Source of the DNA: a virus
DNA length: 64,000 bases
Direction: 5' to 3' (one strand)
Virus record (IMG/VR): IMGVR_UViG_3300044730_001993
Coordinates: 1 to 64,000 of that record
The first letter of the stretch is position 1; every line of letters starts with the position of its first letter. Below the pieces are notes generated by a model. It did not search any database. It was not told where the DNA came from and saw nothing but the letters and a program-made list of their open reading frames with translations. Of the stretch, positions 1-64,000 are shown piece after piece. The translations under genes were made by a program, and so were the position numbers.

Positions 1-26
1 CGTTCGCGGCAGGTTTCGATGTTCAT
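1..26 (-). CDS. N-terminal fragment cut by window edge
   Basis: Only the first nine codons are inside the window (M-N-I-E-T-C-R-E-R). The opening MNIET is the same as that of the product at 9476-9823, so the two may be paralogues. A clear promoter lies just upstream (35-64). Function unknown. Confidence 0.6.
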
Positions 27-34
27 AGCGAGCC

Positions 35-64
35 TTCTACGCCAGTCACGTCGCAGTTCTTTAC
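35..64 (-). promoter_or_regulatory. Element-type promoter before the truncated gene
   Basis: GTAAAG, 18 bases, GTAGAA, then 8 bases to ATG at 26. A second unpaired GTAAAGAA lies at about 92-99. Confidence 0.6.
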
Positions 65-192
65 GCTGCCCGTCGGTTTTCTCCGCTGGCCTTCTTTACG
101 GGCGCGCTCGCTAAGTTTCGGCGCCGTCGCCTGAACAACGGCCCGCGCGCCGACGGCGTAGTGAGGCTCGCTTTACGAAGCCGTATCGTCGC

Positions 193-345
193 TCACCGGA
201 ACGCCTCCCGCGAGGCGCAGTGCGCGCCGCCGTTCACCACCACGCACACGTCGTCGGGCGAGCACCCGCACGGCGCCGTCGGGTACGCCGCACGCATCGG
301 AGCGCACGCGATCATCGCCACCGCGAGAACGATCGCGCGCGTCAC
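193..345 (-). CDS. Small exported Cys-containing peptide
   Basis: 50 aa. The start is a GTG overlapping the stop of the regulator gene upstream (GTGA), so the two are translationally coupled. The first 20 or so residues form a signal-peptide-like stretch (TRAIVLAVAMIACAPMRAA), followed by a short Cys-containing tail (PCGCSPDDVCVVV). It may be secreted or a short lipoprotein. No family recognised. Confidence 0.55.
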   Translation of the reverse strand: MTRAIVLAVAMIACAPMRAAYPTAPCGCSPDDVCVVVNGGAHCASREAFR

Positions 346-641
346 TTCTTGCCCCCGAGGGCGCCCATGCCCGCGAGCATCACTTCGCGCAGCGTCGCCG
401 CCATCGTCTCGCCGCGTGACGTAGCGAGCGCACGCCACCGCTCGCGCAGCGCCCGGTCGAGCAGCGGGGCGCCGTCGACAAGAAACGCGAGCACGATGTC
501 GGTGATCCGCGCCTCCTTGCCGTCGGGCGTGTGGTACTCCCGCCGCATCTCGGTGATGCTCGCGTAGATGCCGGGGGGCACGCGGGCGAACACACGGGGG
601 TTGCCACGTTTGCCCGGTCGTTTCGTCGGTTCGTCGTCCAT
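342..641 (-). CDS. Small putative DNA-binding regulator
   Basis: 99 aa. A basic N-terminus (KRPGKRGNPRVFARVPPGIY) leads into a segment that could form a ribbon-helix-helix or similar fold (VFARVPPGIYASITEMRREY), then helices rich in Arg and Leu. The start ATG at 641 sits 8 bases after a good sigma70-like -10 box. It is coupled to the exported peptide downstream and divergent from the integrase, a common position for an autoregulator. The DNA-binding role is inferred from composition and position. Confidence 0.6.
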   Translation of the reverse strand: MDDEPTKRPGKRGNPRVFARVPPGIYASITEMRREYHTPDGKEARITDIVLAFLVDGAPLLDRALRERWRALATSRGETMAATLREVMLAGMGALGGKK

Positions 642-649
642 CGCGGGCA

Positions 650-678
650 ATAGTGCGCTTTCGCTTCTCAATTGTCAA
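650..678 (-). promoter_or_regulatory. Sigma70-like promoter, near-leaderless
   Basis: TTGACA, 17 bases, CACTAT, then 8 bases to ATG at 641. This is the best match to a host housekeeping promoter in the window. Confidence 0.65.
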
Positions 679-722
679 CGCCGGTTCCCGTGTGCCGCGA
701 TTGACACGACCTACAATACTAA

Positions 723-752
723 TTGTCGCGCGTGTAAGGTTCATGTGCTACG
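723..752 (+). promoter_or_regulatory. Possible sigma70-like promoter of the integrase
   Basis: TTGTCG, 18 bases, GCTACG, then 8 bases to ATG at 761. It is weak but fits the spacing of the other near-leaderless promoters. Confidence 0.35.
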
Positions 753-760
753 GTTCGCCC

Positions 761-1807
761 ATGAATGAGGAATCGTTGTCAGAAATCGTCGTTCTCGACG
801 CAGACCCCACCCCCGCCGACGATCACGCGCTGGTGCCGCTCAAGCGTCGCCTGCCGAACGATCGAAACCCCATGCTCCTGTACCTGGGGCGCCTCACGGG
901 CGAGACGTCCGCGAAGACGATGGCGCGCGTGCTCAAGCGCGTCGGCGCCGTGATCGCTTCGTGGATGGGCGCCGACGACGTTCCGTACGATCAACTCCCG
1001 TGGCATATGCTCCGCTACCAGCACGTCGCACGGCTGCGCTCGCAGTGGGCGCAGGCGGGGCTCAAGCCTCGCACCATCAACCAGTACCTCAGTGCGGTGA
1101 AGGGCGTGATCGACGAAGCCGAGAACCTCGGGTTGATCCCGCCCGACGATGCCCGCCGCGTCGAGAAGGTGAAGGGGCTCAAGATCCGCGACGAGTTGCT
1201 CGCGGGACGTTCGATCGAAGACGACGAGGTTCGCGCCCTCGTGTCGGCGTGCGACACGTCGGTGATGGGGTTGCGCAACCACGCGCTGCTCGCGCTTCTG
1301 TTCGGTGGCGGGCTGCGCCGTCGCGAGGTCTCGAAGGTGCGCATCGGCGACTTCGACGCGGCGCATGGCGAAGTGCGCGTGCGGGGCAAGGGCGCGAAGG
1401 AACGCCTCGTGCCGCTCTCTCCCGACGCGGTGACGATGGTGAAGGCGTGGCTCGTGCGTCGCGGCACGAGCGACGGGAACGGCGCCCCGTTGCTCGTGGC
1501 GTTCACTTTAGAGGGCGAGGTGAAGCGCGCGAACGGCGCGGTGACGCACCTCACGTCGTCGGGCGTCTACCGCGTGCTCTGCGCCATCGCCGAGAAGGCG
1601 AACGTTCGCGATATCAGTCCGCACGATGCCCGCCGCACGCGCATCACCGAAATGCTCCTCGCCGGGGAGAACATCGTGACGGTGCAGCGCATCGCGGGGC
1701 ACGAGTCCGTCGAGACGACGGGGCGCTACGTTCGCACGGGGCAAGAGGCGGCGCGTGAGTCCGCCGCGCGCGTCCCCATGCTCAAGCGCAAGCCCGCCGC
1801 GGAGTAG
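761..1807 (+). CDS. Tyrosine recombinase / integrase
   Basis: 348 aa, typical for XerC/D-like and phage integrases. The N-terminal part holds a SAM-like core-binding domain (from about residue 45: NPMLLYLGRLTGETSAKTM). The catalytic domain follows from about residue 155, with the first catalytic Arg in GGGLRRREV, the HxxR box in HDARRTR, the third-box His in AGHESVETTGRY, and the nucleophilic Tyr in that same stretch. It acts on DNA by cutting and joining att or resolution sites. The ATG at 761 is used because the upstream extension is not supported by a ribosome site. No att site was found beside it, so integration, dimer resolution or DNA inversion are all possible. Confidence 0.92.
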   Translation: MNEESLSEIVVLDADPTPADDHALVPLKRRLPNDRNPMLLYLGRLTGETSAKTMARVLKRVGAVIASWMGADDVPYDQLPWHMLRYQHVARLRSQWAQAGLKPRTINQYLSAVKGVIDEAENLGLIPPDDARRVEKVKGLKIRDELLAGRSIEDDEVRALVSACDTSVMGLRNHALLALLFGGGLRRREVSKVRIGDFDAAHGEVRVRGKGAKERLVPLSPDAVTMVKAWLVRRGTSDGNGAPLLVAFTLEGEVKRANGAVTHLTSSGVYRVLCAIAEKANVRDISPHDARRTRITEMLLAGENIVTVQRIAGHESVETTGRYVRTGQEAARESAARVPMLKRKPAAE

Positions 1808-1827
1808 CGCGCGCCCGCGCTCGACGG

Positions 1828-1855
1828 TTGCGTTCTGCGGGCGTTCGTGTAGCGT
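1828..1855 (+). promoter_or_regulatory. Sigma70-like promoter
   Basis: TTGCGT, 16 bases, TAGCGT, then 7 bases to ATG at 1863. Confidence 0.45.
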
Positions 1856-1862
1856 CACACGT

Positions 1863-2378
1863 ATGGCAACCAAGAAGAAGTCTACGAGGAAGCGTCCGTC
1901 GAAGTTGGCGTGCAAGCGCCGCGCGAAGGCGCTCCCGAAGAAGCGCACGGCGTCGGCAGGCAAGTCGCTCGCAGCGTGCCGTCGCCCTGCGAAGCGCGCC
2001 TCCGTCCGCAACGGCTATTACAGCCCGTCCGAAGTCGCCGAACTCAACGAGTATTTCAGCGCCGACAGCGTGCGGCGTCGCGAGGCCGCGCGCGCAGCAT
2101 CGGTCCCCGACTTGTCGGGGTGGCAAGCGTACCGCGGCGGGTCGTACGGACTGAGAGTGTCCGAGGACCGCTCCTACGAGATCGAACCCGTATCGCGCGT
2201 CGCGCGCAAGAACGATCACGCGGGCTACGTTCTTCGCGTGAACCACGGAGTCTACCAAGACTTCGTAGGCCGCAACGGGAAGTACGCGGACCCTTCGCGC
2301 GGTGCGAAGGATTACCTCTTCCGCACACCCGAGCAGGCCGTTCTCGCCGCACGCTCGCACCGCCGCGACAACCTCTGA
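1863..2378 (+). CDS. Basic protein with RNG tag
   Basis: 171 aa. The first 48 residues are almost all Lys, Arg, Ala and Ser (like a nucleoid-protein tail) and end in SVRNGYYS, a form of the recurring basic Asn-Gly tag. A compact domain follows, containing YEIEPVSRVARKNDHAGYVLR. The basic tail suggests nucleic-acid binding or packaging with DNA. The globular part is not recognised. Confidence 0.75.
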   Translation: MATKKKSTRKRPSKLACKRRAKALPKKRTASAGKSLAACRRPAKRASVRNGYYSPSEVAELNEYFSADSVRRREAARAASVPDLSGWQAYRGGSYGLRVSEDRSYEIEPVSRVARKNDHAGYVLRVNHGVYQDFVGRNGKYADPSRGAKDYLFRTPEQAVLAARSHRRDNL

Positions 2379-2393
2379 GGCGCGCATCGCGCC
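2379..2393. terminator. Hairpin between convergent genes
   Basis: GGCGCG-CAT-CGCGCC directly after the stop at 2378. There is no T-run, so it may be a weak terminator of either gene. Confidence 0.35.
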
Positions 2394-2447
2394 CTCACCC
2401 CACCAGTCGCAGTTCCCTCGCCACGGCCCGCCCGAGCACCCTCGGCC

Positions 2448-2819
2448 TCACCCTTCGTCGTACGCGCCGCGATCGAACGTCGCGGGCGGCGTCCACCCCG
2501 CCCTGAGCGCGGTTTTGATCCACTCCGGCAACCGCGGCTTCATGCCGAGCGATCGGCGGAGTTCATCGCTGCCGCCATCGCTCTCGGACTCCATCGAGTC
2601 GAGAAGTTGCGGGAGACTGCACCTCTGCATGCCCGTGCCGTGACCGCCGTTGTCCATCCACGTTTGATCGTTGGCGTCGATGGCCCAGTAGTTGTCGATA
2701 TCCCACCCCATCGAGGGGTAGCGACCCGCGCGCTTGAGCGGGAGCGCAGGCCCCGCTTCTCGCCCACCGTCGAGGTAGAAGTTGAAGTGCTCACCGTCGA
2801 ACTCGATCGTGATGCTCAT
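2448..2819 (-). CDS. Acidic Trp/Asp-rich protein, unknown
   Basis: 123 aa. The N-terminus is a clear beta pattern (SITIEFDGEHFNFYLDGG), followed by an Asp/Trp-rich loop (WDIDNYWAIDANDQTW). The ATG at 2819 has AAGGGG just upstream and lies 3 bases after the stop of the next gene, so it is the last gene of the 2448-3161 pair. Function not recognised. Confidence 0.7.
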   Translation of the reverse strand: MSITIEFDGEHFNFYLDGGREAGPALPLKRAGRYPSMGWDIDNYWAIDANDQTWMDNGGHGTGMQRCSLPQLLDSMESESDGGSDELRRSLGMKPRLPEWIKTALRAGWTPPATFDRGAYDEG

Positions 2820-2822
2820 AGT

Positions 2823-3161
2823 CTATGATCCCCTTGCCACGGCCCGCCCGAGCACAGTCGGTTTCGCCGTGAACGTTGTGTACGACACGTCGTGCGACCC
2901 GCCGATCCAGCGCCCGAACGCGCCGCGGTTGAGTTGATTGTCCGACTGCGTGCGCGCCGCCAGTTCGATCAACCCGAGCGCGTGGATCGCGTGCAGCGTG
3001 CGAACGTCTCGCACGTCACCGTGAGCGCCCGTGGTGACGCTCACCCCGGAGCGGAGACCCTCGCCCCACCGGGCGATTTCGCGAGCGTTCGCGGCGTCCC
3101 ACGCCTTGACGACGTGGGCGAGGGCGGCGCGCTGCGCGGGTGTGAGTTTCGGGTGTTTCAT
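2823..3161 (-). CDS. Small winged-helix-like protein (LTPAQ family)
   Basis: 112 aa. It begins KHPKLTPAQRAALAHVVKAW and continues to a second helical segment (RTLHAIHALGLIELAA). This order of a TP-x-x-L helix followed by A-L-x-x-x-G-L is shared with the products at 15190, 18589, 18810 and the broken gene at 24988. The pattern resembles small winged-helix DNA-binding proteins. The ATG at 3161 is preferred over an earlier one because it fits the promoter at 3170-3198. Confidence 0.65.
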   Translation of the reverse strand: MKHPKLTPAQRAALAHVVKAWDAANAREIARWGEGLRSGVSVTTGAHGDVRDVRTLHAIHALGLIELAARTQSDNQLNRGAFGRWIGGSHDVSYTTFTAKPTVLGRAVARGS

Positions 3162-3169
3162 GGCGAGCA

Positions 3170-3198
3170 TCCTACGCCACCCGGCGTGGCGATCTAAC
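3170..3198 (-). promoter_or_regulatory. Element-type promoter
   Basis: GTTAGA, 17 bases, GTAGGA, then 8 bases to ATG at 3161. The -35 box overlaps the 3' end of the upstream gene. Confidence 0.55.
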
Positions 3199-3538
3199 TC
3201 GAAAACGAGACGGCGCCCGCGGCGGTGAGTTCCGCTACCGAGACCGTTTGCCACTGGCAGTCCGGTTCACGCCCCGCGGCGACTTCGGCGTCGCAATACG
3301 CCTGCTTGCGAGCGAGAAGCGTTGCGCCAGCGCGTCGCTCGACTTGCTCACGAACGGCCTCCGCGGCGGCGAACGCATCGGCCCACGTAGCCCCTTCGCC
3401 GACGGTTACGACAACCGTCATTTTTTCGGCAAAGACGATGCGGAACACGCCTTCGGATCGCTTGTGATGGAGCATAAGGGCGAACCCCCAGCGGGCATAG
3501 TTCTGCTCGGCAACCTGCTTGCGCGTCGTCGGTCTCAT
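3194..3538 (-). CDS. Conserved-looking small protein, unknown
   Basis: 114 aa. The start is ATG at 3538 (MRPTTRKQVAEQNYARWGF), exactly 5 bases after a -10 box, which implies a leaderless mRNA. The middle has an alternating beta-strand stretch (GVFRIVFAEKMTVVVTVGEG) followed by helices rich in Ala and Glu. No motif recognised. Confidence 0.7.
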   Translation of the reverse strand: MRPTTRKQVAEQNYARWGFALMLHHKRSEGVFRIVFAEKMTVVVTVGEGATWADAFAAAEAVREQVERRAGATLLARKQAYCDAEVAAGREPDCQWQTVSVAELTAAGAVSFSS

Positions 3539-3543
3539 GCCTC

Positions 3544-3572
3544 TCATACGCCTCACGGCGCGGCGATCTAAC
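3544..3572 (-). promoter_or_regulatory. Element-type promoter, leaderless
   Basis: GTTAGA, 17 bases, GTATGA, then 5 bases (GAGGC) to ATG at 3538. Confidence 0.6.
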
Positions 3573-3618
3573 GGGGGAGGCGCCGATTTGTGATCGCATC
3601 GGACGTTGGCGCCAGTCG

Positions 3619-3876
3619 CTAACGCAGTACGCGCCTCCAGTGTGTTCCGAGCGTCTGAAGGTTCGCATTTTTCATCCGCTCTACTAGGCGAATCGCCTGC
3701 TCTGGAGGAGGCATATATCCAGACTGCGTGTATCGTCGCCGAGGTCTGGAGAGCCATTGATAGTCGTGATAGAACCGTTCGCCGTCATGCGTTGTGGCGA
3801 ATATGCGCCATGCTGTGCAGAATTGGTGCGTTCTTGAACCGCTCATCACGGTGCTGTTCGCGATCTCGAACTTCAT
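3619..3876 (-). CDS. Small protein, unknown
   Basis: 85 aa, with aromatic and basic residues (ERFYHDYQWLSRPRRRYTQ). The start ATG at 3876 has CAGGAGAG upstream and lies 21 bases after the stop of the next gene, so the two are probably co-transcribed from the promoter at 4448. Confidence 0.6.
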   Translation of the reverse strand: MKFEIANSTVMSGSRTHQFCTAWRIFATTHDGERFYHDYQWLSRPRRRYTQSGYMPPPEQAIRLVERMKNANLQTLGTHWRRVLR

Positions 3877-3897
3877 GCCGCTCTCCTGAGAAGATGG

Positions 3898-4395
3898 CTA
3901 CTCGGGGTCGACGTCGATGCCGTTCGCTTCGCCGAAGCGGCGCACTGCGCTGGTCAGTGATTCCCACGCGCGCCTGAGCGATGCTTCGGTTCGCCCGTGC
4001 TTCACCGTGTCCGTTCCAGTGAAGAGAGCAAACCTGCTAGCGTTCTGGATGAAAACGTCTCGATCCATGCGATACGCACCGACTTCGAGGTTGTCGTAGA
4101 CGCCTCGCAGACTATCGATCATATCGCTCATGACGGCAGGGCCGACTTCGACGAGTACCGGGTCAAGGGCGAAGAATTCGTCAGAATTTTTCGCGATCGC
4201 CCCGTACTTCTCCGACTCGTTGTACAGACGGTAACTGCCGGTTTTTCCTCCCCACCCGAGGCCCGACTGTAGACGAACCACCGGGTTACCGAACAATCCC
4301 ATCATCCTGTATCGAGAGTCGATCAGGAGAGGCGAGCGGACCGGCTTCATGCCTTTGGGATAGTTGAGTGCAGTTGTGACGAGCATTGTTCGCAT
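3898..4395 (-). CDS. Unknown protein with a true 5' leader
   Basis: 165 aa (begins MRTMLVTTALNYPKGMKPVR). The ATG at 4395 has a GAGGT Shine-Dalgarno. The promoter at 4448 predicts a leader of about 50 bases, unlike most genes here. Contains FGNPVVRLQSGLGWGGKTGS and a helical C-terminus. No family recognised. It is codirectional with the 85-aa gene downstream. Confidence 0.7.
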   Translation of the reverse strand: MRTMLVTTALNYPKGMKPVRSPLLIDSRYRMMGLFGNPVVRLQSGLGWGGKTGSYRLYNESEKYGAIAKNSDEFFALDPVLVEVGPAVMSDMIDSLRGVYDNLEVGAYRMDRDVFIQNASRFALFTGTDTVKHGRTEASLRRAWESLTSAVRRFGEANGIDVDPE

Positions 4396-4447
4396 AGTGG
4401 TTACCTCGTACAACGATTACGCGGCATCGTGTTGTGATGTCAACCGA

Positions 4448-4476
4448 TTCTACGCCACCCGGCGCGGAGTTCTTAC
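4448..4476 (-). promoter_or_regulatory. Element-type promoter with 5' leader
   Basis: GTAAGA, 17 bases, GTAGAA. The start codon is about 52 bases downstream, so this transcript is not leaderless. Confidence 0.55.
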
Positions 4477-4575
4477 GAAGAAACGGCCCCCTCGGACTCG
4501 ACGCGACGGCAAAACTCTCTGCCCTCCGAAACCCACGCCTCGCCCGGAAGATCACTGAGACGGACCGTCATGACG

Positions 4576-4689
4576 CTAACGGGGGCGGCGCTCGCGGTCG
4601 GTGAGCGCGCGGAACACGCCGAGTCGGTTCGGGCGCTCCGGGGCGAACGCAGCGCGCGGACGTTCGGTTCTAGGTGCCACGTTCACCAT
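4576..4689 (-). CDS. 37-aa Arg-rich peptide
   Basis: Its ATG overlaps the stop of the 152-aa gene upstream (TGATG), the same coupling used across the window. The product is basic and proline-containing (APERPNRLGVFRALTDRERR). Coding status rests mainly on the overlap. The stretch from here to 4395 otherwise holds only the leader and promoter of the 3898 gene. Confidence 0.4.
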   Translation of the reverse strand: MVNVAPRTERPRAAFAPERPNRLGVFRALTDRERRPR

Positions 4690-5147
4690 CACTGCCACCG
4701 CATCACGCCGATCACGAGGCGCGGCTTGCTCGCACCGGGGATGATGCGCCGCAGTTGCTCGATCGTGGCGCGCTGCCGCTTCGAGAACCGCATCGCGGCT
4801 GCGACCCTCTCGGGAGTAGTCGTTGCGAGCCCGCCGCCGTCGCCATCGCCCGTCGCGTGCGCCGCTTCGCGCCCGATCACCCACCGCACGTCAACGTCGC
4901 TGCCGCACCACTCGACGGTGAGCCCGCGGCGCCACAACCGTCTGTCGATCCCGTTCATGACGCGACTGAGCACGGAGCGCCACCACCGGGTGTGTTCGCT
5001 GCCCTGCGTATCGTCGTCGTCGCCATCGTCGGGCGGTTCCACGTCGAGCGAGAACGCCGCCACGAGTTGTCGGATCACGGCGGGCGGGAGGTCTTCGGTG
5101 TCGACGATGATCCCGTAGGTGACCCACGCGGAGGTGTCTATGCCCAC
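4689..5147 (-). CDS. Unknown protein with acidic linker
   Basis: 152 aa from a GTG at 5147 with a strong GAGGAGG site. N-terminal hydrophobic segment TSAWVTYGIIVDTEDLPPAV, then an Asp-rich linker (DDGDDDD), then a Trp-rich helix (TRWWRSVLSRVMNGIDRRLW), and a basic C-terminus. It overlaps the gene upstream by 10 bases. Not recognised. Confidence 0.65.
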   Translation of the reverse strand: MGIDTSAWVTYGIIVDTEDLPPAVIRQLVAAFSLDVEPPDDGDDDDTQGSEHTRWWRSVLSRVMNGIDRRLWRRGLTVEWCGSDVDVRWVIGREAAHATGDGDGGGLATTTPERVAAAMRFSKRQRATIEQLRRIIPGASKPRLVIGVMRWQ

Positions 5148-5335
5148 GATGCCTCCTCGCGGACGGGCGAACCGTTCGCATCGACGGGTGACGAAACGCG
5201 CGCCATCGCGATGCGGGGCGGCGGGAGCGTCGGCTCTACTGGCGCCGCGACGGGCTCGCGCCCGCACGACTCGCGGTAGCCGATGAACCAGAGGTCGCCG
5301 TTCGGCCCCTCCGCGAAGGGGAGTTCGAGTTCCAT
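5138..5335 (-). CDS. 65-aa protein, unknown
   Basis: Begins MELELPFAEGPNGDLWFIGY, with a proline-rich second half. The start lies exactly 5 bases after a -10 box (leaderless). Translationally linked to the 152-aa gene downstream. Confidence 0.65.
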   Translation of the reverse strand: MELELPFAEGPNGDLWFIGYRESCGREPVAAPVEPTLPPPRIAMARVSSPVDANGSPVREEASWA

Positions 5336-5340
5336 GCCCC

Positions 5341-5370
5341 TTCTACGTCGCGGGGCGACCGATTCTTTAC
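5341..5370 (-). promoter_or_regulatory. Element-type promoter, leaderless
   Basis: GTAAAG, 18 bases, GTAGAA, then GGGGC and ATG at 5335. It overlaps the 3' end of the XRE gene upstream. Confidence 0.65.
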
Positions 5371-5735
5371 GTGGCGGCGAAGAATTCTGCGAGGGTGCCC
5401 GCGCTCACCAGCGCGTAGCCACGCGCCATCGCCTCGGTCGCGGAGCGTCGGTCGAGCAGAACGGCGACGCCCCGCGCCTCGATCGCAGCGCGGCGATCGT
5501 CGGCCAGTGCGAGAACGTCCGCAGGCGCGCAGCGAACGTACACGGCGAAGCGGGCGAGTTGGTCGATCGTAAGGGCGGACGTGCCGTGCTCGATGCGCGA
5601 CCACGTACTCGGCGCTAGTTCCATCGCCGCAGCGCAGTCCGCTTGCGTAGCGCCGTGACGGTCGCGGAGCCGCGCGACGGCGGCACCGACGATCGCGGCG
5701 TAGGTGGTGGCGGGGGTCACGGCGCGGTCGCTCAC
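5367..5735 (-). CDS. XRE-family transcriptional regulator
   Basis: 122 aa. A helix-turn-helix of the XRE/Cro type spans roughly residues 22-75: RLRDRHGATQADCAAAMEL is the first helix and turn, then APSTWSRIEHGTSALTIDQL with the usual S-x-x-E-x-G signature. A helical C-terminal half follows, probably for dimerisation or ligand binding. The GTG start overlaps the upstream stop (GTGA). Likely represses nearby small genes; the target is unknown. Confidence 0.8.
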   Translation of the reverse strand: MSDRAVTPATTYAAIVGAAVARLRDRHGATQADCAAAMELAPSTWSRIEHGTSALTIDQLARFAVYVRCAPADVLALADDRRAAIEARGVAVLLDRRSATEAMARGYALVSAGTLAEFFAAT

Positions 5736-5977
5736 CGCGACGCCTTGGATGCGAGGTTCTTCGCGTCCGCAATCGCCTCTCGCTTGTCGTGCCACGGGTA
5801 CAGCACGGATCGCTCGACGGTGTCGATCACGGTGTACGCTGCGGCCATGCGGAACGTGCGCCCGACTTCGCGGAGTCCGACACGCGCAGCGATGAAGCGG
5901 CCATCCTTCGACGACCACGCCACGTCGCCACGCCGAACGGTGACGCCTTCGCCCTTGAAAACAACGTCGTCGATCAT
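5732..5977 (-). CDS. Small beta-rich protein, unknown
   Basis: 81 aa. Sequence pattern suggests a small beta barrel followed by a helix (VFKGEGVTVRRGDVAWSSKD, then HDKREAIADAKNLASK). Leaderless start at 5977. Coupled to the XRE regulator downstream. Confidence 0.65.
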   Translation of the reverse strand: MIDDVVFKGEGVTVRRGDVAWSSKDGRFIAARVGLREVGRTFRMAAAYTVIDTVERSVLYPWHDKREAIADAKNLASKASR

Positions 5978-5982
5978 GCTGG

Positions 5983-6012
5983 TTATACGACGCTGGTGGC
6001 GCCGTTCTTCAG
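5983..6012 (-). promoter_or_regulatory. Element-type promoter, leaderless
   Basis: CTGAAG, 18 bases, GTATAA, then 5 bases to ATG at 5977. The TGA in the -35 box is the stop codon of the gene at 6009. Confidence 0.6.
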
Positions 6013-6800
6013 CGGCCGAACCACTTCCCCGGCGTTCGTGGTTTCGGATTGCTCCACAACTTGAACGCTTCGATGTATTCCGGCCCGATCGTTCCGCGCG
6101 CACGGTCGCCGCCTACCTCGAAGATCGCCGACGGCGGCACGCCGTACCTCATGCGGTACTGGTGCGCACCAGCCGAGATATCGCGGTCGTCGAGGTCGGG
6201 CGATAGATCGTCCCACGGAACGATCACGCGGAGCACGATAGGGTCGCCCCCGTGCTCGCGCGCGGCCTTGAGCGCGTAGTCCCACGCACCGCCCGGTCCG
6301 CCGCTCGGTGCGCGCGTGAGGTACACCCAACCGCGCGTCGTGCTCGACCACGTACGTTTCGGTGCATCGGTCTGGAGACCGTTGCGTTTGATATCGCGGA
6401 GGAGCGCGGTCGACGTTCCGTGGTACATCCACACGAGAGCGCCCGTGAACTTCCCACGGTGCCCGCCCTTCGGCTTCGGCGGAACCTCGAACGCTTGCGA
6501 CTCCCATCGCTCGGCTTCGGCGGCGGCAAGGTCGTACCCCGAACGCTTCGACGACTCGGCCTCGCGCTCCGCGATCCACTCTTCGACCTCGGTTCGGTCG
6601 GAGGCAAGAAGGAACTCGACGAAGCGATTCCACAGGATGTAAGGCGTCGTTCGCGCGTGCGCGATGGCGCGGTCGTAGAGCGGATCGCCCCACAAGCGAG
6701 CGGGATAAGGCACCTTCTTCGCGCGGTCGATCCACTTCGGCATCCTGCCGACTGCCGTGTTTCGTATAGACCTTCGGAGTACGTTCTTCGCTCTAGCCAT
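6009..6800 (-). CDS. ADP-ribosyltransferase-like protein (H-Y-D/E type)
   Basis: 263 aa. The N-terminus is basic and carries the tag-like RRSIRNT. From about residue 120 it has the order of motifs seen in KptA/PARP-like transferases: WMYHGTSTALLRDIKRNGL (NAD-binding His), then RGWVYLTRAP (Tyr-x-Thr strand), a helix DYALKAAREHGGDP, the strand VLRVIVPWDDL, then DLDDRD. Such enzymes transfer ADP-ribose from NAD onto proteins or nucleic acids, and T4-like phages use them to reprogramme the host. Activity is inferred; the final acidic residue is not certain. Single gene with its own promoter. Confidence 0.68.
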   Translation of the reverse strand: MARAKNVLRRSIRNTAVGRMPKWIDRAKKVPYPARLWGDPLYDRAIAHARTTPYILWNRFVEFLLASDRTEVEEWIAEREAESSKRSGYDLAAAEAERWESQAFEVPPKPKGGHRGKFTGALVWMYHGTSTALLRDIKRNGLQTDAPKRTWSSTTRGWVYLTRAPSGGPGGAWDYALKAAREHGGDPIVLRVIVPWDDLSPDLDDRDISAGAHQYRMRYGVPPSAIFEVGGDRARGTIGPEYIEAFKLWSNPKPRTPGKWFGR

Positions 6801-6809
6801 CGCATCCGT

Positions 6810-6838
6810 ACGCTACGCGAGCATTTGCCGCTAGGCAA
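6810..6838 (-). promoter_or_regulatory. Sigma70-like promoter
   Basis: TTGCCT, 17 bases, TAGCGT, then 9 bases to ATG at 6800. Confidence 0.5.
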
Positions 6839-6877
6839 CTAGCAACGCTCGCCGCGCGAGGGTGTATCCTCGCAGCC

Positions 6878-7621
6878 ATGCGCCGCTCCCACCGCAACAG
6901 CCTCGCCGACGCCCTCCCCCTCTTCTCGAACGCCGACGACGTGGCGTACGCCGCCGACCGCTACGGCGGACTCGCCGACGAACTGCCCGACGCCGCCGAC
7001 CGGGCGCTCCGTGCGGGCGCGCGGGCGCCTCTGCGCTACCTCGGAGCGGGAGCGAACGGCATCGTGTTCTGCGACGCCCGCAAGCGAGGCTACAAGGTCG
7101 CCCGCTCGCGGGACACGTTCGCGTCGCTCGCCGACGAAGCGGAGTGGCTCTCCGTCGCCAGCGCCGACCCGACGCTGCGCAGTCACGTCGCGAAGTTCCG
7201 CGCGTGGCACCCGACGCTCGGAGTGATCGAGCGCGAGTGCGTGCAAGCGCAGGATCGCGAGAAGGTGCGAACGTGGGGTCTCGACGATAAACGGTGGAAT
7301 CTGCACCGCATGATCGGGCGCGTGATGCGCCAGTACGGGTGGTCGGCACCGGAGTACAAGGACGATTCCTACATCGTCACGCGCGATCGTGGCCTTGTGC
7401 TCGTCGATGCGGGCTACGTGCTCCGTCTCGGGAGTCGCCTCGCGCGTGAGGTTGCGGCGACACACCGCGACCCGTCGGCGTCGGCCTTCGATCGCGACTT
7501 CTCGCGCGGCACGCTGCGTTCGGAGTACGGCAGGACGATCCCGCGGATGGCTGGCGAGCGGCTGCACGATCGCCTCGCGCCACTCCCGAACGGGAACCGT
7601 GCGCGGCGTCGCTCGCGCTAG
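6878..7621 (+). CDS. Protein-kinase-fold protein, tagged at both ends
   Basis: 247 aa. The N-terminus MRRSHRNS and the C-terminus PNGNRARRRSR are forms of the basic Asn tag. Residues about 53-75 look like a kinase P-loop and the ATP-binding Lys (LRYLGAGANGIVF, then GYKVARS). Near residue 172, RDRGLVLVDAGYVLR resembles the metal-binding DFG strand with DAG. A canonical HRD loop is not obvious, so it may be atypical or a pseudokinase. Divergent from the ART-like gene; its stop overlaps the convergent gene's stop. Confidence 0.55.
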   Translation: MRRSHRNSLADALPLFSNADDVAYAADRYGGLADELPDAADRALRAGARAPLRYLGAGANGIVFCDARKRGYKVARSRDTFASLADEAEWLSVASADPTLRSHVAKFRAWHPTLGVIERECVQAQDREKVRTWGLDDKRWNLHRMIGRVMRQYGWSAPEYKDDSYIVTRDRGLVLVDAGYVLRLGSRLAREVAATHRDPSASAFDRDFSRGTLRSEYGRTIPRMAGERLHDRLAPLPNGNRARRRSR

Positions 7622-7902
7622 ACCGCTTCGAGCTCGAAGACGGGCTTGCTGGTCTTCGCGGCGTTGACATAGACCGCGTAGGGCCAGTTGGAATCGTCGA
7701 TGTCCATCTGCGCCACGCGCGCAGTCTTCTTGACGAGACCCTCGTCCTTGAGCGCGCGGAGAATGTCACCCGCGGTGCCGCTCTCGGCGAGGGTCACCTT
7801 GCTCCCGGTGTACGATCGGTCGTTGACTTCGTAACCGTCCCTCGCGTTGCCCCACACGTCGAGCGTGTAGACCTTGAACGTGACGGACGCGCTGTTCTTC
7901 AC
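7618..7902 (-). CDS. Small beta-rich protein, unknown
   Basis: 94 aa from GTG at 7902 (a TTG at 7920 is the alternative). Contains VTFKVYTLDVWGNARDGYEV and SNWPYAVYVNAAKTS. No motif recognised. The start is uncertain because no clear ribosome site or promoter is present. Confidence 0.5.
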   Translation of the reverse strand: MKNSASVTFKVYTLDVWGNARDGYEVNDRSYTGSKVTLAESGTAGDILRALKDEGLVKKTARVAQMDIDDSNWPYAVYVNAAKTSKPVFELEAV

Positions 7903-7965
7903 TGCGCGACGAAAACACAACCGCCGATGTTCGATCGGTACTTCTCGCGCGCGGCGTCGAGCGCG

Positions 7966-8259
7966 CTAGACGCCCCACGGCCAGCGCACGGGAATCCAGC
8001 GCGAGAGCACGCCGTCGGCTGGCTTCTCCGCGGCCCTACGCCACCAGAACAGAAGCACCAGCGGGGCACCGACGACGTAGACGCGCCAGTCGAGGATGCC
8101 CGCGTGACGCGCGATCGCTCCGATCGTCGCTCCGATGGCAACCCCGACGGGGATATTGAATACGCCGTACGGGCCAAACTGGCGCGCGTACCACCGCTTC
8201 GGCGGAGGCGGCGGCTGCACCACGTCGGCGGTGCGATATGGCGAACCTGCGCTACCCAC
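7966..8259 (-). CDS. Small membrane protein with two TM segments
   Basis: 97 aa. Two hydrophobic segments (FNIPVGVAIGATIGAIA and VYVVGAPLVLLFWW) follow a Pro-rich N-terminus (VVQPPPPPKRWY). The C-terminus is basic. GTG start inside the end of the upstream gene. It could be a holin-like or other inner-membrane protein; nothing more specific can be seen. Confidence 0.6.
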   Translation of the reverse strand: MGSAGSPYRTADVVQPPPPPKRWYARQFGPYGVFNIPVGVAIGATIGAIARHAGILDWRVYVVGAPLVLLFWWRRAAEKPADGVLSRWIPVRWPWGV

Positions 8260-8566
8260 CGCACGCCTCCATTTCGGCGAGCACGTCGGTCGCCGCAGCC
8301 CGCAGGCGCAGCCACGCGGCGCCGTGCCACGCGTCGGGCATTCCGAGGAGCGACGCGAGCGCCTCTCGCGTGGCGAAGTTTTCGTGTTGCTCGCGCATCA
8401 TCGCGATCGTCCCCTCCGCGTGGCGCGAGCATTGATAGTCGCCGTACATCGCGCACTCGTCGCAGTTGTCTTCATCGTCGCGGTCGTCGCCGCAAGCGCA
8501 CCGATCGTGCCCGCACTCGTCGCAGCGTTCGTCGCCCTCCGCCAACGCTCCGTCGTCGTGCCTCAC
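8252..8566 (-). CDS. Cys/His-rich, probably zinc-binding protein
   Basis: 104 aa. CDECGHDRCACGDDRDDEDN and CDECAMYGDYQCSRH give at least eight Cys and two His in the first 45 residues, a likely zinc site. A helical second half ends in LAEMEACGG. GTG start overlapping the upstream stop. Function unknown. Confidence 0.65.
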   Translation of the reverse strand: MRHDDGALAEGDERCDECGHDRCACGDDRDDEDNCDECAMYGDYQCSRHAEGTIAMMREQHENFATREALASLLGMPDAWHGAAWLRLRAAATDVLAEMEACGG

Positions 8567-9240
8567 GTTCCCCACCCCTTCACCACGGCGCTCGCGGCGG
8601 CGAGACGCTCCGCACGCATCGTCGCGTCGCTGGCGTGTTGCTGCACCTTCGCCAGCGTAGCGCGAGCGTCGTTCGCATCCATCACGGCGCGCTCGGCGTC
8701 GAACTGGAGTTCCTGCGCTACTTCGTCCGCGAACTCTTCGAGCGTGTCGCACCCCAACACGCAGCCCCCGTAGGTCGTACGCATCCCGACCCACTCGCCC
8801 TTGTCGAGCTCCATGACACACCACGATTCGAGCGGAGGGTTGCAGTTGTGATCGACGCGCACGATCACGCGAACGTCGTCGTTGCTCGCGAGCGCCGCGA
8901 GAACCGGCAGGAGTTTCGCGATCACCGCGGCCTCTTCGGGTGTCGGTTCGCGCGACACAACCTTGCGGTCGTACTCCGCGTCCGCTTCGATCGTCGCCAG
9001 AACAGCGGCGCGGTACTCCGGCGACGCGCCGACCGCATCGCAGATGGGGGTGGCGAGCGCCCTGAGATCACGCGCGAGAAGTTCGGGCGCGTACCCGTCG
9101 AAACTGCGCTTCGCGTTCTCGCGAACGTACGGTTCGTCGGACTCGACGAGTGCCGCGGTGCCTCGGTAACTCTCGACGCGGTAGCCGTCCCACGCGAAGG
9201 CGAGCGTGCGGTCACCGAGCTTGAATTCATGCCACTTCAT
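8563..9240 (-). CDS. Unknown 225-aa protein
   Basis: Starts MKWHEFKLGDRTLAFAWDGY (a beta hairpin), with helices in the middle, a second beta part with Cys (NCNPPLESWCVMELDKGEW), and a coiled-coil-like C-terminus. Third gene of the overlapping run 9823 to 7966. No family recognised. Confidence 0.7.
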   Translation of the reverse strand: MKWHEFKLGDRTLAFAWDGYRVESYRGTAALVESDEPYVRENAKRSFDGYAPELLARDLRALATPICDAVGASPEYRAAVLATIEADAEYDRKVVSREPTPEEAAVIAKLLPVLAALASNDDVRVIVRVDHNCNPPLESWCVMELDKGEWVGMRTTYGGCVLGCDTLEEFADEVAQELQFDAERAVMDANDARATLAKVQQHASDATMRAERLAAASAVVKGWGT

Positions 9241-9479
9241 CTTCTGTCCTCACCGAACTCGATGCCGAGCGCGCGGGCGAGTGCTCCCGCCGCGTGGCCC
9301 TTTACCTTCGCGCTGGCGGAGTGGCGCGATACCTGAGCACCGCTCCTGCCCGTCACCACCACCCACGCGTCCCACTGCGCCTTCTCCGCGTCGTGCTCTA
9401 CGTCGCCGTGCGCCTCGCACCCCGGAAACCGCTCGCGGAGCACGGCGCACACCTTCACCAGAACGTCGCCGGAGGTCAC
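9237..9479 (-). CDS. Small protein, unknown
   Basis: 80 aa from GTG at 9479 that overlaps the upstream stop. Sequence AWVVVTGRSGAQVSRHSASA then KGHAAGALARALGIEFG. Short beta then helix. Not recognised. Confidence 0.6.
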   Translation of the reverse strand: MTSGDVLVKVCAVLRERFPGCEAHGDVEHDAEKAQWDAWVVVTGRSGAQVSRHSASAKVKGHAAGALARALGIEFGEDRR

Positions 9480-9823
9480 TCGGAGGCTCCGAAATCCTGC
9501 CACGTCAGGAACGCGAGGGAGCGCGCGAACTTCGCCGACTCTCGCGCTGGATATCGAGAGAACGCCTGAGACTCGAAGTAGTCCGCAGGGCTGACCGACG
9601 GCGGCTTGCAGAACGCGGGCTTCGCCGCCCAGCGCATGATCGCTGCGTACGGGTGCGCGTCGAGTTCCTCGCGCGAGAGCACGGCGGTGTCCCTGCGCGC
9701 TTCGAGGTACTTCGTGGCCCACTCCAGCGCGCCGACGTGCGTGTACTTGAGCACCAGTTCGATCGCCTGCACGCTCCGTTCGAGCGCGGCGAACTCGTCC
9801 GGGTCTACGGTCTCGATGTTCAT
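9476..9823 (-). CDS. Unknown protein, MNIET family
   Basis: 115 aa. Its first five residues match the gene cut at the left window edge. Helical N-terminal half (ALERSVQAIELVLKYTHVG) and an aromatic C-terminus (FARSLAFLTWQDFG). Head gene of a minus-strand operon and divergent from the gene at 9919. Leaderless start. Confidence 0.65.
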   Translation of the reverse strand: MNIETVDPDEFAALERSVQAIELVLKYTHVGALEWATKYLEARRDTAVLSREELDAHPYAAIMRWAAKPAFCKPPSVSPADYFESQAFSRYPARESAKFARSLAFLTWQDFGASE

Positions 9824-9828
9824 GCGCC

Positions 9829-9858
9829 TTCTACGCCGCCAGCGCGGCGATTCTTCAC
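9829..9858 (-). promoter_or_regulatory. Element-type promoter, leaderless
   Basis: GTGAAG, 18 bases, GTAGAA, then 5 bases to ATG at 9823. It faces a second copy on the other strand at 9884. Confidence 0.65.
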
Positions 9859-9883
9859 GGCGCGGGAGAAAATCGGTGGCGGC

Positions 9884-9912
9884 GTTAGAACGGCGCTGCG
9901 AGCGGCGTATGA
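9884..9912 (+). promoter_or_regulatory. Element-type promoter, leaderless
   Basis: GTTAGA, 17 bases, GTATGA, then 6 bases to ATG at 9919. Divergent partner of the promoter at 9829. Confidence 0.6.
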
Positions 9913-9918
9913 GGTGGC

Positions 9919-10260
9919 ATGAACCACGAACAATGCAGGGTCGGAATGCATGTATTCTTCGGTCGCGAGAACGGCGAGAAGACGCTCGGCGAAGTGATCC
10001 GCAAGAACCCCACGAAGGCCGTAGTGCGGACGCTGGAGTCGCGCGGAGACGGTCGCGGGTCGTTCGTCGGCGCCGAGTGGCGGGTGCCCTACTCGATGCT
10101 CTCGCCCGCTACGAACGTCGCCGCCAGCGACGCGCCCATCGCGCGACCCGCCGTCGACCACGAGTCGGTGTTCGCGAGCGTTCGCGCTGCGATCGAGCGC
10201 GGCGACAAGGCCGTCGCTGCGCGACTTCTGCGCGGACTCGCGGCGACTCTCGACGGGTGA
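9919..10260 (+). CDS. SH3/KOW-like small domain protein
   Basis: 113 aa. The N-terminal half (VGMHVFFGRENGEKTLGEVI followed by KAVVRTLESRG and GAEWRVPYSM) has the look of a small beta-barrel domain seen in phage and bacterial proteins with GRxxGExTxG and WRVPY signatures. A helical C-terminal half follows (VRAAIERGDKAVAARLLRGL). Binding partner unknown. Family memory, not searched. Confidence 0.55.
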   Translation: MNHEQCRVGMHVFFGRENGEKTLGEVIRKNPTKAVVRTLESRGDGRGSFVGAEWRVPYSMLSPATNVAASDAPIARPAVDHESVFASVRAAIERGDKAVAARLLRGLAATLDG

Positions 10261-10272
10261 CCGGCCCGGTCA
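10258..10272. terminator. Perfect palindrome holding both stops
   Basis: TGACCGG-C-CCGGTCA. The first three bases are the stop of the plus gene and the last three the stop of the minus gene. It may act as a two-way terminator. Confidence 0.4.
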
Positions 10273-10647
10273 AGCGATGGGACCGCCGACGATCCACGCG
10301 CTGCACGTCCGACTCGCCGCGCACTTGAAGTTGAACATCCGGCAGTACCCGAGTTCGGCCCTCACGATCACCTCGTCGGCGTCGAGGCCGTTGCCCATCG
10401 CCAGCCCCTCCTTGATGCAGTCGAGCATCTGCGGAGTGATATCGAACGCAGCGCAGTTGCCGCAGAGCATCGTGCGCGCCTCCGCGGGGGTGGCGCCCCA
10501 TCGGCTCGCGAGCGACGCCCAGAAACCGGCGTTCTCCAGCCGCGGGTTCGCCGGTCCGTAGTGCGCGGAGTCGATCGCGTGTTGACGGTTGGCGAGGTTG
10601 AGGATCGTGTCTTGCGTGGGCGCGGGACAGAGGGGGAGTTTTCGCAT
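10270..10647 (-). CDS. Cys-containing protein, unknown
   Basis: 125 aa. LCGNCAAFDITPQMLDCIKE and GYCRMFNFKCAASRTCSAW give six Cys in two groups, likely binding a metal ion or cluster. The N-terminus is helical. It has its own leaderless start. A similar Cys pattern occurs in uncharacterised phage proteins as far as I recall; no function known. Confidence 0.65.
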   Translation of the reverse strand: MRKLPLCPAPTQDTILNLANRQHAIDSAHYGPANPRLENAGFWASLASRWGATPAEARTMLCGNCAAFDITPQMLDCIKEGLAMGNGLDADEVIVRAELGYCRMFNFKCAASRTCSAWIVGGPIA

Positions 10648-10652
10648 GGTGG

Positions 10653-10681
10653 GCCTACCTTCTGGTGACGTGAACGTTTAC
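10653..10681 (-). promoter_or_regulatory. Element-type promoter, leaderless
   Basis: GTAAAC, 17 bases, GTAGGC, then 5 bases to ATG at 10647. The TAA in the -35 box is the stop of the gene at 10678. Confidence 0.5.
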
Positions 10682-11205
10682 TTGCGCTTCGCCTTGCGCG
10701 TGGTGCGCTTGGCCTTCGTACGCCGCTTCGGCGCGGCCCTCTTCTTCGCCGCGGGGCGCTTGACGCTCGCGCGCTTCGCGGTGGCCTTCTTCGCCGACGC
10801 GCGCTTCGGTGCCGCCTTCTTGGCGACGCGACGCTTGGCCTTCGCGGGCTTCTTCGCTGGAGCGCGCTTCGCGGCGACCTTCTTCGCGCGAGGCTTCGCC
10901 GCACCGCTGGCACCGCAGAGCGGGATCGACGAGTCGCGGTACAGCCTCTTCTGCATCTCGACGATCTTCGCCGCGCCCTCGCGAACGGCGTCGTCGAAGC
11001 CACGCTGGTAGTCCGCGACGAACTCGCGCGACACCTTGCGCAGCGGGTGCCATTCGACATCGCGCATCCGCTTGTCGCCAGCGATGATCGCGTCGGCGGC
11101 TTCGTCGGCGCAAGCGCCGATGCGAACCGTTGCCACGCTCGCCATCTTCTTGCCCCAGTCGTGCCCCGTATCGTAGGCGACGTGCGCCCCGGAAATCGTT
11201 TTCAT
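10678..11205 (-). CDS. Histone-H1-like DNA-binding protein
   Basis: 175 aa. A globular part (about 1-105, with EFVADYQRGFDDAVREGAAK) is joined to a long tail of Lys, Ala, Pro and Arg (repeats of AKKPAKAKRR and AKKATAKRAS type), the composition of bacterial H1-like nucleoid proteins. It probably binds and compacts DNA, either of the host or the element. It is driven by a sigma70-like promoter and divergent from the 11284 operon. Confidence 0.75.
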   Translation of the reverse strand: MKTISGAHVAYDTGHDWGKKMASVATVRIGACADEAADAIIAGDKRMRDVEWHPLRKVSREFVADYQRGFDDAVREGAAKIVEMQKRLYRDSSIPLCGASGAAKPRAKKVAAKRAPAKKPAKAKRRVAKKAAPKRASAKKATAKRASVKRPAAKKRAAPKRRTKAKRTTRKAKRK

Positions 11206-11211
11206 CCCGCG

Positions 11212-11240
11212 ACGCTACCCGAACGTGCCGGGAATCGCAA
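11212..11240 (-). promoter_or_regulatory. Sigma70-like promoter, near-leaderless
   Basis: TTGCGA, 17 bases, TAGCGT, then 6 bases to ATG at 11205. It is in a 78-base divergent region with the promoter at 11248. Confidence 0.55.
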
Positions 11241-11247
11241 TCGCCCC

Positions 11248-11277
11248 GTGACACCGCCAGCGACGATACGGTACAAT
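11248..11277 (+). promoter_or_regulatory. Sigma70-like promoter, near-leaderless
   Basis: GTGACA, 18 bases, TACAAT, then 6 bases to ATG at 11284. Drives the four-gene operon 11284-14100. Confidence 0.6.
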
Positions 11278-11283
11278 CGCCGT

Positions 11284-12024
11284 ATGCAACGTACGTGGCG
11301 TCAAGTCGGGGACCGCTGGTGGTTCTCGCTCCCGTGGTCGATCGGACTCGAACTCCGACGTGTCGGTTCGCGGACGGTCGGTTCGTTCGTACTGTTCCGT
11401 GACGGGCGCGAGGTGTCCCGCCACAACCTGCTCCCGCAAGCGCAGGGCGCCGTCGCGGAACTCGAAGCCCCGGCGACGCAGCCCGACGACCTCCGCGGGT
11501 GGCGCCCGACGCGCGAGAGCGTCCGCAACCCCGGTCGCACCCTCCCCGCGATCGTCGACCGCTGCGTGGCGCACGTCGCCCCGCGCCTCAAGGATCGCGG
11601 CCCCCGTGGCGCGCTCTCGGGCGCCGTCGCGATCTGCACCGCGCAGGCGCAGAAGCGTGGGGCACTCAAGAAGGGCTCTCGCAGCCTCACGGCGCGCGGC
11701 AAGCGCGAGGAGCGCAGCGCAACCCGTCGCAAGGGCTACAAGGCCGACACGCGGGCGGTGAAGGCCCTCGCGCGCGAGGCACGGGAGGCTCCCCCGCTCG
11801 ACCCGCGCATCGTCGCAATCGCGACCGTGCTCCGCGAACGTCAACCGGCGAACCTCGCCGACGTGGCGTTCGCGATCAAGATGAAGCGCGCCGACGCTCG
11901 CAAGTTCGTCCGCGCTGCGGCGACCCGCGCTGCGGTGGCGAAGTTCATGGGGGCGAAGAAGGTCACCTACACCGCGAGCAAGAAGAGCATCGGGCACGAC
12001 TTGCTCGCCGTGGTGTCGAAGTGA
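11284..12024 (+). CDS. Two-domain protein, unknown; C-terminal domain paralogous to 12881
   Basis: 246 aa. A beta-rich N-terminus (QVGDRWWFSLPWSIGLELRR), a basic middle with many Lys and Arg (RSLTARGKREERSATRRKGY), and a C-terminal helical domain (VLRERQPANLADVAFAIKMK, then GAKKVTYTASKKS). That C-terminal domain recurs as the 100-aa gene two genes downstream. First gene of the operon. Function unknown. Confidence 0.7.
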   Translation: MQRTWRQVGDRWWFSLPWSIGLELRRVGSRTVGSFVLFRDGREVSRHNLLPQAQGAVAELEAPATQPDDLRGWRPTRESVRNPGRTLPAIVDRCVAHVAPRLKDRGPRGALSGAVAICTAQAQKRGALKKGSRSLTARGKREERSATRRKGYKADTRAVKALAREAREAPPLDPRIVAIATVLRERQPANLADVAFAIKMKRADARKFVRAAATRAAVAKFMGAKKVTYTASKKSIGHDLLAVVSK

Positions 12025-12881
12025 GTGCGCGACTGGAGCGGTACAACGTTCGGCGGTCGCGAAGGAATCCCGACGCTGCCGTCGCGGATGCAGAGTGGGT
12101 AAACGCACGCAAGGGCACCCTCTGTGACCCATTCTTGGCGAGCGAAGCCATCGCGATGCTCGACTCCTCGTATCGTGGCATCGGAGGCAATGCGACGTTC
12201 AGATCCGCCTCCGACCTCTGCGACGACGAGTACGACGCGGTGGAACTGCTTCTGTCCGGCGACCGACTGAGGGCCGTCCGTATTTCCAAGACGACGCCGT
12301 TCGGCGTGAAGTGCGTCGCAATCGCGACCGATGGTTCCGACCTCGCCCGCGCCAGCATGAAGCAGAAAACGATGGACTGGTATCGCCAGCCCGGACAATA
12401 CGGCGAGGTTTCGGGGGCGATTGCTGCACTGGCGCTCAAGGCCAAGTCCCCGGTCGTCACCGACCATGCCACCGTTGAGAGAGTGCTTGGCAAGCGAGTC
12501 CAGTGGCACGGAGCGCACCCGGACGGCGAGTTCCCCGGAACGTTCGGGTGGTACACCCGTTCCATCGGTGGGCACCCTCACGTCAAGATCCTCGTCGGCA
12601 CACCGCGCGTGAGTCGCGACAATGGTCGCCGATCAGCGCCAAACGGCACCGCATGGTCGCTCGACGTTCGTGTCGTCGGGGCGCGTCAAACCGAACCGCA
12701 GCCGATTCTCGGAGTCCGCGGGGAAACCGCTGCGAAGCGCATGGCAAGCACTATCCTGCGAGAAGTCTACCGCGACGGTGGGCGTGAATTCCGCGAGGCG
12801 TACCTCTCCCGTGTTCGCCCCGACGGCTTCGTGATCGTGCAATGGCGCCGCGTCAACGGGCGCTGGATTCTCAACCTCTGA
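12021..12881 (+). CDS. Tagged protein with YTR-x-IGG-x-x-H-x-K motif
   Basis: 286 aa from GTG overlapping the upstream stop. The N-terminus VRRSRRNPDAA and residues 199-204 (RDNGRRS region) are copies of the basic Asn tag, placed before and after a domain with WYRQPGQYGEVSGAIAALAL and WYTRSIGGHPHVKILVGTP. I recall this second pattern from uncharacterised phage proteins that are sometimes annotated as acetyltransferase-like, but cannot confirm it. A third part follows the second tag and ends in FVIVQWRRVNGRW. Confidence 0.6.
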   Translation: MSARLERYNVRRSRRNPDAAVADAEWVNARKGTLCDPFLASEAIAMLDSSYRGIGGNATFRSASDLCDDEYDAVELLLSGDRLRAVRISKTTPFGVKCVAIATDGSDLARASMKQKTMDWYRQPGQYGEVSGAIAALALKAKSPVVTDHATVERVLGKRVQWHGAHPDGEFPGTFGWYTRSIGGHPHVKILVGTPRVSRDNGRRSAPNGTAWSLDVRVVGARQTEPQPILGVRGETAAKRMASTILREVYRDGGREFREAYLSRVRPDGFVIVQWRRVNGRWILNL

Positions 12882-13183
12882 TGCCCCGCCCGCCGCCCGA
12901 CTTCTCACGCCTCGCGCGGGCCTACGCCGCCGCGGAGCACGCTCGCCCTCGACGTGCGCCCGACGCCCGCTACGCCGTGGCGGCGCGGGTGCTCCGCGAG
13001 AAGCACCACGCGAAACTCTACGACCTCGCAGTGGCGATGCTCACGCCGCTCGACGACGCGCGAACGTTTCTGCGCCGCCCCGAAGTGCGCGACGAACTGG
13101 CGAGGATGCTCGGCGCCGTGAGGGTGGCGTACACCACCGCGCGCCTCCTGCGCAACGACGTGATCGAGGCGGTTTTCTTGTGA
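12881..13183 (+). CDS. Stand-alone helical domain, paralogue of 11284 C-terminus
   Basis: 100 aa. VLREKHHAKLYDLAVAMLTP and GAVRVAYTTARLLRND match the C-terminal domain of the operon's first protein in order and spacing. Start ATG overlaps the upstream stop (TGATG). Likely arose by duplication inside the operon. Function unknown. Confidence 0.65.
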   Translation: MPRPPPDFSRLARAYAAAEHARPRRAPDARYAVAARVLREKHHAKLYDLAVAMLTPLDDARTFLRRPEVRDELARMLGAVRVAYTTARLLRNDVIEAVFL

Positions 13184-14100
13184 AGCGCCGCAGCACCCGC
13201 AACCCGACGATGCTCCCCACCGGCAAGAGCGAGTGGGCGCAGCACTACGTCATCGACGCGAGCGACCCGCCGACGATACGCGAGGTGATCGACGCCTACG
13301 CGAACGGCAACGCGCAGGCGCGGCAACCGTTCAACGACAACGGCGACCTGTTGCCGATGGCGCACTACACGCTCGGCGATGTGATGCGCGACGTTCGACC
13401 GGGCAACTTCTTGCGCTACGGGAGCGCGACGCCGAAGTTCCGCGCGCTCAAGGGGCAACTGCGCCGGTACGGCCAGCGCGTGCCGTTGATGATCGAGGTT
13501 GACCGCAAGGGCGTCGCGCAAGTCGGCGAGGGTAACCACCGCGTCGCGGCGTTGCTCGCGATGTACGGCCCGTCGCACCGCGTCGGCGTGAGGTTCGTGT
13601 TCAACCGCTACCCGATCACGACGCACGCGGGCTTGACGTGGGCGACCGCCGATCGTGACCCCGTAGCAAGACGTTCGGAGCGCAACGGCGCTCCGTCCCC
13701 ATACACCGACCCGTCGCTGCGCGATGCGATCAAGCGACGCATCATGGCGGGCAGCAAGGGCGGGAAACCGGGCCAGTGGTCCGCGCGCAAGGCGCAACTC
13801 GTCGCCGCGGAGTACGCCGCTGCGGGCGGCGGCTACCGCTCCGGTGCACGCACCGCGGCGCAACGTTCGTTGCGCAAGTGGACGGGCGAGAAGTGGACGA
13901 CGAGTGATGGTAAGCCCGCGATCCGCAAGGGCGGCACCGTGCGCTACCTCCCGCAGTCCGCGTGGGCCACGCTCACCCCGGCGCAGCGTGCGGCGACGAA
14001 CCGTAAGAAGCGCGCGGGCTCGCAGGCGGGCCAGCAGTTCGTGAAGAATACCCGCGCTGCGGCGAGGGCGGGCAAGGCCGCGCGCTCGCGGCGGCGGTAG
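13180..14100 (+). CDS. Tagged protein: ParB-like nuclease fold plus DUF5872-like domain
   Basis: 306 aa from GTG (GTGA overlap). N-terminal tag KRRSTRNPT. Residues about 95-145 read GQRVPLMIEVDRKG then VGEGNHRVAALLAMYG, where the G-N-H-R motif resembles the ParB/sulfiredoxin fold. A second tag (RRSERNGAP, Asn near residue 169) separates this from a C-terminal domain with GGKPGQWSARKAQLVAAEY, LRKWTGEKW, RYLPQSAW and AATNRKKR, which I recognise as the DUF5872-type domain found in viruses. The layout tag-domain-tag-domain is notable. Biochemical role unknown. Confidence 0.65.
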   Translation: MKRRSTRNPTMLPTGKSEWAQHYVIDASDPPTIREVIDAYANGNAQARQPFNDNGDLLPMAHYTLGDVMRDVRPGNFLRYGSATPKFRALKGQLRRYGQRVPLMIEVDRKGVAQVGEGNHRVAALLAMYGPSHRVGVRFVFNRYPITTHAGLTWATADRDPVARRSERNGAPSPYTDPSLRDAIKRRIMAGSKGGKPGQWSARKAQLVAAEYAAAGGGYRSGARTAAQRSLRKWTGEKWTTSDGKPAIRKGGTVRYLPQSAWATLTPAQRAATNRKKRAGSQAGQQFVKNTRAAARAGKAARSRRR

Positions 14101-14101
14101 G

Positions 14102-14509
14102 CTACGGCACGTAGCCGTTCCGCGCGGCGGTGTGGCACCACGCGCGGGCGGACTCGACCGCGGATTCGAGGGATGCGCGTGCTTCGATCGAGCCTACCAG
14201 CCTGTACGACGGGTGCTCCGGCCCTCCGTCTGACAGCGCATCCATCGCTCGACCGGCGACGATCGTGTAGTGCTCCGTCTGCCACTGCTTGAGATCGTCG
14301 CGCAGGTTCTCCGACCACGGCAGCGCGAGCGTGACGCGGTAACGGTCCTTCACCACTTCTCCGCCGCGTGCGCTGCTCGTCCCCGGTAGCCACTTCGCGC
14401 GCTCGACTCGCTCGCGAACCTCCCACGCGATGCCGTCGGTTACGCCGGTTGCGAGGCACTCTCCGAACACGCGGTCGTTCTGCAAGGCGCGGAGCTCTTC
14501 GGGCTTCAT
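14102..14509 (-). CDS. Unknown protein
   Basis: 135 aa, ATG at 14509 with GGAGG 4 bases upstream and overlapping the upstream stop (ATGA). Helical N-terminus (MKPEELRALQNDRVFGECLA) and a beta stretch (KDRYRVTLALPWSENLRDDL). Last gene of a run of overlapping genes from 15468. Not recognised. Confidence 0.65.
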   Translation of the reverse strand: MKPEELRALQNDRVFGECLATGVTDGIAWEVRERVERAKWLPGTSSARGGEVVKDRYRVTLALPWSENLRDDLKQWQTEHYTIVAGRAMDALSDGGPEHPSYRLVGSIEARASLESAVESARAWCHTAARNGYVP

Positions 14510-14769
14510 CGCGCCTCCATCGCGGCGTTGTACGCCGCCAGCGCGTGTGGCTTGACGTGATCCCACACCACGTCGACCGACTCGGCGAACCGCTCGACGG
14601 CGCGCAGTTCCTCCGCGACGTACGGCGCCGCAGCGAACTGCGGGAGGTTCGCCGGAACGTTCGTGTTCGCGCCGATGTTCGCCGCGTGCTCGACGACGCG
14701 CTGTTCGTTTCGGGTGAGGTTGCAGTGGTCGGTGAGACAACCGAGAACGCAGGCGAGGGTGTGGCTCAC
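14506..14769 (-). CDS. Small helical protein, unknown
   Basis: 87 aa from GTG overlapping the upstream stop. Sequence has three Cys near the start (LACVLGCLTDHCNLTRNEQR) and then helices (VAEELRAVERFAESVDVVWD). Not recognised. Confidence 0.6.
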   Translation of the reverse strand: MSHTLACVLGCLTDHCNLTRNEQRVVEHAANIGANTNVPANLPQFAAAPYVAEELRAVERFAESVDVVWDHVKPHALAAYNAAMEAR

Positions 14770-14957
14770 CGCGACCTCAGTTCGCGCTCGCGTCGCTCGA
14801 TCGCGCGGAGCAAGCGGTAGTGCGCCACCGTGTTGAGGTGCGACTCCGCGAGCACCATGCGGAGGCCAGCGCCCTCCGACACCCGCTGCATCGCGGCGAT
14901 GTTCTCTTCGATCGTTGCCGTGACTCGCGCGTCGCGGGCTTCTTTTTCGTGCGTCAC
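14766..14957 (-). CDS. Small charged helical protein
   Basis: 63 aa, nearly all predicted helix (TIEENIAAMQRVSEG, then LLRAIERRERELRSR). GTG start overlaps the upstream stop. Not recognised. Confidence 0.55.
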   Translation of the reverse strand: MTHEKEARDARVTATIEENIAAMQRVSEGAGLRMVLAESHLNTVAHYRLLRAIERRERELRSR

Positions 14958-15208
14958 TTGTCTCTCCGCTTGTTCTTGGCGATGGCTCTCAACTCGCGCG
15001 CGACTTCTCTCAAGCGACTCGCAAGGGCGTCGGCTTCGGGCGCGGTGAGGATTGTCTCGTGATGAGTAGAGTACATGCTGGACGCTTGCCCGCAGGCAAC
15101 GGAGAGCCTTGCGATCGGCATACCCTTGCTCGATTGATCGTGCTCCTCGCGGGAAACCTCGACGGTGATCGTTGGGCCATCGTCGGTGATTATTTCGAGG
15201 GGTTGCAC
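14954..15208 (-). CDS. Small protein, unknown
   Basis: 84 aa from GTG at 15208, which lies inside the end of the upstream gene (19-base overlap). Beta N-terminus (LEIITDDGPTITVEVSREE) and a basic helical end (EVARELRAIAKNKRRDK). Confidence 0.55.
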   Translation of the reverse strand: MQPLEIITDDGPTITVEVSREEHDQSSKGMPIARLSVACGQASSMYSTHHETILTAPEADALASRLREVARELRAIAKNKRRDK

Positions 15209-15468
15209 TTCGCCACCGCCCACGTTGGGATGTTCGCGCGCTCGATGGCGCGCAGGTTGTTTGCGCTGGCGTAGGCGAACATCGCCTCGATGCCAGCCTC
15301 GGTGATCTTGTACACGATCCTGCACTTAACCCTTATCCACGCGTACCCGTCGACAAGCCCGCGCTTCTTGAGAGCGACGTACGTTCTGCGCGGCACTAAA
15401 AACGAATGGCCGTCGCCGCTAGAGATCGTTTTTAGCGCGACGTACTGCGCGCCAGTGATGCTTGCCAT
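15190..15468 (-). CDS. Small winged-helix-like protein
   Basis: 92 aa. ITGAQYVALKTISSGDGHSF, then RTYVALKKRGLVDG, then a beta wing (RIVYKITEAGIEAM). Same helix / A-L-x-x-R-G-L / T-x-A-G layout as 18589 and 18810. Probably a DNA-binding regulator of the element. The C-terminal tail is unique. Confidence 0.62.
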   Translation of the reverse strand: MASITGAQYVALKTISSGDGHSFLVPRRTYVALKKRGLVDGYAWIRVKCRIVYKITEAGIEAMFAYASANNLRAIERANIPTWAVAKCNPSK

Positions 15469-15517
15469 GCGCGGTGTGACGTGGCCCGTGAGGCGCGTAT
15501 TCAGCGCGTGCGGCGCG

Positions 15518-15805
15518 CTACTTCGAGGCTTGCGATGCGATGTACCTAAACACCTCGCTGAGATTCTTGAAACGATGCTGCACACCCTCACTATCGGTGA
15601 TGATGCGACCGCGCTTAGGACCACGCGTGATCTTCGTGCCGCAGTGGTAGAAGTCGCCGATCGCTCCCTTCGCGCGAGGCAACTCGGCGACTTCGATGCA
15701 CCCTCTCAGCGCCCGCACTTCGTAGCGCGAAGGCTCCGCTGCGATTTTTTCGATCATGCAGTCGGGGAGGTGAATATCTGCATAATCCACGAGGTTGCGT
15801 TTCAT
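15518..15805 (-). CDS. Small protein, unknown
   Basis: 95 aa. Beta-rich (YEVRALRGCIEVAELPRAKG) with a helical end (FKNLSEVFRYIASQASK). ATG at 15805; a GTAGAA box lies at 15816-15821 with a poor -35 match (GGACTA at 15840) that touches the stop of the next gene. Confidence 0.6.
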   Translation of the reverse strand: MKRNLVDYADIHLPDCMIEKIAAEPSRYEVRALRGCIEVAELPRAKGAIGDFYHCGTKITRGPKRGRIITDSEGVQHRFKNLSEVFRYIASQASK

Positions 15806-15838
15806 GGTCACTCTCTTCTACGGTGATCGTCCGACGGA

Positions 15839-16054
15839 CTAGTCCCGCACGCCCTGCGAGCGGAGGTACGCCCGCTCGGCGTAGAACTCACGCTCCGCGA
15901 CCTCGGGGTCGCCGCCCTCGCGCGCTGCGAGCGCGGCACGCTCGAAGGCACGCTCCGACGGAGCGACGGTCGCGTCGGCGGGCGGGCACACACGCACGCC
16001 GCGGTCGCGGCGAAACAGGCAGACCTTGCACTGGCAATCGGTGGGGTGATTCAT
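15839..16054 (-). CDS. Small Cys-containing protein
   Basis: 71 aa. CQCKVCLFRRDRGVRVCPP near the N-terminus may bind zinc; the rest is a charged helix (REGGDPEVAEREFYAERAYL). Own promoter. Not recognised. Confidence 0.6.
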   Translation of the reverse strand: MNHPTDCQCKVCLFRRDRGVRVCPPADATVAPSERAFERAALAAREGGDPEVAEREFYAERAYLRSQGVRD

Positions 16055-16062
16055 AGTGCTTC

Positions 16063-16091
16063 TCTTACGGCGTGGGCGACGCGAACCTTAC
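16063..16091 (-). promoter_or_regulatory. Element-type promoter
   Basis: GTAAGG, 17 bases, GTAAGA, then 8 bases to ATG at 16054. Confidence 0.6.
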
Positions 16092-16107
16092 GGTGCCGCG
16101 TCGATTT

Positions 16108-16443
16108 TCAGCGGCGGCGGGCGGCGCGCTCGGCTTCGCGCACGGCGTCCTGCTTCGCGGCGGATTCTTGCCACTCGACAAGCGCCTCGAACGCTTCGCG
16201 CTTCGTCGGGATCGGGTCAGAGAACGAACTACTATCGGCAGCGTCTTCGATCATCCAGTTGCCGCGCGCGTACGTCTCGGCGTGCTCGTTGGCGCGACGG
16301 TAGAGCGAGAACCGAAGGTCGGGCGACACGTAGAAGCCAGCGTGAACCTCGATTACGGGAACGCCGAGAACGGTCTTGAGGGTGCCGTAGACTTCGTGGC
16401 CCTTCGGGGCGCCGGGGGAGACATTGACGCGCTGGTTCTTCAT
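16108..16443 (-). CDS. Tandem paralogue A of 16500 gene
   Basis: 111 aa. Shares with the next gene the run GTLKTVLGVPVIEVHAGFYV, then SDPIPTKREAFEALVEW and a charged helical end. The shared part looks like a small beta sheet followed by a helix. The two probably arose by duplication; each keeps its own promoter. Function unknown. Confidence 0.7.
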   Translation of the reverse strand: MKNQRVNVSPGAPKGHEVYGTLKTVLGVPVIEVHAGFYVSPDLRFSLYRRANEHAETYARGNWMIEDAADSSSFSDPIPTKREAFEALVEWQESAAKQDAVREAERAARRR

Positions 16444-16452
16444 AGTGCCACC

Positions 16453-16481
16453 TTGTACGTCGCTGGCGACGGCGACCTTAC
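16453..16481 (-). promoter_or_regulatory. Element-type promoter
   Basis: GTAAGG, 17 bases, GTACAA, then 9 bases to ATG at 16443. Confidence 0.6.
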
Positions 16482-16499
16482 GGCGCCCCGCTGATTTTC

Positions 16500-16841
16500 T
16501 CAGCGACGGAACGCGGCGATGCGCGCGGCGCGCTCCTCGGCGTCCTGCTTCGCCCACCGCACGAGTTCGGTGAGCGCCTCGCGCTTCGTCGCGATCGGGT
16601 CGGAGTGATCCTTGCCCATCGTCTCCCGCACGATCCACCCGCTCCAGTCGATACCGTCGCGTCCCTTATAGAAGCGCACGGCCTCGAAATGGAGGTCTTC
16701 GGACACGTACGACCCGCCCTTCGTTTCGATCACGCGCAGCCCGTACAGGGTGCGGAGCGTGCCGGTCGCCGGGGTAACGCCGGGGGCGAGGTACTGAAGG
16801 TCTTCGGGGCGGGTGAGGCAGACGGTGGCGTTGCGCTTCAT
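16500..16841 (-). CDS. Tandem paralogue B of 16108 gene
   Basis: 113 aa. GTLRTLYGLRVIETKGGSYV and SDPIATKREALTELVRWAKQ align with paralogue A across most of the length. N-terminal part (LTRPEDLQYLAPGVTPATG) differs. Own promoter, so the duplication included regulatory DNA. Confidence 0.7.
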   Translation of the reverse strand: MKRNATVCLTRPEDLQYLAPGVTPATGTLRTLYGLRVIETKGGSYVSEDLHFEAVRFYKGRDGIDWSGWIVRETMGKDHSDPIATKREALTELVRWAKQDAEERAARIAAFRR

Positions 16842-16849
16842 GGTGCCCC

Positions 16850-16878
16850 TTGTACGCCCGCTGTCGAGGCGACCTTAC
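16850..16878 (-). promoter_or_regulatory. Element-type promoter
   Basis: GTAAGG, 17 bases, GTACAA, then 8 bases to ATG at 16841. Confidence 0.6.
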
Positions 16879-16896
16879 GGCACCCTGCCGATTTTC

Positions 16897-17247
16897 TCAG
16901 CGGCTCCTCGGGAGCACAACCGGCATCTTCCGCTCGGCGACCTTCACCATCGACGCGGGCACGAGCATCGTTCGGAACACGCGCTTCGCGTTGTCGAGCG
17001 CCTCACCCTCCGCGCGCGAGAGCACCGTGCTGTTCCTCTCGTGCCTACGCTGGAACTCGTCGATCGCCTTCGCGAGCATCACCGCCTCGTCGCGAACGTT
17101 CTCGTAATGGTTGTAGTCTTCGGGCGAGAGACGGAACTCGCGCGCTTCGAGCCAGCGGTAGAACGTTCGCGGCGCGATGAACTCGCCGGGTGCGGGTTCG
17201 ATCGAGTTGCGGACGGAGCGGCGGACGGTACGCTTCTTGGATTGCAT
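16897..17247 (-). CDS. Tagged helical protein, unknown
   Basis: 116 aa. N-terminus VRRSVRNSIEP is a variant of the basic Asn tag. The rest is helical and charged (FYRWLEAREFRLSPEDYNHY, RDEAVMLAKAIDEFQRRHE). Unlike its neighbours it is driven by a sigma70-like promoter. Not recognised. Confidence 0.65.
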   Translation of the reverse strand: MQSKKRTVRRSVRNSIEPAPGEFIAPRTFYRWLEAREFRLSPEDYNHYENVRDEAVMLAKAIDEFQRRHERNSTVLSRAEGEALDNAKRVFRTMLVPASMVKVAERKMPVVLPRSR

Positions 17248-17257
17248 TGTGCTCCAC

Positions 17258-17286
17258 ACGCTACACTTCGAGGGATTGATCGTCAA
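17258..17286 (-). promoter_or_regulatory. Sigma70-like promoter
   Basis: TTGACG, 17 bases, TAGCGT, then 10 bases to ATG at 17247. Confidence 0.55.
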
Positions 17287-17299
17287 CGGCAACGTTCGC

Positions 17300-17545
17300 T
17301 CACGGCGTCACCGTCGTGCCGTACACGGCGGCTTCGTCGCGGAGCGCGCGACGGAACTTCTCGCGGTACGCCACCCACGCCGGGTCCGTCTCGCTCGGTT
17401 TGTCGTGGTGACCGTCGAGCCACCACGCCATCAAGGCGAGGCAGTCGACGTGGAAGTCGTGCTTCACGTTCGCGGCGTCGCGACGCTTCACGCTGTTCGT
17501 CACGCACGGCTCGCCGCACTCGGTACAGGTTGCGTGCTTGCTCAC
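17300..17545 (-). CDS. Zinc-finger-like small protein
   Basis: 81 aa from GTG (GTGA overlap). CTECGEPCVTNSVKRRD followed by KHDFHVDCLALMAWW places Cys-x2-Cys-x3-Cys and His-x-x-Cys as in treble-clef or HNH-type zinc sites; catalytic residues of an HNH nuclease are not evident. Confidence 0.55.
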   Translation of the reverse strand: MSKHATCTECGEPCVTNSVKRRDAANVKHDFHVDCLALMAWWLDGHHDKPSETDPAWVAYREKFRRALRDEAAVYGTTVTP

Positions 17546-17910
17546 GTCGCCGCCAGTGCGGCGAGTTCCGCGCGCAGTGCCGCCGCCTCCTCGTCGAGCA
17601 GTGCGAGTCGCAATTTGATTTCGCCCGCGCGCACTTTTGCCCACACGGCATCGACGGTGAGATCGTGCGTCTTGTGGTCTCTCAGCACGTACATCGCAGT
17701 CACGATCGGGCGGGGCACGCCTTCGCGAACGAACGTGTCGAGCGAGCGGTAGCGGCGGTAGGCGTCGGCGTAGCGGCGCTCCGCGAGAAGGTCCGCGAGC
17801 ACCCGGAGGTTGATCGCGTCGGCCTTCGACCCGCCCGCCTCGTCGCTATCGGCCACTTCGCGCAGTTGCCGCAGGAGCGGCGACGTTTCGCCGGTTGTGT
17901 TCGTTTCCAT
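17542..17910 (-). CDS. Helical protein, unknown
   Basis: 122 aa, ATG at 17910 with GGAGG upstream. Mostly helix; C-terminus forms a heptad pattern (LRLALLDEEAAALRAELAAL). A possible element promoter overlaps the upstream stop (17917-17946). Confidence 0.65.
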   Translation of the reverse strand: METNTTGETSPLLRQLREVADSDEAGGSKADAINLRVLADLLAERRYADAYRRYRSLDTFVREGVPRPIVTAMYVLRDHKTHDLTVDAVWAKVRAGEIKLRLALLDEEAAALRAELAALAAT

Positions 17911-17916
17911 CGAGCC

Positions 17917-17946
17917 TCCGACGTGCCCACGCGGTCGGCTATTCAC
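17917..17946 (-). promoter_or_regulatory. Element-type promoter overlapping a stop codon
   Basis: GTGAAT, 18 bases, GTCGGA, then 6 bases to ATG at 17910. The TGA of the -35 box is the stop of the gene at 17943. The same bases also supply GGAGG, so this could be only a ribosome site. Confidence 0.4.
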
Positions 17947-18299
17947 CGCGTCCTGTAGCACCAGCGCGGAACGCGGTACAGGTAGTCGGTCCCCCACTCG
18001 TCGCGCATGGTGATATTGTCGCTGTACCACGACACTCGCGTGATCGTGATGAACGTCCCGACGCCGAGCACGGTGCCCTTCGCGATGTTCTCGAAAATGG
18101 CCGCGCGGCGACCGAACCACCGCTGGCCGATGCCCCACGTATGCAGAAACTCGATCGCCGTCGGGTGCCTCGCGGGGTCGCTTCCGAGACGCCTAGCGAC
18201 CGCTGCGATGGCATCGCGTGCGCCGTCGCGGGCGCCGATCGCGAGGAGCAACTCTTCGAGCGTGCGCGGGTCGTCCGCGGTGCGATAGGCGGTGGTCAC
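17943..18299 (-). CDS. Unknown protein
   Basis: 118 aa from GTG overlapping the upstream stop. Contains EELLLAIGARDGARDAIAAV, then a beta stretch (GTVLGVGTFITITRVSWYSD) and an aromatic C-terminus. Not recognised. Confidence 0.6.
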   Translation of the reverse strand: MTTAYRTADDPRTLEELLLAIGARDGARDAIAAVARRLGSDPARHPTAIEFLHTWGIGQRWFGRRAAIFENIAKGTVLGVGTFITITRVSWYSDNITMRDEWGTDYLYRVPRWCYRTR

Positions 18300-18592
18300 G
18301 ACGAACGCGACGTGCTCTCGAACGTGAGTTTCCACGATCCACCCTCCGGCGTTACCCACGCTTGCGTGCCGTGGAACAGCCCGTAGAACTGCGCAGCGCC
18401 TCCGCGCTCGCGGAACCCGACAACGGTCATGAAACTGCCGTGCACGAACCGTCGCTCGCGATCGGCGGTATAGAAGCCATCGCTGCGCGTGACCGCCTCG
18501 CACTTGTACAGCGGGCTCTCCGTGGAGACCCCGAGTTTCGCGAGCGCATGAACCTCGTCTGCGGTCGTCACTGAAAACTTGCCGGTAATCAT
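18296..18592 (-). CDS. Beta-rich small protein, unknown
   Basis: 98 aa; ATG overlaps upstream stop (ATGA). VHALAKLGVSTESPLYKCEA and FVHGSFMTVVGFRERGGAAQ. No motif. Confidence 0.6.
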   Translation of the reverse strand: MITGKFSVTTADEVHALAKLGVSTESPLYKCEAVTRSDGFYTADRERRFVHGSFMTVVGFRERGGAAQFYGLFHGTQAWVTPEGGSWKLTFESTSRSS

Positions 18593-18813
18593 GGTTTCGT
18601 CTCCATTGACGCGAGCAACGTTCGGCTCGCTTCGGTGAGTGCGATGTACGTTGTCCATCGGTCGCGGGACCAGACGTGCAACAGCCCGCGGCGCGTCAAC
18701 GCCTTCGCAGTGGTCGCCGCGCCGAGTCGGTAGGGGCAACCAGCGATGCCGTTCGGTTGCTTCGCGAGCCACCGCAGCATCGCCAGCATCTTCGGTGTGA
18801 CGGGCACGCTCAC
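18589..18813 (-). CDS. Small winged-helix-like protein
   Basis: 74 aa. VTPKMLAMLRWLAKQPNGIA, then TTAKALTRRGLLHVW, then YIALTEASRTLL. It is next to and aligns with 18810, so the pair is a tandem duplication of one small DNA-binding-like domain. GTG start, GTGA overlap. Confidence 0.65.
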   Translation of the reverse strand: MSVPVTPKMLAMLRWLAKQPNGIAGCPYRLGAATTAKALTRRGLLHVWSRDRWTTYIALTEASRTLLASMETKP

Positions 18814-19043
18814 CGCGCCGACGCGAGCGCAGCACGGCCCGCGTCGGTCAACCACACGCCCTCGCTGTTGACGATGCCGAAGCCATCACTCCCAATCTTC
18901 TCGGGGCCGCGGAGGATAAGTCCGCGTCTCAGGCACGCCCTCTTCGCGTTTACGTTGAGCGATGGGTGCGCGTAATACTTGCCGCGATTTCCCTCGCGTT
19001 CGATGGAGCGCAGCACCTTGAGCATCGCAGGCGTGAGTTTCAT
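18810..19043 (-). CDS. Small winged-helix-like protein
   Basis: 77 aa. LTPAMLKVLRSIEREGNRGK, then NAKRACLRRGLILRG, then GVWLTDAGRAALASA: recognition-helix and wing pattern typical of small winged-helix regulators. Head gene of the 19043-17300 run, with its own promoter. Confidence 0.68.
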   Translation of the reverse strand: MKLTPAMLKVLRSIEREGNRGKYYAHPSLNVNAKRACLRRGLILRGPEKIGSDGFGIVNSEGVWLTDAGRAALASAR

Positions 19044-19051
19044 GGTGACCC

Positions 19052-19080
19052 TTATACGCCGCGAGGGCGCTGGTTCTATC
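19052..19080 (-). promoter_or_regulatory. Element-type promoter
   Basis: GATAGA, 17 bases, GTATAA, then 8 bases to ATG at 19043. Confidence 0.5.
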
Positions 19081-19095
19081 GCGCAATCGGCGGCG

Positions 19096-19494
19096 CTACA
19101 CGCGACCGACGGTGCGCTCGGTGACCCACTTCTGCGTGAGAAGATCGAAACGCTGGATCTTCGCGCCCTTGTTGCCGTTGATGCCCTCGCGCACGATCCA
19201 GAGGGCGTCGCCCTCCGCGCGCCAAGCGTTTTCGCGCGTCGGAGCGTGAGAGGGATAAGCCCCGACGCCCACCGCGCGCCACGCCTCGACGATGCGCGGT
19301 ACGCGGTGACCGCTCCCCTCGCAGGAACCGTCGCGCTTCTGCTGCGGACCGCGCCCGAGCGACTCCTGCCACGAGGCGCGACGGAGCGTCCCGCCGTGCT
19401 TGCGAAGCGCGAGGATGTTGTGCCCCGCTACCTCCTGCGTGGCGATCATCTTCTGGCACACGGGGCACTCGCGGCGATCGGGTGTCTTGCTCAT
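19096..19494 (-). CDS. Zinc-finger-like protein, unknown
   Basis: 132 aa. CPVCQKMIATQEVAGHNILA followed by LRKHGG gives Cys-x2-Cys and two His in classical-finger spacing. The rest is mixed (ALWIVREGINGNKGAKIQRF). ATG at 19494 is chosen because it fits the promoter; an upstream ATG lies between the boxes and the start. May bind nucleic acid. Confidence 0.65.
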   Translation of the reverse strand: MSKTPDRRECPVCQKMIATQEVAGHNILALRKHGGTLRRASWQESLGRGPQQKRDGSCEGSGHRVPRIVEAWRAVGVGAYPSHAPTRENAWRAEGDALWIVREGINGNKGAKIQRFDLLTQKWVTERTVGRV

Positions 19495-19502
19495 GGTGCG
19501 CA

Positions 19503-19532
19503 TCATACGCCACGAGTTCGCCAGTTCTCTAC
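19503..19532 (-). promoter_or_regulatory. Element-type promoter
   Basis: GTAGAG, 18 bases, GTATGA, then 8 bases to ATG at 19494. Confidence 0.5.
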
Positions 19533-19546
19533 GGCGCCGCGCCGAT

Positions 19547-20074
19547 TTACTTCACCCCGATCAACTTCGCCGCCGCCTCGACGCACACCGGGTCGCTTCC
19601 GTTGACGGAGTAGAGCGGCACGGCGACGACTCGGAGGTTGTAGCGCACCACACGATGCCCCACCTCGCCGGGGTAGTATCGCCCCTCCCCGTTCTCGATC
19701 ACGAGGCGCACGTCGTCGACCTTGCGCATGAACGTCTCCGTCGTCGCGCAAGCGATCGCTCGACGCAGACGCACGTCGCCGTCCCACCCGAAGCGCGCGG
19801 CCTCCGCCGCGTCGATCACCACGCCGCTGCGCATCCCGCGGGCTCGCTCGCTCGGGCATTCACGGCGCCGTGTGAGGTAGCGACCGTTCTCGACGCGAAC
19901 GATCACGATGTTGCTGTTCGCCATGCCGACGACCGGCGCGACGTGCCCGACGATGGCGCGGTAGTCGCCGCTGTACGTGTCCACCACGTCGAGCCACGCC
20001 GGTCCCGGCAGGCCGACTCGCCGCGCCACCGTCTCGTGCTGTTCGTCGCTCTTCTTGCGCTGCTCGCTTGCCAT
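19547..20074 (-). CDS. Unknown 175-aa protein
   Basis: ATG at 20074, AAGGGA upstream. Alternating beta segments (SNIVIVRVENGRYLTRRREC, VDDVRLVIENGEGRYY, LRVVAVPLYSVNGSD). Not recognised. Confidence 0.65.
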   Translation of the reverse strand: MASEQRKKSDEQHETVARRVGLPGPAWLDVVDTYSGDYRAIVGHVAPVVGMANSNIVIVRVENGRYLTRRRECPSERARGMRSGVVIDAAEAARFGWDGDVRLRRAIACATTETFMRKVDDVRLVIENGEGRYYPGEVGHRVVRYNLRVVAVPLYSVNGSDPVCVEAAAKLIGVK

Positions 20075-20126
20075 GATTGCTCGGTTCCCTTCTGCGCAGT
20101 CGTTTCTCAGTCGTCCGCGGGCGGGG

Positions 20127-20561
20127 TCACTGCACGCACCGTGCGGCATCAATCGCCACGCCGAGGAGGTTCGCGAGCGCCACCAGCGCCTCGACTTCGG
20201 TCGCTCGCTCGGTCTGAGCCAACGAGTGTCCGGTCTCGTCGCCCTGCACCGACGCGAGCCATCGACCACTCGGGTAGCGGTGCGTTCCAACCGGCTTGAG
20301 GCCCCTCACCTTCATCGCCGCGTTGATGCTCGCCTTGAGCATCGCGATGCCCCTCACGTCGTCGGCGCCACGTTCGATCCTCGCCCTCACGTCGGCCTCG
20401 GTGAGTTCGCTCGTGACCACCACGCGCTTCGGGTCGAAGCCTTCGACGCCGTGCACCTCGCAGTACGTCATCCCACTGCCGTACGTCCCGCAATCGACGC
20501 GTCCCTTGCGCCCGCAGTCGAGGCACGTATTCACTCCATCACCGCGTTCGTCGATCCACAC
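20127..20561 (-). CDS. Zinc-ribbon-like N-terminus, unknown
   Basis: 144 aa. Starts at GTG 20561 because GAGGAGG lies 8 bases upstream. CLDCGRKGRVDCGTYGSGMT then YCEVHG gives Cys-x2-Cys and Cys/His ligands. C-terminal half has KPVGTHRYPSGRWLASVQG and a helical end. Overlap-coupled to the gene at 20566. Confidence 0.6.
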   Translation of the reverse strand: MWIDERGDGVNTCLDCGRKGRVDCGTYGSGMTYCEVHGVEGFDPKRVVVTSELTEADVRARIERGADDVRGIAMLKASINAAMKVRGLKPVGTHRYPSGRWLASVQGDETGHSLAQTERATEVEALVALANLLGVAIDAARCVQ

Positions 20562-20565
20562 GTTG

Positions 20566-20835
20566 TCACCCTCCTCGCAGCGAACGTTTCGCCGCGCTTG
20601 CACCGACCACTATGACCGTCTCCGTTCCGCTGCTTGCTAGGCCGTTGCGGTCGCCTCGGTGTCGCCGCTCGGTTCGCTCGCGGAGTTCTGCCGCGGTGAC
20701 GGGCGCCCGTCGCGCAGCGTCGATGCCCGCGCAGACGCGGCGGCACCACGCGGCGTGCCGCTCCGCGTTGCGCTCGCGGATCTTGCGATCGATGGCCTCG
20801 GCGTAGATGCCGAAGTCGGGGTACAACACGCTCAC
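20566..20835 (-). CDS. Basic helical protein, unknown
   Basis: 89 aa from GTG (GTGA overlap). RKIRERNAERHAAWCRRVCA and TAAELRERTERRHRGDRNGL. Contains RNG late in the sequence (DRNGLASS), possibly a chance tag. Function unknown. Confidence 0.55.
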   Translation of the reverse strand: MSVLYPDFGIYAEAIDRKIRERNAERHAAWCRRVCAGIDAARRAPVTAAELRERTERRHRGDRNGLASSGTETVIVVGASAAKRSLRGG

Positions 20836-21206
20836 ACCCCCGCGTCGAGGGCGCGGCGCGTCTCGCCTGTCGCGAGGGCCGACGGCGCTCCGAAGGTCAC
20901 GACGCAGCCCACGTCCTTGCCGCAGTAGATCGAGTGCGCCACGAGGGCGTACCCGATCGGGACCGCGGTGAGGTTGTCGAGCGCCGCCCCGCCCATCTCG
21001 CGGGGCGTTTTCACCGACTCGGGAAGCCCGCACACCTCGCCCGTCGAGAGGTTGACCGCGACGTACTCCGTGCGGCTCCCGCCGTCCCAGAAGGTGCCGT
21101 CGAGGTGAACGACCGACTTCTCGGACACGGAGCACTTGCGACCGCCCCACGACGGGAAGGCGATGCGGGCGATGGCGATGGGCGTGAGCGGCTTCGGCGA
21201 CTTCAT
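20832..21206 (-). CDS. Unknown 124-aa protein
   Basis: Begins MKSPKPLTPIAIARIAFPSW, close to the L-T-P start of the winged-helix-like set but without the rest of the pattern. Beta-rich middle (YVAVNLSTGEVCGLPESVK). Head gene of the run to 20127. Confidence 0.6.
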   Translation of the reverse strand: MKSPKPLTPIAIARIAFPSWGGRKCSVSEKSVVHLDGTFWDGGSRTEYVAVNLSTGEVCGLPESVKTPREMGGAALDNLTAVPIGYALVAHSIYCGKDVGCVVTFGAPSALATGETRRALDAGV

Positions 21207-21212
21207 GGCGAC

Positions 21213-21242
21213 TCTTACGTCGGCGGGCGTCGAGTTCTTTAC
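21213..21242 (-). promoter_or_regulatory. Element-type promoter
   Basis: GTAAAG, 18 bases, GTAAGA, then 6 bases to ATG at 21206. Divergent from the promoter at 21308. Confidence 0.6.
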
Positions 21243-21257
21243 GCGGCGCCTCGCATT

Positions 21258-21290
21258 TCTCGCGAAGGCTTGTTTTCAAGCACCGCGAGA
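21258..21290. other. Conserved hairpin H, copy 1
   Basis: Outer stem TCTCGCG/CGCGAGA, inner stem GCTTG-TTTT-CAAGC. Copy 2 at 22303 keeps the inner stem and loop while the outer stem changes on both sides (CACG/CGTG), so pairing is preserved. Confidence 0.55.
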
Positions 21291-21307
21291 GCAATCGGCG
21301 GGGCAGC

Positions 21308-21337
21308 GTAAAGAAGCGGCGGGCGGCGGACGTAAGA
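21308..21337 (+). promoter_or_regulatory. Element-type promoter
   Basis: GTAAAG, 18 bases, GTAAGA, then 9 bases to ATG at 21347. Preceded by AATCGGCGGGGCA, which is repeated at 22335. Confidence 0.65.
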
Positions 21338-21346
21338 GTGGGCACC

Positions 21347-21589
21347 ATGACGAACACGTCGCCCGCCGAACTCGCCGCTCAAGTCGCCGAACTCACGGAG
21401 GCGCTTCGCCTTCATCAAGAGGCACTCGCCGACTCCGCGAAGGTCAAGCACGAACTCGGTTTGGCGAAAACCTCGATCGAGGTTTACCGGGCCATGATCG
21501 CGGCTCTGAACGAGAACCTCACCGTCGCCAAGCACACCGAAGATGCCCTGCGAGCCGAGATCGCGTCGCTCCGTGGCGCGACCATCTGA
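21347..21589 (+). CDS. Small coiled-coil protein
   Basis: 80 aa, continuous heptads (LAAQVAELTEALRLHQEALA, HTEDALRAEIASLRG). The ATG at 21347 is used rather than an in-frame GTG 9 bases earlier. First gene of the cassette array. Probable oligomerising protein; role unknown. Confidence 0.6.
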   Translation: MTNTSPAELAAQVAELTEALRLHQEALADSAKVKHELGLAKTSIEVYRAMIAALNENLTVAKHTEDALRAEIASLRGATI

Positions 21590-21620
21590 TACGACTCGCG
21601 GCGTTGAAGGGGCCGGGAAC

Positions 21621-21932
21621 ATGATCTACTCCGACGACGCCGTTACCGTTGTGGTCGCCGAAGTGACGGCGATCTACGCCGCGTGGCGCGAGCGCCGCAA
21701 GTTCAACGCGCGGGCGCCCGAGCCGAGCCTCACCGCAACGCTCGTCGCGGAGTACCTGCGCGACGGTGCGATCGGCGGGATGCGCCTCCGCGGGCTCGAC
21801 GACTTGGTCGAGAAGCGCCAGCGGCTCGTGGTGCACAACGCGATGGAAACTGCCGTGCGCTGCGGGCTTCTGGAGCGGAGCAAGGGCGTGGGCCTTCGCG
21901 GGCGCGAGGCCAGCGTCTACGCGCCGAAATGA
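21621..21932 (+). CDS. Cassette gene, copy 1 of duplicated 103-aa protein
   Basis: 103 aa, ATG at 21621 with AAGGGG upstream. Near-identical to 22619-22930 (only a handful of residues differ, e.g. RAPEP versus RLPEP). Helical core (LTATLVAEYLRDGAIGGMRL) then VVHNAMETAVRCGLLERSKG, which could be a winged-helix-like DNA-binding fold. Function unknown. Confidence 0.7.
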   Translation: MIYSDDAVTVVVAEVTAIYAAWRERRKFNARAPEPSLTATLVAEYLRDGAIGGMRLRGLDDLVEKRQRLVVHNAMETAVRCGLLERSKGVGLRGREASVYAPK

Positions 21933-21947
21933 AATCGGCACGGCGGC

Positions 21948-21976
21948 GTAAGGTCGCCCGTTCTGGCGACGTAGAA
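21948..21976 (+). promoter_or_regulatory. Element-type promoter, leader copy 1
   Basis: GTAAGG, 17 bases, GTAGAA. The predicted start of transcription is the A about 6 bases on, giving a leader of about 38 bases that holds the hairpin at 21987. Confidence 0.65.
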
Positions 21977-21986
21977 GGGGCATCGA

Positions 21987-21999
21987 GGGCGCCGCGCCC
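21987..21999 (+). promoter_or_regulatory. Leader hairpin, copy 1
   Basis: GGGCG-CCG-CGCCC, then GAAGAAAGAA and the GTG at 22020. The stem is kept in three copies and only the three loop bases change. Confidence 0.6.
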
Positions 22000-22019
22000 C
22001 GAAGAAAGAATCGGACACC

Positions 22020-22268
22020 GTGAACACCGTGCAGACCCTCGCCTCGATCGCCGCTCTCTCGAACACCGACGTGACCGTCACCGCTCGCGTCACCAGCTAC
22101 GGGGTCATGGCCTCGTTTCGACCCACGACGGACGACGGCATGACGGACGAGGTTTCGTCGAGCATGCGCGAGAGCATCGCCGCCGTGATGGCCGACGCGG
22201 GTTACCTCTCGATGGGCGCCTTCGGCGACGATGATCTCGGTTGCTGCACAATGTGGATGCCCGCCTGA
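22020..22268 (+). CDS. Cassette gene, unknown
   Basis: 82 aa from GTG. LASIAALSNTDVTVTARVTS then a helical stretch (SSSMRESIAAVMADAGYLSM) and Cys-Cys near the end. It follows leader copy 1. No resemblance to the genes after leader copies 2 and 3. Confidence 0.6.
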   Translation: MNTVQTLASIAALSNTDVTVTARVTSYGVMASFRPTTDDGMTDEVSSSMRESIAAVMADAGYLSMGAFGDDDLGCCTMWMPA

Positions 22269-22302
22269 GCGCCCCACTACCCACCGGCCTCCCCTGCGCG
22301 AG

Positions 22303-22330
22303 CACGGGAGGCTTGTTTTCAAGCACCGTG
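22303..22330. other. Conserved hairpin H, copy 2
   Basis: Inner stem GCTTG-TTTT-CAAGC, outer CACG/CGTG. It could terminate the 22020 transcript or mark the cassette boundary. Confidence 0.55.
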
Positions 22331-22349
22331 AGAGAATCGGCGGGGCAGC

Positions 22350-22379
22350 GTAAAGAAGCGGCGGGCGACGGGCGTATGA
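22350..22379 (+). promoter_or_regulatory. Element-type promoter
   Basis: GTAAAG, 18 bases, GTATGA, then 8 bases to ATG at 22388. Confidence 0.6.
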
Positions 22380-22387
22380 AGGGCACC

Positions 22388-22552
22388 ATGAAGTTCAGCG
22401 AAGAAGAAATGCGGATTCTATGGGCAGCGATCTCTGCGCACGCTGACAACGAAGAGGACATGGAAGGCACCGACGGCTACGATCAGGGCAAGATCGATGC
22501 GGCGCGCGCCCTCGCGAACCGCTTCGATGCGCGGTACGCCGAACCGCCCTGA
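22388..22552 (+). CDS. 54-aa acidic protein
   Basis: MKFSEEEMRILWAAISAHAD then an acidic stretch and helix (KIDAARALANRFDARY). It occupies the same place in cassette 2 as the coiled-coil gene in cassette 1 but is unrelated. Confidence 0.6.
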   Translation: MKFSEEEMRILWAAISAHADNEEDMEGTDGYDQGKIDAARALANRFDARYAEPP

Positions 22553-22618
22553 GCGCCGCCCGCAACAGCCGCGCACCCTTACGGGCCGCGGCTCGCCGCG
22601 TTGAAGGGACCGAAGAAC

Positions 22619-22930
22619 ATGATCTACTCCGACGACGCTGTTACCGTTGTGGTCGCAGAAGTGACGGCGATCTACGCCGCGTGGCGCGAGCGCCGCAAGT
22701 TCAACGCTCGGTTGCCCGAGCCGAGCCTCACCGCGACGCTCGTCGCGGAGTACCTGCGCGACGGTGCGATCGGCGGGATGCGCCTCCGCGGGCTCGACGA
22801 CTTGATCGAGAAGCGCCAGCGGCTCGTGGTGCACAACGCGCTGGAAACCGCCGTGCGCCGCGGGCTTCTGGAGCGGAGCAAGGGCGTGGGCCTTCGCGGG
22901 CGCGAGGCCAGCGTCTACGCGCCGAAGTGA
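22619..22930 (+). CDS. Cassette gene, copy 2 of duplicated 103-aa protein
   Basis: 103 aa. Nearly identical to the copy at 21621 in both protein and DNA, about 1 kb away, so the duplication is recent. Differences include VVHNALETAVRRGLLERS here versus an Ala-Met and Cys in copy 1. Confidence 0.7.
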   Translation: MIYSDDAVTVVVAEVTAIYAAWRERRKFNARLPEPSLTATLVAEYLRDGAIGGMRLRGLDDLIEKRQRLVVHNALETAVRRGLLERSKGVGLRGREASVYAPK

Positions 22931-22945
22931 AATCGGCGGGGCGGC

Positions 22946-22974
22946 GTAAGGTCGCCCGTTCTGGCGACGTACAA
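22946..22974 (+). promoter_or_regulatory. Element-type promoter, leader copy 2
   Basis: GTAAGG, 17 bases, GTACAA. It begins 16 bases after the stop of the duplicated gene, as in copy 1. Confidence 0.65.
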
Positions 22975-22984
22975 GTGGCATCGA

Positions 22985-22997
22985 GGGCGACGCGCCC
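22985..22997 (+). promoter_or_regulatory. Leader hairpin, copy 2
   Basis: GGGCG-ACG-CGCCC, followed by GAAGAAGGAACAGGACACC and the GTG at 23018. Confidence 0.6.
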
Positions 22998-23017
22998 CGA
23001 AGAAGGAACAGGACACC

Positions 23018-23287
23018 GTGAACACGAACAGCCGCACGCCCCGCCTCGCTCCCCTCGGGTCGCCCATCGAACTCACCTACGCCCTCATCGGCGACACCTA
23101 CGGCGCAATGCGTCAAGCGACGAGTAGGATCGTTCGTGACGGCACCATCAGCGCATACGTTCCCGAGCACGCCGCACAACTCGCCGCGTGGCTCGACTCG
23201 GACGAGTGCGTGATCCCCGCGAACCTGCGTGCGCTCGGGAGCGCCGCCGTCACCGCCGCGCAAGCGTTCGTGAGCGCGAGCAAGTAA
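23018..23287 (+). CDS. Cassette gene, unknown
   Basis: 89 aa. YALIGDTYGAMRQATSRIVR then HAAQLAAWLDSDECVIPANL. Helical. GTG start after leader copy 2. Not recognised. Confidence 0.6.
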   Translation: MNTNSRTPRLAPLGSPIELTYALIGDTYGAMRQATSRIVRDGTISAYVPEHAAQLAAWLDSDECVIPANLRALGSAAVTAAQAFVSASK

Positions 23288-23301
23288 ATCGGCGGGGCGC
23301 C

Positions 23302-23330
23302 GTAAGGTCGCCGCGAGTCGGAGCGTACAA
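23302..23330 (+). promoter_or_regulatory. Element-type promoter, leader copy 3
   Basis: GTAAGG, 17 bases, GTACAA. Confidence 0.65.
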
Positions 23331-23340
23331 GTGGCATCGA

Positions 23341-23353
23341 GGGCGTGACGCCC
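23341..23353 (+). promoter_or_regulatory. Leader hairpin, copy 3
   Basis: GGGCG-TGA-CGCCC, followed by GAAGAAGGAACAGGACACC and the GTG at 23374. Confidence 0.6.
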
Positions 23354-23373
23354 CGAAGAAGGAACAGGACACC

Positions 23374-23646
23374 GTGGATACCATCACCGCACCCGCATCC
23401 GTCACCGCGATGGTCGAGAAGTTCCAGAGCGATTACGTCGCTCGCAAGGCCGCGAACCGCAAGGCCCGCGAGGCCCACATCCTCGGTGCGTCCGTTTCGT
23501 TCTGCACGCTCCCGAACGGCAGAACGTTCGCTGAGTGCTTCGTCACCGGCAAGACCTACCGCGGTCGGTCCTTCTCCTACTCCGTGCAGGCGTTCGGCGC
23601 GAGCGTCGAAGAATGCCTCCCGCGTATCGCTGCGCAACTCAACTGA
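23374..23646 (+). CDS. Cassette gene, unknown
   Basis: 90 aa. Helical basic N-terminal half (KFQSDYVARKAANRKAREAH) and beta C-terminal half (AECFVTGKTYRGRSFSYSVQ). GTG start after leader copy 3. Confidence 0.6.
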   Translation: MDTITAPASVTAMVEKFQSDYVARKAANRKAREAHILGASVSFCTLPNGRTFAECFVTGKTYRGRSFSYSVQAFGASVEECLPRIAAQLN

Positions 23647-23720
23647 CGCGCGCCCACGGCGCACGCACCCCGCCCCGTAGGCTAGCGCCGCGGGGCTTGC
23701 GGCGTTAGGAGACCCCGCCG

Positions 23721-23942
23721 ATGCACACCGACAAGAACCTCCGCTCCGCAACCGCCGACCTTCTCGCCGCCGCGTGCGACTACAGCGCGCTCGCGCAGCG
23801 CATGGATCGCGGCTACCGCCCGTCGCCGAAAACGGTCGCGCGGGCGCTGCGGCGCCTCACCGACGCCCGTGCGCTGTTCAACGCGGCGCGGGCCGACGGC
23901 CTCGTCGCCACCGCGAAGGCGATGCTCGCGATTCTCACGTAA
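23721..23942 (+). CDS. Small helical protein, unknown
   Basis: 73 aa. TADLLAAACDYSALAQRMDR and ARALRRLTDARALFNAARAD. TTAGGAGA ribosome site upstream. Its stop codon lies inside the -35 box of the next gene's promoter. Confidence 0.6.
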   Translation: MHTDKNLRSATADLLAAACDYSALAQRMDRGYRPSPKTVARALRRLTDARALFNAARADGLVATAKAMLAILT

Positions 23943-23967
23943 GAACAGCCTCGCGAGCGGCGTAGAA
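23939..23967 (+). promoter_or_regulatory. Element-type promoter overlapping a stop codon
   Basis: GTAAGA, 17 bases, GTAGAA, then 8 bases to ATG at 23976. The TAA in the -35 box is the stop of the 73-aa gene. Confidence 0.6.
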
Positions 23968-23975
23968 GGGGCACC

Positions 23976-24581
23976 ATGAACACCACCGAGAAGTTCACGA
24001 AGTCCGTCCGCTCCCCCGCTACGATGCGCGAGGCGAACGACCCCATCGCCTTCGTGAATGCGCTCTTCGAGTCGCGCACGCTGCGCACTGCCGTGGAGCA
24101 GGCGCGCGAGCGCGGGTACAACACGCCCGTGTACCGCGACGGGATGCACTACTCCGTGCTCAACGCGACGTGGACGGACGCCGGTCCCGTGCCCGAGACT
24201 GAGTTCGTCGGCGGCAAAATGTGGTCGATGGCGGACGAGAAGATCGCCCGACGCAACGCCTACAAGGCACTCAAGGCGTGGGGATTTCTCGTCGATGAAG
24301 TCGAGACGTCGGATGGCCCCTGCTGCGTCGCTCGCGCGTGGTTCTCACTCGCCGCGGAGGAGGTCGTGACGCTTGCGCTCACCCTCGTGCGGCAGACGCG
24401 CTCGGCGTCGCGGGCGCTCGATCACGCCGCGTGGGCGTGGCTCGGGTACTCGCGCCGCGACGTGTCGATGGCGCTCTACGACGCCCACTCGCGCGGGTTG
24501 TGCGAGATTTACGAGAGCGGGTCGATCGTGGAGCTCCGCTTCCGCGACGAGAACGGAGCGTTCTTCGACGCGGTGGCGTGA
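23976..24581 (+). CDS. Protein paralogous to the middle of 50664 gene
   Basis: 201 aa. FVNALFESRTLRTAVEQARE, EFVGGKMW, YKALKAWGFLVDEVET, WLGYSRRDVSMALYDAHSRG and YESGSIVELRF each have a counterpart, in the same order, in the 397-aa protein at 50664 (for example FYDALKASRTLREAV and FGMSERDVEMAFYHAHQYR). One copy is a stand-alone gene here; the other is embedded in a tagged protein. The last part may be winged-helix-like. Function unknown. Confidence 0.7.
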   Translation: MNTTEKFTKSVRSPATMREANDPIAFVNALFESRTLRTAVEQARERGYNTPVYRDGMHYSVLNATWTDAGPVPETEFVGGKMWSMADEKIARRNAYKALKAWGFLVDEVETSDGPCCVARAWFSLAAEEVVTLALTLVRQTRSASRALDHAAWAWLGYSRRDVSMALYDAHSRGLCEIYESGSIVELRFRDENGAFFDAVA

Positions 24582-24582
24582 C

Positions 24583-24891
24583 TCACCGCGGGAGTTTCCC
24601 GCGACCGTACTTCGCGCCCGCCGTGCGGAGACTATCGATAAACGACGGGCCGCGCTCGGGGATGTTCTCCATGCGGTACACCTCGCGGTCGAGCGCATTC
24701 AACTGCGCAGCGTACCTCGACACCGAGGGCCAGTCGCGTCGCTCCAGCGCGATCGTGAGCGCCTCGTGGGCGTCGGAGGCTTGCCAGCGAAGGCTCGCGA
24801 GCCGCGATGCGTGCGACGTGACGTTCATCGGGCGCGTGCCGCGCTTGCGCTTCGGGTTGTGCGCCGCGGTGCGCTTCTTCGAGGTTGCCAT
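24583..24891 (-). CDS. Basic tagged helical protein
   Basis: 102 aa. N-terminus KKRTAAHNPKRKRG matches the Asn-Pro form of the tag. The rest is helical (LASLRWQASDAHEALTIALE, RYAAQLNALDREVYRMEN). Own sigma70-like promoter; convergent with 23976. Confidence 0.65.
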   Translation of the reverse strand: MATSKKRTAAHNPKRKRGTRPMNVTSHASRLASLRWQASDAHEALTIALERRDWPSVSRYAAQLNALDREVYRMENIPERGPSFIDSLRTAGAKYGRGKLPR

Positions 24892-24897
24892 GCCGTG

Positions 24898-24926
24898 ACA
24901 CTACACGAACGCAGCACCCCGCGCAA
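24898..24926 (-). promoter_or_regulatory. Sigma70-like promoter, near-leaderless
   Basis: TTGCGC, 17 bases, TAGTGT, then 6 bases to ATG at 24891. Confidence 0.5.
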
Positions 24927-24950
24927 TCGGCGAACAATCGCACACGGGCC

Positions 24951-24979
24951 GTAAGGTCGGCGGCGCTCGATGCGTAGAA
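24951..24979 (+). promoter_or_regulatory. Element-type promoter of the interrupted gene
   Basis: GTAAGG, 17 bases, GTAGAA, then 8 bases to ATG at 24988. The promoter is intact although the gene has an in-frame TAG. Confidence 0.6.
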
Positions 24980-24987
24980 GGGGCACT

Positions 24988-25320
24988 ATGAACGACGACG
25001 CATTCACCCTCGATATGATCGCCGCACTGCGCGAACTCGCGGACTGGAACTAGCGCGAGGAGGCCGAGTGCACGCTGCCTCGCAACACCTCGTTCGGCCT
25101 TCTGCGAGCGCGTGGTCTCGTCGCGACGAACACTACGGTTTGCGTGCACTACCATCGAAGCACGGGTGAGACGACTTCGTTCGTCTCGCTCCGCGCGTGG
25201 CTCACGCCGAAGGGCCGCGCTGCGTGCGAGGCCATCTTCGGGATCACGCCAGTAGCGGACCGTCCCGACGCCGACGCGATACGCGCCGCCGAGCCAGTTT
25301 CCGTCACGAAGAACTACTGA
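24988..25320 (+). pseudogene. Winged-helix-like gene with in-frame TAG at codon 22
   Basis: Reading from ATG at 24988 gives MNDDAFTLDMIAALRELADW and N, then TAG (25051-25053), then an open frame to the TGA at 25318: REEAECTLPRNTSFGLLRAR, GLVATN, then FVSLRAWLTPKGRAACEAIF. The part after the stop matches the other small winged-helix-like proteins (A/L-L-x-x-R-G-L and L-T-x-x-G-R-x-A). No good restart codon follows the TAG. Either a nonsense mutation or amber readthrough. Confidence 0.65.
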
Positions 25321-25333
25321 CGGCGAACGTCCG

Positions 25334-25879
25334 CTAGTGCACCGACTCGGGTGCGTCGCCGCGCTCGATGCGCGCCTTGATCTGCTTGCAGATCGCGGTG
25401 AGCGTGTCGGGCGCGAGCGGCTTCTCGTACGCGCCCATCGCGCTCACTGTCCGCGCTGCACGTTCCAGTTCGTCGGGCATCGCGCCGGTCACGAAGTACA
25501 CCGCGACGCCGCGGGGGAGCGCGTGGGCCACGGTGATGCCGTTGTGCTGCGCGTGGCGGAGGTCGAGGTCGATGATCGCCGCCGCGAAGTCGCCCACGTC
25601 GGCCCGCTGCGCCGCGTACATCGCGTCGTCGGCGGTGCAGCACACGACCGTTTTCGTCCCCGTCTCCTCGCCGACGATCCCCGCGAGTTGCGTCGCGAGA
25701 AACTCGTCGTCTTCCACGATCAGCACACGGGGCTGCGGGTGAAGCGCCTCGATCACGGCGTGCAAGCGCGCGATGCTCTCGGTGAGCGTCCCGATCGCAG
25801 CGTTCTTCGCGTTGAGTGCCCTCGCGTATCGGGCCGCGAGGTCGTCGGTGATGGGGTCGGTTTGTGCGTCGGCGGACAT
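25334..25879 (-). CDS. Response regulator receiver domain (CheY-like)
   Basis: 181 aa. A 45-residue helical N-terminus with heptads (LTESIARLHAVIEAL) precedes a full receiver domain: RVLIVEDDEF (acidic pair 57-58), AAIIDLDL (phospho-acceptor Asp104), YFVTGA (Thr131) and YEKPL (Lys153). There is no output domain, so signalling probably goes through protein contact. Directly downstream of, and touching, a membrane/coiled-coil gene (25880). No histidine kinase is nearby. Confidence 0.85.
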   Translation of the reverse strand: MSADAQTDPITDDLAARYARALNAKNAAIGTLTESIARLHAVIEALHPQPRVLIVEDDEFLATQLAGIVGEETGTKTVVCCTADDAMYAAQRADVGDFAAAIIDLDLRHAQHNGITVAHALPRGVAVYFVTGAMPDELERAARTVSAMGAYEKPLAPDTLTAICKQIKARIERGDAPESVH

Positions 25880-26257
25880 CTAGCGTTTGCCTCTCGGCAA
25901 TGATTCAATTACGCGGGCGGCGCTGTCAAGCGCGGCAATACCCTTAGTGATGCTCTCCATCTCGTCGATGCGCTGCTCGGTGACGCGCGCGAGAGCCTCC
26001 GCATGCGACGTTTGCAAGGCTTGCACAGTCGCCGCATGGGCCGCGTGAATCGCTTGAACTCTATCGCCGTGCTCCTTGTCGCGCGCGTGGATCGCCTCGT
26101 GCAGCGCGGTGTTCTGCCGCGCGTGGTAGACCACCACGCCGATCAGAACCCCGATGACCGCCTTCGATCCGCCCGCGTCGATCACCGCCCACAACGCGGG
26201 TGAGACCTGCGCGAGAAATGGTAGCGCGGGGAGCATGGGCACGAGTGTTTCGAGCAT
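25880..26257 (-). CDS. Membrane protein with coiled coil, partner of receiver gene
   Basis: 125 aa from ATG 26257 (a GTG at 26269 is possible). Hydrophobic N-terminus, then one or two TM segments (SKAVIGVLIGVVVYHARQN) and a long coiled coil (HDKEHGDRVQ-type heptads, then ATVQALQTSHAEALARVTEQ). Shares this membrane-plus-coil design with 46500. It could be an XhlA/holin-type protein or a membrane anchor for the receiver. Confidence 0.62.
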   Translation of the reverse strand: MLETLVPMLPALPFLAQVSPALWAVIDAGGSKAVIGVLIGVVVYHARQNTALHEAIHARDKEHGDRVQAIHAAHAATVQALQTSHAEALARVTEQRIDEMESITKGIAALDSAARVIESLPRGKR

Positions 26258-26326
26258 TACGCGAACCACGATAACACACGCGCGGCGCGGTTGAATAGTG
26301 CGAACGGTGGTCCCGTCTCACCCACC

Positions 26327-26671
26327 ATGCAGCATCAAACTGGCGATTTACACACCGCGGCGCACGACGACAGCGACGTTTCGACCGCCCACCGGCACCA
26401 GAGGATGCCCGACGTGCCGTTCCCGGCGCGCGGGGCGCGACTCTCGCGGCAACTCGCCGCCGCAGCCGCCGTGCGTACGGTGACGCTCGCGGCCCTCCGT
26501 ACGGCGGCACGCGCGCTCCGCACGGTGCAGAAGAACCCGCTCTCGTTTCCGATCGCTACGCGTCTCGAAGCGCAGGGCGAGGTAGACGACTTGCTCGCGA
26601 CGCTCGCCGACCTCGACGATCTCGTGAGCGGCAAGAAGACTCGCGTCGGCGGGCGCGACGTCGATGAATAA
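26327..26671 (+). CDS. Helical basic protein, unknown
   Basis: 114 aa, ATG at 26327. His-rich start (MQHQTGDLHTAAHDDSDVST) then Arg/Ala helices (ARLSRQLAAAAAVRTVTLAA). First gene of the 26327-31232 operon. Not recognised. Confidence 0.55.
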   Translation: MQHQTGDLHTAAHDDSDVSTAHRHQRMPDVPFPARGARLSRQLAAAAAVRTVTLAALRTAARALRTVQKNPLSFPIATRLEAQGEVDDLLATLADLDDLVSGKKTRVGGRDVDE

Positions 26672-27077
26672 AACGCCGCGCCGAACGTCTATACGTGCGA
26701 TGGAACCTCGACACGGCGTACGTTTCACCTCCCCCGAAGGCGCGAGGGTCACCGTTCTGGTTGACGGGGAGTTCCGCGCCAGCGACGTGACCGTGTGCGT
26801 CGGAGGGCGTACGCTCTCCGCGGGCAACGCCACGGTGGAACGGGTCGCCACGCGGCACGGGGCGGTGTTCTCCGAGGCGGTGGCGACGCTCCTCGCGAAG
26901 CACGCTGCGATCGTTCGCGAGGCGTGCGACGGGGCCATGCGCTACGACGGCGCGCTCGTGTGCGACGCGCTCGACGCCGTAGAGTGCGAGGTGAGGGAGA
27001 AGTGCGGCCCCGAGGATCGCGAGGCGTGCGCGCAGATGATCGTCGCCCGTGCGATGATCCCCACGGTGGTGCCGTGA
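26664..27077 (+). CDS. Unknown protein, beta then helical
   Basis: 137 aa; ATG at 26664 overlaps the end of the previous gene. A second ATG at 26700 follows a TATACG box and may be the true start. RVTVLVDGEFRASDVTVCVG then helices with Cys (CDALDAVECEVREKCGPEDR). Confidence 0.6.
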   Translation: MNKTPRRTSIRAMEPRHGVRFTSPEGARVTVLVDGEFRASDVTVCVGGRTLSAGNATVERVATRHGAVFSEAVATLLAKHAAIVREACDGAMRYDGALVCDALDAVECEVREKCGPEDREACAQMIVARAMIPTVVP

Positions 27078-27166
27078 GCGCGATCGTCGAGGGCTTCGGG
27101 TGGCTTCTGATTTCGGTCGGCGTTCTCAGCGCGATTCGCGGGTGGTTCGTCGGAGGCGCGAAGTGA
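27074..27166 (+). CDS. 30-aa single-span membrane peptide
   Basis: VSAIVEGFGWLLISVGVLSA then IRGWFVGGAK. One hydrophobic helix with a short positive tail. Its GTG overlaps the previous stop and its stop overlaps the next GTG, which strongly supports that it is translated. Could modulate a membrane protein or assist lysis; unknown. Confidence 0.6.
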   Translation: MSAIVEGFGWLLISVGVLSAIRGWFVGGAK

Positions 27167-27483
27167 AACGTCCGTCCATCAGCGATTCAAGCGATCCCGA
27201 CGATCGCCACATCTGCGATAACGCCGCCGCGGACTACCGGGATTATGAGTCGCATCTTCGCGACGCGATCCGGCAAGCGACGGAGGCGCTGGCCTTCTGG
27301 CATGAGCACGGCGAACCGATCCCAGGACTCCTCGTGGATGCGCAACGTTCGATCGGTGCAGCTATCGTCAAGGGCGCCTACATCACCGCGCGGGCGCCGT
27401 TCGTTTCCGAAGAGGATCACGCGCGGTTCAAGATGTTCGGCGCGAAGCGCAACGGTCGCAAGGTCGGTGAGGTGGTCAAGTGA
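27163..27483 (+). CDS. Small protein with KRNGRK tail
   Basis: 106 aa from GTG. Acidic N-terminus (ISDSSDPDDRHICDNAAADY), helices, and a C-terminus FGAKRNGRKVGEVVK that carries the basic Asn-Gly tag. Not recognised. Confidence 0.62.
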   Translation: MKRPSISDSSDPDDRHICDNAAADYRDYESHLRDAIRQATEALAFWHEHGEPIPGLLVDAQRSIGAAIVKGAYITARAPFVSEEDHARFKMFGAKRNGRKVGEVVK

Positions 27484-27902
27484 CGGCAAGAAGAATCATC
27501 ACGCCCAACGAGGCGCTGGCGATCGAACTGCGGCATCCGTGCGACCCGGATACGTTCGCCGATCTGGCGTTCACCGTCGCTTCGACCGGCGATGAACTCG
27601 CGAGACTCGACGACGTTCTGCGCTCCGTGGCGCACCACGGCGTCGTGCTCACGCTCGACGACGGATCGACGGTCGTGCGAGGACACCCGTGGATCGATGC
27701 GCCGACCCATGAAGGCTTCTGGTGGATTCTCACCCCCGACGGCAAGCGCGACGTGGTGCGCGTGGCGTTCTTCGGAACGTCGTGTGAGTACGTCGAGATC
27801 AACGACACGCGCGGGCACTTCCATATGCCTCCCGACGGCGCGCGGTGGCAAGCGATCGACACGCCCACCGTCCCGTCCGCGGCAAGCGAGGAGCAGCGAT
27901 GA
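27480..27902 (+). CDS. Unknown protein
   Basis: 140 aa from GTG (GTGA). ITPNEALAIELRHPCDPDTF then a beta region (GVVLTLDDGSTVVRGHPWID, GFWWILTPDGKRDVVRVAFF). Not recognised. Confidence 0.62.
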   Translation: MTARRIITPNEALAIELRHPCDPDTFADLAFTVASTGDELARLDDVLRSVAHHGVVLTLDDGSTVVRGHPWIDAPTHEGFWWILTPDGKRDVVRVAFFGTSCEYVEINDTRGHFHMPPDGARWQAIDTPTVPSAASEEQR

Positions 27903-28645
27903 AGCCCGAAGAACAACTGCGCGAGCGCATCACGGCGGCGCTGCAATCGAGGCACGCGACCGACTCGGTGCGCGTCACGACGAACGTCAACGTACTCTCG
28001 GTGCCAACCGACGCAACGGGCATGGGTACGGCGCTGCGAACGTACCTGTTCCTCGAACGGGCGATGGTCGAACTCGACGGCATCAACCCGAAGGTCGCCG
28101 ACGATCTCCGCGACCGCATGGACACGATCTGGCACGCCCTCACGGAGAGCGAGCGCGCGCTGCTCGACGCCCGCACCGAAGGCGCGTGGAGCGCCTGCGC
28201 CGTGGTGGGTCTCGACCACGATCGGACCACCGTTTCGCACCGGGAGAGCGAACTCGACGCGCTCGTGTCGCTCGCAATCGCGCTCGGCCTCGACGCCGAC
28301 GGCACGGACCCGCGGGCCACGATCGTTACGCTCACGGCCGAGCGTGACGCCGCGGTAGCGCGAGTCGATCGCCTGCGCGCCGACTCCGCCGACTACGAAG
28401 TTCTACTCGGTGACGCGATCGAGGCACTCAGGGCCACGATCGACGAGCGTGACGCTGCTCTCGCCGACGCTGCGGCGCTGCGCCTCGCGGCGCGGGCGTA
28501 CTTCGCCACGATCGACAACGCGCCGCCGTTCGGCGCTGGCGATCGATCGCTGCGCGAGCACGATGCGCAGTGCAAGAAAACCGCACACACGCTCGCCGTT
28601 CTGGCGGGCGCGCGAGTGCCGCAACGGAACGACGAGGAACGATGA
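27899..28645 (+). CDS. Helical / coiled-coil protein, unknown
   Basis: 248 aa from ATG 27899. N-terminal domain (EEQLRERITAALQSRHATDS) followed by a long heptad region (TLTAERDAAVARVDRLRADS, RATIDERDAALADAAALRLA). Resembles structural or scaffold-like phage proteins only in composition. Confidence 0.62.
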   Translation: MKPEEQLRERITAALQSRHATDSVRVTTNVNVLSVPTDATGMGTALRTYLFLERAMVELDGINPKVADDLRDRMDTIWHALTESERALLDARTEGAWSACAVVGLDHDRTTVSHRESELDALVSLAIALGLDADGTDPRATIVTLTAERDAAVARVDRLRADSADYEVLLGDAIEALRATIDERDAALADAAALRLAARAYFATIDNAPPFGAGDRSLREHDAQCKKTAHTLAVLAGARVPQRNDEER

Positions 28646-29211
28646 CGATTCCCCTGAAGATCAAGGCGGTGTGTCTCTCGACCGGCTACGCCGAAGGTCT
28701 GCGATCGACGGTGATGTTCGTGTGGTGGACGGGCAAGCCGTTCACCAGCGCGATCGACGCCGTGCGCTCGCTCGTGGCGGAGTTCCTGCGCGTGTGCGCG
28801 GCCCCGAACACGCCTCGCAAGGCGTGCTGCAACGACGTTCTCGCCGCGAAGCCGAACGCGAAGGCGTGCCCCGACTGCGGAGCGATGCTCACTGGCAAGC
28901 CGCACGATGCCGTGATGACCGACGTTTTCGACTGCGTGTGGCGCACCGACTGCGACGGCTGGTCCGCCGCGACCGACCCGCACATCGTCGACCGTGACGA
29001 AGAGCACGGGATTCTCGGAGGGTGGCGGTTCTTCGTTGGGATGCCCGCCGACTGCGACGTGGTGAACGTCGACAACTTCGACGCGCTCATCCGCGAAGAC
29101 AAGCGCGCCCGCGAGGTGGATTTCACCGTGACGCACGTCGGCAAGCGGGCGACGCGAGCGTCGGCCCGTGGCAAGGTCGCGCCGACCGACGTGGCGGGAG
29201 TGGCGACGTGA
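28642..29211 (+). CDS. Zinc-ribbon-containing protein, unknown
   Basis: 189 aa. Cys-Cys at about residue 62 and ACPDCGAMLTGK near residue 78 form a likely zinc knuckle. Aromatic central part (DVFDCVWRTDCDGWSAATDP, ILGGWRFFVGMPADCD). Basic C-terminus. Not recognised. Confidence 0.62.
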   Translation: MTIPLKIKAVCLSTGYAEGLRSTVMFVWWTGKPFTSAIDAVRSLVAEFLRVCAAPNTPRKACCNDVLAAKPNAKACPDCGAMLTGKPHDAVMTDVFDCVWRTDCDGWSAATDPHIVDRDEEHGILGGWRFFVGMPADCDVVNVDNFDALIREDKRAREVDFTVTHVGKRATRASARGKVAPTDVAGVAT

Positions 29212-29549
29212 CCTTCATCGACGAACAGGAATTCGAGCGGTTCAGCGACTCCGAACGGCTCGCGAAACTCAACCAGTTCGCCGCCGAGAACCGGCGCCTT
29301 CGTCAAATCCTCGACGGCGTTTCGCGCGCGACGAACACGAAGGGCGCGATCGTGGAACTCTTCGGTGCGATCGACCCCGGAGGGCGCGATGCGATCGGCA
29401 TTTTGGTGTGCCGCCCCGACGTTGACGAGGCGGCGTTTATCGAGACGCTCAAGGAGTCGCTCGCCGCCCTGCTCGGCGCGGGCAGCGCCGACGTGACGTA
29501 CGGCCCGACGAGAGTCACGGGCATCGAGGAAGAACGTGGCCCGCAATAA
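29208..29549 (+). CDS. Unknown protein
   Basis: 113 aa from GTG. Helical N-terminus (FERFSDSERLAKLNQFAAEN) and an alpha/beta C-terminal half (AIGILVCRPDVDEAAFIETL). Overlaps the HTH gene by 14 bases. Confidence 0.6.
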   Translation: MTFIDEQEFERFSDSERLAKLNQFAAENRRLRQILDGVSRATNTKGAIVELFGAIDPGGRDAIGILVCRPDVDEAAFIETLKESLAALLGAGSADVTYGPTRVTGIEEERGPQ

Positions 29550-30396
29550 GCACCCCACCGATTCCGACCGTCACGCTTGCGTCGCGGTCGCCGACCTCGC
29601 CGCGACGTGGTGCGGCACCACGCAACTCACCGTCGCCGTTTCCGTGCTGCGCGGCTTCGTGACGGGCGGTCGCACCCGTAAGGACTGCGAACGTGAAACG
29701 CTCGCGATCACCGGCCCGATGGGCTTCGGCCCGTACGGGTTCATCCCCGACGATCAACGGGCGCAGCCCGCAGCGAACGCACTCAAGAATGCTCGCGATG
29801 CGTTTCTGCGCGCGTTCGAGGTGTGTTGCTGCGTGCCGCCCGAGTCGCTCAACGCGAAGGAGTGGGCGAAGATCGAGCGCGCGATTCTCGGTCACGTCGA
29901 GAACACGGGCACCCTCGTCGGGCTCGCGAACGCGATCGACACCGCACGCTCGACGTGGGACGGCGCTTCGTCGTCCGCACTCGTCGTGCGTGGTTCCATG
30001 CCGACGCCGCACTCGACGGAGCACGCGCGGCTCATCCTGCGCGGGCAACTCGTCGAGCGCATGAGGCTGCGACGCAAACTCTCCCCCGAGGCGTTGATCG
30101 TCACGATCAAGGAGGCGGGAGGCGATTTCTCGGTGGGGCAACTCAAGCGCGTCGAGAACGGCACCGCGGCACCGGCAACGGCCCGCAACGACGCGCTCAC
30201 CCGTGCGCTCGGGTGCGAGCCATCGTGGGCCGACGACGTAGAGACGCAGGCTTACGCGCTCGCGGAGAAGTTCGCGGGGCTCGTGGCTCACGTTCGCGGG
30301 GATCGCTGGTTCGCCGACGTAGCGGCGCGTGACGGCGACGACGTGGCGTCGGCGATCACGCTCTGCGCGCTCGTTTCTACGCTGCGTAACTCGTGA
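29536..30396 (+). CDS. XRE-type HTH regulator with N-terminal domain
   Basis: 286 aa from GTG. An N-terminal helical domain (about 1-150, Cys triplet FEVCCCVPPESLNA) of unknown type precedes an HTH at about 172-232: LRGQLVERMRLRRKLSPEAL, then GDFSVGQLKRVENGTAAPAT with the S-x-x-x-L-x-x-x-E-x-G signature. The C-terminal 50 residues are helical. Probably controls this operon or nearby genes. Confidence 0.72.
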   Translation: MARNKHPTDSDRHACVAVADLAATWCGTTQLTVAVSVLRGFVTGGRTRKDCERETLAITGPMGFGPYGFIPDDQRAQPAANALKNARDAFLRAFEVCCCVPPESLNAKEWAKIERAILGHVENTGTLVGLANAIDTARSTWDGASSSALVVRGSMPTPHSTEHARLILRGQLVERMRLRRKLSPEALIVTIKEAGGDFSVGQLKRVENGTAAPATARNDALTRALGCEPSWADDVETQAYALAEKFAGLVAHVRGDRWFADVAARDGDDVASAITLCALVSTLRNS

Positions 30397-31232
30397 GCAA
30401 CGCACTCCGCACTTGCCTCGACGCGCTTCGTTACGGGGCAGCATCGACAATCCACGTCGCGTCCGGCATCGGACTCGCGCTGCACCTCACGCGCGAAAAC
30501 CCCGTCGTGGTCGGACTCGTCGCAGCGATGCGCTCCGGCGCCGACTCGCACGCAATCGTCGCGCGGGAGTTGCTCTCGCTCGCGGCAGACGGCGGCGATC
30601 CCGCATACGCGCACCAGTACGACGCGGCGATGTTCGCGTTGCTCTACGCGCTCGACGAAGTGGCGCCGTCGGTTGCGCTCGCGACGGTGAGTGCGCCGTG
30701 GCCCGACGCGATTCTGCGCGCATCGTGGACGCGCGGATTTGCGACGCGCATCCTGAATAACGGGCGACGTTCGCCCGTTCAACACTCGGAAGGTAGGACG
30801 AACACAATGTCGACGATTACCAGTGAATCCAGTCTTAGCGAGTGCGGCTTCTCTCAGCGGGCGCTCGACGCGCTCTCCGGTCTCGGGCTCGGCCCCGACG
30901 CCGCGGTGGCGTCGCTCGCCAGCATCGACGTGAAGACGTGCGGGGCGAAGAAGGCCGTGCTCTCGGAGCTCCAGCGCGCCGCGCAGGCCGCGGGCCTCTC
31001 GCTCCAGAACGCCGAGGGGCTCGTCCGCAAGACCCGCGAACCGAAGGAGCCCTCCGAGGTGTCGGAGCTCCCGACTACGGCGAAGATCGTGTCGCTCACC
31101 CTCTCCGACGAAGGGGTGGTGGTCACGCTCGACGCCGACGGCCAGCGGTTCGAGTACACCGAGGGCGCAGAGAAGGCCGCGACGCTGCGGCTCGGCGGCG
31201 TCGGTCGCATCGCGTTCGTGCCCGCGGGCTGA
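30393..31232 (+). CDS. Long frame joining two proteins, with NNGRRS at the joint
   Basis: 279 aa if read from GTG 30393. The N-terminal part (to about residue 120) is helical (SGIGLALHLTRENPVVVGLV, AMFALLYALDEVAPSV). It runs without a stop through ILNNGRRSPVQHSEG into the protein that starts at ATG 30807. The joint DNA contains a 9-bp hairpin, an element-type promoter and a ribosome site, features expected between genes. Either a fusion plus an internal shorter product, or two genes whose separating stop has been lost. Confidence 0.6.
   Translation: MSNALRTCLDALRYGAASTIHVASGIGLALHLTRENPVVVGLVAAMRSGADSHAIVARELLSLAADGGDPAYAHQYDAAMFALLYALDEVAPSVALATVSAPWPDAILRASWTRGFATRILNNGRRSPVQHSEGRTNTMSTITSESSLSECGFSQRALDALSGLGLGPDAAVASLASIDVKTCGAKKAVLSELQRAAQAAGLSLQNAEGLVRKTREPKEPSEVSELPTTAKIVSLTLSDEGVVVTLDADGQRFEYTEGAEKAATLRLGGVGRIAFVPAG
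30753..30782 (+). promoter_or_regulatory. Element-type promoter inside a reading frame
   Basis: CTGAAT, 18 bases, GTTCAA, about 24 bases before ATG 30807. The spacer is exactly the hairpin at 30759-30779. Confidence 0.5.
30759..30779 (+). other. Perfect 9-bp hairpin encoding NGRRS
   Basis: AACGGGCGA-CGT-TCGCCCGTT. Read in frame it codes for N-G-R-R-S-P-V. It could be a terminator, an operator between the promoter boxes, or both. Confidence 0.6.
30807..31232 (+). CDS. Downstream internal-start protein, unknown
   Basis: 141 aa from ATG 30807 with GGAAGGTAGGA upstream. N-terminal helices (FSQRALDALSGLGLGPDAAV, KKAVLSELQRAAQAAG) and a small beta domain (KIVSLTLSDEGVVVTLDADG). It is the C-terminal half of the 30393 frame and ends at a terminator. 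Confidence 0.62.
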   Translation: MSTITSESSLSECGFSQRALDALSGLGLGPDAAVASLASIDVKTCGAKKAVLSELQRAAQAAGLSLQNAEGLVRKTREPKEPSEVSELPTTAKIVSLTLSDEGVVVTLDADGQRFEYTEGAEKAATLRLGGVGRIAFVPAG

Positions 31233-31258
31233 TCTTCTCACTCCCCACCAGAACGGCA

Positions 31259-31294
31259 CGCGGCGGAGCGTCGGACTCCGCCGCGTTTCCGTTT
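31259..31294. terminator. Bidirectional terminator
   Basis: 10-bp stem CGCGGCGGAG/CTCCGCCGCG with a 7-base loop, then TTTCCGTTT, between convergent genes ending at 31232 and 31294. Confidence 0.65.
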
Positions 31295-32127
31295 CACACC
31301 TCCGCAGGCGGCGTCGTATCGGGCGCAGGAATCGTCACTTCGACGACTTCGCCGACGCGCGGGAACGTGAGCACCAGTTCGCCGCTCTCCTCGTCCCACG
31401 ACACGATCGCCTCGCGACCCATCGACGCCATAACCGACGGGATGGCTCCGCGGAACGTGACGCCCGCGTTCGTCTTCGCTTCGATGAAGTAGCACCCCGA
31501 CGACTTCGTGAGTCGCACGCTCTCACGCGAGCACCCGGCGACCATCACGCGCTCCTCGGTGCGGTCGGCGTACTCATGCACCCTCACCACGGGTCGGAGC
31601 ACCACCTCCGCGGGCGCTGCGGAGCCGCCAGCGGGCGCCTCGCACCGCCCACCGGGGCACGGGCCTCCGGGGCACTTGCTCGCGCCGCACGGGGCCTTCT
31701 TGCCCGTTCGCTTGAACGCATCACGGAACCCCGCGAGCACCATCGGGTCGACACCGAGCGACTCGACGAGGTCGAGCAGTTTCGTCGGGTCGACGTCTGC
31801 GGTCGCGTCGGCGAACGTCTGCACGGTCTTGCGGAGGCTCTTCGCGATCGACTTCGCCCCCGCTTCGGCGACGAGCAGCGCGCACGCCTGCGAGCAGGCG
31901 AGCACGAACTCACGCGGCGTCGAAGCGGCGAGCGCCGCCATCAGGCCGTTCTTCGCCGCGCGGAGCGACTCCTCGGTGCGCAGGCGCTTGCGCTCGTCAC
32001 GTTCGAGGTCGGCGATGCGGTCGGTGAGTTCGTCGAGGTCCGCGAGAACGTCGCCGTAGTCGGTGCCCTCGGCATCGTCGGCGGTCGTATCGTCGGGCGT
32101 GGTTTCGGGGGCGGTGTCGGTGGGCAT
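31294..32127 (-). CDS. Unknown 277-aa protein with acidic N-terminus and Cys-rich linker
   Basis: ATG at 32127 with GGAGGAACC upstream. Acidic start (ETTPDDTTADDAEGTDYGDV), a coiled coil (LADLDELTDRIADLERDERK), a helical domain (to about 150), the linker CGASKCPGGPCPGGRCEAP, and a beta C-terminal domain (VRVHEYADRTEERVMVAG, ELVLTFPRVGEVVEVTI). Downstream of the sigma-ParB gene and separated by a hairpin. Function unknown. Confidence 0.65.
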   Translation of the reverse strand: MPTDTAPETTPDDTTADDAEGTDYGDVLADLDELTDRIADLERDERKRLRTEESLRAAKNGLMAALAASTPREFVLACSQACALLVAEAGAKSIAKSLRKTVQTFADATADVDPTKLLDLVESLGVDPMVLAGFRDAFKRTGKKAPCGASKCPGGPCPGGRCEAPAGGSAAPAEVVLRPVVRVHEYADRTEERVMVAGCSRESVRLTKSSGCYFIEAKTNAGVTFRGAIPSVMASMGREAIVSWDEESGELVLTFPRVGEVVEVTIPAPDTTPPAEV

Positions 32128-32191
32128 CTCGGTGGTTCCTCCGCGCTGGTTGCGCGCGAGAGAGGTAATCACCGGGAGGGGGCGTGTCTAG

Positions 32192-32217
32192 GTACGGCGA
32201 CGCCTCCCCCGCCGTAC
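32192..32217. terminator. Hairpin after sigma-ParB gene
   Basis: GTACGGCG, 10-base loop, CGCCGTAC; followed by a second GC-rich repeat. No long T-run. Confidence 0.45.
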
Positions 32218-32243
32218 GTGGCGAGGGAGGCCGTCGGGGTGCG

Positions 32244-33572
32244 TCACTTCGGGTCGGTCACGAGCGATGCGGCGTTCGGGTCGGTGTTCGGGTCGCCCTT
32301 CGCGCGAGCAATGGCCTCGGCGACCTTCTTCGCCTTCTCCGCGGCCTTCTTGCGGGCATCCTCGACGGCCCCGTAGAGCGAGGCGACGCCCTTGATGGCG
32401 TCCTTCTCGCGCTTGTTCAGCGACGCCCACCCGATGCTCGCGAGCTTCATGCACGCGAGGGCCAACGTCTCGTGCTGGTTCCCCTTGTTGTTGAGACCCT
32501 CACCGTACGCGGTGGCGAACCGTGCGCCGAGGGGCTTCTCGGCGAACTGCACGGGGACGCGGGGCGTGCCGCTGCCGGTCACCGCGTCGGGCGACTCGCG
32601 CTCGGTGCGCTCGCCGTTGCCGCCGCCCGAACGTTCGCCGCCGCCCTCGTCGTCGCGATCGTCGACCGTCGAGTTCGACACGTACTCCGCGGAGGCGCGG
32701 CGGGTCGCGATCGCGTCGCGAACGCTCGTGGCGCCCGCGGCGATCATCTCGGCGACGATGCGGCTCACCTCGTCGGGCGAGGCGCCGTTGCGGCACACTT
32801 GCAGGACGGCGTTGATCGAAATCGCGTCGCTGAACACCGCGTCGATCACGTCGGCGTTCTGCATCGAGAGGCGTTGCCACGAGCGCACCACGTTCTCGGT
32901 CCGGTTGACGTGGCGAGCGATCTCGCCGTACGGAGGCGCGGGCGCCTTCGCGTCGTTGCGGTGGGCCTTCGCCCACTCGCCGATGCGGTGCATCGCCATC
33001 GTGTAGAGCCCGCGCTCGCCGATCACCTTGCGCCCGGTGTTTTCGAGCATCACCTCGGCGGTGTACTCGTCGGCGTTCGCGGTGCCACGCCCGCCGCTCA
33101 TCACCCTGAAGTCGGGGCGCCAGTTGGCGCCGAGCGTCTCACGGCGCTCCGCGACCACCGCGCGGAGGGCCTTCACATCGCGGGTGCCCGCGAGGCACTC
33201 CCACACGATCGCCCACCACACGAGGCGCGAGCGCCCGACCTTCGTGTAGACGTTCGTGTCGCCCTTGATCTGAACCACCTTGGGCTCGGTCTGCTGCCCG
33301 TCGATGAGCACCGAGAGCAGCATGTTCAGGTGATGCGCGGCGCGGTAGTGACCGCTCGCGATGAAACCGTCGGTGTCGGCGTAGAGCGCACGGAGCTCCG
33401 AGGCGTCGGACGCGTCGGGGTCGACGAGTCCGCGGGTCGCGTCCGTCGGGGCGACGAACAGCCCGCCCTCGACGCCTTCCGCGACGATCTTGATGTCCTT
33501 CGTAGGGTCCGCGAGGGCCGGAACGCCCTTCGCCACGTTGCCGATGTTGCATGCCTGCTTCGTGATATCCAT
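32244..33572 (-). CDS. ParB-like protein from internal start
   Basis: 442 aa from ATG 33572, which has its own GGAGAAG site and an element-type promoter inside the sigma-factor frame. The N-terminal part (about 95-130 of this product: VVQIKGDTNVYTKVGRSRLV) resembles the ParB/Spo0J domain. It is followed by an HTH (about 214-245: PYGEIARHVNRTENVVRSWQ) and a helical stretch (AISINAVLQVCRNGASPDEV) as in ParB/KorB. The C-terminus is charged and Lys/Ala-rich. It could partition the element's DNA or act as a regulator. No ParA is in the window. Confidence 0.65.
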   Translation of the reverse strand: MDITKQACNIGNVAKGVPALADPTKDIKIVAEGVEGGLFVAPTDATRGLVDPDASDASELRALYADTDGFIASGHYRAAHHLNMLLSVLIDGQQTEPKVVQIKGDTNVYTKVGRSRLVWWAIVWECLAGTRDVKALRAVVAERRETLGANWRPDFRVMSGGRGTANADEYTAEVMLENTGRKVIGERGLYTMAMHRIGEWAKAHRNDAKAPAPPYGEIARHVNRTENVVRSWQRLSMQNADVIDAVFSDAISINAVLQVCRNGASPDEVSRIVAEMIAAGATSVRDAIATRRASAEYVSNSTVDDRDDEGGGERSGGGNGERTERESPDAVTGSGTPRVPVQFAEKPLGARFATAYGEGLNNKGNQHETLALACMKLASIGWASLNKREKDAIKGVASLYGAVEDARKKAAEKAKKVAEAIARAKGDPNTDPNAASLVTDPK

Positions 33573-34214
33573 GTCGTCTTCTCCTGCCCCTTCATACGCT
33601 CCCGCCGTCGGGATTCTTTCATCGACGTGACCGTTTTCTTCTCCGCGCATCACTTCGGCGTACGCGCGCCTCGCGTGAAACAGTCGCGACATCACCGTGC
33701 CCTTCGGGATGCCTTGCTCCGCAGCGATCGCGGTGTACGCCTTGCCGTTCGCCCGCGCGATCAGCACGTCACGGTGGGCGGGCGAGAGCGTGTGGATCGC
33801 CTCGACGACGCGGGCCTCGTGCTCGCGATCCTGCGCGACGGCGCACGGGTCCGTTTCGTCCGCGGTCGTGGGCAACTGCGAGTCGTCGCAGTCGTCGATA
33901 GAAACCGCGAGAGACGCTTTACGATTGCGGCGGTGGTGGTCGATCGCGAGGTTCGCGACGATGCGATAGAGCCACGTCGCGAACGATGCACGACCGTCGA
34001 ACTCGTCGAGGTGACGCCACACGCGGAGAAACGATTCCTGCACGATATCGTGCGTCGCTTCGGCGTCGCGGCACGCCCCGAACGCCATCGCGCGGGCGCG
34101 CGGCGTATGCCTCCTCACCAGTTCCGTGAACGCGGCGCGGTCGCCCGAACGGGCGCGATCCACGAGTTCACGGTCGTACAACGCCCCCTGCGCAGACTCG
34201 GAAACAGCACCCAT
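32244..34214 (-). CDS. ECF sigma factor fused in frame to a ParB-like protein
   Basis: 656 aa if read through. Residues 1-214 are an ECF sigma factor: region 2 at about 26-95 (AAFTELVRRHTPRARAMAFG, DIVQESFLRVWRHLDEF, ASFATWLYRIVANLAID) and region 4 at about 136-190 (LSPAHRDVLIARANGKAYTA, GIPKGTVMSRLFHARRAY). Residues 215-656 are a ParB-like protein (see the internal start). No stop codon separates them. ECF factors direct RNA polymerase to special promoters, and the conserved boxes found across the window are the likely targets. It starts at ATG 34214 and is divergent from a ribbon-helix-helix gene. No anti-sigma factor is seen beside it. Confidence 0.8.
   Translation of the reverse strand: MGAVSESAQGALYDRELVDRARSGDRAAFTELVRRHTPRARAMAFGACRDAEATHDIVQESFLRVWRHLDEFDGRASFATWLYRIVANLAIDHHRRNRKASLAVSIDDCDDSQLPTTADETDPCAVAQDREHEARVVEAIHTLSPAHRDVLIARANGKAYTAIAAEQGIPKGTVMSRLFHARRAYAEVMRGEENGHVDERIPTAGAYEGAGEDDMDITKQACNIGNVAKGVPALADPTKDIKIVAEGVEGGLFVAPTDATRGLVDPDASDASELRALYADTDGFIASGHYRAAHHLNMLLSVLIDGQQTEPKVVQIKGDTNVYTKVGRSRLVWWAIVWECLAGTRDVKALRAVVAERRETLGANWRPDFRVMSGGRGTANADEYTAEVMLENTGRKVIGERGLYTMAMHRIGEWAKAHRNDAKAPAPPYGEIARHVNRTENVVRSWQRLSMQNADVIDAVFSDAISINAVLQVCRNGASPDEVSRIVAEMIAAGATSVRDAIATRRASAEYVSNSTVDDRDDEGGGERSGGGNGERTERESPDAVTGSGTPRVPVQFAEKPLGARFATAYGEGLNNKGNQHETLALACMKLASIGWASLNKREKDAIKGVASLYGAVEDARKKAAEKAKKVAEAIARAKGDPNTDPNAASLVTDPK
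33592..33621 (-). promoter_or_regulatory. Element-type promoter inside the sigma frame
   Basis: TGAAAG, 18 bases, GTATGA, then a 19-base leader with GGAGAAG to ATG 33572. If the sigma factor reads this class, it would drive its own ParB half. Confidence 0.55.
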
Positions 34215-34263
34215 GCGCCGCTTGTCGCACGCATCGTAATACAACGCAACAAAAAGCGTGACG

Positions 34264-34292
34264 TTGACGCGAGCGCCAAACGTAGGCACAAT
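34264..34292 (+). promoter_or_regulatory. Sigma70-like promoter, near-leaderless
   Basis: TTGACG, 17 bases, CACAAT, then 7 bases to ATG at 34300. The divergent sigma gene starts at 34214, so the two share an 85-base control region. Confidence 0.6.
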
Positions 34293-34299
34293 CGCCCGT

Positions 34300-34506
34300 A
34301 TGTCGAAGAAGGTGAAGAAGCCCGCGGTGGCGGTGGTCGAGAGCGAGCGGCCGACGGTGGCGTTGAACCTGCGGATCACGCCGTCGCTCTCGCGTCGCCT
34401 CGACTGCGAGGTGAAGCGTGTGCTAGCGGAGCGTCCGGGTGCGGTGATTTCGAGGTCGGATGCGGTGCGGGAGGCGCTCGCGCGGGTATTGCCCGCGGAG
34501 GCGTAG
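34300..34506 (+). CDS. Ribbon-helix-helix (CopG/Arc-like) regulator
   Basis: 68 aa. A basic N-terminus, the ribbon VALNLRITPSLSRRLDCEVK and helices ending in SRSDAVREALARVL. This is the size and pattern of CopG/MetJ-fold repressors, which bind DNA as dimers. Divergent from the sigma-ParB gene, so it is the obvious candidate to repress it. Start ATG 34300. Confidence 0.75.
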   Translation: MSKKVKKPAVAVVESERPTVALNLRITPSLSRRLDCEVKRVLAERPGAVISRSDAVREALARVLPAEA

Positions 34507-34511
34507 GCGGA

Positions 34512-34787
34512 CTACTGCGCGGCGGCGGGCTGCACGGGCGCGGGCACGGCGTTGCGCGTGATCTTGCCCGTCGCGAGGTCGAGGCGGTCGGCTTCGGTGA
34601 GGGCGTACTTGTGCCCGAGCATCGCGTTGATGCTCTGCTGGTGCTGCGACGCGGCGTCGGCCTCGACCTTCGCTGCGGCAAGCGCGTGCGATGCGGCGAG
34701 GGCGCGGTAGTGCGCCTCGCCGAACAGCGCACGGTCGTTCGGCGAGAGGGTGTCGGGGGGAGTGGGAACGTTCGGTTGATCGGACAT
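34512..34787 (-). CDS. Small Ala-rich helical protein
   Basis: 91 aa, ATG at 34787 with GGAGGT upstream. DRALFGEAHYRALAASHALA and KYALTEADRLDLATGKITRN. Lies downstream of the fibre-like gene; may be a small virion or chaperone protein. Not recognised. Confidence 0.6.
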   Translation of the reverse strand: MSDQPNVPTPPDTLSPNDRALFGEAHYRALAASHALAAAKVEADAASQHQQSINAMLGHKYALTEADRLDLATGKITRNAVPAPVQPAAAQ

Positions 34788-34791
34788 GAAT

Positions 34792-34825
34792 ACCTCCGCG
34801 CCGTTGTACGCCGCGGCGCGGAGGT
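34792..34825. other. 12-bp perfect inverted repeat around a promoter -10 box
   Basis: ACCTCCGCGCCG, 10 bases, CGGCGCGGAGGT. On the minus strand it spans the -10 box of the 34787 gene and forms a stem that would hide its GGAGGT ribosome site. A possible translational or transcriptional switch. Confidence 0.5.
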
Positions 34826-34832
34826 TATTCAA
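34804..34832 (-). promoter_or_regulatory. Element-type promoter
   Basis: TTGAAT, 17 bases, GTACAA, then about 16 bases to ATG 34787. Confidence 0.45.
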
Positions 34833-34839
34833 GCGGCGA

Positions 34840-36354
34840 TCACGCGGCGGGGTTGATGACGAGGAACGCGATCGCGTAGTTCGTCGCGCCGGGGGCGCCG
34901 GAGAGTTCGATCGTGATCGTGTCCAGCGTGGGCACCGCCCGACGGATGTTCACGGAGTTCGACGTTGCGGTCTGCATGTTCACGAAGATGAGCGACGACG
35001 TGGTGACGAGGGTGTTCGAGATCGTGAGCGTGGTCGCTGCATCATCGGTGAATGTCACCACGCCGCTCGTCGCGTTCAGCGTCGCGCTGGTTACGCCCGT
35101 CGCGGTGCTGCTCCATGCGACGATGCCCGAGAGCGCGCCCGAACCGACTCGCTCGACACCGAGTACCGTGAGGGTGTCACCGGAGTCACGGAGCATCGTG
35201 CGCCCCGCTCCGCGAGGGCGCAGGGAGAGCGATACGTCAGCGCTGCCGGTCGCCGCGGCGTAAGGCGCGATCGACACGCCGCTCGTGACCGCTGCGGCGT
35301 TCGTGGCGGGGAGCACTTCGAGGCCGTTGAGGAGCGCCGCCGCCGCCGAAGGCGCTCGCGTGCGGATGCCGACCGACGCGAGGGTGCCCGCGAACGCGGG
35401 CACGATATCGACGCGCCCCTGCTCCGCACCGGGCGTCGCGACGGCCATGCCGCCCGAGACCTTGCCCATCGCCACGGGCGCCCCACCAGCGGGGAGTTCG
35501 ACCTGAAACGCGATGGCAGTTCCGAAACCCGCCGCCGTCGTGCCCGACGACAGATGATTCAGGACCAGCACGTTCGTGTCCGTGTTCGTCTCCGCGTCGG
35601 TGCCGATGTACCCGAAACCGTCGGTCTGCATCCGCGCGGCGAGCACGCCACCGAGCGAGAACGCGATCGTCGTGGCGTCGAAACGGTACGCTCCCGTTCC
35701 GGGTGACGCGGCGAACGACCACGACGGCTGCGCGTCGGTGCCGTTCTGCGCGTAGATGCTCGCGGAGAACGTCGGCGTCGCGCCGAGGATCACTTCGGTC
35801 GCCGACTTCGCGACGCCGATCTTCTGCACCACGGCGCCCGCGGTCGTCGGAGCGGTCGTCGTGGCCGTGCCCGCGGTCTCCGAGAGGTACACCGTCGCGC
35901 CGGGGGTGAACGCCCCGCCGCCAGTGATCGTGGCGCACTCGCCGAACTCGCGGACGACGCACGTCAGGGTGTCGATCACGTCGACCACGACGCCGAACGC
36001 GGGGAGCGTACCGTCGGAGGCGTCGGCGAGCACGACCGAGTTCGGGTTGATGCCCTTCGCGACGAGGTTTCCGACCGCGACGAGACTCGCCGTGTTCGAG
36101 AAGATCCCATCCACGCCGTCGACACCGCCCGACCCCGAGGAGAGCAGGACGATGCGGTTGCCCGAGAGGTACGTGCCGGTCGACCCCTTGTAGTAGAGGG
36201 CGTCGTTTTCGTCGACGAAGACGAGCGTGCCGCGGAGCATCTGGTTGAACTGCGCGATGAGGGCGGCGCTGGCGCCTTCCTTGCCGGGAACTTGCGCCTC
36301 CGTGTCGACGTAGACGTTGAATGGGGATTGCGGACGCATTGAGGGGAGTGCCAT
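34840..36354 (-). CDS. Fibre/appendage-like virion protein
   Basis: 504 aa. Begins MALPSMRPQSPFNVYVDTEA and then a region with many Gly, Ser, Thr, Ala and Val in alternating patterns (LYYKGSTGTYLSGNRIVLLS, FSLGGVLAARMQTDGFGYIG), typical of beta-helical phage fibres and baseplate appendages. The C-terminus (TNYAIAFLVIN) could trimerise. ATG 36354 is near-leaderless. It has no 41-residue repeats, unlike the two fibres at 40.5-45.9 kb. Role in adsorption inferred. Confidence 0.65.
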   Translation of the reverse strand: MALPSMRPQSPFNVYVDTEAQVPGKEGASAALIAQFNQMLRGTLVFVDENDALYYKGSTGTYLSGNRIVLLSSGSGGVDGVDGIFSNTASLVAVGNLVAKGINPNSVVLADASDGTLPAFGVVVDVIDTLTCVVREFGECATITGGGAFTPGATVYLSETAGTATTTAPTTAGAVVQKIGVAKSATEVILGATPTFSASIYAQNGTDAQPSWSFAASPGTGAYRFDATTIAFSLGGVLAARMQTDGFGYIGTDAETNTDTNVLVLNHLSSGTTAAGFGTAIAFQVELPAGGAPVAMGKVSGGMAVATPGAEQGRVDIVPAFAGTLASVGIRTRAPSAAAALLNGLEVLPATNAAAVTSGVSIAPYAAATGSADVSLSLRPRGAGRTMLRDSGDTLTVLGVERVGSGALSGIVAWSSTATGVTSATLNATSGVVTFTDDAATTLTISNTLVTTSSLIFVNMQTATSNSVNIRRAVPTLDTITIELSGAPGATNYAIAFLVINPAA

Positions 36355-36361
36355 ACGCGCG

Positions 36362-36391
36362 ACGATACACCGCGAATTTGGCAAACGTCAA
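36362..36391 (-). promoter_or_regulatory. Sigma70-like promoter, near-leaderless
   Basis: TTGACG, 18 bases, TATCGT, then 7 bases to ATG 36354. Confidence 0.55.
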
Positions 36392-36432
36392 CGTGCAACC
36401 GTGCTTGTACGGTCGCGGCGACGCTGTTCTTC

Positions 36433-36654
36433 TCAGCCGCGCGTCGATTTCTTCGGCGGGTTCAGAAGTGCGGGCGGCACCATCCCGAGCGCCGACTTCG
36501 CGCGCTCGACGGCGTCACGCATTGAGCCGACGAAAACCTGCCCCGCGTCGAGCACGGTTTCGGCGGTGGCGACGTGATGTTCGACCTCGCGGATCGCGTT
36601 GGGGATCGCCTTGCGGGCACGATCGACGGTGCGCATGAGTTGCTTCGGGTTCAT
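36433..36654 (-). CDS. Small helical protein, unknown
   Basis: 73 aa from ATG 36654. All helix (MRTVDRARKAIPNAIREVEH, MRDAVERAKSALG) with a basic end (NPPKKSTRG). Confidence 0.6.
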   Translation of the reverse strand: MNPKQLMRTVDRARKAIPNAIREVEHHVATAETVLDAGQVFVGSMRDAVERAKSALGMVPPALLNPPKKSTRG

Positions 36655-36661
36655 GCGAGCG

Positions 36662-36690
36662 ATAGTACGCACCGCGACGGCGCGAGGCAA
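36662..36690 (-). promoter_or_regulatory. Sigma70-like promoter, near-leaderless
   Basis: TTGCCT, 17 bases, TACTAT, then 7 bases to ATG 36654. Confidence 0.55.
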
Positions 36691-36693
36691 CCG

Positions 36694-37458
36694 CTAGGCC
36701 AGCGCCTTGCGGTACTTCAACACCATGCGCGCGGCGGCATCTGGGGTGAGCGCGGGCAACTTGCGCCCGTCGAGCACCGGCCACACGCGAGCGATCTTGC
36801 TCAGACGATTGCCGATGTACGGGCCATCGGGGCGGTCGAATCCTACCTCCGCCGTCTGGTGGTACGAGTCCGCGTCGGTGAAACGTACGCCGTAGGCCAC
36901 GTTGTGCAACTCGACGACGAAACTCGTGGCGCCGTAACGTTTTCGGTTGCGCTCGCGGACCTTCGCCGTCTCGGCTTCGACCTTGCGCAACCACGGGCGC
37001 TGCATCTTGTCGTACGCCGCCGACGCGCTCTTGATCGCACGTTCGAGGCGTTCCACGGCGTCGCGAACGGCCTTCGGGTGCGACCACGGGGTGTAATCGT
37101 GCGGGTCGATGCCGTGGCGGTCGTACAGCGCCTTGAGCGCGGTGTGGGCCTCCCGTTCCTGCGCATCGAGGTCGCGGAGCATCGCGCGGGCGGCGTCGTA
37201 CTTCGGGTCCGTGCTCACCGCCCGCAGCGTGTCTTCGCCCTGCGAGAGCACGTCTTCGACGCTGGTCTCGCCGAAAAACACCATATCGCGCCCGTCGCCG
37301 GAAAACGTGTTGCCGCGCCCCGTGATGCGCCCCGTCGCGAAAATGTCCGCGAGTTCGTCGGGCGACACGCTGCGGTACAGGACGGGCGACACGCCGTCGA
37401 TGTTCTCGACGCCGTTGCGCGTGTACGGGCGGCGACGTTTGCGGGGCGAACGCTTCAC
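36694..37458 (-). CDS. ADP-ribosyltransferase-like protein with N-terminal tag
   Basis: 254 aa from GTG (GTGA overlap). Tag KRRRPYTRNG ends at residue 16. The N-terminal domain begins VLYRSVSPDELADIFATGRI then GNTFSGDG and MVFFGETS, matching the R / STS-like / phenyl-Gly order of ART folds in many phage and toxin proteins (Arg-Ser, then F-x-G strand). A long helical section (HTALKALYDRHG...) and a C-terminal strand (SFVVELHNVAYGVRF) follow. NAD use is inferred; the catalytic Glu is not certain. Confidence 0.55.
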   Translation of the reverse strand: MKRSPRKRRRPYTRNGVENIDGVSPVLYRSVSPDELADIFATGRITGRGNTFSGDGRDMVFFGETSVEDVLSQGEDTLRAVSTDPKYDAARAMLRDLDAQEREAHTALKALYDRHGIDPHDYTPWSHPKAVRDAVERLERAIKSASAAYDKMQRPWLRKVEAETAKVRERNRKRYGATSFVVELHNVAYGVRFTDADSYHQTAEVGFDRPDGPYIGNRLSKIARVWPVLDGRKLPALTPDAAARMVLKYRKALA

Positions 37459-37682
37459 GCGATCCTCGGCCTCGGAGCGCGGGCGATGCCCTGCGCGTAC
37501 GCCTCGCGGGCGCGCTTGTCGGAGTCGGCGCCAGACAGGATGTACCCCAGACCGAACCCTGCGGCGATGCCGAGCACGGTGACGATCCCCGGAACGCCGC
37601 GCGTCGGGCACGGGACGGGGTCGCCAGCGGCGGGGATCGTGCGAGGGGCGTACGTGAAGAGGAGGGCAGCGTTCGCGTTCAC
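37455..37682 (-). CDS. Small single-span membrane protein
   Basis: 75 aa from GTG 37682, near-leaderless. One TM segment (GIVTVLGIAAGFGLGYIL) and a basic C-terminus (DKRAREAYAQGIARAPRPR). Lies beside the endolysin, so it could be a holin or lysis accessory; position is the only support. Confidence 0.58.
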   Translation of the reverse strand: MNANAALLFTYAPRTIPAAGDPVPCPTRGVPGIVTVLGIAAGFGLGYILSGADSDKRAREAYAQGIARAPRPRIA

Positions 37683-37688
37683 GGCGTC

Positions 37689-37717
37689 ACGATACACGGG
37701 TCGCGGCGGCGTGTCAC
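37689..37717 (-). promoter_or_regulatory. Sigma70-like promoter, near-leaderless
   Basis: GTGACA, 17 bases, TATCGT, then 6 bases to GTG 37682. Confidence 0.5.
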
Positions 37718-37911
37718 GCGTCGGGCGCGAGTCCGTACGTGCGGAGCCTCGCCACGCTGCGCAGGCGCCAGTTCTGCGAGTCCGAACGCACGGCACGGAG
37801 GTAGCGACGGAGCGCCCGGTTCGCCTCGACGACGGCCCGCTGCGCCTCCTCGGTGGGCGCGTCGGGCTCGCGTCGGCGTCGCTTCTGGAGTCGGCGGCGT
37901 AGGGCGTTCAC
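37714..37911 (-). CDS. Small basic protein
   Basis: 65 aa from GTG 37911, leaderless. RRRLQKRRRREPDAPTEEAQ then LRRYLRAVRSDSQNWRLRSV. Positively charged helices. Not recognised. Confidence 0.55.
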   Translation of the reverse strand: MNALRRRLQKRRRREPDAPTEEAQRAVVEANRALRRYLRAVRSDSQNWRLRSVARLRTYGLAPDA

Positions 37912-37917
37912 GCCATA

Positions 37918-37947
37918 TTCTACGACGCGAGGCGCGAGAATCTTTAC
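37918..37947 (-). promoter_or_regulatory. Element-type promoter, leaderless, overlapping a stop
   Basis: GTAAAG, 18 bases, GTAGAA, then 6 bases to GTG 37911. The TAA in the -35 box is the stop of the endolysin gene. Confidence 0.6.
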
Positions 37948-38555
37948 CGGCGCGAACCGAAAACCACCGCGAGGGCTGCGGCGAGGGCGACGCCACCGAC
38001 GACGTACGCCACCGTGTTCCCCGTCGCTTCGGGCGCAGCGGACCACGCCGCGAGGGCGGAGCGGACGCGAGCACGCATCACGTCGGCGGGCCACGTTCTC
38101 GCATCCGGGGAAAGCTCAAAATGGACGTGATCGCGGTGGTCCTGGCTCCCGGTGTACCGATCCCACCGCGGGCCGTTGCGCGAAGCGGACCACTCGTACA
38201 TCGACCACAGAACGTACTGGATGCCGAGGTACTCCGCGTTGCGCACGAGAAAATTCGCGAGCGCGTCGCCGTTCGCGGGGCGGTTCGCGTTGTTGACGAC
38301 CATCGCGTCAATGGCGTTGCCCTCCAAATGCGCGTCGTGACCGCCGTTCCGACGATCGGACGGACGAACCATCCCACCCGACGAAATACCGGGCCACGCG
38401 CGAACGATTTCTTCTTTGAGCGCCACGAGCGCGGGCGTCGGTGACCATTGCTCACCGGGCGGGACGTTGACCGCGAAGCGATACGGGACTTGCGCCCGCT
38501 CGCCCGCTGCTCGGGTAGCGGCGTCGGGAACCCATACGTGCGTGGATGCGCTCAC
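37944..38555 (-). CDS. Endolysin: M15-like zinc peptidase with C-terminal TM
   Basis: 203 aa from GTG 38555. The central domain has HLEGNAIDAMVV (zinc His76 and Asp83) and DHRDHVHFEL (His143/His145 region), with YLGIQYVLWSMYEWS between, the pattern of D-Ala-D-Ala carboxypeptidase-like peptidoglycan hydrolases used as phage lysins. A C-terminal TM segment (TVAYVVGGVALAAALAVVFG) would anchor it in the membrane. Substrate is the cell-wall peptide; the bond cut is not known. Surrounded by small membrane-protein genes. Confidence 0.78.
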   Translation of the reverse strand: MSASTHVWVPDAATRAAGERAQVPYRFAVNVPPGEQWSPTPALVALKEEIVRAWPGISSGGMVRPSDRRNGGHDAHLEGNAIDAMVVNNANRPANGDALANFLVRNAEYLGIQYVLWSMYEWSASRNGPRWDRYTGSQDHRDHVHFELSPDARTWPADVMRARVRSALAAWSAAPEATGNTVAYVVGGVALAAALAVVFGSRR

Positions 38556-38587
38556 GCGCCGACGATACACGGAACGTTCGCGGGAGG

Positions 38588-38923
38588 CTACGCCCGAACG
38601 TACCGCATGAGTTCCGTCGCCCGCCCGTCGCGATGCTCGACGAGGCGCACGCCGTCGAACAACCGCCACAACGGCGTCGTCGTGTACCCGAACACAACGT
38701 ACTCGCGGTTGTCGAGCACCTCGACGTAGCGTCGAAACAGCCCGTACACGAGCGCGCGAAAGGCATCCTCGCCAGTGTAGAACCGATACTCTAAGTGCTC
38801 GGCGTCGCCGCTAAATCGGTATCGGTTGTAGCCGCTGCGCTCCAGCACCCAACAGTTGCCGCCCGCGTGGTGGAACTCCAGCGAGAAGCGCATCCACTTC
38901 GGGTGTCTCCCGGTGCGCCTCAC
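38588..38923 (-). CDS. Unknown protein
   Basis: 111 aa from GTG (GTGA). WMRFSLEFHHAGGNCWVLER, YRFYTGEDAFRALVYGLFRR and REYVVFGYTTTPLWRLFDG. Aromatic, alternating pattern. Not recognised. Confidence 0.6.
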   Translation of the reverse strand: MRRTGRHPKWMRFSLEFHHAGGNCWVLERSGYNRYRFSGDAEHLEYRFYTGEDAFRALVYGLFRRYVEVLDNREYVVFGYTTTPLWRLFDGVRLVEHRDGRATELMRYVRA

Positions 38924-39138
38924 TTCCCCTCCGCGAACTTGCGGAGTTGCTCCGCGGCGTCGTCGTACTGGCCGTTCTGCATCGCTTGAAGAATCTGCGC
39001 GATGCGCGTGAACGGCACGGCGGCGCGGGCACCGTACACCATCTGCGCGCTCGACTGCGCGCTGCACGCCGCAACGTGCAGCATGTGCAGCGTCGTGTTC
39101 AGGAACTCACTGCACGGCATTGCCTTCTCGGTGCTCAC
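38920..39138 (-). CDS. Small helical protein, unknown
   Basis: 72 aa from GTG. PCSEFLNTTLHMLHVAACSA then RIAQILQAMQNGQYDDAAEQ. Not recognised. Confidence 0.6.
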   Translation of the reverse strand: MSTEKAMPCSEFLNTTLHMLHVAACSAQSSAQMVYGARAAVPFTRIAQILQAMQNGQYDDAAEQLRKFAEGK

Positions 39139-39563
39139 TTCTCGCCTCCCTGCGTCGCCTTCAACCGCTCCGCCGCCAGCATGGCGACCTCCTGCTTCGC
39201 ATCGACGATGCGCGCGAGTCGCGCCGTCTCCTCGTCGTACAGCCGCGCCGCCTCGCGCATCGCTTCGCCGCGGCCCAACTTGTGAGCGTGGCGGTTCGTG
39301 CGCGCGACGGACAACGCGGCGAGCGCGGCGACGTACTGCGTCTCGGCGTCGGCGGTGCTCACCTCGACGTGCGAGAGCGAAACGCTCCCGACGCAGCCGA
39401 CGATCCACACGGAGACGTGGCCCGACATCACCGCGGCGGGCGCGCGTGTCGGCGCCTCGCCCGTCGGAGCGCCCTCGCGCGGCCCGTTCCAGTACCGAAC
39501 GACGGTGCCGACGGGGTGCGCCGCGTTCCATGCGTCGGCGGCGCGTGTCTCCGCGGCGCTCAC
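39135..39563 (-). CDS. Small protein with WNAAHPVGTxVRYW motif
   Basis: 142 aa from GTG. WNAAHPVGTVVRYWNGPREG then TRAPAAVMSGHVSVWIVG and GSVSLSHVEV form a small beta domain that I recall in phage/plasmid proteins of Burkholderia and relatives. The C-terminal half is a coiled coil (REAARLYDEETARLARIVDA). Function unknown. Confidence 0.6.
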   Translation of the reverse strand: MSAAETRAADAWNAAHPVGTVVRYWNGPREGAPTGEAPTRAPAAVMSGHVSVWIVGCVGSVSLSHVEVSTADAETQYVAALAALSVARTNRHAHKLGRGEAMREAARLYDEETARLARIVDAKQEVAMLAAERLKATQGGEK

Positions 39564-40009
39564 GCCACCACCGCGTCGTCGCGCGTGACGGTGAGCGCGC
39601 GGTCGTTGAGCCCCGCCCTCGACGCGAGGCCACGCGAGGCGTCACGGAGCGACTCGGCGTCGCTCGCGAGTGACTCGATCTCCGAAGAGTCGAGCACGGC
39701 GCCGGGTGCGATCGCCACGTTCACCTTCTCAGCGGTGTACATCCGCGAGCCGCGATCTTCGTCGACCTCGCACAGTTCGCACACGATCGTAACGCTCTCG
39801 ACGCACGGGAACGCCGCGAGGATCGCGCGCGCCGCCTCGGTGAGATTGTCGAGCGCCTCGCGCTCCTGCGCCTGAGCGTGCGAGAGTTCGATGCGCGCGA
39901 GCATCGCTTCGGCGGCGGCGTCCTGTTCGGGCGTGGGTTCGTCGGAAGCGTACTCGTCGCCGCCGAAGCTATCGGGGCCGATCGCGTCGTCGTAGCGGGT
40001 GGGGTTCAT
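39560..40009 (-). CDS. Unknown protein with acidic N-terminus
   Basis: 149 aa, ATG 40009, leaderless. Acidic start, coiled coil (LSHAQAQEREALDNLTEAAR), then a beta segment (SVTIVCELCEVDEDRGSRMY). Head gene of the run down to 38588. Not recognised. Confidence 0.62.
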   Translation of the reverse strand: MNPTRYDDAIGPDSFGGDEYASDEPTPEQDAAAEAMLARIELSHAQAQEREALDNLTEAARAILAAFPCVESVTIVCELCEVDEDRGSRMYTAEKVNVAIAPGAVLDSSEIESLASDAESLRDASRGLASRAGLNDRALTVTRDDAVVA

Positions 40010-40014
40010 GCCCC

Positions 40015-40044
40015 TAGTACGACGGGCGGTCGCGGTTTCTTTAC
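40015..40044 (-). promoter_or_regulatory. Element-type promoter, leaderless
   Basis: GTAAAG, 18 bases, GTACTA, then 5 bases to ATG 40009. Confidence 0.6.
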
Positions 40045-40071
40045 GACCGCCCGCCGATTTCGGGAGCGCGA

Positions 40072-40185
40072 TCAGCGCGAGGCGGCGGGGGCTTCGATGC
40101 CCCAGCCCACGGCGGCGGTCGAGGCGGGGGACTCGGTGCCCCATCCGAAGGCCAGCGCGAGGGAGAGTAGGATCGTGGTGAACAT
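40072..40185 (-). CDS. 37-aa peptide with signal-like start and GWG repeats
   Basis: MFTTILLSLALAFGWGTESP then ASTAAVGWGIEAPAASR. AAGGAG lies 8 bases before the ATG. A hydrophobic N-terminus is followed by two copies of GWG-x-E-x-P-A. A TTGCGC/TAGGGT pair about 60 bases upstream could be its promoter. Likely secreted or membrane-bound. Confidence 0.55.
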   Translation of the reverse strand: MFTTILLSLALAFGWGTESPASTAAVGWGIEAPAASR

Positions 40186-40269
40186 CGTGATGGCTCCTTG
40201 CGTGGTCGCCGACGTGGCGACGCACCGGGGGCACCCTACTCACGCAGCGGGGGCCAGCGCAAGGGGAAA

Positions 40270-40524
40270 CTACACATCGCGCAGCGATACCCCGATGTAC
40301 CTCGCCACGGCACGCCGAACGTCCTCTCGCAGTTCGTCGATCGTCTCGCCGTCCCGCGCGGGGCTCGCAATGTACTCGGCGCACGCACGCAGCGACTCGT
40401 CGCGCGTTTGCGCGGGCAGGCTCATCCAGTCGGTCGGAGGCGGAAGTCCAATCGCAGAGGCGATATGGCAGTCGACGCCGACCATTGCCTTCGCAGCCAT
40501 TTCGGCGATGTCATTCTCGTTCAT
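40270..40524 (-). CDS. Small helical protein, unknown
   Basis: 84 aa, ATG 40524, 8 bases after the fibre stop, with AGAGGAA upstream. ENDIAEMAAKAMVGVDCHIA then ELREDVRRAVARYIG. Could be a fibre chaperone by position. Not recognised. Confidence 0.6.
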   Translation of the reverse strand: MNENDIAEMAAKAMVGVDCHIASAIGLPPPTDWMSLPAQTRDESLRACAEYIASPARDGETIDELREDVRRAVARYIGVSLRDV

Positions 40525-40532
40525 TTTTCCTC

Positions 40533-42488
40533 TTACACCGGCCGGAGCGATGCCCCGCCCTTGAGAAGCCACGTTACACCAACCTGCGCCTTCACGCGAA
40601 TACCGCCGCAGAAATCCGACGGCAAGAAATCGGTGCTCACCGTACCGCTCGCCACGGACGGAATCGTGCCCGTGGTGCGGCCCGCGCACGCGGCCACGAG
40701 GTCGGCGTCAGAGAGTTCGGTGGAGTACGTTCGTACTTCGCCGATGAGCGCCGACACGAGCGGGTAGAACGTGGGCGAGTACGCGCGCGTCGAACCGATG
40801 TCGTACGTGTCCGCGCTTGTGGGCGCGGTGTACGTTCCAGCGAGAGCAGCGATCGTCTGCACCGCGCCGCCGCTGACGGAGTAGCGGACCGACTTGTCGG
40901 CCTTGACAACGATCGCGATCACGTAGGCCGATGACACGGTGAAATCGCTGCCAGTGAGCGCGACCTCCGCGGATGCGTTCAGACCCGCGAGATAGAGGCG
41001 CACTTGCCTGCGAGCGCCAGCGTTGTTGCCGACCGCGATATACCACCCTCTTACGCCCGCCGTCGCATTGTGGGCAGCGATGATTTCTTGCCCGGTCGGC
41101 GTGGCGTTAGGATAGATGCACACGACGATCGACTGCCCCGGCCCGAACGCGGGCACCACCGCGGCGGCGCTCGCGGTGGCGTAGTCAGCCGCCGCCCAGC
41201 CCGTCGCCGACTCGCCGCCCATGTAGAACGCCGTTGCGTTGTAGAGATTGAGCCACCCCGCGACGCCGCCAGACGGTGCCACCCATGCGGGGATGCCACC
41301 GCTCACGGTCAACACTTGCCCCGCGGTGCCCACTCCGAGACGCAGCGGCGTACCGCCAGCGTTCGCGTAGAGCATATCGCCCGCGGTTGTCATCGGGTTC
41401 GTGAGCGCGGTCGACGTTTGCCACGTCGCCGTACCACCCGACACGGTGAGAACTTGCCCGACGGTGCCGATGCCGAGCCTACCAGCGGCACCGGATACGC
41501 CGCCGACGATCAGATCGCCGACCGTTGTCATCGGGCTCACGAACGCAGGCGCCGCCCACGAGGGCGCCCCACCGGACACGGTGAGCACTTGCCCCGCAGA
41601 ACCGATCCCGAGCCGTTGCTGCGCGCCGCTCACGCCGCCCGTGATGACGTCGCCGAGCGTAGTCATCGGGTTCGCTTGAATCGTGACGGTTTGCCACGAC
41701 GGGGCGCCCGAAATGTACTTGAGAAACTGCCCCTCGGAGCCGCCCGCGAGTCGCGTCGGCACCCCGAGAGTGCCGCCGTAGATCGTGTCGCCAGCGGTGG
41801 TCATCGGGTTGACGAGTGCCACGAACGTTGCCCACGCAGCGGTGCCACCGGCCACGGTGAGAACTTGCCCGTTCACGCCGATTGCGAGTCGCCCCGCCGC
41901 TCCGCTCACGCCGCCGAGAACGAGGTCGCCCGCGGCGTTCATCGGGTTCGCGAACCCGACTGCCGCAGCCCACGCGGGAGCGACACCAGCGCCGCCCGCG
42001 GTGAGAACGTAGCCCGCGGTGCCCGCGGCGAGGCGCGTCGCTACGCCACTCGCACCGCCGTAGATCGTGTCGCCGACGCTGTTCATCGGGTTGGTGAGCG
42101 CGGTCGTCCATGCGAGCGCGCCGCCCGTGACGCCGAGCACTTGACCGTTCGTGCCGATTGCGAAACGTGTCGGCGTGCCCAATGCTCCGCCCGCGAGAAG
42201 GTCGCCAGCCGTGGTCATGGGGTTCGCGAAGCCCACCGCCGCAGACCACGCAGGCACGCCCGACTTGACGGTCAACACGTAGTCGCTCGCGCCGATGGCA
42301 AGGCGCTGCCACGCGGATGCGCCGCGCGCGAGAAGGTCGCCCGTCGCTTGCGATGCAATCGTAAGGTTGCTGGTCTGCGTGGCGATCGTGCCCGTACCCG
42401 AGCCCGTCGTGTCGCCCGTGAGCGTGACGGTGCTGCCAACGCCGCCGTTGTACGACCCCTCGATGATTTGCGTGCCGCAGGTAATCAT
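40533..42488 (-). CDS. Repeat-built tail fibre with LamG-like head
   Basis: 651 aa. N-terminus MITCGTQIIEGSYNGG is shared with the 1064-aa fibre. I count seven copies of a unit of about 41 residues with NPM-x-x-x-GD-x-x-x-GG, RLAIG and GQVLTV-x-GG-x-P-AW. The C-terminal 240 residues look like a LamG/concanavalin-like domain (RGWYIAVGNNAGARRQVRLY, then IGEVRTYSTELSDADLVAAC), a common receptor-binding head. Virion tip or fibre, probably trimeric. Confidence 0.75.
   Translation of the reverse strand: MITCGTQIIEGSYNGGVGSTVTLTGDTTGSGTGTIATQTSNLTIASQATGDLLARGASAWQRLAIGASDYVLTVKSGVPAWSAAVGFANPMTTAGDLLAGGALGTPTRFAIGTNGQVLGVTGGALAWTTALTNPMNSVGDTIYGGASGVATRLAAGTAGYVLTAGGAGVAPAWAAAVGFANPMNAAGDLVLGGVSGAAGRLAIGVNGQVLTVAGGTAAWATFVALVNPMTTAGDTIYGGTLGVPTRLAGGSEGQFLKYISGAPSWQTVTIQANPMTTLGDVITGGVSGAQQRLGIGSAGQVLTVSGGAPSWAAPAFVSPMTTVGDLIVGGVSGAAGRLGIGTVGQVLTVSGGTATWQTSTALTNPMTTAGDMLYANAGGTPLRLGVGTAGQVLTVSGGIPAWVAPSGGVAGWLNLYNATAFYMGGESATGWAAADYATASAAAVVPAFGPGQSIVVCIYPNATPTGQEIIAAHNATAGVRGWYIAVGNNAGARRQVRLYLAGLNASAEVALTGSDFTVSSAYVIAIVVKADKSVRYSVSGGAVQTIAALAGTYTAPTSADTYDIGSTRAYSPTFYPLVSALIGEVRTYSTELSDADLVAACAGRTTGTIPSVASGTVSTDFLPSDFCGGIRVKAQVGVTWLLKGGASLRPV
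41277..42270. repeat. Coding repeats in the 651-aa fibre
   Basis: About seven tandem units of roughly 123 bases. They encode the GD-GG-RLAIG-GQVLTV repeat. Confidence 0.65.
42340..42488. repeat. Shared 5' end of fibre genes, copy A
   Basis: Nearly identical to 45740-45897 apart from a few changes; covers the first ~50 codons. Could be a recombination point between the two fibre genes. Confidence 0.65.
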
Positions 42489-42703
42489 ACGCCGCCAGCC
42501 TCGGTCGACCAGCAGCCCGCGACGGGAGCGTCGTTGTCGCAGCGTGTCACCGCCACGAATCGCTCGACGAGCACGCCGGGGCGCATCACGTCGATCGTCA
42601 AGGTGTCGGCGTCAATCACTTCGACAACGTGCGCCGTGCACCGCTCAAGATCCGACGAGAGCGGCCTCGCGAGGTAGAAGAGAACGTGGTCCGTCGTACG
42701 CAT
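42485..42703 (-). CDS. Small beta-rich protein between fibre genes
   Basis: 72 aa; ATG 42703 overlaps the fibre stop (TGATG). TTDHVLFYLARPLSSDLERC then AHVVEVIDADTLTIDVMRPG. Overlaps the next fibre start by 4 bases. Possibly a fibre attachment or assembly protein. Confidence 0.6.
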   Translation of the reverse strand: MRTTDHVLFYLARPLSSDLERCTAHVVEVIDADTLTIDVMRPGVLVERFVAVTRCDNDAPVAGCWSTEAGGV

Positions 42704-45700
42704 CAGAGCGCCTCCACGGTGCAGTTGTCGAACGTCATCGTGACGGTGCCGCCCGCGGACGGATTCTGAGCCATCAGCACCACAAGGTCCCATCCCTTCG
42801 TATCGAACGGAGAGTACGCGAAGACGGCGCCGCAGGATCGAAAATCGCTATCCGACGGCCTCGCTCCACCAGTCCCTCGCGCAAACGCGAACACCAGCGT
42901 GCCTCCGTCCGCAGTAAGTTGGGTCCAGTCGTTTCCGTCGTAGAGCGGCGGCGACGCGGGCGTGCCGCTCGTGATCGCGGCGGCGGTCACAAAATTCTGC
43001 GAACCGATCGTGGTCCCCGCGTAGTACATCCCGTACTTCGACGCAGCCGACCCCGTATTCTCTAACGTAACGCACGGCGTCGTTCCGCCAGTTTTGCCGC
43101 TGAACGAGGCGAGCCGGAGCGTGACTCTGAATCGTGAGGCGACAACGCCGGTCGGCATCGGCACGCGCACGCGCGGAGCGGTGTACGTCCCGCTTGCGTA
43201 GCCTGCGGTGACGCCCGCCCCGATCGACAGCGTGACGACGCTGGCCGACGTGATGGTCGCGGTGCCGTTGCCGTTCGTCGCGGCGCCAGTCGTCCAGTTG
43301 ATCGTATACGTTGTCGTGCCAGTGGCCGACCACGACGGAGCAACGCCAGCGCCACCAGACGTAAGCACGTATCCCGCGGTGCCCGCCGCGAGCCGCGTGG
43401 GCGCCCCCGAGGCGCCGCCGACGATCAGATCACCGACGGTCGTCATGGGGTTCGTGAGCGCGGAGAACGTGGCCCACGCGGGCACGCTGCTCACGATCTG
43501 GAGTACCTGCCCTTCGGTGCCCACGGCGAGTCGAGCGGGCACGCCCGACGCGCCACCTTGAATAAGGTCACCGACGGTGGTCATCGGGTTCGTGAGCCCC
43601 GCAGCCCACGTCACCGTCGTGCCGTTCGATGCGAGGAACGTTCCGTTCGCTCCGATGCCGAGTCGCGCCGGAGCGCCGGAAACACCGCCGACGATCACGT
43701 CGCCGTCGGTCGTCATGGGGTTCGCGAAGCCCACGGGTGCCGCCCACGACGGTACGCCAGCGGCGAGCGTGAGCACGTTTCCGTTCGAGCCAGCCGCGAG
43801 ACGCGTGGGCACGCCGCTCACGCCGCCGTACAGCGTGTCCCCCGTCGTGGTCATGGGGTTCGAGAGACCCGCCGCCCACGACACGGCGGACCCGTTCGAC
43901 GCGAGGAACGTCCCGTTCGCTCCGATCGCGAGGCGCGTTGCGGCGCCGGAGACGCCGCCGACGATCACGTCGCCTGCCGTGGTCATCGGGTTAGCGAAGC
44001 CCACTGGCGCAGCCCACGCGGGCGCCCCACCGGACACGGTGAGAACCTGCCCCGACGTGCCGATACCGAGGCGTTGCTGCGCGCCGCTCACGCCGCCCGT
44101 GATAACGTCGCCGAGCGTTGTCATCGGGTTCGCTTGAATCGTGACAGTCTGCCACGATGGCGTGCCCGAAACGTACTTGAGAAACTGCCCCTCGGAGCCG
44201 CCCGCGAGCCGCGCCGGAGCACCACTCACGCCGCCAGCGATCATATCGCCCGCGGTTGTCATGGGGTTGACGAGCGCCGTGAACGTTGCCCACGCAGCGG
44301 TGCCACCGCTCACGGTCAACACTTGCCCTGCGGTGCCGATCCCGAGCCGCCCCGCTGCGCCCGAGACGCCGCCGAGCACGAGGTCGCCCGCGGTGGTCAT
44401 CGGGTTCGTGTACGGCGTCGCCCACGACGGCACGCCGCCAGCGATCGTGAGCACTTGCCCGGTGCTCCCGACGGCGAGGCGCGTCGGAGCGCCAGCGGTG
44501 CCGCCGTAGATCGTGTCACCTTCGGCGTTCATCGGGTTCGAGAGCACGGTCGTCCATGCGAGCGCGCCGCCCGTGACCCCGAGTACCTCGCCGTTCGAGC
44601 CGATGCCGAGTCGAGTGGGAGTGCCCGATGAACCGCCCGCGATCAAGTCGCCCGCGGTGGTCATCGGGTTCGCGAACCCGACCGCCGACGCCCACGCCGC
44701 GGTGCCGCCAGCGACGGTGAGAACCTGCCCCGCAGAACCGATCGCGAGTCGGCCCGCGGCGCCGGAAACGCCGCCGAGCACGAGGTCGCCCGCGGTGGTC
44801 ATCGGGTTCGTGTACGGCGTCGCCCACGAAGGCACGCCTGCCGCGAGCGTGAGAACTTGACCGTTCGTGCCCACGGCGAGTCGCGTCGGGGCGCCCGCGG
44901 TGCCCCCGTAGATTGTATCCCCGACGGAGTTCATCGGGTTCGTGAGCGCGGAGAACGTCGCCCACGCGGCGGTGCCGCCGCTCACGGTGAGCACTTGCCC
45001 CGCCGTGCCGATGCCGAGTCGCCCCGCCGCTCCGCTCACGCCGCCGAGCACGAGGTCGCCCGCGGTGGTCATCGGGTTCGTGTACGGCGTCGCCCACGAC
45101 GGAACACCCGCGGCGATCGTGAGCACTTGCCCGGTGCTCCCGACGGCAAGGCGTGTCGGCGCACCCGCGGTGCCGCCGTAGATCGTGTCACCCACGGCGT
45201 TCATCGGGTTCGTGAGTGCGCTGAACGTCACCCACGCGGGGGCACCCGCGTTGACCGTCAACACTTGCCCCGCGGTGCCGATCGCGAGTCGCGTCGCTGC
45301 GCCCGACGAACCGCCTGCGATCAGGTCGCCCGCCGTGGTCATCGGGTTCGCGAAGCCAACCGCTGCGGCCCACGCCGGGGCAACGCCCGCGCCACCCGCG
45401 GTGAGAACGTACCCCGCGGTGCCCGCGGCAAGCCGCGTCGCTACGCCGCTCGCACCGCCGTAGATCGTGTCGCCGACGCTGTTCATCGGGTTGGCGAAGC
45501 CGACCGCGGACGCCCACGCAGGCACGCCCGACTTGACCGTGAGCACGTAGTTCTCGGTGCCCACCGCGAGGCGCGTGGCCGTGCCGCTCACGCCACCCGC
45601 GATCAAGTCGCCGGGGTCCGTCATCGGGTTCGTGAAACCCGCCGCAGCGGCCCACGCTGGCACGCCCGCGGTGACGGTGAGAACCTGCCCGTTCACGCCG

Positions 45701-45897
45701 ATTGCGAGGCGTTGCCACGCCGACGCTCCGCGTGCGAGGATGTCACCCGTCGCCTGCGATGCAATCGTGAGGTTGCTGGTCTGCGTGGCGATCGTGCCCG
45801 TACCCGAGCCCGTCGTGTCGCCCGTGAGCGTGACGGTGCTACCGCCGCCACCGCCGTTGTACGACCCCTCGATGATTTGCGTGCCGCAGGTAATCAC
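42703..45897 (-). CDS. Giant repeat-built tail fibre
   Basis: 1064 aa from GTG 45897. The N-terminus is the same as the 651-aa fibre. I count seventeen copies of the ~41-residue unit, one after another over residues ~60-850. The C-terminal 210 residues (TTYTINWTTGAATNGNGTAT, RVPMPTGVVASRFRVTLRLA, GGTVTMTFDNCTVEAL) are a different, beta-rich tip from that of the 651-aa fibre. Likely a host-recognition fibre. Codes downstream of the PAS/receiver genes. Confidence 0.75.
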   Translation of the reverse strand: MITCGTQIIEGSYNGGGGGSTVTLTGDTTGSGTGTIATQTSNLTIASQATGDILARGASAWQRLAIGVNGQVLTVTAGVPAWAAAAGFTNPMTDPGDLIAGGVSGTATRLAVGTENYVLTVKSGVPAWASAVGFANPMNSVGDTIYGGASGVATRLAAGTAGYVLTAGGAGVAPAWAAAVGFANPMTTAGDLIAGGSSGAATRLAIGTAGQVLTVNAGAPAWVTFSALTNPMNAVGDTIYGGTAGAPTRLAVGSTGQVLTIAAGVPSWATPYTNPMTTAGDLVLGGVSGAAGRLGIGTAGQVLTVSGGTAAWATFSALTNPMNSVGDTIYGGTAGAPTRLAVGTNGQVLTLAAGVPSWATPYTNPMTTAGDLVLGGVSGAAGRLAIGSAGQVLTVAGGTAAWASAVGFANPMTTAGDLIAGGSSGTPTRLGIGSNGEVLGVTGGALAWTTVLSNPMNAEGDTIYGGTAGAPTRLAVGSTGQVLTIAGGVPSWATPYTNPMTTAGDLVLGGVSGAAGRLGIGTAGQVLTVSGGTAAWATFTALVNPMTTAGDMIAGGVSGAPARLAGGSEGQFLKYVSGTPSWQTVTIQANPMTTLGDVITGGVSGAQQRLGIGTSGQVLTVSGGAPAWAAPVGFANPMTTAGDVIVGGVSGAATRLAIGANGTFLASNGSAVSWAAGLSNPMTTTGDTLYGGVSGVPTRLAAGSNGNVLTLAAGVPSWAAPVGFANPMTTDGDVIVGGVSGAPARLGIGANGTFLASNGTTVTWAAGLTNPMTTVGDLIQGGASGVPARLAVGTEGQVLQIVSSVPAWATFSALTNPMTTVGDLIVGGASGAPTRLAAGTAGYVLTSGGAGVAPSWSATGTTTYTINWTTGAATNGNGTATITSASVVTLSIGAGVTAGYASGTYTAPRVRVPMPTGVVASRFRVTLRLASFSGKTGGTTPCVTLENTGSAASKYGMYYAGTTIGSQNFVTAAAITSGTPASPPLYDGNDWTQLTADGGTLVFAFARGTGGARPSDSDFRSCGAVFAYSPFDTKGWDLVVLMAQNPSAGGTVTMTFDNCTVEAL
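43310..45720. repeat. Coding repeats in the 1064-aa fibre
   Basis: About seventeen tandem units of ~123 bases, several nearly identical to each other and to those in the neighbouring fibre gene. Confidence 0.65.
45740..45897. repeat. Shared 5' end of fibre genes, copy B
   Basis: Matches 42340-42488. Confidence 0.65.
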
Positions 45898-45900
45898 TCG

Positions 45901-46503
45901 TCAGTCGTCCGATCGCGCCGCATCGTCGAGGAGTTTGGACACGCCATCGCGCAGTCGCTCCTCCCACGCGCCCGTGAGCGTGCGGACGACCGAGAGGGCC
46001 TGCACCGTGTCGGCCGCAGCGGCGAGCGTCGACCCGGACGCGTGGTCGTCGCGCGAGGTCACGAGCACGCACCGCGGCCCGCGGCCCATCGACGCGAGCA
46101 CGCTCAGACCGGAGACGCCGTGACCGAGCGTGAGGTCCGAAATAACCACCGCGGCGCGCACCTCGCTCCATACGGCGGCGGCGTTTTCGAGCGACGCAAC
46201 GACGTGCGCGTGCGCACCGAGCATCGTGAGCGTCGAGGCGCACGTCGGATCGTCGGTGACCGCGTGCAGCGGCACACCGAGCGGCGCGAGCAGCGCCACC
46301 AGCGCGCAGAGCGCGGGCGGAGAGTCGTCGATAATCATGATGCTGCGACGAAGTTCGTGATCGCAGAGCCACGCTCGCAGGTGCGCGGTGAGGTCCGCGG
46401 TCTGCGATGCGAGTTCGTTCATGTGGTACGCCAGTCCGCGCATCAGTTCGCCCGCGAACGACGGCGAAGGCCCGTCGATTGGCGTGATAACGGAGTTCAT
46501 CAT
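45901..46503 (-). CDS. Receiver-domain-like protein, missing the conserved Lys
   Basis: 200 aa. Helical N-terminus (about 1-50), then a receiver fold: RSIMIIDDSP (acidic pair 59-60), AAVVISDLTL (Asp123) and CVLVTSRDD (Thr149/Ser150). The Lys expected after the next strand is not found (ADTVQALSVV). So the domain may be phosphorylated poorly or act as a binding domain. Lies 3 bases before the giant fibre gene and overlaps the coiled-coil membrane gene. Confidence 0.7.
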   Translation of the reverse strand: MMNSVITPIDGPSPSFAGELMRGLAYHMNELASQTADLTAHLRAWLCDHELRRSIMIIDDSPPALCALVALLAPLGVPLHAVTDDPTCASTLTMLGAHAHVVASLENAAAVWSEVRAAVVISDLTLGHGVSGLSVLASMGRGPRCVLVTSRDDHASGSTLAAAADTVQALSVVRTLTGAWEERLRDGVSKLLDDAARSDD

Positions 46504-46829
46504 CGGACGACCACCCGAGCTACCGTCGCCGCGACTACGCCGAAAATGACGCTCACCAGAGCGGCGAGCGCGATGGCCTGCGAGCGCGTGGCTTCCAACT
46601 CGCGCAGCCGTCGCTCCACGTCATCGCGCAGCCGACGATCGATCTCCGCGCGCCACGTAGCGATATCGTCGAGTCGCGTGATGATTCTCGCCGTGACACC
46701 CTCCAGAGCGGTGTTCGCGCGCGATTGCTCCTTCGCGATTTCCGCCACGGAGCGATTGAGCGCCTCGATGCCGCCGAGGATCACTCGGCGGTGCTCCGCC
46801 CAGCTATCGCTGTCACTTGGATTCGCCAC
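46500..46829 (-). CDS. Coiled-coil protein with C-terminal TM (XhlA-like topology)
   Basis: 109 aa. A coiled coil (VAEIAKEQSRANTALEGVTA, RLRDDVERRLRELEATRSQA) is followed by one TM segment (IALAALVSVIFGVVAATVAR) and a positive end. This is the size and order of XhlA-type lysis accessory proteins, but also fits a membrane anchor for the adjacent PAS and receiver proteins. GTG start inside the end of the PAS gene. Confidence 0.6.
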   Translation of the reverse strand: MANPSDSDSWAEHRRVILGGIEALNRSVAEIAKEQSRANTALEGVTARIITRLDDIATWRAEIDRRLRDDVERRLRELEATRSQAIALAALVSVIFGVVAATVARVVVR

Positions 46830-47259
46830 AGATCACTCCTCTCGCGACAGCGTAACCGTCGTGCCACGGGCTGATGCGCCACGCGATGCGTGACGGCGTT
46901 ACACCATCTGCGTGCCGATACACATTCTCGAAACGTTCGACCCCGCGGTTCTCTGCGACGTTCGACGCCACAACGTCGTGTGAACTCGCCACGTCATCCG
47001 CCGACGCGAGGTAGCGCGACCACGGAGTCCCCTCGACTGCCTGCGCCTCGTAGCCGAGCCGCGCCCACCCGCCGCCGCCGACCGCGATAAAATGCGTGGT
47101 CGACACGAGGCAGTGCAGGATGTGATCGTCGGCGAGCGCCCACGACGCCGCGAGCGCCCAGCGCATCGCGGGAGGCGACGCGAGGTCGACGAGCGCGCAG
47201 AGGGCGCGGTCGATCTCCGCGAGCGTTGCGGCGGTGAGCGGTTCGGCGTCCAGACTCAT
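46813..47259 (-). CDS. PAS-domain protein
   Basis: 148 aa. Helical N-terminus (about 1-45), then a stand-alone PAS domain: HFIAVGGGGWARLGYEAQAV (N-x-x-x-x-x-x-G-Y-type helix), SRYLASADDVASS (the H/D-x-D loop), RFENVYRHADGVTPSRIAWR (F-x-x-R-x-x-x-x-D-G) and WHDGYAVARGVICGES. No kinase, cyclase or HTH domain is attached. PAS domains sense ligands, redox state or bind partners. It is followed by the membrane coil and receiver genes, all overlapping. Confidence 0.7.
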   Translation of the reverse strand: MSLDAEPLTAATLAEIDRALCALVDLASPPAMRWALAASWALADDHILHCLVSTTHFIAVGGGGWARLGYEAQAVEGTPWSRYLASADDVASSHDVVASNVAENRGVERFENVYRHADGVTPSRIAWRISPWHDGYAVARGVICGESK

Positions 47260-47585
47260 TGCCCGCCCGCCTCGATTGAGAGCGTGGTCCCGAGCGTCGA
47301 TGTGAACGTCATGCGAAACGTCGTGATCGGCTCATCGCTCCCGTCGATCGTCGGAAGCGATGCGCCCGCCGCCACCGGCACCGCCGTGATCGCCACCGCC
47401 GCGCCGAACAGCGTGCCGTTCGGAGACGATGCGACGGAGAGCGCCGTCAACGGGTTCGCGCCCGTGTTCGCGACGACGATGTTCCAGTTCGTCGCGTTGT
47501 TGATCGGCACGTCGAGCGTGCGCGGCGTCGCCGCTGCGAGCACGAGCGTCGTGGTGTAGTAGCACGTTCGCGACGGGTTCGGCAC
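47256..47585 (-). CDS. Small beta-sandwich-like virion protein
   Basis: 109 aa from GTG with AGGGAG upstream. Alternating hydrophobic pattern with many Thr and Asn (TTTLVLAAATPRTLDVPINN, WNIVVANTGANPLTALSVA). Likely a small structural or fibre-associated protein. Inference from composition and position. Confidence 0.55.
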   Translation of the reverse strand: MPNPSRTCYYTTTLVLAAATPRTLDVPINNATNWNIVVANTGANPLTALSVASSPNGTLFGAAVAITAVPVAAGASLPTIDGSDEPITTFRMTFTSTLGTTLSIEAGGQ

Positions 47586-47588
47586 GGG

Positions 47589-48704
47589 TCACTCCCTCGT
47601 CTTGGCGTTCGCGAACATCGTCCGCGCGGCGAGCGCGAGGAGTTCTTCGTTGACGTGGTTCGCAGGGTTGAACGTGCCCATCGGCACGCGGTATTTCTTG
47701 AAGAGTCGCGTCACGAGGCGCCGCTGACGGTCCGGCGACAACGCGAAGAACTGACTCGTCGCCACCATGCCAGCGCGCTTGAGAAACGACCCCTCGTCGG
47801 CCCACTGGCGCGGGATTTGGCGCTTACGCTGCGACCTCGTGAGCGGGAGTCCAGACCTCGCCATGTCCTTGCGCGAGTCGCGAATGCGTTTCTGGAAACC
47901 GCGCTTCGAGTAGCGGTCGGGGTGAAACGACGCCTCTCGCTCGATCCAGACGCTCCAGCAGTGGTTGCGCACGGCGCGGATCGCCTGCTCGACCTGATAG
48001 CGCGACTCCAGTTCGGTGATCGCGCGGAGGTGCTTCGGGAGCGCGCGACGCACCGCATCAGTGAGCGCGTAGAAATCGCCATCCTCGCCCGAGTCGGTCC
48101 ACGCGGCGACGAGTTTCTCCAGTCGCTTCGGCGCGATCTTCGAGTTGACGCAGCACGGCGACGATCCCTCACGGTGAGGGAAGGGCATATCGTCGGCGAG
48201 GTCCATCGGGTGCACGCCCATGCGCTTCGCGTCGGCCTCGATCATGCTCGTGTACCCGCGCATCTCCGCCGTGAACGACGGCGTGTCGGGGCAGAGTTTG
48301 TCCTTCGCGTGGCGCATCCTCGCGCGAACGACCGAGCGCGGCACGGGCGTTTCGATCCCGCCCTTTCCCATGTGGGTGCGCACGATGAACGACGATTGGC
48401 ACCTGTACGCCTTGCCGCGTCGCCCGTGCTGGAAGATCGTTTCGCCGAGCGGCGTCGCGCAGCCGATGACCATCGACGGCGAGGGGTCACCGCGCAGCGT
48501 CACCTCGCGACCGATCAGCTTCGACTTGCACCTGTACGGCGTGCCCGCCGACTGCGTGAGCCACGGCTTCGGCACGCGACCGGGCTTCCAACCGCAGGCT
48601 TTACACAGCCCCGTCTCGCACTCGCGGTGTTCGTGCTTGGCGGCGCGCTTCGCTGCGCGGGCATCGTTTCGGAGAGCGCGGCGGGCGCGACGTTTGGCGG
48701 GCAT
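47589..48704 (-). CDS. Large basic Cys-rich tagged protein, unknown
   Basis: 371 aa. N-terminal KRRARRALRND (Asn at 13) resembles the tag. Cys groups (CETGLCKACGWK, PYRCKSKLIG, AYRCQSSFI, SPCCVNSKI) suggest zinc binding. The C-terminal part is helical and basic (FQKRIRDSRKDMARSGLPLT, RRLVTRLFKKYRVPMGTFN). Head of the tail-end gene run; has both an element-type and a weak sigma70-like box upstream. Function unknown. Confidence 0.6.
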   Translation of the reverse strand: MPAKRRARRALRNDARAAKRAAKHEHRECETGLCKACGWKPGRVPKPWLTQSAGTPYRCKSKLIGREVTLRGDPSPSMVIGCATPLGETIFQHGRRGKAYRCQSSFIVRTHMGKGGIETPVPRSVVRARMRHAKDKLCPDTPSFTAEMRGYTSMIEADAKRMGVHPMDLADDMPFPHREGSSPCCVNSKIAPKRLEKLVAAWTDSGEDGDFYALTDAVRRALPKHLRAITELESRYQVEQAIRAVRNHCWSVWIEREASFHPDRYSKRGFQKRIRDSRKDMARSGLPLTRSQRKRQIPRQWADEGSFLKRAGMVATSQFFALSPDRQRRLVTRLFKKYRVPMGTFNPANHVNEELLALAARTMFANAKTRE

Positions 48705-48734
48705 ACGGCGACGTTACACGATTGCGCGGAGCGG

Positions 48735-48764
48735 CGCTACGGGGAACGTGCGGCGTTTATTCAG
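48735..48764 (-). promoter_or_regulatory. Element-type promoter overlapping a stop
   Basis: CTGAAT, 18 bases, GTAGCG, then about 30 bases to ATG 48704. The TGA is the stop of the gene at 48761. The same layout precedes 51857. Confidence 0.45.
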
Positions 48765-49816
48765 CTACGGAGACGATTGCGACTCGACCCGTTCTTCGCG
48801 GCCTTGCGCCTCCGCTGCGGCGCGGGCTTGCCATACGCCGCGAGTTCCGCCTGAGCGGAGCGAACGAGCGATCGAACGTCCGAGGGGACCGGCACGCCCG
48901 CCGCCTCCCGCGCCGCCACGTCGTTGAGGAAATCCTGTGATAGTTCGGCGTACAAGTCGTCCATCTTCTCACGCTTCGGCCCGCGCGACACGGTGAACGA
49001 ACCCATCGAAATGAGGCGAGGAGCCGTCGCGACGGGCGGCACGCCGTGGCGGCGCTGCGCCTCTTGCAGAAGGCCGTTGAGACTGGAGTCCATCGCGCGC
49101 CACTCGCGACGTTTCTTGCCCTTCGCCAGAATCGACGGCGCTCGCCAGAAGCCCACGTCGCCGACGAAGATGCTCCCGTCACGGCGACGATAGAGCGAGA
49201 GTTCGTCGTGAACGCCCCACCCGTGTTTGCGCTCGATCGCGAGCAACTGGCCCTCCAGTTCGGCGTACTCCGTGCCCGTCATCGTCTGGAGCGGCTCGCC
49301 GTACTCGCGCACGAGCGCAGGCGTGCCGCCGTCGAGTTCCACGTAGGTCGTGCGCGGGATGATGCTGTACCCGAGACTCGCGAGTTCGTTCGCGATGCCC
49401 GCCTCTTGCCGAAGGTTGCGCGTCTGTTCGTCGCGCATCCACGGTCGGCCATGAACGTTCGTCGCCGTCGCCAGCTTGACGACGCGCGGAGCATCGTCAG
49501 CCTCGATCTTGTACGCCGCGCCGAAGTTGCCAGAACCGAGCGGCTCGACGTAGCCGTACTGGCGCTTGCCGTCGCGGGTGAACGAGTACGATTGCGGCGC
49601 CAGTTTCAGTCGCGAGGCGATGCGAGCAGCCTCCGCGGTGTCGGGCCGTTTCCAGTGGTCACGGGACACGCGCGGCGGGTAGGTGATCGTGCGGGTGTTT
49701 CTGCGATCGTAGGCATCGTCGCCTTCGCCGACGCGCTCCACGTAGTCTTCGTCGCGGTATCGCTCCGCACGAAGCGGGTTGCGCGCACACGATCGGGTGT
49801 CCCGTCGAGGCTTCAT
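48761..49816 (-). CDS. Protein-kinase-like protein, tagged at both ends
   Basis: 351 aa from ATG 49816 (ATGA overlap). N-terminal tag RSCARNP (Asn 13), C-terminal tag KAAKNGSSRNRLRS. Kinase features: P-loop GYVEPLGSGNFGAAYK (about 89-103), ATP Lys in VVKLATA (about 114), hinge LVREYG, then HDELSLYRRRDGS and IFVGDVGFWRAP, which stand for the catalytic loop and DFG strand. The catalytic Asp and DVG are partly changed, so activity is uncertain. Co-transcribed with two other tagged proteins upstream. Confidence 0.68.
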   Translation of the reverse strand: MKPRRDTRSCARNPLRAERYRDEDYVERVGEGDDAYDRRNTRTITYPPRVSRDHWKRPDTAEAARIASRLKLAPQSYSFTRDGKRQYGYVEPLGSGNFGAAYKIEADDAPRVVKLATATNVHGRPWMRDEQTRNLRQEAGIANELASLGYSIIPRTTYVELDGGTPALVREYGEPLQTMTGTEYAELEGQLLAIERKHGWGVHDELSLYRRRDGSIFVGDVGFWRAPSILAKGKKRREWRAMDSSLNGLLQEAQRRHGVPPVATAPRLISMGSFTVSRGPKREKMDDLYAELSQDFLNDVAAREAAGVPVPSDVRSLVRSAQAELAAYGKPAPQRRRKAAKNGSSRNRLRS

Positions 49817-50667
49817 CGCGACCCGCGCCTCGCGTGACTGCGATGCGGTTCGCTGCGACTCACGTAGGCGATCGCCTCGACGCGGCCCGTATCGAACTTG
49901 TGCCACTGAAACGAGAGCGCCACGTCTTCGACTTGCGCAGGCGAGAACGGGTCGTCGGCGTTCGATTGAGCGAGGTAGATTGCCGTGCGACCGCTATCGT
50001 GCATGAACGTGTGCGAGTCGATGACGGAGCCCCACTCGTATCCGTGTCGCGCGAGGATCTCACCGCACTTCGCGAGCGCGGCACCGATCGAACGGAACAG
50101 TGGCTTGCCGCCGACGTGCTCCGCGAGTTCACCGTTGATCGCCTCGGCGACGTGCTCCGGCATCGAACTACGAACGTGGATCTCTCCGCGCGTGGCGGGT
50201 CGCCTCGTCGCTGCGCCTCGCCCGTTCTTCTCCGCCTCGCGCCCCACGACGGCGGGCACCGGGGGCACCTCGCCGACGAGCCCCTCGCGCGAGGCGAACG
50301 TGCCCTCTTCGCGCACATCGAACTGGTCTACCGGGCCGTGAAGCCACGCGGGGTCCGCGTACTCCGCTTGACGGTAGATGCGCACGTCGGAACCGCGCCA
50401 GTGCACGCGAGGGGCGAGCGCGGCGTTGTAGACCGCGACGGTGCGACCGCGCTCCTTGATGACGAGCACCGACACGCCGTAGCGCGGAACGTGGCGCTTG
50501 ACGCCCTTGAGCCACTGTTCGATGCCGCGCCACGCACTCGCGCGCGAGAACTTCTCGGTCCACGGCCACGCATCTTCGCCCCCGTCGGGGTAGGTCACGT
50601 CGAACGTGACTGTTCGTGCGGGAGCGGGGTTGTGAGCGGACGGACGTGTGACTCGTCGAGAGTTCAT
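49813..50667 (-). CDS. Tagged two-domain protein, unknown
   Basis: 284 aa from ATG (ATGA). N-terminal tag PSAHNPAPA (Asn 13), a first domain (RTVTFDVTYPDGGEDAWPWT, GVSVLVIKERGRTVAVYN), the internal tag EAEKNGRGAATRR, and a second domain (GELAEHVGGKPLFRSIGAAL, AQVEDVALSFQWHKFDTG). Same tag-domain-tag plan as its neighbours. Not recognised. Confidence 0.6.
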   Translation of the reverse strand: MNSRRVTRPSAHNPAPARTVTFDVTYPDGGEDAWPWTEKFSRASAWRGIEQWLKGVKRHVPRYGVSVLVIKERGRTVAVYNAALAPRVHWRGSDVRIYRQAEYADPAWLHGPVDQFDVREEGTFASREGLVGEVPPVPAVVGREAEKNGRGAATRRPATRGEIHVRSSMPEHVAEAINGELAEHVGGKPLFRSIGAALAKCGEILARHGYEWGSVIDSHTFMHDSGRTAIYLAQSNADDPFSPAQVEDVALSFQWHKFDTGRVEAIAYVSRSEPHRSHARRGSR

Positions 50668-51857
50668 CGCGAGCCCGCCTTGCGCGCCGAGCGTCGCCCG
50701 TTCTTCTGCGACGGGCGGAAGGCGGGATCGGACCGCATGATTACTTTGCCGCTCGGTGTGGTGAACGGTCGGTAGGTCATACCGCCCGGACCTCCCATGT
50801 AAGGCCCGTGGTCGTCGATGCCGATCGTGGCCGTCGCCCTGCGACCGTCCCATAGAGTGGCCGTTACCATGACGGTCCCCGGCACGGAGTGATCGAACGA
50901 CCATGCGGGGTCGGCGGCGAGATCGAACTCCACGGAGAGGATGCCGCGAGCGGTATCCTCAAGACGCCGCGCTTCATCCGCGCCGATGGCCTTGGTTGCC
51001 TTCATTGATCGTCGCCCGTTCTTCTGCGCTTCGCGATCGAGGAACGTGAGACTCACCACGCTGCCCTGCCGCCAGTAGTCGAGGAACCTGTACTGGTGCG
51101 CGTGGTAGAATGCCATCTCCACGTCGCGCTCGCTCATGCCGAACATCCCCCACACGGGAGACTCCAGCGTGCGCAGCCCATTGCCGGTCGCGTTGTGAAT
51201 GTCGCGGGCGATGTACGTGAACGTTTCGTCGTCGATGTGAAGTCCGCGGCGCCGCCCTTCGGCGTTGACGTTTCTGTCGCCCGACACCTTGTACGGTTCG
51301 TCGAGCACGCTCCACGCCACGAGGGCATCGAACAGGCGCAGCGACACGGAGTCGCGCTCCTTCTGGTCCCACCGCACGCCGCCCGTAAACTCGGCCTTGT
51401 CGCGGAGGCGCGGGTGCCCGTCGTCGTCGTAGACCGTCGCCACGTCGAACTGGTACGGCTTGCGCCTGAAGTTGCAGGTTCCGCCCTCGCGGTCGCACTC
51501 GTCGCGCACCATCTTCACTGCCTCGCGCAGCGTCCGACTGGCCTTGAGCGCATCGTAGAACTCGCGTGCGTGCTTGTAGCGGTCGCGCGACTTCGGCACG
51601 GGCACGGTGCGCGAGAAGAGTTCCGACGCATCGCCCCTCGTACGCTTCACGCCGTCCACTGCGATCACGCGCTTCGACTCGATACGGTGGGGGAACTGCC
51701 TATCCTCGGAGTGCACGGTGACGTCGCCGCCGTCGTGCTCCTGAATCGAGTCAACGTAGATCGTGCGAACGAGCGGCTCGAAGTCCGCGCGGTACGTGAC
51801 GGAGTGCTTGCGGTCGGGGTTGCCGGTTGCGCGGCGGCGGACTCTCGTGGCGGGCAT
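50664..51857 (-). CDS. Tagged multidomain protein; middle paralogous to 23976
   Basis: 397 aa from ATG. Tags: RRRATGNP (Asn 13), AQKNGRRSMKATK at about residue 275, and SQKNGRRSARKAGSR at the very end. The part before the second tag contains a domain that is also the 201-aa protein at 23976. The part after it (LSVEFDLAADPAWSFDHSVP, ATIGIDDHGPYMGGPGGMTY) begins with Met, as if a second gene had been joined without a stop. Function unknown. Confidence 0.62.
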   Translation of the reverse strand: MPATRVRRRATGNPDRKHSVTYRADFEPLVRTIYVDSIQEHDGGDVTVHSEDRQFPHRIESKRVIAVDGVKRTRGDASELFSRTVPVPKSRDRYKHAREFYDALKASRTLREAVKMVRDECDREGGTCNFRRKPYQFDVATVYDDDGHPRLRDKAEFTGGVRWDQKERDSVSLRLFDALVAWSVLDEPYKVSGDRNVNAEGRRRGLHIDDETFTYIARDIHNATGNGLRTLESPVWGMFGMSERDVEMAFYHAHQYRFLDYWRQGSVVSLTFLDREAQKNGRRSMKATKAIGADEARRLEDTARGILSVEFDLAADPAWSFDHSVPGTVMVTATLWDGRRATATIGIDDHGPYMGGPGGMTYRPFTTPSGKVIMRSDPAFRPSQKNGRRSARKAGSR

Positions 51858-51888
51858 ACCGGCGACGCTACACGATCGCCCGAAGTTC

Positions 51889-51918
51889 CGCTACGGCGAA
51901 CGTCGCCCGTTTATTCAC
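51889..51918 (-). promoter_or_regulatory. Element-type promoter
   Basis: GTGAAT, 18 bases, GTAGCG, then about 30 bases to ATG 51857; a TAGCGT box lies 7 bases before the ATG as a possible second promoter. Confidence 0.4.
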
Positions 51919-51971
51919 TCCGCCGTTTCCCGCTAGACGCGCGACGCGGCGCGGCGTAGGATCGCGGGACC

Positions 51972-52148
51972 ATGCGTAAACTCGTTCTTCTCGCCGCACT
52001 CCTCAACGCTTGCGACGACGCCGTTGTCGCGCCCCGCGACGCCACGCTCGACTCGCCCGAGTCCGATGCGGTCACCGTGTTCGACGCCTCGCAGGAGCCG
52101 CTGAACGCTCCCGCCGACGTGCTCGACGCGGGCATCGACGCGCGCTGA
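51972..52148 (+). CDS. Small lipoprotein
   Basis: 58 aa. MRKLVLLAALLNAC is a short lipoprotein signal with the lipobox ending in Cys14. The mature part is Asp/Ala/Pro-rich (CDDAVVAPRDATLDSPESDA) with no fold expected. Would be attached to the membrane. A superinfection or surface role is possible but not shown. This composition is like that of myxobacterial lipoproteins. Confidence 0.7.
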   Translation: MRKLVLLAALLNACDDAVVAPRDATLDSPESDAVTVFDASQEPLNAPADVLDAGIDAR

Positions 52149-52174
52149 ACATCCACGCCGCCGCTCACGTACAA
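52145..52174 (+). promoter_or_regulatory. Element-type promoter, leaderless, overlapping a stop
   Basis: CTGAAC, 18 bases, GTACAA, then 5 bases to GTG 52180. The TGA is the stop of the lipoprotein gene. Confidence 0.55.
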
Positions 52175-52179
52175 CTCCC

Positions 52180-52521
52180 GTGAGCACCACCCCCGACCCC
52201 AGCGCCATCACCTACTACGCCCATCGTCGCGTTCGCGCCGACGGCCTCGTCTCGTATTTCCACGCGTCGCCGAGTCGGTGGTGGGTCGAGTTGCACGGCA
52301 GTACCGAGCCCGTCGTGACGATCCGACTCCGCGAACGTACCGCTGCGGACGCGCCGTCGTCCTACTTCGCGTGGCTCAGGTTCGATCGCCCCGAGCGATA
52401 CGCGATGGTATGGCCGTCGGAGGGGCAACTCGAAATGTGTTTTCCGGGCGGCTCGCAAGCGGAGGCCGACCGCGGTCTCGGACGCAAGGTGAACTTGATC
52501 GTCGAGGAGGTGACGACGTGA
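52180..52521 (+). CDS. Unknown protein, intact paralogue of 52518 gene
   Basis: 113 aa from GTG. ITYYAHRRVRADGLVSYFHA, VTIRLRERTAADAPSSYFAW, LEMCFPGGSQAEADRG and KVNLIVEEV. All parts have a counterpart in the next gene. Not recognised. Confidence 0.65.
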   Translation: MSTTPDPSAITYYAHRRVRADGLVSYFHASPSRWWVELHGSTEPVVTIRLRERTAADAPSSYFAWLRFDRPERYAMVWPSEGQLEMCFPGGSQAEADRGLGRKVNLIVEEVTT

Positions 52522-52839
52522 GCGCCGACCCTAGTTCGCACGCCTACTACGCCCACCGCATCGTGCGGCGAAGTGGCGTACTCGCACGCGACCCCGAAGC
52601 GCGAGCGGCTTCGCTTCTACGGCGGCAACGACCCGATCGTGGCCGTGAGGTTGCGCGAGCGTACCGACGCCGACCCGCCGTCAACGTACTTCGGGTGGCT
52701 CGCAACGGGAGGGAGCGCCTACGAAATGGTGTGGCGCTCACGCACGCACTTCGAGGCGTGTTTCCAGTACACTTCCGACGAGGCGGCGAGCAAGGGCCGC
52801 GGGCGTCGGGTCAACCTCGTCGTCGAGGAGGTTCCGTAA
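52518..52839 (+). pseudogene. Frameshifted tandem paralogue of 52180
   Basis: From GTG 52518 (GTGA overlap) the frame reads SADPSSHAYYAHRIVRRSG, like the start of the 52180 protein. The rest of the similarity (VAYSHATPKRERLRFYGGND, VAVRLRERTDADPPSTYFGW, RRVNLVVEEVP) is in the +1 frame and open from about 52573 to 52839. The two overlap at AGTGGCGTAC. Either a real frameshift (dead gene), programmed +1 shifting, or translation from a GTG at 52573 of a shortened protein. Confidence 0.6.
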
Positions 52840-53405
52840 TGCGCTGGCTCACCTCAGATTTGCACGTCGGACACACGAACATCATCACGTACTGCAAGCG
52901 TCCGTTCCCCGACGTAGCGGCGATGAACGAGGCGATCTTCTCGCGCTGGCGGGCGTCGGTCGCGCCCGACGACGAGGTTTGGGTTCTCGGCGACGTGGTG
53001 CTCGGGCACGACTGGCGCGAGTCGCTGCACGCCATCGCCGCGCTGCCAGGGCGCAAGGTGCTCGTGGCGGGCAACCACGATCGGTGCTGGCACGGGCACG
53101 GCGCGAAGCACGCACTGTACGTCTCCGACTACGCCGTCGCCTTCGACGTTCGGCAAGGCACGCAGCGCCTCACGATCGACGGCATCGAGTGCGACGTGTC
53201 GCACTTCCCGTACGTGGACGAAGAGCGCGAGCGGCCCGACAAGTACGCGCAGTGGCGCCCGCGCGACGAAGGGCGACCGCTGTTGTGCGGCCACGTTCAC
53301 GAGAAGTGGCGGCGGCGCGGGTGCGAGGTGAACGTGGGCGTGGACGTGTGGGACTTCGCCCCCGTCGCGGAGACCACGCTCGCGGCGATGCTGCGGGCGA
53401 TTTAG
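52839..53405 (+). CDS. Calcineurin-like metallophosphoesterase
   Basis: 188 aa; ATG overlaps the upstream stop (TAATG). All five metal-binding blocks are present in order: SDLHVGH (D-x-H), WVLGDVVLG (G-D), VAGNHDR (G-N-H-D), VSHFPY (H) and CGHVHEKW (G-H-x-H). Such phage enzymes hydrolyse phosphodiesters, for example of nucleotides or RNA ends. The substrate is not known. Its stop overlaps the convergent GNAT gene. Confidence 0.88.
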   Translation: MRWLTSDLHVGHTNIITYCKRPFPDVAAMNEAIFSRWRASVAPDDEVWVLGDVVLGHDWRESLHAIAALPGRKVLVAGNHDRCWHGHGAKHALYVSDYAVAFDVRQGTQRLTIDGIECDVSHFPYVDEERERPDKYAQWRPRDEGRPLLCGHVHEKWRRRGCEVNVGVDVWDFAPVAETTLAAMLRAI

Positions 53406-53824
53406 GACGCGCTCTTGCGCTGCTCGTACGATGCGAGCGCATCGTCTGCCGTGGGCTGCAATTTGTCGAGGTTGATCGCCATGTAGTCGCTGTTCTTGCC
53501 GAGGCGCTTGAATCCGATGCGACTCCAGTGCTCGCGCAGTTTTCGGAACGCCGCCGTCCGCTCGGGCGAGAGAGTCGGCGCGTCGGTCGATGCGAACTGC
53601 AAGGGGAACGCCTTGCCGATCGCGTAACCGCACCCCGCCCCGAACGTCTTCACGAACCGCATCGCCGCCATAAGCCCGACGCCGATGCCGCGGTGCGCTT
53701 CATCGACCTTCACGAGTTCGACGATGAGCGTGTCGATGCCGTTCGATGCGTCTTCGATAAGATCCTCCACCTCGTCGCGAGCGAAGCCCGTCGCGGGGTC
53801 GGCGATCGCGTTCATGTACGACAC
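53402..53824 (-). CDS. GNAT-like acetyltransferase
   Basis: 140 aa from GTG (ATG at 53815 possible). Contains ELVKVDEAHRGIGVGLMAAM, matching the GNAT acetyl-CoA motif (V-x-x-x-x-R-G-x-G-x-G), and later FRKLREHWSRIGFKRLG, the usual end strand of the fold. It lacks the full N-terminal strands, so it is short for the family. Probably transfers an acetyl group to an unknown target. Confidence 0.62.
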   Translation of the reverse strand: MSYMNAIADPATGFARDEVEDLIEDASNGIDTLIVELVKVDEAHRGIGVGLMAAMRFVKTFGAGCGYAIGKAFPLQFASTDAPTLSPERTAAFRKLREHWSRIGFKRLGKNSDYMAINLDKLQPTADDALASYEQRKSAS

Positions 53825-53827
53825 GAG

Positions 53828-54052
53828 TTAGCCGTCGATCGCGTCGCAGGCGTCCATCGCTTCGTGGTAGGCGCCGCACGCCAGAACACGCCACCCGCGA
53901 ACCTCGCCGACGATTTTCTCGCGGTCGTCGTCGCCGACGAAAACGATCTTGCCGTCGATGCGCTGCAAGACGTGCTCGAACTCGTCTTCGACGTTTGCGA
54001 GACTGCTCTCGATGCCGAAGCGAACCCTGTACTGGTCGATGTAGTGGCTCAT
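53828..54052 (-). CDS. Small acidic protein, unknown
   Basis: 74 aa, leaderless ATG 54052. SLANVEDEFEHVLQRIDGKI, then VFVGDDDREKIVGEVRGWRV. Coupled to the GNAT gene. Not recognised. Confidence 0.6.
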   Translation of the reverse strand: MSHYIDQYRVRFGIESSLANVEDEFEHVLQRIDGKIVFVGDDDREKIVGEVRGWRVLACGAYHEAMDACDAIDG

Positions 54053-54057
54053 GCCAC

Positions 54058-54087
54058 GTTGACGCCGCGATGGTGGCGACTATTCAC
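54058..54087 (-). promoter_or_regulatory. Element-type promoter, leaderless, overlapping a stop
   Basis: GTGAAT, 18 bases, GTCAAC, then 5 bases to ATG 54052. The TGA is the stop of the gene at 54084. Confidence 0.5.
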
Positions 54088-55133
54088 CGAACGCCGCAGT
54101 CCATCGCAGCGCGAACGTACGCGGCGTGACTGTATCGGTTCTCGGCGTCGGCGAAACTCTTGGCCGCTCGGTAGACGCGCGTGACGCAGTTCGGGTTCAG
54201 AATCACCGTCTCCGACGCCATCGGCTGAAACACGTCGTAGCCCGATGCCTTCGCGTAGGCGTACGCCTCGCGCACGAACTCCAAGTGCGAGAACGAAGGA
54301 TCGCCGGGAGTAATGCTCGCGATCCACGCAGCACGCATCGAACGACCGTTCGCCGCCGCGAGTGCGTGCATACGGTCGACCATCCGATCGAACCACGCAG
54401 GCTTCGACGACGGCGCAAAACCGAACCTATCGGTGACGTTTGCCGACCACTCCAGAATCGACGCGTCAAGGCGCACTTCTACCGCGAGCACGTTCTTGCC
54501 GTACGAGGAATACGGTGTGGTCGTGGTGTAGAAGCCCTCGCCGAAGAAACCCTTGTCGGTGCGACTGCCATACATCGCAGGGTCGGGCTTCTGCTCCGCG
54601 AGCAAACGCTTCACGTTCGCCGCGGTCGAACCGTGGAAGTATCGCCGCGTGCGAAGGTCGAACTCGCGCACGGTGAGGCGCCACGGAGGCACGTCGCCCA
54701 CCCCGTACCACGGGGCAACTCGATCCATGCAGTCGGCGCTCACGGTGGAACGCCCGTTCTTCTGCGCCCGTCGCCCCGCGCGCTTGCTCTCGAACGTCGC
54801 GATCACGTCACGGAGCCACGGCGCCACCGGGTCTTGCCACCCGCTCTTGCGGTAGGGGATCGACGGCGTGCCACCCCACAAGAGCCAAGAAACCGCCGCA
54901 GGCGACTTCGGGTCGCGCATACGCTTCGCCGACTCGGCCTTCGCGACGCCGTGGCGCGCGAACCACCCGCGCATCTTCTTCGCCTTCGCGTAGTCGATCG
55001 GTTCGCCGTCGGCGAGACGTTCGGCCCACCGCACCGTCTCACCGCGCAGCCCCTTGCCCGCGTAGCCCTCGCGGACCAGCGCGAGCCCCTTGCGGAGCGC
55101 GGAGCGTACGGCGGCGGGCGCGGTGGTGCTCAT
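54084..55133 (-). CDS. Virion-type WLLWGG domain fused through a tag to an ART-like domain
   Basis: 349 aa; ATG overlaps the upstream stop. Residues about 8-100 (KGLALVREGYAGKGLRGETV, then RHGVAKAESAKRMRD, SPAAVSWLLWGGTPSIPY) match the phage domain ending in W-L-L-W-G-G that is often fused to virion-processing proteins. The tag AQKNGRSTV follows at about residue 127. The rest looks like an ADP-ribosyltransferase: RRYFHGSTAANVKRLLAEQ, GEGFYTTTTPYSSYGKNVL and a late HLEFVREAY segment. This domain pairing suggests a virion-carried enzyme. Catalysis inferred. Confidence 0.65.
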   Translation of the reverse strand: MSTTAPAAVRSALRKGLALVREGYAGKGLRGETVRWAERLADGEPIDYAKAKKMRGWFARHGVAKAESAKRMRDPKSPAAVSWLLWGGTPSIPYRKSGWQDPVAPWLRDVIATFESKRAGRRAQKNGRSTVSADCMDRVAPWYGVGDVPPWRLTVREFDLRTRRYFHGSTAANVKRLLAEQKPDPAMYGSRTDKGFFGEGFYTTTTPYSSYGKNVLAVEVRLDASILEWSANVTDRFGFAPSSKPAWFDRMVDRMHALAAANGRSMRAAWIASITPGDPSFSHLEFVREAYAYAKASGYDVFQPMASETVILNPNCVTRVYRAAKSFADAENRYSHAAYVRAAMDCGVR

Positions 55134-55693
55134 CAGCCGACCAGATCGCCCCACGCTCGGATGACGAACTTCTTCTTGGCGACATCGTAGATCACCGTGG
55201 CGATGTACGGATCGCCCATGTTCACGCAGAGGAACCGCGTGTCGCCGAAGTAGCGATCGACCCACAGGCCGTCGTCGCGACGGATCGCCTCGACGCCGTG
55301 AGCGTCGAGCACGCGGTCTACGCGCGCGAGTACGTTGCCGACGAAACTGCCGCCGTACATCGCGGCCTCGTTCATCGCGTCACGCAGCGACTCCGCGTCG
55401 GCCTTCGTGAACGTTCGCCCGTCGTGCCTCGCGTGCGGCGAAACCAGCGCGTAGATTGCAGCCGACGACGGGGCACGAGACACCTTGCGGGCGCTCGCGA
55501 TCTTCTTGACGCGGGGCTTGCCGGTCTTGCCTCCGCAGATCGCGCACTCCTTGCCGCGGGGCCAGTGATAGAGTTCGTGACTCATGCGGACGCCGCGCCA
55601 TCGGCTATCGGCGCTCTTGCCCGCCTCCCAGAAGCACGCCTCGTGAACGAACCCGCCGCCAGTGGAGTACCCGATCGTTTTCGCGCTGCTCAT
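55133..55693 (-). CDS. Unknown protein with Cys-x2-Cys
   Basis: 186 aa from ATG 55693. CAICGGKTGKPRVKKIASAR is a short zinc-knuckle-like site in a basic stretch. Upstream, SHELYHWPRGKE. The C-terminal half is alpha/beta (RVLDAHGVEAIRRDDGLWVD, PYIATVIYDVAKKKFVIRAW). Not recognised. Confidence 0.6.
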   Translation of the reverse strand: MSSAKTIGYSTGGGFVHEACFWEAGKSADSRWRGVRMSHELYHWPRGKECAICGGKTGKPRVKKIASARKVSRAPSSAAIYALVSPHARHDGRTFTKADAESLRDAMNEAAMYGGSFVGNVLARVDRVLDAHGVEAIRRDDGLWVDRYFGDTRFLCVNMGDPYIATVIYDVAKKKFVIRAWGDLVG

Positions 55694-55703
55694 CGTGGCG
55701 ACG

Positions 55704-55733
55704 ATGCTACGCACAAGTGGTGCGCGCGAGCAA
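55704..55733 (-). promoter_or_regulatory. Sigma70-like promoter
   Basis: TTGCTC, 18 bases, TAGCAT, then 10 bases to ATG 55693. Confidence 0.45.
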
Positions 55734-55746
55734 GCGATTACGCGGC

Positions 55747-56322
55747 CTACCAGTTCTTGACGATCCTCACGAGTCGCGCGTCGTTGTGCGGCTTGAGCAC
55801 AACTTCGTGCTCGTGTCCGAAGCCGCGAGAGGCCAGCGGCGTATCGTCCTGCGCGTGGTGCGCGAGAACGTCGCTCGCCGCCACGTCGTACACGGCGACG
55901 AACTTCGCAGCGCCGGTCACGTCGTCGGTGGTGACGGAGAGGCCCGACGTTTCGTCCGCGGACTCGCCCTTGAGTCGCCGGTACATCCGCGCATGGTCGC
56001 CGCCGTGATGCGAGACGAACGCCCGCTCGACCCCGGCGTCCCACGCGCTTCGCTGCGCTTGCGGCAACGACTCGTAGTCGCTCAGAAGCGCGTTCTTCGC
56101 GTCGCGTGTGCCATAGAACACCCACTCGTTTAGGGACGGGTACAGGGTGTCTAGCGCAGAAGCGTAGGCCCGCTCGCGGAACCCGTTTCGCTGCGAGCGC
56201 CTCACGCTACCGGGCCGTGCGATCGCCGAGCACCCGCACACGACGCCGCGCCCGCGGTCGTCCGTGATCGAGCACGCACGCCCGCAACCGGCGCAGCGAA
56301 CGCGACGCTTGCGCGCGGTCAT
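55747..56322 (-). CDS. Zinc-ribbon plus ART-like protein with internal tag
   Basis: 191 aa; ATGA overlap. N-terminal zinc ribbon (CAGCGRACSITDDRGRGVVC), tag VRRSQRNGF (Asn 46), then an ART-like order: LNEWVFYGTRDAKN, TSGLSVTTDDVTGAAKFVAV (S-x-T strand and helix), and HEHEVVLKPHNDARLVRIV (final strand with E-x-E). The E-H-E could supply the catalytic acidic pair. Target unknown. Confidence 0.55.
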   Translation of the reverse strand: MTARKRRVRCAGCGRACSITDDRGRGVVCGCSAIARPGSVRRSQRNGFRERAYASALDTLYPSLNEWVFYGTRDAKNALLSDYESLPQAQRSAWDAGVERAFVSHHGGDHARMYRRLKGESADETSGLSVTTDDVTGAAKFVAVYDVAASDVLAHHAQDDTPLASRGFGHEHEVVLKPHNDARLVRIVKNW

Positions 56323-56915
56323 CGGCGATGTTTGCCCATCCGACGCGAGCCGTTACGCTCTGCACGGCGACGCTCCGCCTCATCGATGTCCGGGGTTTCG
56401 TTGAACGTAAGAAAACGACCCTCGCCGACGCGCTTGTGCATCCGCGCGAGACGTTCGTCGCCCTGCCAGCCGGGGATCGCCTCGATGCGCCCCGCCATCT
56501 TGGCGCGGTAGTTATCGCGATCGAGGTGACTCTCCATCGCCTCTACCACCGATGTTTTCAGCGCCTTTGATGCCTCGCGAGACCGCGCGCGAAGCCATGC
56601 AAGCCGAGCCGAAATAGGCGGCACCGCGCCACTGTTCCGCAGACCCGTGAACCACACGTTGTAGTCGACCTTGTCTCGCATCGTCATCGCATCCATCGCG
56701 TCGGCGAGACGGTCGTCCACGAACTCGCTTGCAGCGAACAACGACGTAACGTCGGGCACCCTCAGTTTCTCGTAGTGAAACTCGGTGATCTTGGCCGACG
56801 ATTCGCCGTGAATGGCACGGAACTCGTAGCTGTAGTGCCGTTCGCCGCGAATCTTCTTTGTCTCGAAGCGAACGATCTCTTTGGCCGTCGCGCTGGTCTT
56901 CCACTCGTCTGCCAT
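56319..56915 (-). CDS. Tagged protein sharing a domain with 56959
   Basis: 198 aa from ATG 56915. C-terminal tag ERNGSRRMGKHRR. The stretch RIEAIPGWQGDERLARMHKR is almost the same in the next protein. The N-terminal part is beta-rich (RHYSYEFRAIHGESSAKITE). Not recognised. Confidence 0.6.
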   Translation of the reverse strand: MADEWKTSATAKEIVRFETKKIRGERHYSYEFRAIHGESSAKITEFHYEKLRVPDVTSLFAASEFVDDRLADAMDAMTMRDKVDYNVWFTGLRNSGAVPPISARLAWLRARSREASKALKTSVVEAMESHLDRDNYRAKMAGRIEAIPGWQGDERLARMHKRVGEGRFLTFNETPDIDEAERRRAERNGSRRMGKHRR

Positions 56916-56921
56916 TCGTCG

Positions 56922-56951
56922 ATCCTATCGTCGGTGCGCGGTCACGCGCAA
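56922..56951 (-). promoter_or_regulatory. Sigma70-like promoter, near-leaderless
   Basis: TTGCGC, 18 bases, TAGGAT, then 6 bases to ATG 56915. Confidence 0.5.
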
Positions 56952-56958
56952 GTTGAGC

Positions 56959-57954
56959 CTACCGCCGACTCCGCGGCGCCTTGCGGGGCTTCGCCGCCGA
57001 ACGTCGCGCGGCACGCCGACCGTTCGTCGCAGCGCGGCGGCGCAGCGGCCCGAGCGCGGCTTCGACCTCCGCGTCCGTCGGGTAGTAGAACGGGACGCCG
57101 AAATCCTTCATCATCGCGCGCACCATGCGGAGTTGCGCCTCCGACGTGGCAACGCCGTCCGCGATCTGCGTTGCGAGCGTGCGGGCGAACTCAGCCGCGT
57201 CCGCGTTGCCCACGCGCTTCGCGATGGCGTACGCCTCGCGCAGTGCCACCGGGCGCCCATCCCGCGGGTCGTAGGCGTCGGGGGCGACCGCACGCACGGG
57301 ACCGGGCGCGGAGGGCGCTGCGGGGGCCGTGGGGCGCTGCGGCGGGGGTACGGACGGGGGCCGAGCGGCGGGGGCCGACGCACCGATGCCAGCGCGACGT
57401 TCCATCTGCTCGATATGCTGGTGCTCGCCTTCGGTGAGAACCTTCCTCTCGTCGGCGCGATTGTGCATCCGCGCGAGACGTTCGTCGCTCCGCCAGCCGG
57501 GGATCGCCTCGATGCGAGCCATCGTATCGAGGCGGTATCGGCCACGATCGGGGACGCTTGCGTTGCGCTCGTAGAAGTCGGGCATCTTCGCGTACTCGGC
57601 GCGCATCGAATTGACGCCCTCGCGCCAGTTCTCACGCCAGTTCTTCGTGCGGTTGAAGCCCTTCTGCCCCTGCGCCCTCTTGTTCACCGTCTCCCCCGAC
57701 ACGGTGCTGATAAGCGAGAGTTGCATCGACCCTTCGCCCTTGCCGACGCCCTTGTCGCCGCTGCCGATCGTGGACGACACCTTGATCGCGACCTTGGGGC
57801 CGAGAGGGAGTCGGTAGATGCCCACATGGTTCGGGTCGCGCACCCACGGGGTGCCGAGCGTTTCGAGCCACGCTTCGAGGTCGGCGCGGGAGATTTCGAC
57901 GTAGGTCGACGCGTTCGGGAACGAGCGGCGGGCAGTTCTCTTCGGGGTTCTCAC
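56959..57954 (-). CDS. Tagged protein with Pro-rich linker, unknown
   Basis: 331 aa from GTG (GTGA). N-terminal tag ARRSFPNAS (Asn 14), C-terminal tag AATNGRRAARRSAAKPRK. A first domain (YVEISRADLEAWLETLGTPW, KVAIKVSSTIGSGDKGVGKG), the shared 40-residue element RIEAIPGWRSDERLARMHNR, a Pro/Ala linker, and a helical C-terminal domain (LREAYAIAKRVGNADAAEFA). Next to the helicase. Not recognised. Confidence 0.6.
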   Translation of the reverse strand: MRTPKRTARRSFPNASTYVEISRADLEAWLETLGTPWVRDPNHVGIYRLPLGPKVAIKVSSTIGSGDKGVGKGEGSMQLSLISTVSGETVNKRAQGQKGFNRTKNWRENWREGVNSMRAEYAKMPDFYERNASVPDRGRYRLDTMARIEAIPGWRSDERLARMHNRADERKVLTEGEHQHIEQMERRAGIGASAPAARPPSVPPPQRPTAPAAPSAPGPVRAVAPDAYDPRDGRPVALREAYAIAKRVGNADAAEFARTLATQIADGVATSEAQLRMVRAMMKDFGVPFYYPTDAEVEAALGPLRRRAATNGRRAARRSAAKPRKAPRSRR

Positions 57955-60302
57955 TTCGATTGCTCCGTGCGCAGTTCGCGCGCGTTTCCGACGATCTCAC
58001 GAAGCCCCGAAACGTAGTAGAGCTCACCGGGCTTCGCGGGGATTCCTCGCGCGGGGTCGCCTCGCAGGTTGAGCGGTCGCGTGACCGAGACGTACCAGAG
58101 GTTGAGTTCCTCTTGAACGTCCTTCGGGTTCTTCGGGCGGCGCTTCTGCCACCCGTCGATGCCGTACTTGAACGTTTCATTGAGGATGAACACGCGGTTC
58201 GCCTCGCCGCCCTTGATGCGGTGAACCGACGTGAGCACGAGTCGCCCCGCAAGGTGCGCCTTGTACTCCTGCGGCGACATCGCCTTCACGTCGCCCTCGG
58301 TCGGCGCGATTTCCTTCAGGCGACGTTCTACTTCGGACGGGGTGTCGATGCCGGGGAGTTGCGTGAGGCCCGTGCGGTCGGGGTTCCAGAACGCGTTGTA
58401 GATGAGGTCGACCATCACGACTTCGTGATCTTCGTCGATCATCTGCGAAATGTTGCGGAACTCCTTCCCGCTTCGACGTTGCAGTTCCGTAAGGCGCTCC
58501 CTTACCTCCGCGGATCGCGTGGCGCGCTCACGTTCGTGCCAGTTCTGGAGCGCCTCGATGAACACGCCCATATCGTCCGAGTCGCGCGTGCGCGCTCGGA
58601 TCTTGTACATGATCTCCTTGAGTTCCTTCGCGATCGAACTGCCCTCTCCGAGAATCCACGGGGTGATGCCCTGCGAAATCGCGATGAGCGCCATCGGCAC
58701 GAGCGCCATGTTCACGCGAGTGATTACGATATCGCCGCGGCCCCACATCTGAACCATTTGGCGCGAGTCGATGCGAGCGCACGTTCCTTCGGGGGTGCCT
58801 TCGGGCACCTCGAACTGCGGCACCAGTTTTCGCGCTTCGGCTGCGGAACACGCGGGCACGCGATACGATACGGAGAGCGGCAGAACCGTCGCATTCAACT
58901 GCTTGATGAGGCGCTTGATGGCGTCCGAGTCTGCTCCGCGGAATCGATACACCGCCTGCTTGGAGTCGCCCACGACGACAACGCGTCCACCGGGCGCGAG
59001 ACTGCGGAACACGAGCGCGAGTTGCGCCTTGTCCATGTCCTGCGTTTCATCGACGAAGATCACGTCGTACCGACGTTCGGGTTCCATGTCAGGCGTCGCC
59101 GCGACCACGAACGTCATGTCGCGGAACGAAATGAACGGAAGTCTACCGTTCTCGGTGATCTCGTCGTACGCCGCGAGGTCTTGCGGCCTCGCGATGCTGC
59201 GAGCGTATTTGGCATTGGCGGGCGGCTCTGTGAGTCGCGCGCGCTGCGCAGCATGAACCCACCGCAGCACGTTCGCGTGCGTGAACCGCTGCGGCTTCGC
59301 CTGCGTGCCGCCGATGTACTCCCACTCTCGCGGGTCGCCCGACTCGGGGAGAAGAAGGTCGTGGTCGACTTGCACGGCGCGGATTTCGTCGTCACTGAGG
59401 GCGACGTAGCACTCGCAGAGCGAGCACAACTTCTCGATGCCTTCGAGAACGTCACGGAGCTTGTCGCCGCCGATTTGTTCGGGCACCGCAGCCCTCATCA
59501 CCGCCTTGTCGCGAAGGTAGTCGAGGATGCCGGAGCTCTTGTGCTTCTTGCCCGCGGCGTAGCGAGCGTGCCAGTATCGCCGCAGGATCGAGTAACCGTG
59601 CGCCGAGAGCGTCGCGACCGTAACGTTCGTGAGGTTCGCGGGAATGCGAGCGTCGAGTTCCTTCTGAATGCTCGTGTTGAAGGCCACCACGAGAACGGAG
59701 AGGGAAGGGTCGATGTGCTTGAGAGCTTCGATCAAAACCGTAGTTTTTCCCGCCCCTGCGACTGCCTCGATCACGAGGTGTCCGACGCCGTTGCGGATCT
59801 CATCGAAGATCGCCGTCTGGTAGTGCGACCACTTGCGTTCGGCTGTTGCGACGGCCTTGCTGCGCGAGTCTTCGGGGCGCGCTTCGAGCACCGCGCCTAC
59901 GGGCGTTGAAGCCTCCTTGACGATCGCATCCTTCGGAGCGTCGGGCACGATTGCCAGTTCCCGACTCGACGGTGCTTCGTTCACGGGAATCGCGGGCTCG
60001 ACCACCGTCACTTGTCGCGCGACGGGAACCGTGGGGATCGCGGCGCGCTCGGCTGCGTCCTTCGCCTTGTCCGCTTGCGAGAACACTCCGATGCTGGAAC
60101 CGTTCAGGAGCGCCACGAAGCCCGCGGGACGAACGAGCGGCTCGCCAGCGATCATCGTAACTGCGACCACGTTGTCGCCGATCGTCGTGCTCCACGACGT
60201 CGGGAACCCGAAGTTGCGCGTCCACACCGTCGGGGTGCTCCCGTTGCGGTGCGACTTGCGCGAGCGGACGATGCGGGGCGAACGGCGGGCGGAGCGACGC
60301 AT
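57951..60302 (-). CDS. UvrD/Rep-type superfamily 1 DNA helicase with N-terminal extension
   Basis: 783 aa. Starts with a tag (RKSHRNGSTPT, Asn 20) and a separate domain of about 70 residues (GDNVVAVTMIAGEPLVRPAG). After a linker the helicase core begins: Walker A EAVAGAGKTTVL (about 179-190), DETQD in FVDETQDMDKAQ (about 414-420), the Q-x-x-Y-x-F-R-G-A motif in GDSKQAVYRFRGADSD, and the late motif TSVHRIKGGEANRVFILN. This is the UvrD/Rep family order; it unwinds DNA 3' to 5' in relatives. A tag on a helicase is unusual. Head of a run that includes 56959. Confidence 0.88.
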   Translation of the reverse strand: MRRSARRSPRIVRSRKSHRNGSTPTVWTRNFGFPTSWSTTIGDNVVAVTMIAGEPLVRPAGFVALLNGSSIGVFSQADKAKDAAERAAIPTVPVARQVTVVEPAIPVNEAPSSRELAIVPDAPKDAIVKEASTPVGAVLEARPEDSRSKAVATAERKWSHYQTAIFDEIRNGVGHLVIEAVAGAGKTTVLIEALKHIDPSLSVLVVAFNTSIQKELDARIPANLTNVTVATLSAHGYSILRRYWHARYAAGKKHKSSGILDYLRDKAVMRAAVPEQIGGDKLRDVLEGIEKLCSLCECYVALSDDEIRAVQVDHDLLLPESGDPREWEYIGGTQAKPQRFTHANVLRWVHAAQRARLTEPPANAKYARSIARPQDLAAYDEITENGRLPFISFRDMTFVVAATPDMEPERRYDVIFVDETQDMDKAQLALVFRSLAPGGRVVVVGDSKQAVYRFRGADSDAIKRLIKQLNATVLPLSVSYRVPACSAAEARKLVPQFEVPEGTPEGTCARIDSRQMVQMWGRGDIVITRVNMALVPMALIAISQGITPWILGEGSSIAKELKEIMYKIRARTRDSDDMGVFIEALQNWHERERATRSAEVRERLTELQRRSGKEFRNISQMIDEDHEVVMVDLIYNAFWNPDRTGLTQLPGIDTPSEVERRLKEIAPTEGDVKAMSPQEYKAHLAGRLVLTSVHRIKGGEANRVFILNETFKYGIDGWQKRRPKNPKDVQEELNLWYVSVTRPLNLRGDPARGIPAKPGELYYVSGLREIVGNARELRTEQSK

Positions 60303-60335
60303 GGCGGGACACTACCGCGGAATCGTGCCGAACGT

Positions 60336-60746
60336 CTACCCCGTTCTCAGACCGAAGCCGTCGGCGGCGAGACGCCACACCATCGCCACCCACGCCTCCG
60401 CTACGGGCAAGCGGTCGCGCATCGCCGCTCGAAGGTCGCTCAGGCTCACTACGTCGCCCTCCCACGCGAACATCGGGCGTGTCGGTGGCGAGCGGACTGC
60501 TATGCAGTCGAGGTACTCCGCGAGAGCGACGTACAGGTCCGCATCGATCGCAGGCATCACGCCGATCGTTGGCGTCCGATGCGGAGGAATTTCGCCGCTA
60601 TCGCCACGCGATGCGCAGACCGAGGTGTGGATAACATACGCCTTGATCCACACGTCACCAGCGGCTCTCACGTACGGGTTGTTGAACCCCGCGGCGACCG
60701 CAGCGTCGATCAGTCGGTTGGCGACGGCGTCGAGTCGATTGCTCAC
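60336..60746 (-). CDS. Unknown 136-aa protein
   Basis: GTG start (GTGA). RLDAVANRLIDAAVAAGFNN then ADLYVALAEYLDCIA and WEGDVVSLSDLRAAMRDRLP. Mixed alpha/beta. Not recognised. Confidence 0.6.
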   Translation of the reverse strand: MSNRLDAVANRLIDAAVAAGFNNPYVRAAGDVWIKAYVIHTSVCASRGDSGEIPPHRTPTIGVMPAIDADLYVALAEYLDCIAVRSPPTRPMFAWEGDVVSLSDLRAAMRDRLPVAEAWVAMVWRLAADGFGLRTG

Positions 60747-61264
60747 GTTTTCTGCCCCTCGATTCTCGCGATCTCGGCCCTGAGAAGATCGTTCGCCTCC
60801 TCGGCCATCGCGAGCATCAGCCTGATCGGCTTCGACTGCTCGCGCTCAATCAACCCGCCCTGCACGATGCCCTCTTGCAGCAAGAGCACCACGAGCGCCC
60901 ACACGCCGTCGGACTCGTCACGGAGGTATCGGTTCTGCTCGCCGATGCACCCGGCGCTCGGCTCGCGACCGGGCCACGGTGCGCGACGCAGCCCCTTGAT
61001 CGTCGCCTTCACGCCCGCCTCGCGCAACCACGCGACGATGCGCCGTGCCTCGTGCTCGAACACCACCGGCTTCTCGTCGGGCCAGTGCAGCGCGGGAACC
61101 CACGGTGTCGCCGGGAACCTGCGAGCGACAACGGAGTCGCCCTCGCGGAGCACGGCTTCGACCCACGGGCGCTTGCGGCGGGCGAGGCGCGCGTCGGCCG
61201 ACTCCGCGGTGTGCTCGCCGAGAAACACGCGCGTCTCGTCGGGGTCGATCGCGTAGAGGCGCAT
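60743..61264 (-). CDS. Unknown 173-aa protein
   Basis: ATG overlaps upstream stop (TGATG). MRLYAIDPDETRVFLGEHTA, then VVFEHEARRIVAWLREAGVK and a helical end (RLMLAMAEEANDLLRAEIAR). Not recognised. Confidence 0.62.
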   Translation of the reverse strand: MRLYAIDPDETRVFLGEHTAESADARLARRKRPWVEAVLREGDSVVARRFPATPWVPALHWPDEKPVVFEHEARRIVAWLREAGVKATIKGLRRAPWPGREPSAGCIGEQNRYLRDESDGVWALVVLLLQEGIVQGGLIEREQSKPIRLMLAMAEEANDLLRAEIARIEGQKT

Positions 61265-61611
61265 CAGTCCCGCCACGGCGTCGCTCCCTCCCACGCAGCG
61301 CAGAAGTCGCGCAGCGCATCGTTGCATCGCGCTTCGATCGCGCGCGTTTTCGGCGTCTCGTTTTCGGGGTAGCCGTCAACGTAGAACCTGCGCTGGTACG
61401 AGACGTAGCGCAGTTTTCCTCCGTGCCCGAGCGCGCCGACGATGCGCAACTCGGTCGACGGACGCTCGCCGCGGGCTACCCGTTCAGACTCGTGCCGCAC
61501 GTACTCCTCGCGGGAGAGGATGCGCAGTTCCGCGCCGTTCGCCGCCAGCGTGTCGTACAGCGCGGCGAAGAACGGTGCCACGAGCTCGGCCTGCTTGCGT
61601 TCGTCGCTCAC
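61264..61611 (-). CDS. Unknown 115-aa protein
   Basis: GTG start overlapping upstream stop. VAPFFAALYDTLAANGAELR then KLRYVSYQRRFYVDGYPENE. Mixed. Not recognised. Confidence 0.6.
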   Translation of the reverse strand: MSDERKQAELVAPFFAALYDTLAANGAELRILSREEYVRHESERVARGERPSTELRIVGALGHGGKLRYVSYQRRFYVDGYPENETPKTRAIEARCNDALRDFCAAWEGATPWRD

Positions 61612-61838
61612 GTCCGCGCTCCGTGGGCGCAGTGCTCGTGGCACTCGTCGGGCGAGGCGTCGTGCTCCTCGCAGAACGTGCAGCCCTTGCGCACGTCGGA
61701 GTGCGCGGTGCCGCCGCACTGCGGGCACCACGACCCGTAGTCGTCGGTGTTCGCGGTTGCGAGGGTGAATACGTGCCCGCGGACGCAGTGCATTGCGGCG
61801 CGGCGGTTGCCGCGAGCCTCGGTTACGGTGAATGCCAT
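61608..61838 (-). CDS. Small Cys/His-rich zinc-binding-like protein
   Basis: 76 aa, leaderless ATG. MHCVRGHVFTLATANTDDYG, then WCPQCGGTAHSDVRKGCTFC and EEHDASPDECHEHCAHG. At least seven Cys and six His, as in zinc ribbons. Head gene of the run to 57951. Confidence 0.65.
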   Translation of the reverse strand: MAFTVTEARGNRRAAMHCVRGHVFTLATANTDDYGSWCPQCGGTAHSDVRKGCTFCEEHDASPDECHEHCAHGART

Positions 61839-61843
61839 GCGAC

Positions 61844-61873
61844 TTGTACGAGCGGAGCGAGCGAGTTCTTTAC
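61844..61873 (-). promoter_or_regulatory. Element-type promoter, leaderless
   Basis: GTAAAG, 18 bases, GTACAA, then 5 bases to ATG 61838. Confidence 0.65.
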
Positions 61874-61898
61874 GTCGCCTCGCCGATTTCGTCGGCGG

Positions 61899-62459
61899 TC
61901 ATCGCTTGCCGCCCGCGGTGGCGGGCAGCGTGTTCGTGAGCGAGTGCGTGCGCCCGACGTTCTGCGCGGCGCGGAGCGCACTGAGGAGGTGCGGCGCCAC
62001 CACGCCGCTCTTGCGGCCCTCGACGGGCGGGAGCGGCATCGCTGCGAAACGGTAGCCGTTCTCCACCGTCTCGAACAGTTCCGCGAGTTTCGCGCGGTGG
62101 TGCTCGTAGAGTTCCACCGCGGAGAGAACCGCCGACTCCGAGCCGCGGAACTTCGTGGTCTTGCCGTCGGTGCGAAACTTCTCGTTCGCTCGCCCACGGT
62201 AGAGGGTCCGCCCGATGCTGAATGCCGCGCAGCCCGCGAACACCGCGCAGTGAACCGAGAGGCGCTCCTCGTACTCGTGCGCGTACGTTACGCACTGCTC
62301 GATCTGCGGTTCGCTCTCGGGGATCGACACTTCGGCGCCGTACTTCGCGATGTAGCGATCCATCACGCGGCGCGCGTTCTCGCGCTCCTCGGCGGTGGCG
62401 GTTTCGCACGACGCGATGGCGTGCAGGCGGCGGAACGTTTCGCGCGGGTTCTCACTCAT
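61899..62459 (-). CDS. DUF2786-like protein, tentative
   Basis: 186 aa, ATG with GGAGAG upstream. Helical N-terminus (FRRLHAIASCETATAEEREN) and a middle with SVHCAVFAGCAAFSIGRTLY and GSESAVLSAVELYEHHRAKL. The layout recalls the DUF2786 family found in phages, but the match is only by pattern. C-terminus NVGRTHSLTNTLPATAG. Function unknown. Confidence 0.55.
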   Translation of the reverse strand: MSENPRETFRRLHAIASCETATAEERENARRVMDRYIAKYGAEVSIPESEPQIEQCVTYAHEYEERLSVHCAVFAGCAAFSIGRTLYRGRANEKFRTDGKTTKFRGSESAVLSAVELYEHHRAKLAELFETVENGYRFAAMPLPPVEGRKSGVVAPHLLSALRAAQNVGRTHSLTNTLPATAGGKR

Positions 62460-62535
62460 CTTGCTCTCCCAACGCCGCGAGCCCGCACCGCGCGAGTTGC
62501 GCAGGTACGGGCGTCGTGGCGGCGGCGTGCCTCAC
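62452..62535 (-). CDS. 27-aa peptide in an overlap chain
   Basis: VRHAAATTPVPAQLARCGLA then ALGEQDE. Its GTG overlaps the previous stop by 4 bases and its end overlaps the next ATG, so it fills the space between two genes exactly. Function unknown. Confidence 0.45.
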   Translation of the reverse strand: MRHAAATTPVPAQLARCGLAALGEQDE

Positions 62536-62735
62536 TTCGTGATGCGGACGACCTTCCACCCCTGCACGCTGGCGTTCATGCGGAGGAGGCCGTGCGCCGC
62601 CTTGCCCGCCGTCATGCGGACCTTGCCACTCTCGTCGATGGCGGCGATCCACCCGGCCTTCGGGGCGCGGCCGAAGCAACCGCGCATATCTTCGAGTGCC
62701 TTCGCGAGCGAAACCGTGTCGGTCGTGTTCTTCAT
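62532..62735 (-). CDS. Small protein, unknown
   Basis: 67 aa. SLAKALEDMRGCFGRAPKAG then WIAAIDESGKVRMTAG. Own promoter. Not recognised. Confidence 0.6.
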   Translation of the reverse strand: MKNTTDTVSLAKALEDMRGCFGRAPKAGWIAAIDESGKVRMTAGKAAHGLLRMNASVQGWKVVRITK

Positions 62736-62743
62736 GGTGTCTC

Positions 62744-62773
62744 TTCTACGCCCGTCGGGGCGCCGTTCTTTAC
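62744..62773 (-). promoter_or_regulatory. Element-type promoter
   Basis: GTAAAG, 18 bases, GTAGAA, then 8 bases to ATG 62735. Confidence 0.65.
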
Positions 62774-62782
62774 GACGCCCGA

Positions 62783-63010
62783 TCATTTTTCCGCGCAGTG
62801 CTCGCAGTCGCACGGCTCGGCGCTCACCACGTCGCGCAGGAGCGCCGCTACGGACTCGCGGTGTACGCAGTGCGTCCCCTCGTACGCCCACCCCGGACGC
62901 AACTCCGCCCACAAGCTAGGCACTTCATCGACCGTCTCGTCCCACGCCGAGAGAACGCGCGGGTGCGCGAGGATTTTCTGCCACGACTTCGTTTTCGTAG
63001 GATTGCGCAT
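62783..63010 (-). CDS. Small protein with RNP start and Cys/His end
   Basis: 75 aa, near-leaderless. Starts MRNPTKTKSW. Ends VVSAEPCDCEHCAEK with Cys-x-Cys-x2-Cys, possibly zinc-binding. Not recognised. Confidence 0.6.
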   Translation of the reverse strand: MRNPTKTKSWQKILAHPRVLSAWDETVDEVPSLWAELRPGWAYEGTHCVHRESVAALLRDVVSAEPCDCEHCAEK

Positions 63011-63016
63011 GCGCAG

Positions 63017-63046
63017 TTATACGCACCGCAACGACCCGCTTCTTAC
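63017..63046 (-). promoter_or_regulatory. Element-type promoter
   Basis: GTAAGA, 18 bases, GTATAA, then 6 bases to ATG 63010. Confidence 0.5.
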
Positions 63047-63079
63047 ACGCCCCCGAAGTTTTCTTCGAGCGGGCAGAGC

Positions 63080-64000
63080 CTACCGCGTGCGGCGCCGCAC
63101 GGACCGGCGACCGTTCTGCTCGCTCCTGCGGTCGTCGGGCAACTGGCCCACCGAGAACAGGTTGCGGTCGGGTTCGCCCTCGCGCGGGAGCGGGCGCTTG
63201 CGCCAGTACATCACGAGGCGACGGAACGCATCGAGTTCCCGCTGCGCAGACGCGATCGTGGCTTCGATGCGCTCGCGGTCGAACTTCTTCGTCGCGTTCT
63301 CGGCGGCGCGCTGCATCGACTCGATCAACTCGCCGAGCGCGGCGACGTTCTTCACCGTGCCCGCGGGCGACAACTCGAAGGGCGGGAACGCAACGCCGTC
63401 GCAACGTCCCTCGATGCCGCCCTGATAGCGGGGGCGCTCGTAGCCGTGCAGCACCATCACGGGGAGGTCGCCGCGCCCAGCTTCGAGCTTGATGTTGCGG
63501 AAACACACGGGGCACGTTCCGGTGTTGTCGCGAGTCCGCGCCTCCGCGGGAACGTGCTCCTCGACGTTCAGGAAACGATTCACGCGCGCAACCCAGTCGG
63601 TCTCTTCGTCGAGCCACGAGGTCAACTCGTACGTCGAGACACCGGGCGCGCGACGCTTGCGACCGCTGGTTACGTCTACGACGTAGGTGCCGTGGCCCCG
63701 CATCGGCAGAAGCTCCACGGACTTGCCGTCGAGCGATGCGCGGATCGCGTCGACCGCGACGACGCCCTCGTAGGTGACGTACCAGTAGCCATGCGCGACG
63801 TCTTCGGCGCTTCGGCGAACGTCGGAGAGGAACACGGCGCCCGACTTGAACTTCGCGGGGATCTTGTCGACCACGCGAGTGCGGAGCGCGCTGGCGAGCG
63901 TCGCGAAACTCTCTTCGTCGTCGGCGTATGCGTGCGCTGGCCTGTTGTCTCCGACGCGAGCGAGCGCGACGAACTCCTCCGCGTGCCCACCGATCGCTTC
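63080..64000 (-). CDS. Tagged protein with CPVC / HGYxRP domain, 5' end outside window
   Basis: At least 306 codons; the frame stays open to the window edge (reading upstream of a GTG at 63874 as EEFVALARVGDN...), so the start is not in the window. Contains GTCPVCFRNIKLEAGRGDLP then VMVLHGYERPRYQGGIEG and VAFPPFELSPAG, a zinc-type domain I recall from phage and bacterial proteins (Cys-x2-Cys, H-G-Y-x-R-P, P-F-E-x-S). A coiled coil follows (RIEATIASAQRELDAFRRLV). Ends in the tag SEQNGRRSVRRRTR. Confidence 0.65.
   Translation of the reverse strand, partial: EAIGGHAEEFVALARVGDNRPAHAYADDEESFATLASALRTRVVDKIPAKFKSGAVFLSDVRRSAEDVAHGYWYVTYEGVVAVDAIRASLDGKSVELLPMRGHGTYVVDVTSGRKRRAPGVSTYELTSWLDEETDWVARVNRFLNVEEHVPAEARTRDNTGTCPVCFRNIKLEAGRGDLPVMVLHGYERPRYQGGIEGRCDGVAFPPFELSPAGTVKNVAALGELIESMQRAAENATKKFDRERIEATIASAQRELDAFRRLVMYWRKRPLPREGEPDRNLFSVGQLPDDRRSEQNGRRSVRRRTR

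Follow-up and report, generated by a model that had tools for sequence, protein, structure and literature searches.

In a virus whose sequence comes only from environmental DNA, the open reading frame of an ECF sigma factor continues without a stop codon into that of a ParB-like protein, which raises the question of whether this locus makes a sigma-ParB fusion, a separate ParB-like protein, or both. The window analyzed here comprises 64,000 bases and corresponds to bases 1-64000 of an IMG/VR virus record, G000, with a length of 87,860 bases; positions are counted from its first base.

The open frame and its place in the assemblies

The initial annotation described the sigma frame as open through the ParB-like protein, and the translation bears this out. 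The frame lies on the minus strand (32244..34214) and runs from an ATG at 34214 to a stop codon ending at 32244, giving an uninterrupted translation of 656 aa. A codon-usage score is positive along the 656-codon frame with a dip at the linker between the two halves, while the other two frames are mostly negative. This linker of 24 codons (33573..33644, minus strand), which contains a promoter and a ribosome site, does not have the codon bias of its two flanks, with a GC3 of 0.46 versus 0.84 in the sigma half and 0.93 in the ParB-like half. When the end of the sigma factor is read two bases shifted, a TGA appears after 12 codons, so a single base missing from the assembly would create the fusion.

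The same virus is found on two further IMG/VR contigs, G001 (46.6 kb) and G002 (87.6 kb). G000 and G002 were assembled separately and agree with zero mismatches and zero gaps across 53,066 bases. An assembly or sequencing error at the joint is unlikely given this perfect agreement over 53 kb, with the joint itself lying outside G002. G002 ends at window position 34795, short of the sigma start by 581 bases on its upstream side, and extends G000 at the opposite end by about 34.5 kb, bringing the known virus sequence to about 122 kb (G000 plus G002). The region from 32244 to 34794, which holds the joint, is covered by a single assembly, and an indel-tolerant search with the junction did not find a second record of it. 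Searches for further relatives of the virus by its helicase, a GP88-like protein, a second sigma factor, and the promoter patterns returned none beyond contigs of the same virus. Genes for an integrase and a UvrD-like helicase are present, together with those for virion-protein-like repeat proteins and for one protein that has both tape-measure and endolysin matches, and the virus is possibly incomplete. Two closely related IscB genes are present (L002:9704-11086 and L003:10261-11628, both on the minus strand), as is a match to the HEARO (omega) RNA at L007:16465-16714; this IscB/HEARO repeat probably accounts for the assembly breaks at 87860.

The N-terminal half is an ECF sigma factor

By its domain content, the N-terminal half is a complete ECF sigma factor. 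The sigma domains span residues 12-190 (33645..34181, minus strand), with region 2 and region 4 both over the Pfam cut-offs (Sigma70_r2 at residues 32-99, E 1.3e-18; Sigma70_r4_2 at residues 135-183, E 5.6e-9), region 3 absent, and a length of about 200 aa, as in ECF sigma factors. This half also matches PHROG 1740 (E 1.2e-27) and the NCBIfam sigma70-ECF family TIGR02937 (E 1.3e-24, over its cut-off). Its relatives are distant ECF sigma factors only, with identities of at most about 35% among the phage-record matches listed, and in the relatives checked the downstream genes are anti-sigma-like or unrelated, not ParB.

An adjacent gene for a cognate anti-sigma factor is usual for an ECF sigma factor, if not universal. 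No anti-sigma family matched the downstream 277-aa protein or the ParB-like part, a search that a divergent anti-sigma factor could escape. The gene that follows the ParB-like protein (31294-32127, minus strand) has a C-terminal stretch that by eye resembles alpha-crystallin (small heat-shock) proteins, a likeness without database support. On the other side of the sigma gene, a divergent small gene (34300..34506, plus strand) encodes a ribbon-helix-helix (RHH)-like, putatively DNA-binding protein, a family read by eye and with a weak PHROG match (E 0.017). It is preceded by a sigma-70-like promoter, TTGACG-N17-CACAAT, at 34264-34292, and its product may control the 85-bp upstream region common to both divergent genes.

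The C-terminal half is probably a very divergent ParB

Counted from an ATG at 33572, the ParB-like part is 442 aa long (32244..33572, minus strand), whether made as a separate product or as the C-terminal part of the fusion. On the basis of profile comparisons, it carries a ParB-type HTH and is probably a very divergent ParB. Residues 217-296 (32685..32924, minus strand) score 10.2 bits against a profile built from 50 ParB sequences, versus a maximum of 6.0 bits in 1000 shuffles. The best match among 38,880 PHROG families is PHROG 1033, a ParB-like partition protein, whose E value is 0.022 when the whole part is compared and 0.0012 when the comparison is limited to the HTH. This match to a ParB HTH of the KorB/Spo0J type is weak but specific, and it extends beyond the HTH to the second part of ParB's DNA-binding domain. 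An hhalign comparison to ParB is collinear over residues 9-294 (E 0.023) and aligns ENTGR (residues 177-181) on the ENLQR box of ParB, while the counterpart of the GERR box is ambiguous.

A ParB nucleotide-binding domain in the 442-aa part is only suggested: PF02195 had no match at E<=10, and a Pfam search of this half returned nothing. The "ParB-like" label of the initial annotation is upheld statistically for the HTH only. ParA (PF13614) had no match in G000 or G002, which are from an incomplete element, whereas all 14 of the 14 control genomes were positive. Relatives of the ParB-like part were sought in viral contigs, genome contigs, phage records, plasmids, and 195 genomes of the phylum of a Myxococcales genome, and none was found. 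A lone match with E=7e-4 (L097) fell in a GC-rich stretch with no recognizable ParB-like frame and was dropped. The result for the HTH came from the more diverse 50-sequence profile, a 30-sequence ParB profile alone being not significant. AlphaFold models made without relatives had a pLDDT of 39 for the whole ParB-like part and 67 for the HTH, so that no structural claim is based on them, and fold searches with the predicted HTH model returned nothing meaningful.

A promoter class with a member inside the junction

The pattern AGAA-N15-CGTA occurs at 20 sites in the window, compared with 0.62 expected from shuffles, and other spacings of the same elements occur 0-4 times. An iterated matrix expands this class to about 53 sites in the 122 kb, with the consensus GTAAG(A/G)(A/T)(C/T)...C...CGTA.AAGGGGCA. 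Class sites are dense in regions of small genes and nearly absent from 41-61 kb. In about 40 of the roughly 53, an ATG stands 8-9 or 11-12 nt downstream of the -10 CGTA, which suggests that their mRNAs would lack a leader or carry one of about 3 nt, if transcription starts 6-7 nt after the -10 as is typical of ECF promoters.

One member of this class lies within the linker, as had been proposed for positions 33592-33621. It occupies 33595..33617 on the minus strand, with a -10-like CGTATGA at 33598-33592, and reaches 18.4 bits when it is left out of the training of the matrix, a score for which chance predicts 0.05 sites per 122 kb. The site is correctly oriented and is followed by GGGGCA as in the rest of the class; the class-conserved GGCA points to a transcript start at A 33585, and the transcript would begin AGGAGAAGACGACATG. 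The proposed ribosome site and separate start are likewise present in the form of a Shine-Dalgarno sequence, AGGAG (33581..33585, minus strand), 8 nt before the ATG at 33572 that opens the 442-aa frame. The distance from CGTA to ATG is 22 nt at the junction versus 8-12 nt in about 40 of the 53 class members, and this longer spacing leaves room for the Shine-Dalgarno sequence. With promoter, Shine-Dalgarno sequence, and ATG all in place, a separate 442-aa ParB-like product from the internal promoter is well supported at the sequence level. A terminator-like hairpin on the plus strand at 33600-33613 was within chance expectation and was not used.

The sigma factor that would read this class is suggested by published ECF sites. 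SigW recognizes TGAAAC N16-17 CGTA and BldN recognizes CGTAAC N16 CGTTGA (PMC2375139), and the layout of the virus class, GTAAG, N17, CGTA, is close to both. Because this layout fits ECF promoters, autogenous control is plausible, with the ECF sigma factor reading the class and hence controlling its own partner, as first proposed. The virus also encodes a second, RpoH-like sigma factor with regions 2 and 4 (L007:1227-1964, minus strand), and this protein is the leading alternative candidate for reading the class.

A proposed mechanism and its alternatives

The reading that we favor, tentatively and at a little below even confidence, is a virus ECF sigma factor with a ParB-like DNA-binding C-terminal extension and a second transcription unit nested within the locus. 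Both the fused and the separate product are probably made. Early in infection, transcription of the sigma gene would start in its own upstream region, which the divergent RHH-like protein may control, and translation would continue past the joint to give the 656-aa fusion, as the missing stop suggests. The fusion would bind host RNA polymerase and, judging from the promoter layout, activate the virus promoter class. Once active, the sigma factor would use the class site in the linker to produce a short-leader mRNA, from which the free 442-aa ParB-like protein would be expressed. The ParB-like part is expected to bind virus DNA through its HTH; within the fusion it would hold the sigma factor on virus DNA, and the free protein would pair or compete with the fusion, setting the output. 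Such a locus could act as an autogenous switch, in which the balance between fused and free product would shift in a feed-forward manner once the sigma factor becomes active.

This model is supported by the open frame, the sigma domains, the junction promoter with its Shine-Dalgarno sequence and ATG, the ParB HTH, the ECF-like layout of the class, the identity of G000 and G002 over 53,066 bases, and the precedents of ECF sigma factors controlled by C-terminal extensions and of ParB-fold/Sigma70 fusions. Counting against it are the lack of relatives that would show the missing stop to be conserved, the single assembly, a linker without codon bias, the second sigma factor, the absence of PF02195 and ParA matches, and the atypical distance of 22 nt from the -10 to the ATG.

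The joining of the two genes could instead be incidental, the sigma stop having been lost by drift and the frames agreeing by chance, so that the free ParB-like protein is the working product and the fused form is tolerated. A strong class promoter and a ribosome site do serve the ParB-like gene separately, about 50 other class sites act as independent starts, the linker is without codon bias, and a random stretch of 24 codons would be open with a probability of about 0.58 at the local GC. Such an event nevertheless needs a one-in-three phase in addition to a stop loss, with both the ECF sigma factor and the downstream gene left intact, and among the roughly 53 class promoters the junction site is the only one seen with a coding half of the same frame on either side; we consider an incidental fusion rather unlikely. 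The missing stop could also be an assembly or sequencing error between two ordinary adjacent genes, which we regard as improbable. If one more base stood before 33620, the sigma frame would close at a TGA inside the promoter (C-terminus ...RRRKRSRR-stop), a shift by two bases leads to the TGA after 12 codons, an AAAA run lies just upstream, and the joint is in one assembly only, since G002 ends before reaching it. Against an error stand the 53,066 bases identical to a separately assembled contig and the intact state of long genes, including those for the helicase, integrase, IscB, and cysteine desulfurase.

The nature of the C-terminal half and the reader of the promoter class allow other interpretations as well. 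This half might be a generic HTH extension that restrains the sigma factor or senses for it, like the extensions of ECF41 and ECF42, and not a functional relative of ParB. Regulatory C-terminal extensions are common in ECF groups according to a review (PMC8999054), and here the HTH alone is significant while PF02195 matches nothing. Yet the similarity does not end at the HTH but reaches the second part of ParB's DNA-binding domain, the profile alignment is collinear over the ParB N domain with ENTGR opposite ENLQR, and an internal promoter and start are fitting for a protein with a role of its own as well, all of which leave us with little expectation that the generic interpretation is correct. 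Compatible with any of these interpretations, the class might be read by the second virus sigma factor or by a host sigma factor and not by the ECF sigma factor. The virus does encode that second protein with regions 2 and 4, and the link between the ECF sigma factor and the class is a predicted one, but a -10 of CGTA whose -35 has an AA core about 20 bp farther upstream resembles ECF promoters and differs from a -10 of the TATAAT type; we see reading by another sigma factor as a serious possibility, if on the unlikely side.

Comparison with known systems

That no sigma-ParB fusion had been described, as the initial annotation stated, is out of date. A 2025 survey (Kaljevic et al., PMC12704722) reports fusions of the ParB-CTPase fold to Sigma70 domains in bacteria, with ATP binding by a tested bacterial protein, and treats ParB-like proteins as a general NTP-binding module, recently recognized, that is fused to many partners. 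The virus protein resembles these fusions in that a ParB-like protein and a sigma-70 domain are joined in one polypeptide. The survey was built on the ParB fold (PF02195), whereas the virus protein has the sigma part and no PF02195 match in its ParB-like part. It differs further from the bacterial fusions, whose domain order and sigma regions are not stated in the survey text, in its virus carrier, the complete ECF sigma factor ahead of the ParB-like part, the internal promoter, and a regulon that is visible in the sequence. A sigma-ParB fusion as such is not a new idea. In the same text the role of the Sigma70 fusions was not worked out, and the virus locus makes the function of such a fusion testable, with about 50 candidate target promoters already visible.

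C-terminal extensions that control an ECF sigma factor are a known design (PMC8999054, PMC3426412). The virus locus shares with them an extra domain joined in frame without a stop, here in a single assembly, and no recognized anti-sigma gene alongside. The extensions described there are SnoaL, TPR, cysteine-rich, or anti-sigma-like domains, whereas that of the virus is ParB-like. The accessible part of the review of ECF extensions (PMC8999054) mentions neither ParB nor phages and describes no internal promoter for an extension alone.

ParB-like DNA-binding proteins that act on transcription and not on partition, as proposed here, include KorB (PMC11790492) and VirB (PMC10770331). Both are separate proteins and neither is joined to a sigma factor, in contrast to the virus ParB-like part, and the likeness concerns the way of working only. 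In T4 late transcription, the gp55 sigma factor works with the gp45 sliding clamp (PMC7892883, PMC2988020), a parallel in working only, in that the virus sigma factor would also be coupled to a protein held on DNA. T4 gp45 is a separate replication clamp and is not ParB-like, and clamping by the virus fusion is conjecture. A more specific model, which we hold to be very doubtful, makes the fusion a factor for promoter selection carried by a DNA-sliding clamp of the ParB type. Loaded on virus DNA, the ParB-like part would bring the sigma factor, together with the RNA polymerase of the host, to about 50 promoters of the virus, and sigma-free subunits from the nested promoter would tune the number of active clamps. 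If true, it would be a one-polypeptide counterpart of the gp55-gp45 arrangement.

Other features of the virus

The virus carries a tmRNA (L006:9451-9823, minus strand; Rfam RF00023, 114 bits) with the tag ANDNFVPAFAAAA, and a match to the CyVA-1 RNA over the gathering score is found at L006:15501-15578 (minus strand). Other genes encode a DndA/SspA-like cysteine desulfurase (L003:5841-7103, minus strand; E 5e-87) and a PtuA-like ATPase (L002:1231-2388, minus strand; E 2e-24).

A basic motif like KRxxRRSxRN(P/S) is found within the first 45 residues of 13 of the 211 predicted proteins, compared with 10 of 504 internal windows, and is possibly a sorting or processing signal; its carriers include the products of 16897-17247, 47589-48704, 72535-73155, and L006:2219-2938. 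Two large proteins encoded at 40533-45897 (minus strand) begin with the same N-terminal sequence (MITCGTQIIEGSYNGG...) and contain internal repeats that resemble a virion structural family of PHROG, and this repeat region was assembled differently in G001.
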